In this document: positions 1-37,734 of the stretch, piece by piece
Numbering within the stretch: the first letter of the stretch is position 1
Layout of the letters: every line of letters starts with the position of its first letter
Source: a bacterium
GTDB lineage: Bacteria; Bdellovibrionota_C; UBA2361; RFPC01
DNA: 37,734 nucleotides
Assembly: GCA_022763385.1 (NCBI GenBank)
Contig: JALEGQ010000134.1
Span: forward strand, 1-37,734
Direction of reading: 5' to 3'
Notes under the pieces: generated by a model
Databases searched by the model: none
What the model saw: only the letters and a program-made list of their open reading frames with translations
What the model was told of the DNA's origin: nothing
Position numbers and translations under genes: made by a program

Positions 1-11
1 GGAGTGGTTGT

Positions 12-90
12 CGAAAGCTGATCGCTTTCGCCCGTTTTTGCGGGCAGTATGTGTTGTCCCTCCGGGAGACTTCCGGCAACTTCAGTTGCC
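12..90. repeat. Three short inverted repeats at the left edge
   Basis: No gene can be supported in the first 200 bases. Three perfect short stems are visible: CGAAAGC (12-18) with GCTTTCG (24-30), CCCG (31-34) with CGGG (41-44) around a T-rich loop, and GGCAAC (75-80) with GTTGCC (85-90) around TTCA. Their close spacing suggests a structured RNA end or the terminator region of a gene left of the window, but none ends in a clear T-run. The role is unknown. Confidence 0.4.
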
Positions 91-200
91 TTCAGTATAA
101 AAGGAGAGAATACCGAAATAAGACTTCATTCGCGAATAAAGTTGCCCCATTTCCGATATCTGGCATCAATACGGCGCGTAACCGGACGCAGACCCGCTCA

Positions 201-872
201 TTACTCAGAATCAACGAGCGGATCTGGGATATCGGCCTCGGCAAAGCCCTTCGCCCTGAGAAGACACGCCGGACAGGTGCCACACGGGTGGGAGGTTCCG
301 TTATAGCAGGTGTGAGTAGCGGCGAGGGCCGAGAGGGCTCCGAGCTCTTTGGCGAGCAGTACGGTCTCCTTCTTCGAGAGGAGCATCAACGGAGTATGAA
401 GGAGAAAGTTCGCCTCCATCCCGAGGTTTATCCCGGCGAGGGTGCTCTTGAGGGTCTCGGCACGACAATCGGGATAACCGCTGTAGTCGGTCTCGCACAC
501 TCCGAGAACGAGGTGTTGAATTGACCGTTGGTAGGCGTAGGCCGCGGCGTAGGTGAGGAAGATGAGGTTTCTGCCCGGCACGAAGGTGTTGGGAAGGCCA
601 TCTTTGGTCCCGTGTTCCTGAATGGGAAGCGACTCCGTGAGCGATGAACCGCCGAGTTCGGTGAAGGCGGAGAGGTGCAGTACGGTATTGGGAACCCCAG
701 CCCGCTCGGCGACCAGGGCGGCAGCAGCGATCTCCCGTCTGTGCCGTTGCCCGTAGTCATAGGTGAGGGTTTCGACCTCATGAAATTGTTCCAAGGCCCA
801 GTAGAGGCAGGTCGTTGAGTCCTGTCCACCAGAGAGGATAACGAGCGCTTTCTCGGAGGCGAGTGATTTCAT
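201..872 (-). CDS. queC: 7-cyano-7-deazaguanine synthase QueC
   Basis: QueC converts 7-carboxy-7-deazaguanine to preQ0 with ATP and ammonia in the cytosolic queuosine pathway. The 223-residue protein has the N-terminal PP-loop motif SGGQDSTTC near residue 14. Near the C-terminus it has the four-cysteine zinc site (C-x8-C-x2-C-x2-C, in CYNGTSHPCGTCPAC), both diagnostic for the family. Length matches the usual 220-230 residues. The ATG overlaps the queF stop as ATGA, so the two are translationally coupled, and QueF uses the product of QueC. Transcription probably starts at the promoter before queF. No clear Rho-independent terminator follows; a loose CCGCTC/GAGCGG stem spans the stop codon. Confidence 0.96.
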   Translation of the reverse strand: MKSLASEKALVILSGGQDSTTCLYWALEQFHEVETLTYDYGQRHRREIAAAALVAERAGVPNTVLHLSAFTELGGSSLTESLPIQEHGTKDGLPNTFVPGRNLIFLTYAAAYAYQRSIQHLVLGVCETDYSGYPDCRAETLKSTLAGINLGMEANFLLHTPLMLLSKKETVLLAKELGALSALAATHTCYNGTSHPCGTCPACLLRAKGFAEADIPDPLVDSE

Positions 873-1330
873 CAGGTCGTGGTTGAGCGGTTTTCTTGCA
901 GAGCACCTTCTTGGAGGGCCTCATAGGCGGGCGGAAGGGCCCCCTCGATACAGAGGGTATCAAACCCCCCTCGAGTGTTGTAGCGAGTCTTCACCTCCAC
1001 CGGGCACTCAAGCACCGCTTCGAGATCATTTCGGATCCGCGCCGTTGCTTCTTCTTGGTAGATGCCAACGTTTCGATACGAGGTGATATAGTATTTCAAC
1101 GAACGGAGTTCGACGCACTTCTTTCCGGTTGGATAGTAGGTAATCGTCAGGGTCGCGTAGTCGGGAAGGCCACTAAAGGGACAGACCGCGGAGAACTCCG
1201 CCGTTTCGGTCTCAATCCGTTGTGCCGGAGAGTCAAAGGGAAAGGTCTCGAGGAGATCTTCCCGAATTGCATCCGATTCCTGAAACGTTCCGAGAAAAGA
1301 AACATCTTCCCGTGCCTGTTGCTCTGCCAT
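872..1330 (-). CDS. queF: NADPH-dependent preQ0 reductase QueF (short type)
   Basis: QueF reduces the nitrile of preQ0 to preQ1, the base inserted into tRNA for queuosine. The 152-residue protein has the catalytic Cys50 in the motif AVCPFSGLPDY, with Asp57 as the likely proton donor, and the NADPH/substrate segment VELRSLKYY (usual form ESKSLK). Its length fits the single-domain YkvM-like type, not the ~280-residue E. coli type. An upstream in-frame extension to 1456 exists, but the ATG at 1330 follows CAGGAG by six bases and gives the family's normal N-terminus, so I chose it. It is the first gene of a queF-queC pair with a 4-base ATGA overlap. Confidence 0.95.
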   Translation of the reverse strand: MAEQQAREDVSFLGTFQESDAIREDLLETFPFDSPAQRIETETAEFSAVCPFSGLPDYATLTITYYPTGKKCVELRSLKYYITSYRNVGIYQEEATARIRNDLEAVLECPVEVKTRYNTRGGFDTLCIEGALPPAYEALQEGALQENRSTTT

Positions 1331-1368
1331 ACTGCTCCTGAGATAACGACCCCTTACGGCCAGCGAGC

Positions 1369-1397
1369 AGCATACGCCTTTTTCTCTGGAATGTGAA
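1369..1397 (-). promoter_or_regulatory. Candidate sigma-70-type promoter for queF-queC
   Basis: On the minus strand TTCACA (1392-1397) is followed after exactly 17 bases by TATGCT (1369-1374). These match five and four of six consensus positions. The start site would lie about 30 bases before the queF ATG. No preQ1 riboswitch aptamer was recognised in this short leader. The call rests on consensus matching only. Confidence 0.45.
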
Positions 1398-1406
1398 CGG
1401 TGACCG

Positions 1407-2024
1407 CTACAGGTTTCCGACGGACTTCGCCTGATCTCCGGTGCTGTACTCCTCATAGAAGTTAGAGAGCTTCCTCCGCAGCATAAGCCGTGAACGGTGG
1501 AGCCGTGACTTTACCGCTGGAATGGAGAGTCCGAGGATCTTTCCGACCTCTTTACTCGTGAGACCATCCACATCCCGGAGAACGAAGACGGGGCGATATT
1601 CATCAGGAAGTTTTCCGATCGCCTCTTCTAGAACCGTGGAGACCTCTTTCCGAAGAGTGATATGGTCGCCGAGATCCGTCTCCGAGGTCTGGAGGATCAG
1701 GGTGTGTTCACTATCGGGCAGGGCATCATCCATCAAGATCGACTTATTCTGCCGATTCTTGCGGAGCTTCATGAGGGAGGAGTTGACCGTGATGCGATAG
1801 AGCCAACTTGAAAACGAGGACTTCCCTTCAAAGTTCTCCAGCTTGCGATACACCGTCGTAAAGACATCCTGGAGCACCTCTTCAGCGTCTTCCTGATTGC
1901 GGCACATCCGCGAAGCGAGGCTATAGGCCTTATCACTGTAGCGAGAGATCAGCTCTTCAAAGCTTCGGGTATCTCCCTTCCGAAACTGCTCAACTAACTC
2001 AGCATCACTCGTTGTTGCACCCAT
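1407..2024 (-). CDS. ECF-family RNA polymerase sigma factor (RpoE-like)
   Basis: A sigma-70 family factor of the extracytoplasmic-function class that directs RNA polymerase to a stress or envelope regulon. The N-terminal region 2 helices include a DAEEVLQDVF segment and SSFSSWLYRITVN. The C-terminal region 4 has the helix-turn-helix LTSKEVGKILGLSIPAVKSR. Regions 1.1 and 3 are absent, as expected for ECF factors, and the length of 205 residues is typical. A start at 2036 is possible, but the ATG at 2024 sits five to six bases after GGAGG, so it is preferred. No anti-sigma gene is adjacent: queF lies downstream with its own promoter and the GT20 gene lies upstream. How this factor is controlled is therefore not visible here. 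Confidence 0.92.
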   Translation of the reverse strand: MGATTSDAELVEQFRKGDTRSFEELISRYSDKAYSLASRMCRNQEDAEEVLQDVFTTVYRKLENFEGKSSFSSWLYRITVNSSLMKLRKNRQNKSILMDDALPDSEHTLILQTSETDLGDHITLRKEVSTVLEEAIGKLPDEYRPVFVLRDVDGLTSKEVGKILGLSIPAVKSRLHRSRLMLRRKLSNFYEEYSTGDQAKSVGNL

Positions 2025-2105
2025 CGAAACCTCCATCTCCGTGGCCTACTCAGGAGAAGGAAGAAGCGAAAAGCTTGCCAATATTTAAAGAAACCGGGGA
2101 TCTGC

Positions 2106-2132
2106 AAAAAAATGAAGCGTTTCGCGCCTTTC
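2106..2132 (-). terminator. Bulged hairpin followed by T7 between GT20 gene and sigma gene
   Basis: On the minus strand an arm of GAA plus GCG pairs with CGC plus TTC around a CGAAA loop, with a two-base bulge, and the stem is followed by ATTTTTTT. It lies 110-140 bases past the GT20 stop and about 80 bases before the sigma-factor start. It could end GT20 transcription or attenuate the sigma gene. The stem is short, so confidence is modest. Confidence 0.35.
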
Positions 2133-2218
2133 ACGCATAGGCAGCCCCAAAAATCACCACCCCCCGTCAAAACCACGACGAGCTCCCTGTCGAAGAACGA
2201 GACACTTTGACGGAGAAA

Positions 2219-2235
2219 CCGGCAGATATTGCCGG
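2219..2235 (-). terminator. Perfect 6-bp hairpin just after the GT20 gene
   Basis: CCGGCA and TGCCGG form a perfect stem around a five-base loop, ten bases past the GT20 stop codon. On the minus strand it is followed by TTTCT. The T-run is short, so this may be a weak terminator or a 3'-end-protecting stem. Confidence 0.4.
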
Positions 2236-2245
2236 GCACTTCGGG

Positions 2246-4804
2246 CTACCCTACCGTATTATTTACGGCCACGCCCTGCGCGAGGAGCTCTATAAAGAGC
2301 TCTCGAAGCTCTTGGCGGCTTGAAAAGCTCCTTGCATCTTCAATTCCGACTTCGCTCGGTCCTGCCAGAACAACTTCACCGCCGAGGTTCCGTACTCTAC
2401 TGACGGTTTGAGGTGTGGTGTAGGGTCCCCCAAGATACAGGAGATAAGGCGCTGATTCCTCCTTAGATTCAGCACCTTTACCATCATCCCCTTCTGGAAC
2501 TGCCTCCGGGGCAGTCCACTCTAAAATCTTTTCCAGGGCAGCAGCGGGTCCTGACTCCCTCGGATAGAACTCCAGGCTCTCGCGGCCCTGCCGACAGAAA
2601 AAATCTGCGTTCAGTAATGTGTCACTGAAATAGTCAATAAGAACGTCACGAACAGCATCACGAGCACTTGGATCTAAAAGATTCCCATAATCAATCGTCA
2701 ACACTGGCCCTTTATTATCAATAAGAATTCCGGGAGAAAGCTCTCCATCACGTCGGAGATCCCTGAGTACATCGGCAAACCTCCGCACCTCTTCGACTCT
2801 CCGCCGATCAAAAGTATGTTCTCGTCGATTACGGCCAAAGTTGTAGATTTCGCTACCATAAAGCGGCACCGCATAGAGCTGACACTTCTCTGGTTGGTAG
2901 TGGGTTTCGACCTTTCGAAACAAAATTCGAGTATCACCGACAGTTCTTCCGCTTAGAATCACCGAGGTTCTTCCGGGAAGCTGTGAAAAGCTGAACATCC
3001 CATCCCCAAAAAGTCGTCCCACGCGCGCTTCATTTGAAGAAAACGCGTACTCTGCCAACACCCCATCTGTTTCTGCAGCAAGCACAACACGTTTGGCGGA
3101 ACGAATCTTGTGTGCAAGTTCACCCACCAGTCCTTGGTTCCTTGGCACTGGGCATATCCCTTGCGCCTCTTTCCGAGCCTCACGCAATGCAGCATTATCA
3201 GCATCAGCACGAAGAATCGTTTTTAAATTCAGTGCTGCCCAATCATGAACAGTATAGTTCTCCAAAAATCGGTGTATGGCAGCAAGATTTCTATGGAGCT
3301 CTTCTTCCGTACACCCCCTTCCCGCGACGGCATCTCGAACAGCCTGAGATATTGCTTCCGGGTCTGCACCATCAACAACCGTTACATGCTCACCGATATC
3401 AGCGATGGCTCCGGCACCGCTACCGTAAATAAAATGAGTTCCCGGCTGACCAGGATCTAAATCGTTCGCTGCGGCGAGCTCAAACATCACGAGGTTCTTG
3501 CCATCTTGCCTCACCGGAAGAAATCCAACCCTAGCCACTCTCGCCATCGCAAGAATCTGCTCAGGGCTTCCGCCTTCGTAAAACACCTCGGCAGGACGGA
3601 AAACAACTTCATCTCCTTCCGAATTTATTACGGTCTTCGAAAACTCAGCATTTAGCTCTTTGAATCCCTCTCTTACTAATCTCGCGTATTTACGAGCTTC
3701 CGCATTATTCTCTCTTGCGCTTTGTAGAAACTGTACAACTACGTGATCTTCAGCATTCAGATCTCCACTCGCAAAGGCACGTTTCAGAGCAGCGATCTTC
3801 TCCAGCAATCCCTTGGTATAGTCGATCCGCTCCGCAGCACAGATTACTGTACGTCCTTTGTATCGCTCCCGATACTCCGCTTCATATCTTCGAACATCTG
3901 CCTCATCAACTTTCGCGCGAATAGCTTGATAGTCAACACTAATCCCCCTGCCATTCACCCGCACAACTCGCCCATCACTATCAGTGACCGCTCCCTTAGC
4001 AAAGTCGACGGGGTATCCAAGGGAATCGCAGATATGAAGAAAGTTCTCTCCACCCTCTTGTCTCTGAAAACCAAGACAATCATTGCCGAGCATCCCTTCA
4101 ATAAGCTCCTCGCCCCACTCCTCCGGAACCTGGCCTCGAAAGTACTCCGGGCTAAAGAACGGAGTATGAGTGAAAAGTCCAATAGCAATATCGGGGCAGA
4201 GCTTCCGAAGCTCTCTCGCAACCAACCACTCATGAATATCATTGAGCCACACCACTATCTTCTCGCCCCCAGCAACTCGTGGCGGAAGCTCTTCGGCGAT
4301 ATTCTCTGCCACTAATCGGCTCACTACGCGGTAGCTTTCAAACTGTTCTGGGGTGGGGTTACAGGCGTATTGTTCCCCCATCTCATGAACGTGGGGCCAC
4401 AAAAATCCATCTACGACAACATCTTTAAACGGGGCGAGGTGTTCACCAACTTCAACGCCGACGATGTCATTACTGAGAACCGGAGAAGAATGTCCTTCTA
4501 GTACGCCCTTCTTTACCAACCAGGGGATAGCATTGAGCGGCGCAAGCCCCCCGTCCCGTTTCGGCTCAGGACTCACGAGCAACGCTCCTCCTTGGTCAAT
4601 AATCCCACGAAGCCCGACATACAGCCCACCGTTCCCTGGCTTATCGCGATACCGTCCCTGGTCGTCTATCTCAAGATTGGCTAAGGGCCTGTTGGTGACC
4701 ACCACAAGCCGCAGGTCCTTCGGCAACGACTCGTCTGTGACCTCACTACTAATCCACTCCGCATCAACATCACCTCGCCGGGGAAGTACAACAGGATCTG
4801 CCAC
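2246..4804 (-). CDS. GT20 trehalose-6-phosphate synthase-like protein with degenerate HAD phosphatase domain
   Basis: An 852-residue two-domain protein. Residues ~32-530 are a family GT20 glycosyltransferase, as in OtsA or glucosylglycerol-phosphate synthase, which join a nucleotide-sugar glucosyl unit to a phosphorylated acceptor. Conserved positions seen include NRP at 38-40, Asp189 (in NDIHE, usually HDYH), FTHTPFFSPEYFR at 211-223, Arg326/Lys331 in ERIDYTKG, and Asp434/Glu442 in RQDGKNLVMFE. Residues ~565-820 resemble the trehalose-phosphate phosphatase HAD domain. There the nucleophile Asp is Glu578 (AAETDGV), the later GD..TDE metal motif reads LGGPYTT, and HYR reads DYG; only SGR (618-620) is intact. 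The phosphatase half is therefore probably inactive. GTG start after AAGGAG. The acceptor is not certain. The gene looks more AT-rich than its neighbours. Confidence 0.85.
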   Translation of the reverse strand: MADPVVLPRRGDVDAEWISSEVTDESLPKDLRLVVVTNRPLANLEIDDQGRYRDKPGNGGLYVGLRGIIDQGGALLVSPEPKRDGGLAPLNAIPWLVKKGVLEGHSSPVLSNDIVGVEVGEHLAPFKDVVVDGFLWPHVHEMGEQYACNPTPEQFESYRVVSRLVAENIAEELPPRVAGGEKIVVWLNDIHEWLVARELRKLCPDIAIGLFTHTPFFSPEYFRGQVPEEWGEELIEGMLGNDCLGFQRQEGGENFLHICDSLGYPVDFAKGAVTDSDGRVVRVNGRGISVDYQAIRAKVDEADVRRYEAEYRERYKGRTVICAAERIDYTKGLLEKIAALKRAFASGDLNAEDHVVVQFLQSARENNAEARKYARLVREGFKELNAEFSKTVINSEGDEVVFRPAEVFYEGGSPEQILAMARVARVGFLPVRQDGKNLVMFELAAANDLDPGQPGTHFIYGSGAGAIADIGEHVTVVDGADPEAISQAVRDAVAGRGCTEEELHRNLAAIHRFLENYTVHDWAALNLKTILRADADNAALREARKEAQGICPVPRNQGLVGELAHKIRSAKRVVLAAETDGVLAEYAFSSNEARVGRLFGDGMFSFSQLPGRTSVILSGRTVGDTRILFRKVETHYQPEKCQLYAVPLYGSEIYNFGRNRREHTFDRRRVEEVRRFADVLRDLRRDGELSPGILIDNKGPVLTIDYGNLLDPSARDAVRDVLIDYFSDTLLNADFFCRQGRESLEFYPRESGPAAALEKILEWTAPEAVPEGDDGKGAESKEESAPYLLYLGGPYTTPQTVSRVRNLGGEVVLAGPSEVGIEDARSFSSRQELRELFIELLAQGVAVNNTVG

Positions 4805-4848
4805 AGAACTCCTTACGAAAACACGAAACAGCCACTCGGCCTAGCTGG

Positions 4849-4877
4849 AAAATAGCACGTCGTTCTACCCGACTCAA
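4849..4877 (-). promoter_or_regulatory. Candidate promoter for the GT20 gene
   Basis: TTGAGT (4872-4877) and TATTTT (4849-4854) on the minus strand are 17 bases apart, each matching four of six consensus positions. The predicted leader is about 38 bases before the GTG. It implies transcription separate from htrA upstream. Consensus matching only. Confidence 0.3.
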
Positions 4878-4964
4878 TGCTCATTTCCTGAGTGTGTTAT
4901 GGGGGTTACCCCAAAAAAGGAACACAGAAAAGGAGGAATATGAGGATCTTCCGTTTGGCAACCC

Positions 4965-4976
4965 CGGAATATTCCG
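4965..4976. repeat. Perfect 12-bp palindrome CGGAATATTCCG
   Basis: A self-complementary 12-mer four bases past the htrA stop codon and about 90 bases upstream of the candidate GT20 promoter. With no loop it is more like a protein-binding site than a hairpin. No regulator is known for it. Confidence 0.35.
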
Positions 4977-4980
4977 ACGG

Positions 4981-6501
4981 CTACTCCACTACAGGGATGG
5001 TCGGCACCGTGAGGGTGAGAAAGCGGGTGCCCTCTTTGCGCCGCACGAGGACCAGTACCACCTTCTCCGCTGAAAGGCTCTTCACGAGCCGTTCATAGGC
5101 CCGTGGCCCATTCACCGCGCGCCGATCGAGCTCCTCGATGATATCTCCCCGCTGGAGCCCGGCTTTCTCGGCTGGAGAGCCCGGCTTTACCTGGACCACC
5201 ACCACTCCGGTGGGGGCCTCCTGCCCGATCGCTCGGGAGTACGGGGCAGTCACCTCTTCGGGTACGATCCCTAGCCGGTCAGGCTGCGGCTGCTCATCCT
5301 CGTTTGCCATCCCTCTTGGGGCATCCTTAAGCTCCCCGATACGGGGCTTCAGGGTGCGCCTCTTTCCACCCCGAAGAACCACTACCGCCGCGGGCTGGCC
5401 AACCGGGGTCTCCGCAACGAGCAACGGCAACTCATCGTGATCCTGAATCGGAGTCCCTTCATACGAAACGATCACATCCTCCCGGAGAAAACCGGCTTCT
5501 GCCGCAGGAGTATCCTCCATCACATCTGCAACGAGCGCCCCAGCTGCTTTGGGAAGTTCGAGCGCTTCCTGCACTTCTGGGGTCACCGACTGGATGATCA
5601 CTCCGAGTAATCCCCGAGTAACTCGCCCCTTTTCCTTGAGCTGCACCAGGATCCCCTTTGCGAGATTCACGGGAACGGCAAAGCCGATCCCGATGTTAAA
5701 GCCGCTCTGTCCCCCACCAAACCCCTGCCGGCCAGGACTAAAGATCGCGGTGTTAATTCCTACTACCTGTCCCTTCGTGTTCAGCAGCGGCCCACCGGAG
5801 CTCCCCGGATTAATGGAGGCGTCGGTTTGGATAAACTGGTCGTACGGACTACTCGTCCGGGTCGGAACCCGACGGCTCTTCGCTGATACGATCCCGGCCG
5901 TAAAGGTCTGACCGAGTTGAAACTGATTCCCAACCGCAACGACCCACTCGCCAATTTCGACCTCATCTGAATCACCGAGGAGAAGCGGCTGCACCGGCAC
6001 TCTCGGCGTGATCTTAATGAGGGCGATATCGGTCTTTGGGTCAGCCCCAACGAGCTCGGCATCGTACTCGTCCCGCTCTCCAGGAATCCGAACGACGATG
6101 CTCTTCCCCTCTGCTACCACGTGGTGATTCGTTACGATGTAGCCATCACGACTCACAAAGAATCCCGTGCCAAGCGAACGACTCGGACGCTCTGGTCCCC
6201 GACGGAGAAAAGGCGGCAGGAGGGACTCTTGCTCCTTTTTGTCGTCACCGTCGTCATCTTCTCCTTCACCACTCTCCGCCGTGATGTTCACCACGGCACT
6301 CTCGGCATAGCTCGCGAGAGGCGAGAAATTCGGCGCGGCGATAACCGCCTCACCGCCGAAGTCTGGGGTTCCCTCGGTAAACAGAGGGGTGTTCTCACCA
6401 CCGTTTTGCTCCTTGGCGAGACTTCCCAGGGGAACTCCAAACACAAGAAGAAAGAGGATGAAAACAACACGGGGATTCATGCGGCAGGTGTTTTGGGACA
6501 T
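4981..6501 (-). CDS. HtrA/DegP/DegQ-type periplasmic serine protease
   Basis: A periplasmic quality-control protease and chaperone that degrades misfolded envelope proteins. The 506-residue protein begins with a hydrophobic signal segment (residues ~11-28). The trypsin-like domain has the triad His127 (TNHHVVAEG), Asp158 (KTDIALIKI) and Ser235 (NPGSSGGPLL). Two PDZ domains follow, at about 270-365 and 400-500. An acidic stretch (EGEDDDGDDKKE) lies between the signal and the protease domain, where DegP-like proteins carry a variable loop. The ATG at 6501 has a weak GAG upstream. A second ATG at 6480, just before the signal sequence, is possible but has no ribosome site. It lies 35 bases after the DUF1844 gene, so the two are probably one transcript. 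Confidence 0.95.
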   Translation of the reverse strand: MSQNTCRMNPRVVFILFLLVFGVPLGSLAKEQNGGENTPLFTEGTPDFGGEAVIAAPNFSPLASYAESAVVNITAESGEGEDDDGDDKKEQESLLPPFLRRGPERPSRSLGTGFFVSRDGYIVTNHHVVAEGKSIVVRIPGERDEYDAELVGADPKTDIALIKITPRVPVQPLLLGDSDEVEIGEWVVAVGNQFQLGQTFTAGIVSAKSRRVPTRTSSPYDQFIQTDASINPGSSGGPLLNTKGQVVGINTAIFSPGRQGFGGGQSGFNIGIGFAVPVNLAKGILVQLKEKGRVTRGLLGVIIQSVTPEVQEALELPKAAGALVADVMEDTPAAEAGFLREDVIVSYEGTPIQDHDELPLLVAETPVGQPAAVVVLRGGKRRTLKPRIGELKDAPRGMANEDEQPQPDRLGIVPEEVTAPYSRAIGQEAPTGVVVVQVKPGSPAEKAGLQRGDIIEELDRRAVNGPRAYERLVKSLSAEKVVLVLVRRKEGTRFLTLTVPTIPVVE

Positions 6502-6536
6502 AACGATCTCAATGAGGCAACTTGGAGGTGATGGAT

Positions 6537-6989
6537 CTACTTGTTGTTTACAAATGCGAGCCGGAGGCTGTGGAGGATCTCACTGGTTAACTTCTTTTCC
6601 GCGTCGTTGAGATTCCCAACCGTCTTCTTATCGAGCATCTCGATCACGTCGATGGTGTGTCGTGCCGCCTCGACGTTCTTTGGTATCTCAACTCCGGGCG
6701 GAGGGGGCATCTCTCCGAGCTGCACCATCGCCTGGGTCGCAAGCGAAAGAATAAAAGAGCTGTAGTCTATCCCCTCCTCGGCTCCCTGTGGCGAGAACTC
6801 CTCGGCTTCGTTGGTGGTAGCGTCGTGTGCGGCATCTTTCGCTGCCGTTCCTTCTGTGGTTGCCGCGGAAGATGGTGCGGCCTTCGGCCTCTCTTGTGGC
6901 TCCGCTTCTGCACTCTCCGCTCTCAGGTTCCCAGAGTCGTCAAACCTCCTCCGGTCCTTCACCTTGAATCCACCCTCTTCTTCAGACAT
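6537..6989 (-). CDS. DUF1844 family protein
   Basis: A 150-residue cytosolic protein with a charged, low-complexity N-terminal half (Ala/Glu/Thr-rich, residues ~20-70) and a conserved C-terminal block. The block contains FILSLATQAMVQLGEMPPP, then EAARHTIDVIEMLDKKT and a final helix with EILHSLRLAFV. This pattern is the DUF1844 signature. The family's function is unknown, and it is common in deltaproteobacterial-type genomes. The ATG follows GAGAGGAG by seven bases. It is the first gene before htrA on the minus strand and is divergent from the metallo-hydrolase gene at 7125. Confidence 0.88.
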   Translation of the reverse strand: MSEEEGGFKVKDRRRFDDSGNLRAESAEAEPQERPKAAPSSAATTEGTAAKDAAHDATTNEAEEFSPQGAEEGIDYSSFILSLATQAMVQLGEMPPPPGVEIPKNVEAARHTIDVIEMLDKKTVGNLNDAEKKLTSEILHSLRLAFVNNK

Positions 6990-7124
6990 AACGTACTCCT
7001 CTCAACGCCGCACCGGATCCTCCCACACTGCACGATTCCCGACAAGTTCTTCACCTTTCCCCACGGGAGAGAAGCACCAAAAAAGGTGTTTCCTTCTGAG
7101 ATAAATGGCGTAGCCTGGAACATC

Positions 7125-7952
7125 ATGAGCGACATTCTCCGTGCGACATTGACCATTCTCGGCTGTGGGACCTCCACCGGGGTCCCCGTTCCGAGGTGCC
7201 CCTGCGCCGTCTGCACCTCTGGCGATCCGAAAAACGAACGGCTTCGAACCAGTGCCTACCTCTCCCTTCCCACAGGGGAAGGGCTTCTCATCGACGCTGG
7301 CCCGGATCTCCGAACACAAGCGTTACGCTACCAGCTTCCGCAGGTCGACGGAGTGTTCTATACCCATGCCCACGCCGATCACATTCTCGGAACGGATGAC
7401 CTTCGCGTCTTCAACTTCGGGCGGGAGGGAACCATCCCCTGTTTTGCCAGCAGCGAGACCCAACGCACCCTGAACCACTTTTTCTCCTACATCTTCTCAC
7501 CAAACCCGAACTACCAGGGAGGCGCGCTCGCCAAGCTCACGCTTGAGGAAGCGCATCCTGGAAAATCGATCCCGTTCGGCTCCATCTCTATCACTCCGAT
7601 CGAAGTGTTCCACGGCTCTCTTCAAGTGCTCGGATTTCGGTGTGGGGAGCTCGTTTACCTCACGGATTGCAAAACTATCCCAGAACACTCGCGAGCGGTG
7701 ATTCGAGGGGCAGAGATCCTCATCATTGACGGACTCCGATACCGCGATCACGCCACCCACTTTACGGTGGAGGAAGCCGTTACGTTTGCTGACGAGATGG
7801 CTGTGAACCAAACCTACCTCACCCACATGACCCATGACCTCGATTATCACACCCTCAAAGCGGAGCTCCAATCACGAGTTCAGTCACCGGATGGCACGCG
7901 CACGGTAGCACCGGCCTACGACGGCCTTCGCATTTCCTTTCGGTGCGGTTGA
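7125..7952 (+). CDS. Metallo-beta-lactamase-fold hydrolase, PhnP-like
   Basis: A 275-residue MBL-fold enzyme. The metal-binding motif is HAHADH (His81, His83, Asp85, His86), followed by ILGTDDLR, the form typical of PhnP, the phosphoribosyl cyclic phosphodiesterase. The N-terminal GTSTGVPVPRCPCAVC has cysteines at 14, 25, 27 and 30, which fits the extra zinc site of PhnP-type proteins. Later metal ligands are likely His in FHGSLQ, Asp in YLTDC and His in THMTHD. There are no phosphonate-degradation genes nearby, so the substrate may be another cyclic nucleotide or phosphodiester. An in-frame extension upstream to 6657 runs antisense to the DUF1844 gene and is not believed. The ATG at 7125 has only a weak ribosome site. 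Confidence 0.88.
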   Translation: MSDILRATLTILGCGTSTGVPVPRCPCAVCTSGDPKNERLRTSAYLSLPTGEGLLIDAGPDLRTQALRYQLPQVDGVFYTHAHADHILGTDDLRVFNFGREGTIPCFASSETQRTLNHFFSYIFSPNPNYQGGALAKLTLEEAHPGKSIPFGSISITPIEVFHGSLQVLGFRCGELVYLTDCKTIPEHSRAVIRGAEILIIDGLRYRDHATHFTVEEAVTFADEMAVNQTYLTHMTHDLDYHTLKAELQSRVQSPDGTRTVAPAYDGLRISFRCG

Positions 7953-7960
7953 CCTTTGCC

Positions 7961-8026
7961 GTTATTGCACCCCCTTATTGCAGCGCCTTATTGCAACGCC
8001 TTTACTGCACCCCGTTACTGTAACGG
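7961..8026. repeat. Five imperfect tandem copies of a 13-14-base unit
   Basis: Units begin at 7961, 7974, 7987, 8001 and 8014 with the pattern (G/C/T)TTA(T/C)TG(C/T)A plus 3-4 bases. The two central copies share CCTTATTGCA. The array fills the space between the convergent hydrolase and carD genes, and the last copy contains the carD stop codon. No CRISPR-like spacers are present. Replication slippage is the simplest origin. Confidence 0.65.
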
Positions 8027-8560
8027 AGTCGAGAGGGAAGCTGGCGAGCTCTTCGTAAAGAGATTTGCGATCTCTCCCATAATCTTATCTTGAGGCCGCG
8101 AACGAGCAATAGCGATCTCTGATGAGAGCAAACCCTTGGCGTTATCAAGCATCTGCTTTTCGCCGAAGGAGAGCTCTTTGTTAATACTCAACACCGAGAG
8201 ATCCCGGATCACCTCAGCGATCTCAAAGACGGAACCGGTGTTAATCTTCTGGGAGTACTCTCGGAATCTCCGGTTCCAGGTCTGGGTACCGATCTTAGTC
8301 TTCCGATCCTTAAGAATTCCAAACACGAGATCAATGGTCTTCTTATCCGCAACCTTCCGAAGACCGACGGACTCTGCCTGAGCGAGCGGAACAAGCGCTC
8401 TCATATCACTGGTCTTTGATTCTGCAGCGGCGATAAATTCAATCTGATAGAACTGCTGACTCGTTCCGGCGATCTGCTTCTCCTCTATGTCAGAGATAAC
8501 TCCAACGCCGTGCTTCGGATAGACCACCTTATCACCCTTTTTAAATTTCTGGCTCTTCAA
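8015..8560 (-). CDS. carD: CarD/CdnL-family transcription regulator
   Basis: CarD-family proteins bind the RNA polymerase beta subunit and promoter DNA and stabilise open complexes, often at rRNA promoters. The N-terminal RNAP-interaction domain reads KFKKGDKVVYPKHGVGVI. It is followed by a helical C-terminal DNA-binding domain (NRRFREYSQKI, ELSFGEKQML). Length with the chosen start is 181 residues, near the family norm of 160-170. The open frame extends to a GTG at 8575, but a perfect GGAGGAG at 8567-8573 sits six bases before TTG at 8560. Starting there gives the standard CarD N-terminus, so I chose TTG. Monocistronic, convergent with the hydrolase gene. Confidence 0.93.
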   Translation of the reverse strand: MKSQKFKKGDKVVYPKHGVGVISDIEEKQIAGTSQQFYQIEFIAAAESKTSDMRALVPLAQAESVGLRKVADKKTIDLVFGILKDRKTKIGTQTWNRRFREYSQKINTGSVFEIAEVIRDLSVLSINKELSFGEKQMLDNAKGLLSSEIAIARSRPQDKIMGEIANLFTKSSPASLSTPLQ

Positions 8561-8701
8561 GGAACACTCCTCCACATAAAAGGCTCACTTTTCAGCCGAA
8601 CAGGATGAAGCGCGCCCGAGGACACTCTTCTCCACAACGAAACTGAAAACGGCACGTTAATGACGAATGAAGAAAAAAACTGAATATCTACGAGGAAACA
8701 A

Positions 8702-8729
8702 AAGATACGTCGACAGGCTTGTAAGACAA
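8702..8729 (-). promoter_or_regulatory. Weak candidate carD promoter in the pyrD-carD intergenic region
   Basis: The 249 bases between carD and pyrD (8561-8809) hold no gene. On the minus strand TTGTCT (8724-8729) and TATCTT (8702-8707) are 16 bases apart, each a partial consensus match. A T-rich stretch past the pyrD stop (about 8785-8800) has only a 4-bp CAAA/TTTG stem, so no firm terminator is called. Confidence 0.25.
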
Positions 8730-8809
8730 AAACAGAAGAGACCGTAGCGCTATCAACCATGAGGAAGAGAGTAGCAGAGTCTTTCAAAAAACTCAAAAGC
8801 GTTTGCTCC

Positions 8810-9895
8810 TCACAGCAGCGCAAGAAGCTCTTTCTCTCCTCGCAGCTCCTCAATGCAAGATATTCCTTGACTTTTACAAAAGTCCCGCACCCCGGATAAA
8901 ACTTCCGAAGGCCACGCCGGCCCACCATACACAAATCCGGTGTAGCCCTGCACAAGGGTTGCGCCTTCGATAAGCAGAGCAACACAGTCCTGCCACGATC
9001 GCACACCACCAACGGCAATCAACGGAAGTGCTCCTTCGGTGATGCGAGTGATCTCTTTCGTCCGGCGCAAGGTGTGCTCAAAGAGCGGCTTCCCGGAAAC
9101 TCCACCTGCTTCGTGCGGATCGTGCTGGAGTCCATCACGAGAAAGCGTCGTATTACTCGCTACTACTCCGTCAACCTTTAGATCAAGTAAAACACCGAGC
9201 AGCTCTTCAAGCTCGGAAGAAGAGAGATCCGGTGAAAGTTTTACGAGCAATGGCGTCCCTTCTCGTCCCTCACTTCGAATGGCGGAAACGATCTGAGAAA
9301 GTCCTTCATGTGATTGGAGTGAACGGAGGCCCGGGGTGTTCGGCGACGAAACATTCACGGTTATCCACGGGACTTCGGCAGGGAGCTCCGCGGCGATAGT
9401 TCCGTAGTCACGAGCGGCATCCTCAAGATCGGTATCTCGGTTCTTTCCGATGTTTACGGCGATCTCCATCGGCAGGTGCCGAGCATACCCACTGCGAAGA
9501 TGACGAACGACCTGCTCCATACCAGCGGAGGGAAAGCCCATACGGTTTACCAACGCCTCATCTTCGATCACGCGAAAGATACGTGGCTTCGGATTCCCCG
9601 GTTGTGGAAGGGGCGTGACGGTACCAACCTCGACATGTCCAAAGCCGAGGGCGGCAAGAAGTGGAAGCATTTCGACATCTTTATCGAAGCCTGCAGCAAG
9701 TCCGAGTGGATTGCGGAGCTCGCGACCGAGAAAGGTGCACCGCAGGAGGGGATCTTCCACCGCGCAGGTTCGGCTCACGAGCGCGGCAAGTGGAGGAACA
9801 GAAAAAAGAGGCTTGGTAACGGAGATAGCGAGTCGGTGCACGAACTCTGAATCACATTGGAAGAGGAGCGGACGAAGCCACCTGCGGTACACCAT
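8810..9895 (-). CDS. pyrD: Dihydroorotate dehydrogenase (quinone), class 2
   Basis: PyrD oxidises dihydroorotate to orotate in pyrimidine synthesis and passes electrons to the quinone pool at the inner membrane. The 361-residue protein has the amphipathic N-terminal membrane-binding extension of class 2 enzymes (residues 1-40). It also has FMN-binding AAGFDKD (67-73), the catalytic serine in NVSSPNTPGLR (Ser184) rather than a class 1 cysteine, VASNTT, and the C-terminal phosphate loop AVGGV. It starts nine bases past the acetyltransferase stop, so the two are probably cotranscribed. The ATG has only a weak ribosome site, which fits translational coupling. Confidence 0.95.
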   Translation of the reverse strand: MVYRRWLRPLLFQCDSEFVHRLAISVTKPLFSVPPLAALVSRTCAVEDPLLRCTFLGRELRNPLGLAAGFDKDVEMLPLLAALGFGHVEVGTVTPLPQPGNPKPRIFRVIEDEALVNRMGFPSAGMEQVVRHLRSGYARHLPMEIAVNIGKNRDTDLEDAARDYGTIAAELPAEVPWITVNVSSPNTPGLRSLQSHEGLSQIVSAIRSEGREGTPLLVKLSPDLSSSELEELLGVLLDLKVDGVVASNTTLSRDGLQHDPHEAGGVSGKPLFEHTLRRTKEITRITEGALPLIAVGGVRSWQDCVALLIEGATLVQGYTGFVYGGPAWPSEVLSGVRDFCKSQGISCIEELRGEKELLALL

Positions 9896-9904
9896 AAAGA
9901 GCGC

Positions 9905-10480
9905 TCACACTGGTTGATCATGATCGCAACCGGAGCAGAGCCGGTGCTGCATGATGATACCATCTTCTGATGAGTGTGCGTAGTAGCCGGGCCGTTTCCC
10001 AACCTCGACAAATCCACACCTTCGGTAGAGACGGGAAGCACTGTCATTGGAGGATGCGACCTCTAAGAAGAGATCCTCAACCGGGGTAACGAGCTCACTC
10101 CGCAGTGCCGCGATAAGCTCGTTCAAAAGCAACTTCCCCAGCCCCTTCCCCTGGAACTCGGGATGTATCGCAATCCGAAGCAGCTCCGCCTCCGGGGGAA
10201 TGGTTCTCGTGAGAGCATATCCGATACACCGTTCGGCCCTTCGCACGAGCACTACGGTAGCGGTTCCCTCATCAAGAAGCGCCTGCAAGTCGCCAGCCTG
10301 CCAGGGCGGTTGATCAATAAAAGAGGCAGCCTCTACCTCCGCAACCTCCCGCACCATCGCTTTCTGTGCGAGCACATTTTCATGGACAATCTGCGCCGCA
10401 CTCCGACCTGCCACCGACGGGCGAGGAGCATGAACCCCAAAGAACTGAAGCGTAACCCGCTCAAACTCTGGATCAGTCAT
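9905..10480 (-). CDS. GNAT N-acetyltransferase, RimI-like
   Basis: A GCN5-related acetyltransferase of the type that acetylates the N-terminal alanine of ribosomal protein S18. The acetyl-CoA loop is HPEFQGKGLGKLLL (the Q/R-x-x-G-x-G/A motif), preceded by the beta strand EAELLRIAI. Near the C-terminus ASNDSASRLYRRCGFVEVG is the classic RimI ending. At 191 residues it is longer than the usual ~150. The first ~40 residues are unconserved and the ATG at 10480 has no clear ribosome site, so a later start (ATG at 10357) is possible. The true substrate cannot be told from sequence. It is directly upstream of pyrD. Confidence 0.82.
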   Translation of the reverse strand: MTDPEFERVTLQFFGVHAPRPSVAGRSAAQIVHENVLAQKAMVREVAEVEAASFIDQPPWQAGDLQALLDEGTATVVLVRRAERCIGYALTRTIPPEAELLRIAIHPEFQGKGLGKLLLNELIAALRSELVTPVEDLFLEVASSNDSASRLYRRCGFVEVGKRPGYYAHSSEDGIIMQHRLCSGCDHDQPV

Positions 10481-10557
10481 ACACGGATCACAAACCAGGT
10501 ATACAGCTACAAAACAGGGCCACTCACCCGGGACACCCCCCGCCCCCGCTGCGTGCA

Positions 10558-10571
10558 GGGCCTAAAGGCCC
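10558..10571 (-). terminator. GGGCC/GGCCC hairpin after rplT
   Basis: A 5-bp GC stem with a four-base loop lies 28 bases past the rplT stop on the minus strand. No T-run follows, so it is at best a weak or Rho-assisted 3' end. The rest of 10481-10598 is GC-rich and has no gene. Confidence 0.25.
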
Positions 10572-10598
10572 GAAACGCTCCCCAAAGGGAAAACACTG

Positions 10599-10955
10599 CT
10601 ACGCGGCTATCGCCTCCTTGGCCTTTACGGCTACGCCCTCAAAGGTCTCCGGATCGCTGACGGCGATCTCGGCAAGCACCTTTCTATTCAGGTCGATGTT
10701 TGCTCTCCTGAGCCCGTTCATAAATTGGCTGTAGGAGAGGCCGTGAATTCGAGCAGCGGCGTTGATACGAGCGATCCACAACCTTCGAAAATCTCGCTTC
10801 CGGAGCTTTCGCCCCTTGTAAGCGTTTTGAAGACTGTGCTCTACCGCCGTCTTCATGAAGGTGATACAGCTCTTACGCCTTCCGCGAAAGCCCTTTGCGA
10901 GCTTCTTAAACTTATTATGACGGCGCTTCCCGGCGTGTCCTCGTTTTACCCTCAT
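10599..10955 (-). CDS. rplT: Large-subunit ribosomal protein L20
   Basis: L20 binds 23S rRNA early in 50S assembly and in some bacteria represses its own operon. The 118-residue basic protein starts MRVKRG and contains [21 protein letters not shown] and INAAAR, the family signatures. The length is exactly typical. The ATG follows GAGAGGAAA. It is downstream of rpmI as usual, but infC (initiation factor 3), which normally precedes this pair, is not present: a tRNA gene lies there instead. Confidence 0.98.
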
Positions 10956-11011
10956 CGTGATTTCCTCTCGTCAAAAATCCTATTCTCTATCACCTCGCGT
11001 TACCGCGCCAA

Positions 11012-11049
11012 CTTCCTACCGAATATACGGCTTCCTACCGCATATACGG
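11012..11049. repeat. 19-bp tandem duplication over the rpmI 3' end
   Basis: Positions 11012-11030 and 11031-11049 are direct copies differing at one base. The right copy holds the last four rpmI codons plus TAG. The left copy repeats these codons (Met changed to Ile) and the stop just past the gene. It is a recent-looking slippage event that leaves the protein intact. Confidence 0.85.
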
Positions 11050-11235
11050 CAATAACCGCACGATACGCTTTGCATCCGCCGGCTCTAGTGTCAGCAAGCC
11101 CCGAAGCTGGCGCATTCTCTTCTGAGAGCGCTTCGCGGTGTTGTGGCTGCGGTTCGCTTGAGAACGCTTCACCCCTCCCTTCCCGGAGACTCGAAACTTC
11201 TTATATACCGACCGGTTCGTCTTCATCTTCGGCAT
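11035..11235 (-). CDS. rpmI: Large-subunit ribosomal protein L35
   Basis: A 66-residue basic ribosomal protein. It begins MPKMKTNRSVYKKF and continues with SGKGGVKRSQANRSH, both standard L35 patterns (KTNRSAAKRF, G.G...R..A...H). The ATG has AGAGG six bases upstream. It is 79 bases upstream of rplT. The stop codon lies in a 19-bp tandem duplication. There is no infC upstream. Confidence 0.97.
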   Translation of the reverse strand: MPKMKTNRSVYKKFRVSGKGGVKRSQANRSHNTAKRSQKRMRQLRGLLTLEPADAKRIVRLLPYMR

Positions 11236-11246
11236 GCATCACCTCT

Positions 11247-11277
11247 CTGCTGGTTATTCCCGTCTGCTGGTCATTCC
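11247..11277. repeat. Direct repeat of 14 bases in the rpmI leader
   Basis: CTGCTGGTTATTCC (11247-11260) recurs as CTGCTGGTCATTCC (11264-11277), with one difference and three bases between. It lies in the leader between tRNA-Val and rpmI, where L20-type autoregulatory RNA structures occur in other bacteria. No such structure is demonstrated here. Confidence 0.5.
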
Positions 11278-11314
11278 AGCACGTTCAAGTTTCTCGCAAA
11301 ATTTTCGTTCACCC

Positions 11315-11335
11315 CTCTCTTCACCGCGAAGAGAG
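11315..11335 (-). terminator. Perfect 8-bp hairpin after tRNA-Val
   Basis: CTCTCTTC and GAAGAGAG pair perfectly around a five-base loop, six bases past the encoded CCA end of the tRNA. No immediate T-run follows; AAAATTTT is about ten bases further. It could be a terminator or a processing stem separating the tRNA from the rpmI message. Confidence 0.4.
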
Positions 11336-11341
11336 CAAACG

Positions 11342-11418
<77 letters not shown>

Positions 11419-11523
11419 TCAACCTCCTGAGCCACCCTCCTCCGAGCGTGAACCAGTCCCGTAGACTATTGAATTTACGGCCTTGAATCAACTGATTGAG
11501 CCCTCAGAAGAGAGAAAAACTTC

Positions 11524-11853
11524 CTACCCTTCAGAAAACTCTCGAAAAGAGCTGAGATACCGGCTATCTGGACGGTGCACGAAGGGCGGCTGGAGCGGAG
11601 ACCTGCGGTTTACCTGCTTCAACGAGCTAAGCTGGTTCCGAGCCTGCTCTTGCTGCTGAGCGGTGCGACGGTGAAGCCGGTGAGATGGGACGAGGTGCCG
11701 AAGGCTCTGGTACGAGAGACCAAATGAGGACTGGTCGCTTGCAGCACCTCCCTCGACGACGACCGAAGAGGGAACTACAGAGGAACTCACTACCACTGCT
11801 CCTGAAGAACGCCGCGTTTGTTCTCTTGCCGCCTCTTCTCCTGTCACTGACAT
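11524..11853 (-). CDS. Hypothetical protein downstream of ctpA
   Basis: A 109-residue frame, not recognised. The ATG follows GGGAG by seven bases, a sound ribosome site, and the frame starts 95 bases past the ctpA stop on the same strand. The N-terminal half is Ser/Val/Gly-rich. The C-terminal half is rich in Arg, Gln and Ser (RTAQQQEQARNQL). There is no signal peptide or membrane segment. Codon choice is compatible with the neighbours. It could be a small cytosolic protein cotranscribed with the ctpA group, or a chance frame. The 103 bases between it and the tRNA gene (11421-11523) hold no recognised feature. Confidence 0.45.
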   Translation of the reverse strand: MSVTGEEAAREQTRRSSGAVVVSSSVVPSSVVVEGGAASDQSSFGLSYQSLRHLVPSHRLHRRTAQQQEQARNQLSSLKQVNRRSPLQPPFVHRPDSRYLSSFREFSEG

Positions 11854-11948
11854 ACAACAACTCCCTACTCAAGAACACCCAGTATTACGGAGTCAGACGT
11901 CCTACGCAATGTGGATCATACACCAAAGCAGCCTTCTCTATAACACCG

Positions 11949-13415
11949 TTATGCTTTTTCCGTAGGGCTCGGCTGGAACCTCCGGTAGGTCTTGAGCAGC
12001 TCCAGAGCGCGCTGCAACTGGATATCTCGGGAAAGGAGCTCAGCAACAGGAATATCCTCTGCCCGCCGGAGATCTCGCTTCTCCTTGCCCTCCTTCTTGG
12101 AGACAGGTGGGCGCTTTCCCTTCTTCTCTCGCTTCCGCTCTGGCTTGTTCGGGTTCTCGATTGCTCGGGGAAGGTCCCCTTCTCGCATCCGAGCCCCGCG
12201 CGACCTCTTCGGAGGAGAAGAAGGCTCTGGCCGCTGAATCTCCGGCTCCATAATGATATCCGGTACAATCCCAGTCACCTGAATAGAGCGCCCGCTCTTG
12301 GTGTAGTAAAGGGCCGTCGTCAGCGTCAGAGCACCTCCATTCGCAAGTGGAGTGATGGTCTGCACTGACCCCTTTCCGAAGGTCTGGGTGCCGAGCACGA
12401 GCGCTCGCCCATGATCTTGAAGCGCTCCCGCAACGATCTCACTCGCTGATGCAGAGCCTTCATTCACGAGGATAATAACGGGATAGTTTGGCTCCGTCCC
12501 CCGCTCCTGCGCAAAGAACTTCTGCCGTTGGTGTTCTATTCGCCCGTCGGTGTAGACGACCACCCCCTCCCTCAGGAAGAGATCCGCCACCCGGATCGCC
12601 TGAGTCAGCAGCCCACCGGGATTGTTCCGAAGATCGAGAACAAGTCCTTGGAGCCGCTTTCCACCGTTTGATGTCGAGAGCTCTCTCAACGACTTCTGCA
12701 GATCATCTCCCGTAGACTCTACAAATTGGCTAATTCTCGCGTATCCAAATCCCGGCTCAAGCATGCGGTGACGGACACTTCGGACCGCGATTCGATCCCG
12801 AATGACCGTCACATCGATCAGATCCGGCACTCCCTCTCGGAGGATGGAGATCTCAATCGGGCTCCCCTTTGGCCCCCGGAGCCGCTTCACGGCATCCACC
12901 AGGGTGAACTCTTTCGTGAACTTTCCTTCGATCTTTACGATCTTGTCGCCTGCCTGAATCCCAGCCTTCTCTGCGGGAGATCCATCCATCGGAGCCACTA
13001 CCACCAGTAGTCCATCCTGAATCGTAATTTCGATTCCAAGCCCCCCAAACTCCCCCTTCGTTTGAACCCGGAGGTCCTGATAAAATTCGGGCTCAAGATA
13101 TCCACTGTGAGGGTCTAACGCCGCCAACATTCCCTTAATTGCCCCCTGAACAAGCCGCTTCCCCTCGACCTCACTCACGTAATCACGTTCAACGAGCGCC
13201 AGCACATCGGTGAAGACCTTCAATTCATCGAACAGGGGTTGAAAAGACGGCTCTTCTCCTTTCTCAGCAAATACGGCACTCGGTCGAAGTGGCGAAGAGA
13301 GCAGGAGTGCTCCTGCAATGAGCACGAGAAAGAAAACGGAGAGCTGCATTCTCGGCTTTGTCAGAAAGGAACGTGTTGTTGAAGAGCGAAATGGGGATGA
13401 TGGTCTCCGATACAT
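11949..13415 (-). CDS. ctpA: C-terminal processing protease CtpA (S41A family)
   Basis: A periplasmic carboxyl-terminal protease that cleaves exported substrates. In several bacteria CtpA-type enzymes control peptidoglycan hydrolases. The 488-residue protein has an N-terminal membrane/signal segment (~residues 24-50) and a PDZ domain (~115-195, with FGGLGIEI and GSPAEKAGIQAGDKI). The protease core has Ser323 in SASASEI and Lys348 in TFGKGS, the 25-residue-spaced dyad of the family. A Lys/Arg/Pro-rich segment (~392-450) precedes the C-terminal helix. The ATG has TGAGGA upstream. It lies 131 bases after envC, and the leader carries an 18-bp inverted repeat. Gene order with ftsEX-envC suggests a role in cell-wall cleavage. 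Confidence 0.95.
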   Translation of the reverse strand: MYRRPSSPFRSSTTRSFLTKPRMQLSVFFLVLIAGALLLSSPLRPSAVFAEKGEEPSFQPLFDELKVFTDVLALVERDYVSEVEGKRLVQGAIKGMLAALDPHSGYLEPEFYQDLRVQTKGEFGGLGIEITIQDGLLVVVAPMDGSPAEKAGIQAGDKIVKIEGKFTKEFTLVDAVKRLRGPKGSPIEISILREGVPDLIDVTVIRDRIAVRSVRHRMLEPGFGYARISQFVESTGDDLQKSLRELSTSNGGKRLQGLVLDLRNNPGGLLTQAIRVADLFLREGVVVYTDGRIEHQRQKFFAQERGTEPNYPVIILVNEGSASASEIVAGALQDHGRALVLGTQTFGKGSVQTITPLANGGALTLTTALYYTKSGRSIQVTGIVPDIIMEPEIQRPEPSSPPKRSRGARMREGDLPRAIENPNKPERKREKKGKRPPVSKKEGKEKRDLRRAEDIPVAELLSRDIQLQRALELLKTYRRFQPSPTEKA

Positions 13416-13462
13416 AGTTCCTCAGACGTTTTCTGGTTCTTCCACCGGAGGTTTTCCAGCGG

Positions 13463-13480
13463 ACTGTCGGCACCGACAGT
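13463..13480. promoter_or_regulatory. 18-bp inverted repeat upstream of ctpA (candidate operator)
   Basis: ACTGTCGG and CCGACAGT are perfect inverted arms around CA, 48-65 bases before the ctpA ATG. On the minus strand the arm overlaps an AATACT that could serve as a -10 element. A two-base loop makes it a poor RNA hairpin and a good dimer-binding site. The binding protein is unknown. Confidence 0.4.
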
Positions 13481-13546
13481 ATTTCTCGTTCCCTTGAAGG
13501 TACTTGAACTCCCCCCTTTGAACAAAAGGAAAAAATCTCTGCCCTC

Positions 13547-14767
13547 TTACGACGCGTCTTGACGGAGAAGAGGAGCAGGATTGATCGCTTTTCCACCGAT
13601 CCGAAGCTCAAGATAAAGCGTTTCTCCTGCAGCGACCTGACCGAGCGCCCGATCATCAGGGGCGAATGTCCCCTCTTCAACCAGTACTCGCTCCATATTT
13701 CCGTAGAGACTCAGCTCTCCTGGCTGATGCTCAAGAATCACACTATTCCCAAAAAAGGGCAGACGACCCACGAAGCGTACCAGCCCATCCGCGACGGGGG
13801 ACACCGCACTCCTCTCCGATTGATGATCCGCTCGTGCCCGAAAAACAATTCCTTTGCGAAGGGGGTCCCCAGCTTCACCTTCCTGAAAGGCGCGTTCGAT
13901 CTCTCCGAACATCGGCGGAGAAAGCGAGCCCGCCGCAAGTGAGGGCAAGGAGTGCGCCGGCTCACTGGGCTGCACCAGCACCCGTCGTTTTGCTCGACCG
14001 CTTACCCGAGGCTCCGGGATCTGACGACTCTCCCAGCTTGAGAGCGCCGTTTCAAGACGGAGCGCTTCTGCCTGGAACTTCATCACCGCGAGACGTCCTT
14101 CCCGCTGTTTCTCCCGGAGCGCCTGCATCTCTTGCTCTCGCTCCACGAAGATATCAGCAAGCGCTGCCCGCTCCTCTCGAATTTCGTTGTAGAGCTGTTG
14201 CTGTCGGGCGAGCAGCTCCCGCTCCTGCTCCTGACGACCGTGAAGTTGTTCAAGAAGCTTGGCGGCCTGCTGCTGCAGTTCATTATCTGCTCGTTGCACC
14301 CGTTCCATCAAAATCGAAAGGTCGGCTTCCTCCCCCGGAGAGGGTGCAGAACCTCCAAGAGAAAGGGAAACAAACTGGAAGAGCTGCCCCTTCGGCGAGG
14401 AGAACACCCCGAGTGAATCCATCGCCACGATTCGAGCCTCCCTCCGTTGCTGAAGCCGATCGTGCTGATCAAGGATCGCCTGAGCCTCCTCCTCCACGTC
14501 GAGCAGCTCACGAAAAACATCGTCGAGCTGTCGTTGCAAACGCTCCTCCTCCTGCTGCAGTTTCGTAGAGCGCTGTTGGAGCACAGAGAGCCGAAGCTGC
14601 GAGCGACGGAGCTCCTCCCTTACCCGAAAGAGCTCTCCGTTTACCTGCTCCGCCGATTCATGAAGTGCCCGTAATCGATCCTCGGAGTGCTGCAGCGTGA
14701 GCTCAGCACTAAAAACCGGGGTGACCACAACGAGAAACAAGATTCCGATCAGCACTCGGCTCGGCAT
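13547..14767 (-). CDS. envC: EnvC-like murein hydrolase activator
   Basis: A periplasmic partner of FtsEX that activates cell-wall amidases at the septum. The 406-residue protein has a signal segment (MPSRVLIGILFLVVV...), a long coiled coil (~25-260, very rich in Gln, Glu, Arg, Leu) and a C-terminal LytM/M23 fold. The LytM fold reads GNSVILEHQPGELSLYG and ends LRIGGKAINPAPLL, close to E. coli EnvC. The usual M23 zinc ligands (H-x-H and others) are missing, as in true EnvC, which activates rather than cuts. The frame extends upstream to 14854, but the ATG at 14767 overlaps the ftsX stop (TAATG) and precedes the signal peptide, so it is the likely start. Confidence 0.9.
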   Translation of the reverse strand: MPSRVLIGILFLVVVTPVFSAELTLQHSEDRLRALHESAEQVNGELFRVREELRRSQLRLSVLQQRSTKLQQEEERLQRQLDDVFRELLDVEEEAQAILDQHDRLQQRREARIVAMDSLGVFSSPKGQLFQFVSLSLGGSAPSPGEEADLSILMERVQRADNELQQQAAKLLEQLHGRQEQERELLARQQQLYNEIREERAALADIFVEREQEMQALREKQREGRLAVMKFQAEALRLETALSSWESRQIPEPRVSGRAKRRVLVQPSEPAHSLPSLAAGSLSPPMFGEIERAFQEGEAGDPLRKGIVFRARADHQSERSAVSPVADGLVRFVGRLPFFGNSVILEHQPGELSLYGNMERVLVEEGTFAPDDRALGQVAAGETLYLELRIGGKAINPAPLLRQDAS

Positions 14768-15849
14768 TACCGTTCTCCGAAGAAGAAACGAAGCGCACAG
14801 AACGTCCCGAAGAGTGCAGCGCCAATTCCAAGCGAGAGGAAGGCAATTTTCCACGAGAGTGAGAGCGAAAAGAGCTCTTCATGAGCGGCCAAAAAAGGGA
14901 AGGCCACGTTCAGGGACTCTGCAAAGAGCTGCTCGATCTGCCCATAAGCAAAGAGTGAAACCCCAACAGCAGCCAATGCCAGAATCACCGATTCAAGATA
15001 GAGTGGGAGCTCGATAAATCGTCGTGAGGCACCGACCAGTCGCATGGCGTGGACCTCTTCTGCTCGCAAGAGATAGCGGAGCTGAGAAGCGATCAACACG
15101 AGTAGGACAGCGCCGATCACGAGGGAGATCAGTGAAAAGACTCCGATACGTGAAAAGAGGCGGGCAAGATGAAAGAGCTGTTCAGCAACCTGAGACTGTA
15201 GCGTAATACCCGCTACTCGCGGATCTCCGCCGAGAAGATCACGAAGCTCCTCCCGAAGGACCTCCTTATCACTCTCGGAGGAGGCAAAAACAAGGAGACG
15301 ATCTGGCAACAGCTGCGAAGGATCTTGCTCCTCTCCCGATAAACTTTTCGAGCCTTCACTCCCTATTCCGGCGAACCTCTCTTGAAAGAGCGGATGATCT
15401 CTCCCGAGCCGCCGCTGCAAATGCTGAAGTGCCTCCTCCCCACGAACGAACTGCACCTCTGAGATCTCCTCAAAGGTGGAAAGTTCTGCCTGAAGCTCCG
15501 CTACTGATCCTCTCTTCACCCCATCAGTCAGCGTAATCCGAAGTGGTATCTGCTGAGCATCTTCCAGAATAAACGAGACTACCGGCTGGACGGTGAGAAG
15601 AAACGCTCCAGAGAGGAAGATCGTGATGGCAATAGTGAGAAAAACGGCGAGGCTCCCCACCGCACTCTGCCGAATATTTTTTCCAGCAGCACCGAAAGCG
15701 TAAAGAACCTCGAACACGAGTCCTTCTCGGTCATTTCGGGAACCGTCTCCACTTCTCAGATGAGACCAAGCGTCCTCCAGAAGCTCTGAGCCTCTTTCGT
15801 CGTCTCCCACAACATCCTTGCTGAATATGCTCCGGTCAACAGCCTTCAC
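14767..15849 (-). CDS. ftsX: Cell division protein FtsX
   Basis: The membrane subunit of the FtsEX complex, which transmits ATP-driven changes to periplasmic EnvC. The 360-residue protein has a cytosolic N-terminal tail (~55 residues) and a first membrane segment (~62-88, VGSLAVFLTIAITIFL). A large periplasmic domain (~90-230) follows, then three membrane segments near 235-258, 283-305 and 333-353. The C-terminal FtsX/MacB core motif includes HAMRLVGASRRFIELP. It overlaps the ftsE stop by four bases (ATGA) and its own stop overlaps the envC ATG, so ftsE-ftsX-envC form a tightly coupled operon. Confidence 0.95.
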   Translation of the reverse strand: MKAVDRSIFSKDVVGDDERGSELLEDAWSHLRSGDGSRNDREGLVFEVLYAFGAAGKNIRQSAVGSLAVFLTIAITIFLSGAFLLTVQPVVSFILEDAQQIPLRITLTDGVKRGSVAELQAELSTFEEISEVQFVRGEEALQHLQRRLGRDHPLFQERFAGIGSEGSKSLSGEEQDPSQLLPDRLLVFASSESDKEVLREELRDLLGGDPRVAGITLQSQVAEQLFHLARLFSRIGVFSLISLVIGAVLLVLIASQLRYLLRAEEVHAMRLVGASRRFIELPLYLESVILALAAVGVSLFAYGQIEQLFAESLNVAFPFLAAHEELFSLSLSWKIAFLSLGIGAALFGTFCALRFFFGER

Positions 15850-16526
15850 GAAGACTCCCTCCCTCCACGAAAATCACCGATTATCCGTCCTCTATCAAGG
15901 ACGATGGTGCGCAATCCCATCTTCTCTATAAGCGCGAGATCGTGACTCGCCACGACCACGGTAATACCGGCACGGTTTGCCTCTTGGAGGAGCTGAAAAA
16001 CCTTCTCTGTCATCGCCGGATCAAGATTTCCCGTGGGCTCATCAGCGAGAATCAGCTTTGGCTTGTGAATGAGGGCCCGCAAAACGGCGACCCGCTGCTG
16101 TTCCCCTCCCGATAATGTCACCGGGAACTGCTGAGCCTTCTCCGCCATGCCGACCATCTCTAACAGCTGCATGGCCATCGCGAGTCGGGTATGGCGAGGA
16201 TACCGTTGCACCTCGAGTGGAAAGGCCACATTTTCAAGCACCGTCCGATCACTGAGGAGCTTATAATCTTGAAAAACGAAACCGACCTCTCGACGCAACT
16301 CCGGCAAGCCGCTCGAAGGCAAACTCTCAAGTTGTCGATCTGCAACCACGAGGGAGCCGCGCGAAAGGAGCTCGGCCCCGAAGAGGATTCGGAGGAGAGT
16401 ACTCTTTCCGGCACCGCTTGCTCCGGCGATACAAGCGAATTCTCCCTCACGAATAGCGAGGGTCACCCCATCAAGGGCTACCTGGTGAGGGGGGTAGAGC
16501 TTTGAGACCTGATGAAGCTCAATCAT
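15846..16526 (-). CDS. ftsE: Cell division ATP-binding protein FtsE
   Basis: The ABC-type ATPase partner of FtsX. It shows Walker A GASGAGKST, signature LSGGEQQRVAVLRAL, Walker B LILADEPTGNLDP and the H-loop VVVASHD. The 226-residue length and the N-terminus MIELHQVSKLYPP match FtsE. A GTG 15 bases upstream (16541) could add five residues; neither start has a strong ribosome site. It is the first gene of the ftsE-ftsX-envC operon, divergent from the mla operon across ~73 bases. Confidence 0.95.
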   Translation of the reverse strand: MIELHQVSKLYPPHQVALDGVTLAIREGEFACIAGASGAGKSTLLRILFGAELLSRGSLVVADRQLESLPSSGLPELRREVGFVFQDYKLLSDRTVLENVAFPLEVQRYPRHTRLAMAMQLLEMVGMAEKAQQFPVTLSGGEQQRVAVLRALIHKPKLILADEPTGNLDPAMTEKVFQLLQEANRAGITVVVASHDLALIEKMGLRTIVLDRGRIIGDFRGGRESS

Positions 16527-16562
16527 AGCGGCACATGTCACCGAGAAAAGTCTGGATTGATA

Positions 16563-16580
16563 GTCGCACGATCTTGCGAC
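16563..16580. repeat. Inverted repeat in the ftsE/mla divergent promoter region
   Basis: GTCGCA and TGCGAC pair perfectly around a six-base spacer, midway between the ftsE start and the lipoprotein start. TATACA lies eight bases to its right. It could be an operator acting on either transcript. No regulator can be named. Confidence 0.3.
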
Positions 16581-16599
16581 ACGCGCTATACATACCTGG

Positions 16600-17223
16600 A
16601 TGATGAGATTTCAGCTCTGTTCCCGACTCATTCTTTCCGTGCTGCTGCTGACGCCGCTCGGCTGCGCACGCGAGGTTACTCCGGTGACCTATACAGAACT
16701 TTTTCGGGAACACACCACCTCACGGTGGAAACTTCTCTCTCCTGAGAACGACGAACTCCCAGAGGAGTCGAATTCGCCCGACATCCTGGTACGTCGGCAA
16801 AACGACGGGAGAAACCTCTTTACCATCGGACTTCACAGTTGCCGCGAACTCCTCACCGAAGAGGGAGGTCGCTTTTCCCGCAGCTGGCAGAGAAACAGTA
16901 GTCGCCAACTCCTCCACGGCTTCCAGGAGGTAGAACTTTTCGAAGAGTGGCCAGTCAAGGAGGGGAATCTTTCTGTCTCGCTTGCGAACGCTTCTCTTTC
17001 TCACCAACCACTCTCCCTGATCCTCTTCGCCGCACTTCATGAAGGATGCGTTCAAGAACAGATCTTCTGGAGCTCTCGCCGAGAAGAGATGCGCACAGAA
17101 GAGCGGAAGCAGGTGGCGACAGAACTCCTTCAAGAACTGAACACCATCCCCCCATGGAATGCGGCTCCGTGGAGAGAGATTCTTGAACACTCAACATCCA
17201 GCCGAGACGGGAGCGAGTCGTGA
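16600..17223 (+). CDS. Putative lipoprotein heading the mla operon
   Basis: A 207-residue protein with a short charged N-terminus, a hydrophobic segment and LLLTPLGC, a somewhat atypical lipobox with the acylated cysteine at residue 22. The rest is hydrophilic, with no recognised domain, and two further cysteines (in LHSCREL and EGCVQEQ). Its stop overlaps the mlaE GTG, so it is coupled to the lipid transporter and may act with it, as accessory lipoproteins do in other MCE systems. That role is inferred from position only. Two adjacent ATGs (16600, 16603) are possible starts, with a weak ribosome site. Confidence 0.75.
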   Translation: MMRFQLCSRLILSVLLLTPLGCAREVTPVTYTELFREHTTSRWKLLSPENDELPEESNSPDILVRRQNDGRNLFTIGLHSCRELLTEEGGRFSRSWQRNSSRQLLHGFQEVELFEEWPVKEGNLSVSLANASLSHQPLSLILFAALHEGCVQEQIFWSSRREEMRTEERKQVATELLQELNTIPPWNAAPWREILEHSTSSRDGSES

Positions 17224-17963
17224 CGCCGTATCTCGCTCAGATCGGATCGTATTTTTTCTTCTTTCAAGAGATGCTCAGCGACCTGATCAAAAATGGAGTA
17301 GATCGTGCCGAGCTTGCTGAGCAGATCGTTAAAATCGGAGCACGCTCCCTCCCTATCGTGCTCCTCACCGCCCTCTTTACGGGTATGGTGCTCGCTCTCC
17401 AAACGGCGTTCGCGATGGAGCGGTTTGGAGCAAAGAACTACGTCGGCAATGTCGTGGGGATCGCCCTGGCACGCGAACTCGGACCTGTCCTCTCAGCACT
17501 CATGGTATGCGGGCGTGTCGGTGCGGGAGTTGCCGCTGAGCTCGGCTCGATGGCGGTCACGGAGCAGATCGATGCGATGCGGTGCCTCGGCGGAAACCCG
17601 ATCTCGAAACTGGTGACTCCACGGGTGGTCGCTGCTCTTATCGTGCTTCCAGGACTCGTCATCACCGCAGACCTTCTCGGCATATACGGCGGGCTTCTCA
17701 TCGCAGTGGTACAACTCGACATCTCGGGACACCTATTTTACACCTCACTCGTTTCAACCATTACCATTCGTGACTTTACTGATGGACTCATCAAGAGCGG
17801 GGTTTTCGGTGTGTTGGTAGTGCTTCTCGCCTGTTACAACGGAATGAGAACCACTGGCGGCACCGTAGGGGTAGGAAAAGCCACGACTCTCACCGTGGTG
17901 ATCGGGAGTGTGATCATCTTTGTCTCAGACTTTTTTCTCACGAAGCTGATGCTCGCATTTTAG
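17220..17963 (+). CDS. mlaE: MlaE-family ABC transporter permease
   Basis: The inner-membrane permease of an MCE/Mla lipid transporter. The 247-residue length and about five hydrophobic segments fit the family. Conserved blocks include ALFTGMVLALQ, ARELGPVLSALMVCGRVGAG, ELGSMAVTEQIDAM and GGNPISKLVTPRVVA. The start is GTG, overlapping the lipoprotein stop (GTGA). It is followed 16 bases later by mlaF. The direction of lipid movement cannot be read from the sequence. Confidence 0.95.
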   Translation: MTPYLAQIGSYFFFFQEMLSDLIKNGVDRAELAEQIVKIGARSLPIVLLTALFTGMVLALQTAFAMERFGAKNYVGNVVGIALARELGPVLSALMVCGRVGAGVAAELGSMAVTEQIDAMRCLGGNPISKLVTPRVVAALIVLPGLVITADLLGIYGGLLIAVVQLDISGHLFYTSLVSTITIRDFTDGLIKSGVFGVLVVLLACYNGMRTTGGTVGVGKATTLTVVIGSVIIFVSDFFLTKLMLAF

Positions 17964-17979
17964 GTATTCTGGTGTTCTC

Positions 17980-18762
17980 ATGAGCCATACTGAACAGCAA
18001 GCCGAGCCGTATGCCGTGCAATTTGAGGATGTCTCGCTCTCTTTTGGAGACACGGTAGTCCACCAAGAACTCTCATTTTCGATCACCCCCGGAGAGTCCG
18101 TAACTTTTCTCGGCCCGAGTGGAACCGGGAAAACGGTCGTTCTGAAGTTGATAGTCGGACTGCTCACCCCTACGCGAGGCGATGTTTCCGTCTTTGGGAG
18201 AGAGATCGCGAGACTCGAGGAAGAAGAACTCCAGAAAGTTCGGGCTGAGGTTGGAGTCCTCTTTCAGGGAGCCGCACTCTTTGACTCCCTCTCAGTCTAT
18301 GAGAACGTCGCCTACTCCCTCCGAGTTCGAGGGGGCAGCGATGAGGAAGAGATTCGCCACACCGTCATTGAAAAATTGCGACTCGTGAATCTCGAAGAGA
18401 AGCACCCCCTTTTTCCTGCAGAACTCTCGGGGGGACAGAAAAAGCGGGTTGGCCTCGCTCGCGCGCTGGCCTCGGAGCCAAAGATCATGCTTTTCGACGA
18501 ACCAACGACTGGCCTTGATCCGACCTCCGTGCGCATGATTGATGAACTGATGATTCGGCTGAATGAAGAGCTCCAGATAACAACGATATCGATCACCCAC
18601 GATATTGCGAGCGCTCGACGAGTATCTTCTCGATGGATCCTGCTTGCTAAAGGAAGGGTACAGGCCGACGGCAGGGTAGCGGAACTCGAAGGGAACAACT
18701 CCGCCATACAGCGCTTCGTTACCGGAAATTGGAATGAGGAGAAGATAACCCATGAAAAATGA
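17980..18762 (+). CDS. mlaF: MlaF-family ABC transporter ATP-binding protein
   Basis: The ATPase that drives the Mla-type lipid transporter. It has Walker A GPSGTGKT, Q-loop LFQGAALFDSLSV (typical of MlaF), signature LSGGQKKRVGLARAL, Walker B IMLFDEPTTGLDP and switch ITHD. The 260-residue length is normal. An ATG at 17980 follows mlaE closely. The 3' end overlaps mlaD by 11 bases, so translation is coupled. Confidence 0.95.
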   Translation: MSHTEQQAEPYAVQFEDVSLSFGDTVVHQELSFSITPGESVTFLGPSGTGKTVVLKLIVGLLTPTRGDVSVFGREIARLEEEELQKVRAEVGVLFQGAALFDSLSVYENVAYSLRVRGGSDEEEIRHTVIEKLRLVNLEEKHPLFPAELSGGQKKRVGLARALASEPKIMLFDEPTTGLDPTSVRMIDELMIRLNEELQITTISITHDIASARRVSSRWILLAKGRVQADGRVAELEGNNSAIQRFVTGNWNEEKITHEK

Positions 18763-19807
18763 AACGCGCGCCGGTTTTTTTGTAGTAGCAACCCTCGCTC
18801 TCCTCGCAGCAACCGTGCTCACGCTCGGGAAGGAGAAGCAGATATTCGCCTCTCAAGAGGTCTACTATACCTCCTTCGAGGATGTTCGTGGATTAAAGGT
18901 TGGAGCTCCAATACGACTTGGTGGAATCACGATCGGACGAGTTTCACAGATCGGATTTGCAGAAGATCTCATCGACAACACCGTATATGTCACGCTCGAG
19001 ATTAATGAGAAGTTTACCTCTCGCCTAAAGGTAGATTCAAAAACATCCATTGCGAGCCAAGGCCTGCTCGGTGACCGTTTTCTCCAGGTATCATCTGGAA
19101 CGAAGGCCTCAATTGTCACTCCTGGAGGAAACCTGCAGAGCGAAGAAACTGGAGACATCTCGGATATTCTTCAACACGCCGGAACCGTGACGAAAAACAT
19201 CTCTTCACTCTCCTCCACCCTGGAAGAGGTCGTTGGGGACTTTCAGATCCACTCCGCTCAGAACATCCGCGAGACCCTTGCGGATCTCAACGCCATTACC
19301 GAAGCCGTACGCTCTGGTGATGGACTTGCTCACCGGGTAATCTTCTCGAAGGAAGACGGGGACCGTATGATCCAAGATATGGAATCCGCCTTTCAGAGCG
19401 TCGTTGCCATCACAAAGGAGATCGAGTCGGGCGACGGCCTCCTGCACAAGCTCATCTTCAGCCCAGAAGCTGCGACGATCACTGATGACTTCTTTCAGAC
19501 GGCAGAGAATCTCTCTGAAGCCTCGATAGCACTCCGTGAAGTTATGGCAGAGATTCGAGATGGACACGGGCTTCTCCACGGCCTGATATACGGAGAAGAA
19601 CCCGGTGGTCTTGACGAACTCTCACAAAAACTCGCCGAGATTATCAACAACCTTGAATCTGCCACGAGTGCTCTCCAGCGGGGCAGCGGCACCCTCGGGG
19701 CCCTCCTGATGGACTCCTCCCTGTATGACAACCTCGTAGAGATCACCGATGACGCCAAGAGAAGCTTCCTATTACGAAGTGCCATACGGGCAACACTCAA
19801 CGATTAA
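18752..19807 (+). CDS. mlaD: MlaD/MCE-domain lipid-binding protein with C-terminal repeats
   Basis: The periplasmic, membrane-anchored lipid-binding subunit. Residues ~8-26 form a single membrane anchor. The MCE domain (~35-125) has SFEDVRGLKVGAPIRLGGITIGRV and GLLGDRFLQV, the core family pattern. The C-terminal region (~140-330) is helical and repeats a short motif about every 40 residues: SGDGLAHRVIF (188), SGDGLLHKLIF (226), DGHGLLHGLIY (270) and GSGTLGALLM (311). At 351 residues it is much longer than E. coli MlaD (~180) and may reach further across the periplasm. A hairpin terminator follows 23 bases after the stop, ending the operon. Confidence 0.93.
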   Translation: MKNETRAGFFVVATLALLAATVLTLGKEKQIFASQEVYYTSFEDVRGLKVGAPIRLGGITIGRVSQIGFAEDLIDNTVYVTLEINEKFTSRLKVDSKTSIASQGLLGDRFLQVSSGTKASIVTPGGNLQSEETGDISDILQHAGTVTKNISSLSSTLEEVVGDFQIHSAQNIRETLADLNAITEAVRSGDGLAHRVIFSKEDGDRMIQDMESAFQSVVAITKEIESGDGLLHKLIFSPEAATITDDFFQTAENLSEASIALREVMAEIRDGHGLLHGLIYGEEPGGLDELSQKLAEIINNLESATSALQRGSGTLGALLMDSSLYDNLVEITDDAKRSFLLRSAIRATLND

Positions 19808-19830
19808 CTGTAGTGATCGTCAAAAATAAT

Positions 19831-19853
19831 GGCACGAAGTGCCGTTCTTTTTG
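19831..19853. terminator. Bidirectional terminator between mlaD and photolyase genes
   Basis: GGCAC and GTGCC form a stem with a GAA loop between convergent genes. On the plus strand GTTCTTTTT follows, and on the minus strand ATTATTTTTG follows, so it can end both transcripts. Confidence 0.7.
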
Positions 19854-19862
19854 GTGAACGCT

Positions 19863-21323
19863 CTAATCCTTTCCGAACGCCTCAAGCGCACGATCACGCC
19901 CCTCTTCGTGTTCAATCATTGGAAGTGGATATCCGGCCTTCTTCGCCTCTTCCTCGCTCGGGTGATGAAGAGAAGCAGTCGAAAGCCCTTGAAGCTCCGG
20001 ACAATACGTTTTGATAAATTCTCCCTTGCTATCGTAGCGAGAACTCTGACTGTACGGATTAAAAATCCGAAAATACGGCTGCGCATCGGTACCGGTCGAG
20101 GAGCTCCACTGCCACCCCCCGTTATTACTCGCAAAATCAGCATCGACCAGCTTTTCATTGAAGTACCGCTCTCCCCACCGCCAATCGATCAGAAGGTGCT
20201 TCGTGAGAAACATCGCCACCACCATCCGCAGCCGGTTATGCATCCATCCCGTCGTATTGAGCTGACGCATGGCGGCGTCAATGATCGGATAGCCCGTCAT
20301 TCCCGAACTCCACCGCTCGAACTGCTCTTCGTCGTACCGCCATTCAACGGCTTCATCAACGGACTCTCGAAACGCCCTCCCCTTACACACTCGCTCCTGA
20401 AAGAGGAGGACATGTCTATAAAACTCACGCCAGATAATCTCTGAGGCCCAGACCATCGGACCACTCTTCTCTAGCGAGAGCTCATCGTTCCCAGCACGTA
20501 CCGCATAAGCGAGACACTTTCTCGGTGAGATAGCCCCAACGGCGAGGTAGGGCGAAAGACGGCTCGTCCCAGGATGCCACGGATAGTCTCGCTTCTCGTG
20601 GTAAGAAGAGATCGCTGAGTCAGAAAACTTCTTGAGCGCTTCAAGCCCCTCACGCTCCCCTCCTGGCCACTCCTCCTCAAACAGGTCAAGAGCAGGAAAG
20701 AGGTCTGGAAGTGGCGGTGCATAGGAGAGCTCTGATGGCTTCTCGGGAGCACTTCTCTGCTGAGGACGGGGACGTACGGAAGGCATTCCCCGGTCTTCGA
20801 GCAGGGAGATAAACCGCTTCTTGAAAGGAGTAAAAACCGTGTAGGGATCCCCCTTCCCCGTGCGGAGCTCAGGATCATTCGGTGCAAGACAGGTCTGATC
20901 ATGAAAGAGCAAGAACGAGACACCGTGTTCCAAAAGAGACTCGGCTACTCTCTCGTCACGCCGTCGCTCATTCACCTCATATTCGTGGTTCGCATACACC
21001 GATGTCGCTGAGCATTGCGCCGCAACCGCAACGAGAGCCTCAGGAATCTCCGCAAAAGAGTCCCGCTCAAAGATCAATAGTGGGATGCCGAGCTCAGCGA
21101 GATTCTTCTGTAGCGCGTGCAGGGAACGGAGGGTAAAGGCGATCTTTGGATCCCCCCAGTCGTGCTCACGCCACTGCTGCACCGTGATAAAAAACACCCC
21201 ATAGACCTTACCCGCAAAACTCTGGGTTGCAGCTTCAGCAAGAGCGGTATTATCCATCACCCGAAGGTCCGATCGGAACCACACCAGACGAGCCCCACCC
21301 TCTCCATCTGCGCTTTTCGCCAT
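19863..21323 (-). CDS. phrB: Deoxyribodipyrimidine photolyase (class I CPD type)
   Basis: Uses blue light and FAD to split cyclobutane pyrimidine dimers. The N-terminal antenna-binding Rossmann domain begins VWFRSDLRVMDN (residues ~14-25). The FAD-binding half has the core motifs TSRLSPYLAVGAIS, WREFYRHVL, TGYPIIDAAMRQL, GWMHNRLRMVVAMFL and NNGGWQWSSSTGTDAQPYFR. The asparagine-containing active-site loop and the tryptophans needed for electron transfer are present, and this pattern favours CPD photolyase over cryptochrome. The 486-residue length is typical. The ATG has GGAAGAAGAG upstream. It is nine bases after the SlyD-like gene and probably cotranscribed. Confidence 0.95.
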   Translation of the reverse strand: MAKSADGEGGARLVWFRSDLRVMDNTALAEAATQSFAGKVYGVFFITVQQWREHDWGDPKIAFTLRSLHALQKNLAELGIPLLIFERDSFAEIPEALVAVAAQCSATSVYANHEYEVNERRRDERVAESLLEHGVSFLLFHDQTCLAPNDPELRTGKGDPYTVFTPFKKRFISLLEDRGMPSVRPRPQQRSAPEKPSELSYAPPLPDLFPALDLFEEEWPGGEREGLEALKKFSDSAISSYHEKRDYPWHPGTSRLSPYLAVGAISPRKCLAYAVRAGNDELSLEKSGPMVWASEIIWREFYRHVLLFQERVCKGRAFRESVDEAVEWRYDEEQFERWSSGMTGYPIIDAAMRQLNTTGWMHNRLRMVVAMFLTKHLLIDWRWGERYFNEKLVDADFASNNGGWQWSSSTGTDAQPYFRIFNPYSQSSRYDSKGEFIKTYCPELQGLSTASLHHPSEEEAKKAGYPLPMIEHEEGRDRALEAFGKD

Positions 21324-21332
21324 CTCTTCTTC

Positions 21333-21734
21333 CTACTCCTCTTCTCCGATCAACTCAAAGACCACGCTCTGGCCAGCCAGAGGGTGATTGGCATCGAGGG
21401 TAACGACCTGGCCATCATTCCCGATCACCGTCACCAGAAGCTCCTCACTCTCATCAAGGACAAACCGCATCACCGCCCCGAACTGAAGGGCCGCTCGTTC
21501 CGGCAACTTCCCTCTCGGAACCGAGAATACGAGCTCTTCGTCGCGCACCCCATAGGCCTTCTCTGGGGGAAGCTTTACCCTGACCTCCTGCCCCGGCCGC
21601 AAAGTGGAGATCCTGGTCATTACCTCTTCCGGGAAACCGAGGTCATCGGCGGGAAGAGAAATCGGCCCTCCAGAAGCCTCACTCGACTCAAAAATGCCAC
21701 CGTCTTCTAATACGATACGGTAGGAAAGTTTCAT
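21333..21734 (-). CDS. FKBP-type peptidyl-prolyl isomerase, SlyD-like
   Basis: A proline isomerase and chaperone of the SlyD group. The 133-residue protein has the split FKBP fold with the inserted chaperone flap (~65-115), reading VRVKLPPEKAYGVRDEELVFSVP, then VTLDANHPLAGQSVVFEL, the canonical SlyD ending of the core. The metal-binding His/Cys-rich tail of E. coli SlyD is absent, as in short relatives. Two consecutive ATGs occur; the second (21734) is five bases from AAAGG and is preferred, and the first adds one Met. Upstream of the photolyase gene on the same strand. Confidence 0.93.
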   Translation of the reverse strand: MKLSYRIVLEDGGIFESSEASGGPISLPADDLGFPEEVMTRISTLRPGQEVRVKLPPEKAYGVRDEELVFSVPRGKLPERAALQFGAVMRFVLDESEELLVTVIGNDGQVVTLDANHPLAGQSVVFELIGEEE

Positions 21735-21818
21735 CATAACCTTTCAAAAAGTGCTTTCTTTTTTTCTCGATACGACCGATGTCTCCTGAAGAGACCCGCA
21801 GACAGGCGGGTCGAGCAT

Positions 21819-22073
21819 ATGGAGACCACCACGGTGACCGGAATATTTTGCCTCTTTTTCGGATGTAGCGCTCTCATTTTCGGAGTTCTCAGACCGCTCT
21901 CGGTGGCCCATGCCCACAAAAGAGGGCTCAGAAGCCAGGAGGAGTTCGAACTCGCCAAGGTACTCGCCGTCCGCCACTACTACCCCGGACTCCACAAGCT
22001 GACCCCCGAAGAGCTCCGAGACCAGTTCGACGTCGAAGCCGCCTACGCCAACATCGGCCGCCGCCGAACCTAA
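21819..22073 (+). CDS. Small membrane protein of unknown function
   Basis: An 84-residue protein with one hydrophobic segment at residues ~7-26 (TGIFCLFFGCSALIFGVL) and a charged soluble tail with Lys, Arg and Glu (LTPEELRDQF). No family is recognised. Third codon positions are strongly C/G-biased like the real genes around it, which supports coding. The ribosome site is weak. It stands alone on the plus strand between the SlyD-like gene and ftsZ and would share the strong terminator at 22176-22206. Confidence 0.6.
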   Translation: METTTVTGIFCLFFGCSALIFGVLRPLSVAHAHKRGLRSQEEFELAKVLAVRHYYPGLHKLTPEELRDQFDVEAAYANIGRRRT

Positions 22074-22175
22074 CGGGTGTCAGACACCCATGAGGTTTTG
22101 GGGAATACGCAATTAATTCAGCGAGATAGAGACGCGAAAAAAGGGGAAAGTCATCCCGGGGACGAATTTTTGAGC

Positions 22176-22206
22176 AAAAAAACGGCCGCTGGGAGCGGCC
22201 GTTTTT
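22176..22206. terminator. Strong bidirectional Rho-independent terminator after ftsZ
   Basis: A 13-bp perfect stem (22178-22190 with 22194-22206, core ACGGCCGCT/AGCGGCCGT) has a GGG loop. A-tracts on the left and T-tracts on the right make it a terminator on both strands. It lies nine bases past the ftsZ stop on the minus strand, ending in seven Ts. The 100 bases to its left hold no gene. Confidence 0.92.
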
Positions 22207-22214
22207 CGAGGAAT

Positions 22215-23594
22215 TTAGTCTCCTTGCTTCCGGAGGAAGGTCGGGATTTCGTACTTTTCCTGGTCTTCCGGTCCAGAGAGGACGGGGAGCTTTTTCGTTC
22301 GAACGGTGTCGTTCTCAACGTTCTCTTTTCCAGCTCTCATCAACGGAGTGTGGCCGGCACCGGTGTTTCGTCCGCCGGCGCTGAATCCACTGGTTGACTG
22401 CTGCGAGTTCCCCTGCTGAGAACTTCCCTGGTCGCTGCCTCCCGCACTAAGACCTCCAGCACTGAGACCGCCAGTACTGAGACCTACCCCACTGTTCGTG
22501 GTGCGAGAAACCTCGATTCCCTCTTCCATGTCCTTCCCGAAGCCAGTGGCGATCACCGTCACGCGGACTTTGTCCTCAACCTCTGGGTCGATAACCATTC
22601 CCCAGATGATGTTTGCATCGTCGTGCGCCTCTGAGTGGATGAGCTCTGCGGCTTCGTTCACTTCCTGGAGCGTCACGTCAGACGAAGCGGTCACGTTGAT
22701 GAGGACGCCCTTCGCTCCGTGGATAGAGATATCTTCAAGAAGCGGACTGGAAACGGCTTTCTCTGCCGCTTCAAGCGCTCGGTTGTCTCCGCTCGACTCT
22801 CCTGTTCCCATCATGGCCATGCCCATCTCAGCCATGACCGCTCGTACGTCTGCGAAGTCAACGTTCACCAAACCTTCAAAGAAGATCAGGTCACTAATCC
22901 CTTTGACGGCTTGAAAGAGGATATCATCTGCTTTTTTGAAGGTGTCGAGCAGTGAGGTGTTTCTTCCTGCGACAGAGAGCAATCGTTGATTTGGGATCGT
23001 GATCAAGGTGTCGACCTTATTCGCAAGCTCGACCATCCCTCGTTCGGCATTCTTCATCCGACGCTTTCCCTCAAAGAGAAAGGGCTTGGTCACGACACCA
23101 ACGGTGAGACACCCCATCTCCTTGGCAACCTCTGCCACCACAGAAGACCCAAGCGTTCCCGTTCCACCACCGAGTCCAGCCGTGATGAACACCATGTCAG
23201 CACCCTCAAGGGCTCTCCGGACCTCTTCCTCGCTCTCCTGAGCGGCAGCATAGCCGATATCTGGATCCGCACCAGCTCCAAGTCCCTTGGTAATCTCTTG
23301 CCCGAGTTGGATTTTATTTTGAGCTTTGCTCGAAGCAAGCGCCTGTGCATCGGTGTTGGCGGCAAAGAACTCCACCCCTTCAAGGCCACTGTCGATCATG
23401 TTGTTGACCGCGTTAACTCCGGCACCACCAATTCCAAAGACTTTGATGTACGCTTTGCTGTTCTTGAGACGCTCTAAAATATCATCGTTACTCATAGCTT
23501 CTTTATCCCTTATGTACTCCAAAAACCCGAGTTGTTGAGAGCTCACACTCTCCTTACCACTCTCTTCCTCTCCCGCATCGCTTCCCTCTGGCAC
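22215..23594 (-). CDS. ftsZ: Cell division protein FtsZ (with N-terminal extension)
   Basis: The tubulin-like GTPase that forms the division ring. Nucleotide-binding parts include [13 protein letters not shown] (54-66), AANTDAQAL and [11 protein letters not shown]. The T4 signature reads GGGTGTLG (142-149) instead of the usual GGGTGTGA. The synergy loop [11 protein letters not shown] (244-254) is intact. A Ser/Gly/Gln-rich linker with GLSAGG repeats (~366-440) leads to the conserved C-terminal peptide [11 protein letters not shown], the FtsA/ZipA docking site. The frame begins at GTG 23594 with an excellent GAGGAG five bases upstream, giving a 33-residue extension before the normal FtsZ N-terminus. 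An internal ATG at 23495 has a weaker site. It is downstream of ftsA across 217 bases. Confidence 0.95.
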
Positions 23595-23811
23595 AAGCTC
23601 TCCTCAAACTCCTTCTCCAGAAAGCCGACTTCCAAAAAGTGCCGGTAGACTACTGAAGATGTCCCCCATTTTCCAGTAATGCCTTTCAAGAATTTCAAAA
23701 AGAACTCACGAAAGGGCCACCAGCCAAAAAACTCACTTTAAGTTCATTAAACCAACTCACACCGAAAGTAAAGCACGAAGAGGGGGCTGAGCGAAAACCC
23801 CGGGATAGGGC
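23595..23811 (-). other. ftsA-ftsZ intergenic leader
   Basis: 217 bases without a gene, unusually long between ftsA and ftsZ. It ends with GGAGAAGGAG and GAGGAG, the latter the ftsZ ribosome site. It has AT-rich stretches (about 23680-23760) that could hold an ftsZ promoter, but I see no convincing -35/-10 pair. No terminator hairpin was found, so read-through from ftsA is possible. Confidence 0.4.
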
Positions 23812-25128
23812 CTAAAAATTCTCCACAAACCAGTGCGAAACTCGGCGAAAAAAACCGCGCACTTTCCCGCTTCCCGGAGAAAGGGCCCCCCGCCCACTCG
23901 CCCTGGAGCCGTGTACCACGAGCCCAACCGCGGTTGAATACTCTGGATGTGAAACCATCTCCTGCATTCCCGCAAGAGCCGCGGTCCGCCCCACCCGGAC
24001 CGGAAGCTGAAAGACCTCCTCAGCCACCGTTTCAACACCGTGGAGATTCGCCGTCCCCCCAGTCAGCACAATTCCACTCGAGAGGAGCTCTTCTGCCTCA
24101 GCGGCCCTCAATTCATCTCGCACTAACTCCAGGATCTCTCGTACTCGAGGCTCTATAATCTCGGAAAGCACGAGTCGAGAGAGAATTCGAGCGGGACGTC
24201 CCCCCGTGGAGGGGACTTCAAGGGTTTGGCTATCACTTCGCGGGTCAACAACGGTCGAACCATACTCACACTTGATCTTCTCAGCAGCCGCGATCGGTGT
24301 TCGAAGACCCGCTGCGATATCGTTCGTGATATGTCCTCCTCCCACCGAGAGTACGGACGTGTGACACACGGCTCCATTCTGATACACCGCGATGTCGGTA
24401 GTCCCTCCCCCGATATCAACGAGGCACACCCCGAGATCCCGTTCCTCAGAGGAGACCACGGCAGCTCCCGCCGCCAGTGGGCTTGCGATAATATCCCGCA
24501 CGGTCAGCCCACATCTATTGGCACACTTCACCACATTCTGGGCACTCGCTATCGCCCCCGTGATCATGTGCACCCGCGCTTCCAGCCGAACACCGGACAT
24601 CCCGACCGGCTCTCGAATGCCATCCTGATCGTCGATCGAAAACTCCTGCGGAAGGATATGGAGCACCTCTCGGTCCATCGGGATAGCAACCGCTTTCGCC
24701 GCCTCCATCACCTTCTCGATATCGTAGAGCGATACCTCCTTTCCGCGGATACCAACGATTCCATTGCTGCTAAACCCCCTCAGGTGGTTTCCCGAGATCG
24801 AACAGTACACGGAACTTACCTTTACTCCCGCCATCTTCTCGGCCTGCTCCAGGGCCTCTGCGATGGCGGCAACAGTTGCCTCGATATTAATCACAACTCC
24901 CTTCCGGAGCCCCCGCGAAGGCACGTCAGCAAGGCCAAGAAGTCGCAGCTCTTTCCCTCCTCCGAACTGGCCAATATCCTCTCTTGAGGATCGAGCGCCA
25001 GATGGAACTTGCCCAATTCGAGACTCAACCGCTCGCACCTCTGCGATGACCACCCGAACAGCGGATGTTCCGATATCAAGCCCTGCGACATGACGACTTT
25101 TTAGGGGGCGGCTGGGACGATACGGCAT
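23812..25128 (-). CDS. ftsA: Cell division protein FtsA
   Basis: The actin-like protein that anchors FtsZ to the membrane. The 438-residue protein has the phosphate-1 motif AGLDIGTSAVRVV, the 1C domain with SSVYCSISGNHL, phosphate-2 VDIGGGTTDIAVY, and the adenosine loop VLTGGTANLHGV. A C-terminal amphipathic helix (RGFFRRVSHWFVENF) forms the membrane-targeting sequence. Compared with E. coli FtsA there is an insertion of about 25 residues near residues 32-58. The ATG has only a weak ribosome site. It lies downstream of a terminator that separates it from ftsQ, so it has its own promoter. Confidence 0.95.
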   Translation of the reverse strand: MPYRPSRPLKSRHVAGLDIGTSAVRVVIAEVRAVESRIGQVPSGARSSREDIGQFGGGKELRLLGLADVPSRGLRKGVVINIEATVAAIAEALEQAEKMAGVKVSSVYCSISGNHLRGFSSNGIVGIRGKEVSLYDIEKVMEAAKAVAIPMDREVLHILPQEFSIDDQDGIREPVGMSGVRLEARVHMITGAIASAQNVVKCANRCGLTVRDIIASPLAAGAAVVSSEERDLGVCLVDIGGGTTDIAVYQNGAVCHTSVLSVGGGHITNDIAAGLRTPIAAAEKIKCEYGSTVVDPRSDSQTLEVPSTGGRPARILSRLVLSEIIEPRVREILELVRDELRAAEAEELLSSGIVLTGGTANLHGVETVAEEVFQLPVRVGRTAALAGMQEMVSHPEYSTAVGLVVHGSRASGRGALSPGSGKVRGFFRRVSHWFVENF

Positions 25129-25186
25129 AGGTGAGGCTCTTCTCTATCCTAGAAGTGGATGGTCACACACGTTTGAGATCACGAAC

Positions 25187-25217
25187 AGTATAGGACGAGA
25201 TAGCACGCTTTCCACAA
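25187..25217 (-). promoter_or_regulatory. Candidate ftsA promoter
   Basis: On the minus strand TATACT (25187-25192), five of six consensus, lies about 60 bases before the ftsA ATG. A TTGTGG (25212-25217) is 19 bases upstream, slightly too far. A promoter is expected here because a terminator lies immediately upstream. Confidence 0.4.
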
Positions 25218-25218
25218 G

Positions 25219-25253
25219 AAAAAAACTGGGGATCTGGTCTCCCCGATTTTTTT
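25219..25253. terminator. Terminator between ftsQ and ftsA
   Basis: GGGGA (25228-25232) and TCCCC (25240-25244) form a stem flanked by seven As on the left and seven Ts on the right. On the minus strand it ends in T7 about 65 bases past the ftsQ stop. It divides the division cluster into murC-murB-ftsQ and ftsA(-ftsZ) units. Confidence 0.75.
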
Positions 25254-25318
25254 CTCCACTGAGAAAATGGTGTCGGTATCTGTCTCCTTCTCACGGTTTC
25301 TGAAAAAAGCTCCGCACC

Positions 25319-26359
25319 TTATTTCGCTTTTCCCGTGGAGTCAGGCGGTGAATTCTTCTTTACCACCGCCATCCCCTCATAGCGAAGATCGTACTCGAGC
25401 ACCGGCGAATTCTCTGGAGTCGAATTCCCGACCTCCCCTGAAGGAATCTCTTGTTCGAGGTGAAGCTCCAAGAGCTGTCGCGCCCGAGAAGAGAGCAACG
25501 CCAACGTCTTCTGCGAGAGATCAGAGGGATCAAGAACAAACGGTGCCATGCTTTGCTCGACCGTAATCCTCAGGGCCTCTGGCATCGCTAGCTCGAGCGC
25601 CGTAACTCGGCGACCAATGCCCTCTTCAAAAAGATCACGCGCCTTCATCAGCTGCGCGGTAACATCTTGGAGCACCGCTGGTGTCGTCCCGTAGGCTTCC
25701 AACCCGGTAAGCCGGGGAAGAGATGAAAGCTCCAGGGGTGAAATTGGAACAAGAAACCGCCCTTCCTCATCAAGAGCCCACCACTGACCACCCAGCTCAG
25801 CGACCATCGCGGGAGTTCGGAGCAAAGACTGAATGCGAAAACACCGAAAAGAAAAGAACGAACACCGCTCAATACGGGGCTCTGCCAGAAGTGGAAGGTG
25901 CGCGAGCGAACGCTGCAACGCTTCACGGTTCAGATTCCAAAATACGTTCGATCGCTCAAGCGGCAGAACTGCCTCAACATGCTCGGCAAATGGAGCAAGC
26001 TCTGGGGGAAGGTGAATCTCTCGCGTAGAGAAGAATTTTTCGATCTCGTGTGAAACGATCTCACTGTTTACCAGCGGGATACGGTGGAGCGGAAGGTATC
26101 CAGCAAGCAACAACCCAAAGAGACAGAGGAGAAATCCTCCAGCATAGACGACGAGGACCGATCGACTCCGAGAGTCACCGCTTCGAAGCTCCGGCTGCAT
26201 TCCCGGCTCAGAGCACCCTTGAGGCGGACCCTCGTCTCGGTGAGGTTCGAGCCGCGGGCTCTCCGCCAAAGCCCCCTCCCAGCCACCATCAGTTACTGCT
26301 GGCTTCTGATTCAGCTCCCCGTCTTCACGGACGAGGAACAGCTCTTGCTGTCTCCCCAA
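25319..26359 (-). CDS. ftsQ: Cell division protein FtsQ (DivIB family)
   Basis: A bitopic divisome protein linking FtsB/FtsL to the ring. The 346-residue protein has a long charged cytosolic tail (1-66) and one membrane segment (67-90, SVLVVYAGGFLLCLFGLLLAG has this character). A periplasmic POTRA-like domain follows, starting at LHRIPLVNSEIV. The FtsQ core reads SLLRTPAMVAELGGQWWALDEEGRFL, typical of the family (P-A-x-W..L.D..G). The start is TTG, with GAGGAGG seven bases upstream. The gene overlaps the murB 3' end by 49 bases. The tail is about twice the usual length. Confidence 0.9.
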   Translation of the reverse strand: MGRQQELFLVREDGELNQKPAVTDGGWEGALAESPRLEPHRDEGPPQGCSEPGMQPELRSGDSRSRSVLVVYAGGFLLCLFGLLLAGYLPLHRIPLVNSEIVSHEIEKFFSTREIHLPPELAPFAEHVEAVLPLERSNVFWNLNREALQRSLAHLPLLAEPRIERCSFFSFRCFRIQSLLRTPAMVAELGGQWWALDEEGRFLVPISPLELSSLPRLTGLEAYGTTPAVLQDVTAQLMKARDLFEEGIGRRVTALELAMPEALRITVEQSMAPFVLDPSDLSQKTLALLSSRARQLLELHLEQEIPSGEVGNSTPENSPVLEYDLRYEGMAVVKKNSPPDSTGKAK

Positions 26360-27258
26360 TCAACAACCTCCTCTCGCAACTCGATCTGCGAGACTTCACG
26401 CACTCGGGATCGTACTCGCTCCAGAAGTGAGCGTACCTCGTTGTACGTCGCATTACGAGAGGGATTTACCACCCAATTCGCATGGAGACACGAAAGCTCA
26501 GCTCCTCCTATGCGCTCTCCCTTCAATCCTGCTTCTTCGATAAGCCGTCCCGCCGGGCAAGACTCAGGGTTCCGGAAGACGGACCCAAAACTCGGCACCG
26601 TTAACGGCTGCGTGCGCTTTCGATACTCCAGGTGTGTCGCCAGCGCCTGCTGGACCGATCGAGCAGAAGCAGGAACGAGAGAGACGGTGCACCCCACGAT
26701 CACTACCCCGGGCGGGAGCCCCGAATCTCGATACGAGCAGTTCAACTCCTCTCGTCGGAGCCGATAGCACTCCCCTGCCGACGAAAGGAGTTCTACCTCC
26801 TCAAGCACCGAAGCGAACTCACTCCCGTGAGCACCGGCATTCATCTTTACCGCGCCACCGATAGACGCCGGGATACCGCCGGCAAACTCGAGACCCGAGA
26901 GGTCGTTTCGAGCGGTTTCTCGGGCGAATCGCATGAGACCCATGGCGGCTCCCACCCGATACCGAGCATTTCCGAGCGACGTGACCTGCTTAAACTCTCC
27001 GGCGAGCTTCACCACCGGAAAACGAAAGGGGGTATCAGGAAAGAGCGAGTTACTCCCGGCTCCGAGCACATGGAGCGGTAACTCTCTCTGAGCAAGCTCT
27101 CGAATATACCGCTGCAAGGCCCCCAACGAATGTACCTCATAGAGAGATTCGATCTCTCCGCCCACATGCACCGTCGTCACATTCTTTGCAGAAACAGCCC
27201 TGAGGAGACGAATCTCACCATCTTCAGGGAGCACTTCTTCCCCAATGTTACGCAGCAC
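26311..27258 (-). CDS. murB: UDP-N-acetylenolpyruvoylglucosamine reductase MurB
   Basis: A flavoenzyme that makes UDP-MurNAc for peptidoglycan. The FAD-binding part has LGAGSNSLF, GLEFAGGIPASIGGAVKMNAGAHGSE and SYRDSGLPPG. The catalytic serine is in SFGSVFRNP, and the C-terminal HANWVVN carries the late family motif; the pattern is type II MurB. The frame is open to a GTG at 27318 without a ribosome site. GTG 27258 has AGGAG seven bases upstream and overlaps the murC end by 11 bases, giving 315 residues, so it is preferred. The 3' end overlaps ftsQ by 49 bases. No ddl gene is present between murB and ftsQ. Confidence 0.95.
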   Translation of the reverse strand: MLRNIGEEVLPEDGEIRLLRAVSAKNVTTVHVGGEIESLYEVHSLGALQRYIRELAQRELPLHVLGAGSNSLFPDTPFRFPVVKLAGEFKQVTSLGNARYRVGAAMGLMRFARETARNDLSGLEFAGGIPASIGGAVKMNAGAHGSEFASVLEEVELLSSAGECYRLRREELNCSYRDSGLPPGVVIVGCTVSLVPASARSVQQALATHLEYRKRTQPLTVPSFGSVFRNPESCPAGRLIEEAGLKGERIGGAELSCLHANWVVNPSRNATYNEVRSLLERVRSRVREVSQIELREEVVDWGDSKSCSSSVKTGS

Positions 27259-28630
27259 GGACCCGCTCCTGAAGGTGCTCCACCGCCCGAACCGCCCATC
27301 CTCCGATGGAACCAGCACCGAGAAAGAGGACTATCTCCCCTTGGGGGATCTTATCGAGCGTCGAATAGAGCGGCTCTTCACTGAGCGGCAGATAATGGGC
27401 TGCTGGATGGCGAATATCACGAGCCAACCCCTCCCCGCTCACTCCCGCAATTGGCGATTCTCCTGCCCCATGAATATCGGCGATCCAGACCTCATCTGCA
27501 TCTTGAAAACAATCAAGAAACTGCTCGTAACACTCCTCGGTCCTCGAATAGCGATGTGGTTGAAAGAACACTCGAATCTTCTGCGCGCTGGAGCTCTCAC
27601 GGAGCGCCTTGAGGGTGGCCTCCACCTCAACCGGGTGATGACCGTAATCGTTGTACACCGTTATTCCCCGACAGTGACCAAGCTTTTCGAGGCGCCGCTC
27701 GACACCCGGATAACTTGCAAGTCCGTGCTGAATCTTCTCGGCCGAGATCCCAAGCTCTCGGGCGATGGCAACCGCTCCCACGGCATTCTGTGCCAAATGG
27801 CGTCCGATCACCGGCACCTCCGCCGTAAGGAAGAACTCATCTCGGAGAAAGATATCCAGTGTCACCCCCTCCTCTCGGAGGTTTCGAACAACACCTCGCA
27901 CATCCGCATCCTCGGAAAACCCATAGGTCGTACACCGCCGCTGAAAATTATCAGCCACCTCACGAAGATACGGATCATCAATGCAGAGCGCTGCCAGTCC
28001 GTAAAATGGGACCGAATTGAGAAATTGGTGGAATGCTTCGCGAAGCTCCTCTTCTGAGCCGTAGGCGTTCATATGCTCTCGATCAATGTTCGTCACCAGA
28101 GCAATGACCGGCTTCAAAAGCAGGAAAGAACGGTCGCTCTCATCGGCCTCCGCAACGAGGAAGTCCCCCTGACCACTCCGCCCGCCGCTTCCACGCTTCC
28201 GCACCTGCCCGCCGATAATCACCGTCGGATCAAGATCTCCCTGTTCCAAGAGCCATCCGACCATGCTCGTCGTCGTGGTCTTCCCGTGGGCTCCAGCGAT
28301 ACCGATCCCAAACTTCATCCTCATCAGTTCGGCGAGTACCTCTGCTCGCTTCACGACGGGGAGATCTCTCCGACGTGCTTCCTGAAGTTCTGGATTCTCT
28401 CCGTTCACCGCCGAAGAGTAGACGAGCAGCGAAGCAGAATGAGGAAGATTCTCCGCTGAGTGCCCGAGTGAGATCGGAACTCCCAGCCCTTCCAGCCGCT
28501 TGCACGCAGAGGAGAACACGAGATCTGAGCCGCTCACGGTATATCCGTTCTGAACAAGTATCTCGGCGATACCGCTCATTCCACTCCCGCCAATGCCGGT
28601 AAAGTGGAAGTGAAGTTCCCGATTGTACAT
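27248..28630 (-). CDS. murC: UDP-N-acetylmuramate-L-alanine ligase MurC
   Basis: Adds L-alanine to UDP-MurNAc with ATP in the cytosol. The 460-residue Mur ligase has the N-terminal UDP-binding FTGIGGSGMSGIAEIL and the ATP loop GAHGKTTTT (~residues 113-121). The central domain has EADESDRSFL and NIDREHMNAYG, and later motifs include VYNDYGHHPVEV and FQPHRYSR. The ATG follows GGAGG by seven bases. It is the first gene of the murC-murB-ftsQ unit. murG or ftsW would lie upstream in many relatives, but here the strand switches to a methyltransferase gene. Confidence 0.97.
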   Translation of the reverse strand: MYNRELHFHFTGIGGSGMSGIAEILVQNGYTVSGSDLVFSSACKRLEGLGVPISLGHSAENLPHSASLLVYSSAVNGENPELQEARRRDLPVVKRAEVLAELMRMKFGIGIAGAHGKTTTTSMVGWLLEQGDLDPTVIIGGQVRKRGSGGRSGQGDFLVAEADESDRSFLLLKPVIALVTNIDREHMNAYGSEEELREAFHQFLNSVPFYGLAALCIDDPYLREVADNFQRRCTTYGFSEDADVRGVVRNLREEGVTLDIFLRDEFFLTAEVPVIGRHLAQNAVGAVAIARELGISAEKIQHGLASYPGVERRLEKLGHCRGITVYNDYGHHPVEVEATLKALRESSSAQKIRVFFQPHRYSRTEECYEQFLDCFQDADEVWIADIHGAGESPIAGVSGEGLARDIRHPAAHYLPLSEEPLYSTLDKIPQGEIVLFLGAGSIGGWAVRAVEHLQERVRAA

Positions 28631-28782
28631 GACTCATCCTCCGATCCGCGGCGTGGACCACCACTATGAGGAGAAGCGTCCAAAGGGTCAAGAAGCCCCC
28701 AAGGCGGTTGTTCTCTAGCGCTTTTCCCCCAAGCCGTTTACAGTGTGCGGTGGAGTATAGCCAGAGCGGGAGCGATCTCACC

Positions 28783-29481
28783 TTGAAAAACCCTTACGAA
28801 CGGTATGAGGAGAAACCCTTCCCTGGGTCGAGTCATACCTGGGCATTCAACCAGTTACGTCACTGCACCCCAGAAAGCGCGGTTCTCGATATCGGCCCGG
28901 GAAGTGGAATCCTCGGAAAACACCTCTCGGCACGCGGAGTTCGTGACATCGCAGCGGTAGAAGTTGATGAGGCCACCCGAGAGAAACTCGGTGGATGCGG
29001 CTATTCCGTAATCGTGTCGCAGCTCTCGGAGCTTCCCACCGAGAAGAAGTTCGATGTCGTCCTCTTGCTCGATGTTCTCGAACATATGGCAGATCCCTTT
29101 GGCTTTCTCCAACAGCTTGAGGCCCATCTGCAAGAGGAGGCCACCGTTCTGATCTCGGTTCCCAACATAACGCACCTGGCGATCCGAGTGATGGTGCTCT
29201 GCGGATTCTTTGAGTATATGGAACGAGGGCCCCTCGACCGAACCCACCTCCAGTTTTTTAGCTCTCGCCGCTTTCACGAACTCCTCCGCGCAGTTCCCCA
29301 CTATCACTCCGCGCAGACCTCGGGCACCCTTGAGCCGCTAGAACTCTTCCTCCCCCCGTGGGCAACAGAAAACGTCGCTTTCCGGTTCTGTTCAAAAATT
29401 CGGCAGGGAGCGATATCTCTCTGGCCCTCGCTCTTCGCCTACCAATACGTCGGCAATGTACGGGTTCGCAGAGGAGGGTGA
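28783..29481 (+). CDS. SAM-dependent methyltransferase
   Basis: A class I methyltransferase of the UbiG/Methyltransf_23 type. Motif I is VLDIGPGSGILGKHL, motif II is in IAAVEVDEATREKL, and FDVVLLLDVLEHMADP is the post-II block of the 'LxxVLEH' subgroup. A C-terminal segment (GPLDRTHLQFFS) resembles methyltransferases found in glycan or glycosyl-lipid loci. The substrate is unknown. The frame is open to an ATG at 28666, but the first 39 residues are Arg-rich and not family-like. The TTG at 28783 has GGGAG ten bases upstream and gives a natural N-terminus (232 residues). A GTG at 28750 is also possible. It is nine bases before tatB, so probably the same operon. Confidence 0.85.
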   Translation: MKNPYERYEEKPFPGSSHTWAFNQLRHCTPESAVLDIGPGSGILGKHLSARGVRDIAAVEVDEATREKLGGCGYSVIVSQLSELPTEKKFDVVLLLDVLEHMADPFGFLQQLEAHLQEEATVLISVPNITHLAIRVMVLCGFFEYMERGPLDRTHLQFFSSRRFHELLRAVPHYHSAQTSGTLEPLELFLPPWATENVAFRFCSKIRQGAISLWPSLFAYQYVGNVRVRRGG

Positions 29482-29490
29482 GCAGCAGCT

Positions 29491-29880
29491 ATGTTTGGCG
29501 TTAGCATTCCTGAACTTCTTCTCTTAAGCGTGGTCGTCCTCGTCGTCCTCGGACCCGAGCGCCTCCCCTCGGCGATTCGACAACTTGCACAGCTTCTCGG
29601 ACAGGTGCGTCGTCAAGCCGACGCCGTTCGTCGAGAGCTTTATAATTCCATGTACGTCCCCGGAGATGAGATACGGGGGGAGATCGATGAAATTCGAGAG
29701 AATCTCAGAACGGTAAAGAGCGAAGTAGAAGAGGTCGTCCCCCGCTTCTCTCACGAACACCTCACCTGCGAAGAGCAATCGAGAAAAGAAGAGCTTTCGG
29801 AGCCCCTCCCCACGAACACCGAACAGTCGGATAAAGCACCTCAGGGCTCCACCTCTTCTCGCCGAGAGGATCCGTCATGA
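29491..29880 (+). CDS. tatB: Sec-independent translocase subunit TatB
   Basis: A single-span inner-membrane subunit that, with TatC, receives folded twin-arginine substrates. The N-terminus FGVSIPELLLLSVVVLVVLG, then PERLP and an amphipathic helix (AIRQLAQLLGQVRRQADAV), matches TatB. The 129-residue length and long charged tail favour TatB over TatA. The TatA gene is not in the window. The stop overlaps the tatC ATG (ATGA). Confidence 0.92.
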   Translation: MFGVSIPELLLLSVVVLVVLGPERLPSAIRQLAQLLGQVRRQADAVRRELYNSMYVPGDEIRGEIDEIRENLRTVKSEVEEVVPRFSHEHLTCEEQSRKEELSEPLPTNTEQSDKAPQGSTSSRREDPS

Positions 29881-30677
29881 AAGCGCAGGACGAAGAGAAC
29901 AGCACGGAAGAACGCGAGGAGTCCGAGATGGACTTCTGGGGGCATATCGGCGAGCTCCGCAAGCGGATCATCATCGCAGCGTGTGCAGTGGCGCTCTGTG
30001 CCGTCGCGGGCTGGTACACCTCGCAACAGGTCTTTCACCTCCTCGCTGAGCCCTTTCAGCAGATGTTCGGAGAAGCCGTCCTCATCGGAACTGGTCCCGC
30101 CGAGGCCTTTATTCTCCGACTAAAGGTAGCGGTTTTCACCGGAGCACTCCTCGCGAGCCCCGTGCTCTTTCTCCAGGTGTGGCTCTTTATCGCTCCGGGG
30201 CTGCTCGAAGAGGAACGAAAGCTCGCCTTTCCATTTGTCCTCGGCACCACCCTGCTCTTTCTCACCGGCGCAAGCTTTTGTTACTTCATCGTCATGCCGT
30301 TTGCCCTCGAGTTCTTTCACCAGCAGTACGCCGCCCTCGGTGGCATCACCCCCACCATCCGAGTCAGCGAGTACCTCAGCCTCCTTATCAAAGCAGTGCT
30401 CGGCTTTGGACTCGTTTTTGAGACCCCAATCTTTGCCTTTTTCGCTGGTCGCCTCGGACTGATTACCGACCAGACCCTCCTCTCGAGTGGAAGATATGCC
30501 ATCATCGCCATCTTTCTCATTTCAGCGATCTTAACCCCGCCGGATATCCTCACCCAGTTTCTCATGGCCGGCCCCCTCCTCCTGCTGTACGGCATGAGTA
30601 TCTTCATCGTTCGGTGGACCCAACCGAAAGAAGAAGGGCCGACAGAAGAGGAGACGACAGGAGGTGAGAGGCGATGA
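29877..30677 (+). CDS. tatC: Sec-independent translocase subunit TatC
   Basis: The core receptor of the Tat system, with six membrane spans in 266 residues. Family motifs include MDFWGHIGELRKRI near the N-terminus (usual form HLxELRxR), PAEAFILRLKVAVFTGAL, FGLVFETPIF and AILTPPDILTQ. The Glu in HIGELR contacts the twin-arginine signal in known TatC proteins. The stop overlaps the next gene by four bases, so the HDOD gene is cotranscribed. Confidence 0.96.
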   Translation: MKAQDEENSTEEREESEMDFWGHIGELRKRIIIAACAVALCAVAGWYTSQQVFHLLAEPFQQMFGEAVLIGTGPAEAFILRLKVAVFTGALLASPVLFLQVWLFIAPGLLEEERKLAFPFVLGTTLLFLTGASFCYFIVMPFALEFFHQQYAALGGITPTIRVSEYLSLLIKAVLGFGLVFETPIFAFFAGRLGLITDQTLLSSGRYAIIAIFLISAILTPPDILTQFLMAGPLLLLYGMSIFIVRWTQPKEEGPTEEETTGGERR

Positions 30678-31612
30678 CGACGAGCTTTGACCGGATTATC
30701 AGTAGCGACCCAACCTGGCACTACGCCTACCACTATACCCGCAAACACTTTCGGGTCCCCTCTCACCTGAACCGGGTACTCAAAGCTGGGTGGATCGGAG
30801 AAGCCACCCCACTTGATTATGTGAAGGCGCTCGGATTTAGCCACCTTAACGCGAAGTGTCTGATACAAGCGGCGGAGCTCTCTGGAACCGAAATTCAGCG
30901 GGGGCGAGGCTCCGTCGAGCGCGCGATCTCGATGCTCGGCATACGACTTAGCGCCGTAGTACTCGGCATTCACCTCTACACCTATCTTTTCCTCAAGAGT
31001 AAGCCACCTCTCGGCTGGAGATCTTTTCTTCAGGAGATGATGACCGACATCGAGTGTGGGTACCATCTCGGGAAACACGCCTCACTGATCGGAGTAGAGG
31101 GGGGAGTGCTCTCTGGTTTTGCCCTCCACAGCGGCATCGGCCTCGTCATGGCAACAGATGGTAATCGATTCAAGGAGTACCTCGCGGTTCGAAGAGCTCA
31201 GGAGAAGGTCACCGCAGAAGACGAGCGACGAATCTTTGGGTGCGAGCTCTACCAACTCAGTACCCTTATCATCCAACAACTTGGATTTGGGGCGGATGTC
31301 GCGATGGGAGTAGCGCTCGCCTCCGGTCGTATCGAGAACTGCGATATTAACCTCCCCGAGCACGCCCACCACTGGGACGCAGCCTATCAGTGGATACAGG
31401 CCCTCCGAGCGGCTCGCAGCTATCCCCCAAAGCCATCACACCGCAAGCAGTTTTCCGAAATAGCCCCACCGGATCAGGGGGCACCCCGGAATAAACGGCT
31501 CGAAACCCTCTATACAGAGGTGGCTCCCCTCAAGACCACCCCCTCAGCATGGCTGTGGCACCTCCCAAAGGGCAGCTACGACGAGACGCAAGAGGCGCGA
31601 AAACTCCCCTGA
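30674..31612 (+). CDS. HDOD-domain protein
   Basis: A 312-residue protein resembling HDOD proteins, which are usually regulatory and lack phosphohydrolase activity. Visible blocks are SVERAISMLGIRLSAVVLGI (usual 'SLERAIxxLGxxxLRxLAL'), VLSGFALHSGIGLVMA (usual 'GLLHDIGxLVL') and RRIFGCELYQLSTLIIQQLGF (usual 'ERExFGxDHAxVGAxLLxxW'). The HD pair reads HS, so catalysis is unlikely. The last ~80 residues are unconserved. It starts inside the tatC stop (ATGA). The function is not known, and a link to Tat is suggested by position only. After its stop the same frame stays open for 36 codons (see 31613-31892). Confidence 0.75.
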   Translation: MTTSFDRIISSDPTWHYAYHYTRKHFRVPSHLNRVLKAGWIGEATPLDYVKALGFSHLNAKCLIQAAELSGTEIQRGRGSVERAISMLGIRLSAVVLGIHLYTYLFLKSKPPLGWRSFLQEMMTDIECGYHLGKHASLIGVEGGVLSGFALHSGIGLVMATDGNRFKEYLAVRRAQEKVTAEDERRIFGCELYQLSTLIIQQLGFGADVAMGVALASGRIENCDINLPEHAHHWDAAYQWIQALRAARSYPPKPSHRKQFSEIAPPDQGAPRNKRLETLYTEVAPLKTTPSAWLWHLPKGSYDETQEARKLP

Positions 31613-31892
31613 CGCGGCCACAGGAGACCTCAAAAAAACTCTGAATTCCTTGAGAAATTCTCCTATTTTAAACATCGTTCTATTGCCGAGCGGGCGCGAG
31701 CAGGAGATCCTAAAAAGGTACAGTGAGGCGGCAGAAACGGGATGACGTGCTTCCCTCCCCACTCTTTATGAGCTTCCCAAGCGTGTCCTCTCGACTGCCG
31801 TCTCTCACTGTTTTTATCTCCGAAACGACCTTCTGGGACCTCGCCGTGCCGAAGGGTTGACCTATCTCCCCGAAGCAGAAACTCTTCGGTGA
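31613..31892 (+). pseudogene. Coding-like but interrupted stretch before lpxD
   Basis: 280 bases without an intact gene. In the HDOD frame the segment 31613-31723 stays open after the HDOD stop and reads like protein (NSEFLEKFSYFKHRSIAERA). Another frame, interrupted by a TGA near 31742, reads TLYELPKRVLSTAVSHCFYL and continues to a TGA at 31890-31892 that overlaps the lpxD ATG as TGATG, the hallmark of a coupled upstream gene. Together this suggests a decayed or frameshifted gene, or an extended HDOD C-terminus, that once led into lpxD. No family is recognised, and a sequencing or assembly error is equally possible. Confidence 0.35.
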
Positions 31893-32983
31893 TGTATTCT
31901 TACCGACCACGTTCCGTTTCCTACTCTCTCCCCCAGGTGGCAGAGTATGCCGAGTGCACTCTCACTGCTGACCACGGAGGAGAGGTCCTCCACATCTGCG
32001 CTCTTGAAGAGCCGGTTTCCGGGGGGGTCGTCTTTGTTTCCTCGCGAAAAGAGGCAAAAGGAATTCATTTTCACCAACTCGCAGAGGCAGGCATCATCGC
32101 CGTCATCTGCGATGCAGAGGTTGCCGAAGGGATAGAAGGCCCTCTCTCGGTGCTCGTTTCCTCCACCCCGAAGGAGAGCTTCGCCCGCTTGATTCCACAC
32201 TTTTATACCGCAGCAGAAGAGGCACGCGGCTCGATACATCACACCGCCGTTATCGGAGAGAGGTGCTCCATTGATCCAACAGTTGAGATCGGCCCCTACG
32301 TAGTCCTCGGTTCGGATGTCACGATCGGAGCAGGCACCCGCATTCATCCACATGTGGTGATCTACGACGGAGCAACGATCGGAGCGGAGTGCACCCTTCA
32401 CGCTGGCGTCATCATTCGAGAGTACACCGCTATCGGTGAGAAGTGCCTCCTCCAGAGCGGAGCAGTAATTGGCGCCGATGGCTTTGGCTATGCCCCACAT
32501 CCCACCGAAGGGGTGAAGCTCATTCCACAGGTCGGAACCACCCGGCTTGAACCGGGAACGGATGTTGGCGCCAATAGCTGTATTGATCGCGGAGCACTCG
32601 GAACTACCCGGATAGGGCGCGGAACGAAGCTCGACAACCTCGTCCAGGTCGGACACAACGTCCAGATCGGAGCGTACTCCTTTCTCTGTGCCCAAGCTGG
32701 AGTTGCTGGAAGCTCAAAAGTAGGAACACAGGTAACGCTGGGAGGACAGGTCGGGGTAGCAGACCATCTCCAGGTCGCTGATGGTGTTCGGGTTGGGGGA
32801 AAGAGTGGTGTGCTCACCTCCCTCCCAGAGAAAGGGGACTACGCCGGATACCCCGCCATCCCACTCGCGCAGTGGGCACGACGTGAAACGCTTCTGAAAC
32901 GGCTCACCGAATCTTCGCGAGATCTCCTCGCGTTCCTGAAAAAGGTTGCGAGAAGCGGTGAAAAGAAAGATCGTTCCGACTAA
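31892..32983 (+). CDS. lpxD: UDP-3-O-acylglucosamine N-acyltransferase LpxD
   Basis: Adds the second acyl chain in lipid A synthesis. The N-terminal uridine-binding domain (~1-110) is followed by a left-handed beta-helix of hexapeptide repeats (~115-320), for example IGAGTRIHPHVVI and IGEKCLLQSGAVIGADGFGY. The catalytic His is in NLVQVGHNVQIG (residue 255 with this start). A C-terminal helix ends the protein. The 363-residue length is typical. ATG 31892 overlaps an upstream TGA; a GTG one codon earlier is also possible. It shows that the host has a lipid A-type outer membrane. No lpxA or fabZ is adjacent. Confidence 0.95.
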   Translation: MYSYRPRSVSYSLPQVAEYAECTLTADHGGEVLHICALEEPVSGGVVFVSSRKEAKGIHFHQLAEAGIIAVICDAEVAEGIEGPLSVLVSSTPKESFARLIPHFYTAAEEARGSIHHTAVIGERCSIDPTVEIGPYVVLGSDVTIGAGTRIHPHVVIYDGATIGAECTLHAGVIIREYTAIGEKCLLQSGAVIGADGFGYAPHPTEGVKLIPQVGTTRLEPGTDVGANSCIDRGALGTTRIGRGTKLDNLVQVGHNVQIGAYSFLCAQAGVAGSSKVGTQVTLGGQVGVADHLQVADGVRVGGKSGVLTSLPEKGDYAGYPAIPLAQWARRETLLKRLTESSRDLLAFLKKVARSGEKKDRSD

Positions 32984-32999
32984 ACGATCCGGAGTCTTT

Positions 33000-34580
33000 A
33001 TGAGCAGATCCTCATCCGCACGCCCCCTCTCGCTGTTCTTCTCTGTCGCACTGGTCGCATCGGTGCTCTGCGTCAGTAGCGGATGCTCCAAGCAGGGAGA
33101 ACAAGAGGCTCGGACGAGAAAAGCTCCTCCTCAAACCCTCCACGTCGTCACTCACAGCAGCCTTGAACCTCCAGTAGAGCAGCTCCTCAAGGCCTTTCTC
33201 GATACCCGTCCTGCTGATGCTCCAACACTTCAGATCACTCAAGTGTCGCGACAGGGATATGACGACGCCATTCAGATCGCCCATGGGGAGCAGAAGCCTG
33301 ACCTCTGGATCTCCGCCTCCCAGTTTGCAGTGGAATGGAGCGGGTCGCAGCTCAGAAATCTCGGGGCAGCACAACGAGAGTGCCTGAGCTATGGGGAGAG
33401 TCCGATCTCACTCGTGACAACAGCAGAGTTTCTCGAAAAGAGCTGCGCCAAAAAGTCCGACTGTTTGTGGGAGAGCGTCCTCTCCACTCTTCTTGCTCCC
33501 CCCGCGGGAGGGCAAGAAGTTCCGCACACCATCTTTGCGAAGGCTCCACAGGGGGGCCCCGCAGAAACCCTGGCGTGGTCAACCCTTTTTTACTGGAGTG
33601 GAGAGGAGATCTTCTCTCCCGTACTCCCAGAAGAGCCGCGGTGGCGAGCGCTGCACCTTTCTCCCCTGCCCTCGTACGAAACCATCTTTCGACAGCTTGC
33701 TCGGTTTGGCCCTGGAGAATACGGCATCGCCACCGCACCAAAGTCAGTCCTTCTCCGATTTCAGGCGACGCCCGCAGAAGATGATGCCCAGCCGCTCATT
33801 GCAATCACTCCAGCTGACTTTCCCCCACTAGCGGAGCAGTTTCTCGTCTGTACCTCTGCGGGAGACTGGGTGGATCCGAAAAAGCTCTCCCTGATTGCTG
33901 AATTCCGAACTTTCTTGAGCAGCGAAACGGGAAGAGAGATCCTCACGGCCCACGGCTTCTCACCACTCGATAAAAAGTCAAAGCTCCGAACAGTATCGGA
34001 AACCGAAGTTCGAGATTTTGCCGAAAAGAGCTGGAAACAGTTTCGGAGACCCGTCGCTCTCCTCATCGCCCTTGACACCTCGGCAAGCCTCGAAGAAGAG
34101 GGGAAGATCTACGACGCCCGACGTTTCATCCGAACCATCGCTGCAGAGGAACCAGAAGATTCACTCCTCTCCCTTCTCACCTTCTCGTCGAACTCCACCA
34201 AAGAGAGTGAGTTTCACCAGAAACGGGATGACCTTCTCCGCCTGCTCGAACAGAGCCAACCGATCGGGGGTGGTACCGTCTTTGATGCACTCGTAAGAGC
34301 ATACGAAAAGATCGAAAAAACCCCTGCCGGATATCGAAGGCGATTAGTCTTTCTCACCGACGGAGGAGACCTCAACTCCCGCCTCACCAAGGAGCAACTT
34401 CTCCTCCTCGCCAAACGGCAACGGAGCTGGAGAACCATTGACACCACCGTTATCGGACTACAAGGCAGCGGAAGCGACCTCGCCGCCATCCAAGAGATCA
34501 CCACTGCCCTCAATGGCCGCTATCTGGCAGTAAATCCAAGCGAGATAGACCGTGCCATCCCCTCGGTGGTCAGTCCGTAA
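33000..34580 (+). CDS. Lipoprotein fusing a substrate-binding domain to a von Willebrand factor A domain
   Basis: A 526-residue exported lipoprotein. The signal segment ends SSGC (acylated Cys29). Residues ~40-330 resemble a type II periplasmic solute-binding protein (TLHVVTHSSLEPPVEQLLKAF, PDLWISAS, SPISLVTTAEF). Residues ~345-520 form a VWA domain with a complete metal-dependent adhesion site: DTSAS (DxSxS), the threonine in GGGTVFDAL and the aspartate in FLTDGGD. The frame extends 18 codons further upstream, but ATG 33000 has GGAG six bases before it and begins the signal peptide. Sixteen bases separate it from lpxD. The fusion is known in some bacteria, but its ligand and partner are not. 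No ABC permease is adjacent. Confidence 0.85.
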   Translation: MSRSSSARPLSLFFSVALVASVLCVSSGCSKQGEQEARTRKAPPQTLHVVTHSSLEPPVEQLLKAFLDTRPADAPTLQITQVSRQGYDDAIQIAHGEQKPDLWISASQFAVEWSGSQLRNLGAAQRECLSYGESPISLVTTAEFLEKSCAKKSDCLWESVLSTLLAPPAGGQEVPHTIFAKAPQGGPAETLAWSTLFYWSGEEIFSPVLPEEPRWRALHLSPLPSYETIFRQLARFGPGEYGIATAPKSVLLRFQATPAEDDAQPLIAITPADFPPLAEQFLVCTSAGDWVDPKKLSLIAEFRTFLSSETGREILTAHGFSPLDKKSKLRTVSETEVRDFAEKSWKQFRRPVALLIALDTSASLEEEGKIYDARRFIRTIAAEEPEDSLLSLLTFSSNSTKESEFHQKRDDLLRLLEQSQPIGGGTVFDALVRAYEKIEKTPAGYRRRLVFLTDGGDLNSRLTKEQLLLLAKRQRSWRTIDTTVIGLQGSGSDLAAIQEITTALNGRYLAVNPSEIDRAIPSVVSP

Positions 34581-34653
34581 TTCTTACATCACGCACGTGT
34601 CATCACGTCACATAACCCAGATGCCGGAGCTTGCTTTTTCACTACTTTGATAC

Positions 34654-36072
34654 ATGGCGTTACAGAGCGTACCACATCACCTTGATAACGAGAGCACACG
34701 GCTTCCCCAAGGAGAGCCAACCATTGATTTTGGGCGGGGCGAAGTCGCTTGCTCAGCAAATCTCCGACTCGAACGAACACTTGGTCATCTTCCCGGCTGG
34801 ATTAACCGCGAAGCATGCCTCCCCTGCCACGCCACAGAACTCTTTCTTGATGAAGAGCTTCGAGACACCGCAGGAGAAGCGGTCCTTCAGCAGCACCTCG
34901 TAACCGTGATTCCCCCAGAAGCGCTGAAAGCACTTCCCGAACCTCACCGAGAACGAGTACGGGTCCTCGCCTCTTCAAAAGAGTGGGGCAGAGCACTCGA
35001 AATAGATACCCCCCTTGAGATCGGCGGGATCCCCTCTGTCATCTCCGTCAAGAGCGCGGGAGCAACCGCGTATGCTCGTGCCAACCGAGGACACGCCTCT
35101 CCACAGTGTCACACCCACCCCTTTGTTCAAGAGACATTTGAACCCCAGATCGGAATGTTTGAGCACGATTCAGCGATCGCCGAAAAAGAAGCAAGTGAAG
35201 CGCTTCGAAAACGTGGACTCGATACTGAGAGAATCCTCGCGATCTACCGTATCGAGGAGTTCGCCGATTCCACGGGAGAACTGAAGCCGCTTTCCTTCTA
35301 TACCGACCAGAGGATTATCCCGGAGGGAAGTGAACCAGTGCTCATGTTCCGAGCCACCCGAACCGCCTTTCGCATGCTCGATCCGATCCAACTCGCCCGA
35401 GAAGACCGAAGCTTCTCCCACTCCGGTCCAGATCCTGAGATCCAACGAGGTATTGCCGCGATGATCACCGAATGCCGAGAGATTACCGCCCAGATATTAG
35501 GGAAGGAATCAGTCACTGCCCAAGAGTATCTCGAATGGCTAATTAATCGGACCATCTCTCAACGGCTTCCCCTCATACTAGAAGGATACCATTTTGGCAG
35601 CTCCAACTGGGAGCGATGTGCGCAGAACAACAGTCTCCTCGGAGAGAAGTTCGACGTCGAAGGAGCAGAGCTCAAGCACAAAGTGCTCACCGGAGATGTA
35701 GGGGAATACCTCTCTCAGGTGAGCTTTCAGTGGTCACGATTTATCAAAGGGATATTTGAGCTAAGCGCCGTGCTTGACGGCTATCTTCGGGATCCGATCT
35801 CGTTCGAGGCACTCGGCTCCGCCGTCTTCAACGCCGCTCACACTGCGATGGAGCGGACAAACCTCCGCTCCGTTTATGAGAGCCTCTCCGGCACCGGCCG
35901 TCCCCGCTACGACGACTTTGTAAAATCAACACAAGGCATCTCCTGGGAACTCTTCGGAGATTTTGTACTTCCAGGAACCGGGACCACCGAACAAGAACAG
36001 GCTTACAGCAGAGCCATCTCCGATCATGCTCGAGCTGCGGATTTCTTTCGGAAAGGAGAATCATTGCCATGA
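34654..36072 (+). CDS. Divergent SelO/YdiU-like pseudokinase protein
   Basis: A 472-residue protein I recognise only by motifs. VKSAGATAYAR (Lys133) matches the SelO ATP-lysine motif (LKGAGxTPYSR), and SEALRKRGLDTERILAI (Glu182) matches SEALxxLGIPTTRALAL. VLMFRATRTAFRM matches the VxRVAPSxxRFG block. NNSLLGEKFD (Asn325, Asp334) has the exact spacing of the metal-binding NxSIxGxTID. SelO proteins transfer AMP to target proteins. The residue before the Asn, an Asp thought to be the catalytic base in SelO, is Gln324 here. The C-terminal ~105 residues do not resemble SelO and are partly duplicated at 37031-37346. Length fits SelO (~480). The ATG lacks a clear ribosome site. The 70 bases before it hold no clear promoter. 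Confidence 0.65.
   Translation: MALQSVPHHLDNESTRLPQGEPTIDFGRGEVACSANLRLERTLGHLPGWINREACLPCHATELFLDEELRDTAGEAVLQQHLVTVIPPEALKALPEPHRERVRVLASSKEWGRALEIDTPLEIGGIPSVISVKSAGATAYARANRGHASPQCHTHPFVQETFEPQIGMFEHDSAIAEKEASEALRKRGLDTERILAIYRIEEFADSTGELKPLSFYTDQRIIPEGSEPVLMFRATRTAFRMLDPIQLAREDRSFSHSGPDPEIQRGIAAMITECREITAQILGKESVTAQEYLEWLINRTISQRLPLILEGYHFGSSNWERCAQNNSLLGEKFDVEGAELKHKVLTGDVGEYLSQVSFQWSRFIKGIFELSAVLDGYLRDPISFEALGSAVFNAAHTAMERTNLRSVYESLSGTGRPRYDDFVKSTQGISWELFGDFVLPGTGTTEQEQAYSRAISDHARAADFFRKGESLP
35740..36055 (+). repeat. Duplicated segment, copy 1 (3' end of SelO-like gene)
   Basis: This stretch recurs without gaps at 37031-37346, with an offset of 1291 bases. The first 98 bases (35740-35837) differ at two positions only. 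The next ~85 are strongly diverged. The remainder is again mostly conserved. The segment encodes the last part of the SelO-like protein. Confidence 0.95.
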
Positions 36073-36287
36073 AGACACTGCGAAAGTCTCATCACAGGGG
36101 CATCCCACGGATTCGTCCGGAAAGTTATTGCACTATGAAAATGAATCGCTATAACAAACCACTCGCGTCTTTGTCCCTCTGGGAGCTGTTTTCGGGCGGA
36201 GCCCTGTTCCGAGCGACGTGTTCGAGAGGTGACAAAATCTATAGTTGGAGCAATACTATTTGGAGAACTTCCCATGCTCACTCCTGA
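36069..36287 (+). CDS. Possible small coupled ORF after the SelO-like gene
   Basis: A 72-residue frame whose ATG overlaps the SelO-like stop (ATGA), with AAAGGAG about ten bases upstream. The product is basic at the N-terminus with no recognised domain; residues 33-48 are mildly hydrophobic (LASLSLWELFSGGALF). It overlaps the next gene by 14 bases. The base composition is more AT-rich than the genes to the left. It may be real, or the remnant of a 5' part of the next gene. Confidence 0.35.
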   Translation: MKTLRKSHHRGIPRIRPESYCTMKMNRYNKPLASLSLWELFSGGALFRATCSRGDKIYSWSNTIWRTSHAHS

Positions 36288-37050
36288 GAGAAGTCAACCG
36301 AAATTTCTTGGAGCCGCTTATGATTTAGCGAGCTGTGGGATAGGAGTACAAACTCTCGTAGTAGAGGTATTAACTGGAGAGCGTGACTCGCCACAGCTAT
36401 CTGATAGAGATATCTTTGGCGCTTCATCCAACTTATTGCTAAACATTCACCACTGTGGAGAACATCTCGGAGAACGTGGAAATTCCTTTCGAGAGAAGGA
36501 GCGAGAGCTTTCTGATCAGTGGTCTGGCTTACGGCGAAAAGCGACTCGAGCTCTACTATCCAGTCACGAAGAGAGAGGGGTGGAAGCATTTCAGGAAGAA
36601 GAGTTTCCCCACCTCATGAAGAAGCTGTTTGAGGGCAAAACTCTCCAGGAGGAGCAACTTCGGGAGCTAGCAGAAAATTTTTCTTCGGAACTTACATTTA
36701 GCGGAACGATGCTACGCATGGATCTACCAATGGAGCGATGTCTCTGGTTTGTGGAAGGTCTGCGCAAAGTTCTTCGAGAGGGGGCGTGTGCTCAAGAGTT
36801 TCTTGCTTACCACCTCCAAAAGCTCACCTTAATGACCGAAATCTTTGCGGCTGATGTGGAGGCAAGTCGATCACCAGGAGACGTTCGTCCTCCTGACCCA
36901 GATGGAAGTTGGGCGAGGAACTGGCGAGAGCAATTAGGGGTCGAAATGCCAACCGCACAAGATCTGATCTCCACTTCATGGACCACTATTCAAAGGGGTT
37001 GGGCCTCTCTGACGATGACACTGGGAATAGTTTATCAAAGGGATATTTGA
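36274..37050 (+). CDS. Hypothetical protein ending inside the duplicated segment
   Basis: Not recognised. With ATG 36274 (GGAG eight bases upstream) it has 258 residues; a GTG at 36229 would add 15. The product looks mostly helical and charged, with cysteines at several positions (LASCGIG, HHCGEHL, MERCLWF, GACAQEF). There is no signal peptide or membrane span. Its last six codons read out of frame through the start of the second duplicated segment and stop at a TGA there, so the natural C-terminus has probably been lost to recombination. The region is AT-richer than the surrounding genes and may be acquired. Confidence 0.55.
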   Translation: MLTPERSQPKFLGAAYDLASCGIGVQTLVVEVLTGERDSPQLSDRDIFGASSNLLLNIHHCGEHLGERGNSFREKERELSDQWSGLRRKATRALLSSHEERGVEAFQEEEFPHLMKKLFEGKTLQEEQLRELAENFSSELTFSGTMLRMDLPMERCLWFVEGLRKVLREGACAQEFLAYHLQKLTLMTEIFAADVEASRSPGDVRPPDPDGSWARNWREQLGVEMPTAQDLISTSWTTIQRGWASLTMTLGIVYQRDI

Positions 37051-37346
37051 GCTAAGCACCGTGCTTGACGGCTACCTTCGGGATCCGATCTCGTTCGAGG
37101 CACTCGGCTCCGCCGTCTTCAACGCCGCCAAAGCAGCAATGAATATAGCCGATCTTCGCATCGTACATGACGGACTCTCCCCACCCGGCCTCCCCGACTA
37201 CGCCCCCTTCGTGAAATCAACACGAGGCATCTCCTACGAACTCTTCGGAGATTTTGTACTTCCAGGAACCGGCACGACCAAACAAGAACAGGCCTACAGC
37301 ACCGCCATCTCAAAACATGCTCGAGCTGCAGGCTTCTTCGAGAGGG
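37031..37346 (+). repeat. Duplicated segment, copy 2
   Basis: Copy of 35740-36055. The homology begins exactly one base after an in-frame TAG (37028-37030), so the copy opens directly at the junction. It carries no N-terminal SelO-like motifs. Confidence 0.95.
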
Positions 37347-37351
37347 CTTAG
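37061..37351 (+). pseudogene. Orphan C-terminal fragment of the SelO-like gene
   Basis: A 96-residue open frame from GTG 37061 to TAG 37351, collinear with residues 374-468 of the SelO-like protein. The outer parts are nearly identical (DGYLRDPISFEALGSAVFNAA; FGDFVLPGTGTT), while the middle (~residues 27-47) has diverged. It lacks the kinase-like part and a convincing ribosome site, so it is probably a remnant. The reading frame has stayed intact despite many substitutions, which could mean it is still translated or that it is a donor for recombination with the full gene. Confidence 0.7.
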
Positions 37352-37361
37352 AGCCCCTTTT
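37344..37361 (+). terminator. Hairpin at the end of the orphan fragment
   Basis: GGGCT and AGCCC pair around TAG, which is the fragment's stop codon, and are followed by CTTTT. A short but plausible terminator between convergent frames. Confidence 0.4.
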
Positions 37362-37629
37362 ATCCAACCCCCCTTCTTTCGAAGCAACCCACTTCGGCAG
37401 GACCTCCAGGAATCGAGTGATCAATCCAGTCCTTTTCATCAAAATGGCAAAATACTGTCGAACCACCGCCGAATACCAGATTCCCTGGCAACACCAGTTG
37501 GGTGAAGAGATCGTAAAGCTCTTTATGATAATCAGGAGACTCAATGATGAAACGATCAATAGCATTAATGCAGTAAGAGCAATCCTTCTGACCAAGTCTC
37601 GAAACGTACCGTTTCTGGTCAGAGGTCAC
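37360..37629 (-). CDS. Hypothetical protein at the right end
   Basis: An 89-residue frame on the minus strand beginning at GTG 37629. The product has a CSYC pair (residues ~17-20), a hydrophilic middle (IIESPDYHKELYDLFTQL) and LPGNLVFGGGSTVFCHFD. No family is recognised. The frame is open another 11 codons upstream to a TAG, with no better start, so it may be the 3' part of a broken gene. Composition is AT-rich. It is convergent with the orphan fragment, eight bases apart. Confidence 0.45.
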   Translation of the reverse strand: MTSDQKRYVSRLGQKDCSYCINAIDRFIIESPDYHKELYDLFTQLVLPGNLVFGGGSTVFCHFDEKDWIDHSIPGGPAEVGCFERRGVG

Positions 37630-37659
37630 TAATCCATATGGAAATCCACAGGGAGTTTC

Positions 37660-37734
37660 ATGCTAACTCACCGAGCAAGGAGAAACAAGCTTATCCACAC
37701 CAACTTAGGCGAGACAGCCTACCTGCTCCGCAAA
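37660..37734 (+). CDS. Possible 5' end of a gene cut by the window edge
   Basis: An ATG at 37660, preceded by GGGAG four bases upstream, opens 25 codons to the end of the window (MLTHRARRNKLIHTNLGE...). A second open frame starts at ATG 37638 and also runs off the edge. The ribosome site favours 37660. Too short to identify. Confidence 0.3.
   Translation, partial: MLTHRARRNKLIHTNLGETAYLLRK

Follow-up and report, generated by a model that had tools for sequence, protein, structure and literature searches.

The window, by which we mean the whole stretch of DNA analysed (37,734 nucleotides), is the complete contig C59 of a 3.07 Mb assembly in 228 contigs, and the sequence stops at position 37734. 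Close to this end lies a forward-strand ORF of 472 codons whose coordinates were confirmed by the ORF listing, together with two copies of a C-terminal module and an orphan gene between them (Table 1). The ORF is preceded on the same strand, at a gap of about 70 bases, by a gene for a VWA/solute-binding protein (32946-34580). It is a real coding gene, with a codon usage LLR of 0.19 bits/codon as compared to a genome mean of 0.195 over 134 genes of the same genome, and the other five frames across this interval gave coding LLR values of around zero or lower. Two short Cys/His motifs in the translation, CLPCH (residues 55-59, window positions 34816-34830; of the CxxCH type and close to the N-terminus) and CHTH (residues 152-155, within the insertion that precedes helix C), are possible metal or redox sites.

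Table 1. Positions, in window coordinates, of the ORF, its SelO-like blocks and the downstream elements.
Feature	Position	Strand	Basis
SelO-like orphan ORF, 472 aa	34654-36072	+	ORF listing; genome-like codon usage; top SelO-profile score in own genome
Beta3 Lys block, residues 129-142, VISVKSAGATAYAR; Lys133 codon at 35050-35052	35038-35079	+	15.7 bits; paired with the SelO Lys in all alignments, by hhalign and MAFFT
Insertion of about 21 residues (approx. residues 150-170) between beta3 and helix-C blocks; SelO lacks it	35101-35163	+	hhalign gap; Lys to Glu177 44 residues versus 23 in SelO
Helix-C block, about residues 176-198, AEKEASEALRKRGLDTERILAIY	35179-35247	+	18.1 bits
RATRTAFR, residues 233-240; Arg233/Arg240 spaced like SelO R176/R183	35350-35373	+	Four MAFFT modes
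Metal block, residues 323-336, AQNNSLLGEKFDVE; Gln324 at general-base position, Asn325/Asp334 at metal positions	35620-35661	+	9.9 bits
C-terminal module X, about residues 363-465, with no SelO counterpart detected	35740-36047	+	83.5% identical DNA copy downstream
Gene B, orphan protein between the X copies	36274-37050	+	64% identical own-genome paralog
Truncated second copy X', frame open from 37031	37031-37351	+	72-75% protein identity

Genomic surroundings and distribution

Comparison of the module X DNA at 35740-36047 with that at 37031-37338 revealed a mosaic in which the reading frame is kept and dN/dS is about 0.5. The two copies are 98% identical over their first 90 bases, about 61% identical over the next 90 and then up to 100% identical, and this succession of near-identity and strong divergence in blocks suggests recombination between the copies, or gene conversion.

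Gene B has a single detected relative, an own-genome paralog split across contigs C158 (L033, L035) and C145 (L034, L036). The sequence that splits it, at two contig ends, terminates in inverted repeats (CCCAGCGTTGCATAAAAATTTG and the complementary form), may have duplicated a TAGA target, and is probably an insertion sequence. Beside the paralog lies an Rhs-type gene, for which the RHS match was weak and below the cut-off, the sequence being typical of Rhs proteins by reading. Rhs-type genes flank the paralog on both contigs (L033 3-1022 and L036 754-4647), with a small intervening ORF, possibly for immunity, and also a gene resembling methyltransferases. The window could end in an island of this type. 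Since the X copies are mosaic and the gene B paralog adjoins an Rhs-type gene, the sequence comparisons support the placement of the 472-codon ORF in an accessory, recombining region.

Searches of 97 genomes, 46 genomes of the organism's own class and 383 genomes of relatives (overlapping sets), and also of plasmids and phages, recovered no homolog of the ORF, matching only this ORF and the copy of its own C-terminus. Scans of species genomes and viral contigs with short exact peptide patterns, which reach close relatives only, likewise returned no homolog. Two weak tblastn matches (L020 and L021) were rejected as chance because their frames contain stops. Elsewhere in the same genome there is a canonical SelO (G000:C24:1296-2639, L006; 393 bits), and therefore the ORF is not the organism's SelO. 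This canonical protein ends in TFCGT, and the product of the gene upstream of it ends in a DnaJ-like stretch. The proposal of the sequence-only reading that the ORF is an accessory rather than a housekeeping gene is thus supported by the absence of homologs from the class genomes and relatives, the separate canonical SelO and the adjoining partial duplication.

Family searches with the ORF found no Pfam family at E values up to 10, the SelO family PF02696 included, and nothing identifying it came from NCBIfam, PADLOC or the PDB sequences; a PHROGs search gave no significant match. Membership of PF02696 is assigned by a profile match over the curated cut-off, which the ORF did not reach, and it is therefore filed here as SelO-like and not as SelO.

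Similarity to SelO by profile, block and alignment

The SelO profiles combined proteins encoded by relatives and on plasmids (L003-L012, L017, L037-L046) with part of E. coli YdiU. Using the 22-sequence profile, hhalign scored the ORF at 38.7 (P = 3e-4, 69 columns), and scores lay between 36.4 and 39.2 with every SelO profile of at least 12 sequences, the match always covering query residues about 104-202, with Lys133 and helix C. The corresponding maxima of the controls were 26.1 for 200 shuffles and 31.7 for the 432 same-genome ORFs scored, and by SelO profile the ORF ranked first among 166 proteins of its own genome. L016, which had beaten the query in an early decoy test, was rejected as a fair decoy: it had been picked with the SelO model, which it matches in a stretch resembling the catalytic loop of kinases. 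Broadened SelO profiles run in HMMER failed to tell the ORF from decoys, a result counted against a SelO-like assignment; these HMMER profiles penalise the insertion present in the ORF. The outcome that the sequence-only reading had named as refuting its proposal, a profile search without a SelO match, is what Pfam and the HMMER profiles gave; by hhalign the ORF scored above every scored decoy.

When position-specific matrices of four SelO motifs were searched for with loose spacing, the four blocks together reached 42.1 bits in the query versus a maximum of 18.7 bits in 356 real ORFs and 21.4 bits in 1000 shuffles. Alignment with MAFFT to the SelO kinase core only, in four modes, paired K133, E182, R233, R240, N325 and D334 with invariant SelO residues, and all four C-side invariants were matched in just one of 300 shuffles and one of 97 real C-halves. 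Against full-length SelO the C-side motifs were misplaced, which was also counted against a SelO-like assignment; the alignment evidence given here rests on the core-restricted version, the full-length one having been set aside.

The sequence-only reading had listed four SelO motifs in order, and three of them hold. In the Lys block VKSAGATAYAR, with Lys133, is in register with LKGSGRTPYSR of SelO and shows the K-G-x-G-x-T-x-[YF]-[SA]-R context, and the score of this block was reached by none of 2000 shuffles and by 2 of 314 real ORFs. The helix-C block, whose score was reached by neither the 2000 shuffles nor the 314 real ORFs, displays the pattern RE...SEA....G..T.R.LA as AEKEASEALRKRGLDTERILAI, the Arg of RE being replaced by Ala. 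Glu182, earlier named as a SelO motif residue, does align with the Glu of the SelO 'SEA', but it is probably not the partner of Lys133: the 'RE' Glu of SelO, which we take as the Lys partner and which lies 23 residues after the Lys, has its counterpart in Glu177 by hhalign and in Glu160 by MAFFT, and in an ambiguous assignment Glu177 appears the likelier partner. The metal block falls at exactly the expected place with a score reached by 28 of 2000 shuffles and 6 of 314 real ORFs (p about 0.015-0.02), although with an earlier 12-sequence profile using longer blocks the result was weaker (13% of shuffles). As originally noted, the spacing from Asn325 to Asp334 is nine residues, identical to that of N253-D262 in SelO. 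The remaining motif, RATRTAFRM, scored below chance (-7.3 bits) and survives only as two Arg residues seven apart, at the spacing of SelO R176/R183, the Arg pair of the inverted-ATP pocket; from Lys133 to Arg233 there are 100 residues as compared to 63 in SelO. Three blocks in the right order are, at the level of sequence, an above-chance similarity to SelO that is good but not overwhelming, and the comparison with shuffles and same-genome proteins in both the profile and block tests supports a distant relation to SelO.

The absence of other SelO signatures counts against such a relation, as does the lack, in the genomes searched, of homologs that would show conservation of the motif residues. 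The N-terminal GHQFG/GDGR and C-terminal IPRNH blocks of SelO scored at chance level in the query, and the C-terminal Cys motif is missing, the ORF ending in FFRKGESLP. In SelO proteins the C-terminal Cys/Sec motif is frequent, not universal. Asp334 is followed by 138 residues versus about 200-240 in SelO, and within the C-terminal ~105 residues, held from the outset to be without a SelO counterpart, no SelO block was matched. The AlphaFold models were mostly helical and of low confidence, with a pLDDT of 39.6 from the single sequence and of 46.9 on addition of 27 SelO core rows; in the latter, strands precede Lys133 and residues 170-186 are helical, with no confident fold. Foldseek with this latter low-confidence model retrieved no kinase or SelO match, and the modelling leans slightly against the relation.

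A putative nucleotide site with Gln at the Asp252 position

Gln324 had been singled out in the sequence-only reading as standing where the presumed catalytic Asp should be, and it does occupy the Asp252 position, which is Asp in 22 of the 22 diverse SelOs compared. Asp252 is the proposed general base of SelO (PMC8017715), and E. coli SelO depends on its metal-ligand Asp, the D256A variant being inactive (PMC12663964); we equated D256 with the metal-ligand Asp, D334 here, by sequence matching. With Gln324 in this position, ordinary SelO chemistry on Ser/Thr/Tyr seems less likely. In the MchC branch, which is recognised as a distant subfamily of SelO and is required for the maturation of microcins (PMC3281104), each of the nine sequences read has Ser in place of Asp252, and since this branch is nevertheless functional, loss of Asp252 alone is no proof of inactivity.

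We consider it probable, with due reserve, that the ORF encodes a strongly diverged, single-lineage protein that either belongs to the SelO pseudokinase superfamily or is closely related to it. Such a protein would have a protein-kinase-like core binding a nucleotide via Lys133 and the helix-C Glu, probably Glu177, whilst a divalent metal would be held by Asn325 and Asp334, and Arg233 and Arg240 might lie on the phosphates as in the inverted ATP pose of SelO. Survival of these residues at about 20-28% identity makes it probable that selection still acts on the putative nucleotide/metal site. The protein would then either transfer AMP (or NMP), with another base or a base-free acceptor, or be a nucleotide-binding regulator, and the unrelated C-terminal module, apparently recombining with its downstream copy, may give target or partner binding.

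The same residues could belong to a descendant of SelO that is no longer catalytic and is either decaying or purely a scaffold; Gln324 and the reduced C-lobe would then be signs of inactivity. Replacement of an Asp invariant in 22 SelOs, the short stretch after Asp334, the lack of homologs in the genomes searched and the truncated duplicate next to the gene are all in keeping with this explanation, which we nonetheless regard as unlikely given an intact frame of 472 codons with normal codon usage, the retention of Lys133, Asn325 and Asp334, and the precedent of MchC, without which microcin does not mature although Asp252 is lacking in it (PMC3281104). A resemblance by chance in the Lys and helix-C segments would instead make the ORF an unrelated, mostly helical orphan of a recombining, Rhs-associated island. 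The absence of family matches would fit, as would the mostly helical low-confidence AlphaFold models without a kinase match, the lack of most SelO blocks and the position of the gene B paralog beside an Rhs gene; however, block and profile scores that beat all shuffles and real decoys, in order and spacing, and a metal block landing at the predicted place make chance an improbable source of the similarity.

Within the preferred assignment to the SelO superfamily, a more specific and rather doubtful proposal is that the ORF represents a third branch beside SelO and MchC, having a nucleotide/metal site without the general-base Asp, an insertion before helix C and an exchangeable C-terminal module that recombines with downstream copies and would confer target specificity within a mobile, Rhs-associated island. 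SelO is an example of a pseudokinase with a new activity, and a relative in which the presumed base is gone but the residues for nucleotide and metal are kept would be of use in testing how much of this site is required for AMP transfer, as MchC already suggests, although one orphan known from one assembly carries limited weight.

Comparison with SelO, NiRAN and MchC

The likeness to the SelO/YdiU protein adenylyltransferases (PF02696) comprises the Lys block, the helix-C SEA...R.LA, the Asn-x8-Asp with L.GE...D and the Arg-x6-Arg spacing. In contrast to these proteins the ORF has Gln for Asp252 and 21 additional residues before helix C, lacks GHQFG/GDGR, the C-terminal Cys motif and a Pfam match, and has a shorter tail that bears an unrelated C-terminal module. 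In the literature the NiRAN domain of nidoviruses, a SelO-like nucleotidyltransferase, is a precedent for nucleotide transfer by an active site remotely similar to that of SelO (PMC8017715); unlike the ORF it keeps the general-base Asp.

The MchC branch was rejected as the parent family, as hhalign with an MchC profile gave a P of 0.6 and the surroundings are not a microcin-type operon; on the Lys and helix-C blocks MchC-branch proteins score lower than the query in nearly every case. MchC-type relatives (L047 10651-12201, L049 to L056) came from enterobacteria and from Vibrionaceae, and most have a toxin-activating lysine-acyltransferase as neighbour. MchC adjoins an acyltransferase gene and in most clusters also HlyD/ABC exporter genes; the ORF lacks these and has the VWA/solute-binding protein gene and gene B as neighbours. 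What the ORF shares with MchC/MceJ is the loss of Asp252 (Ser in MchC, Gln in the ORF), the retention of the Lys and of the Asn...Asp metal pair, and the location in an accessory region.
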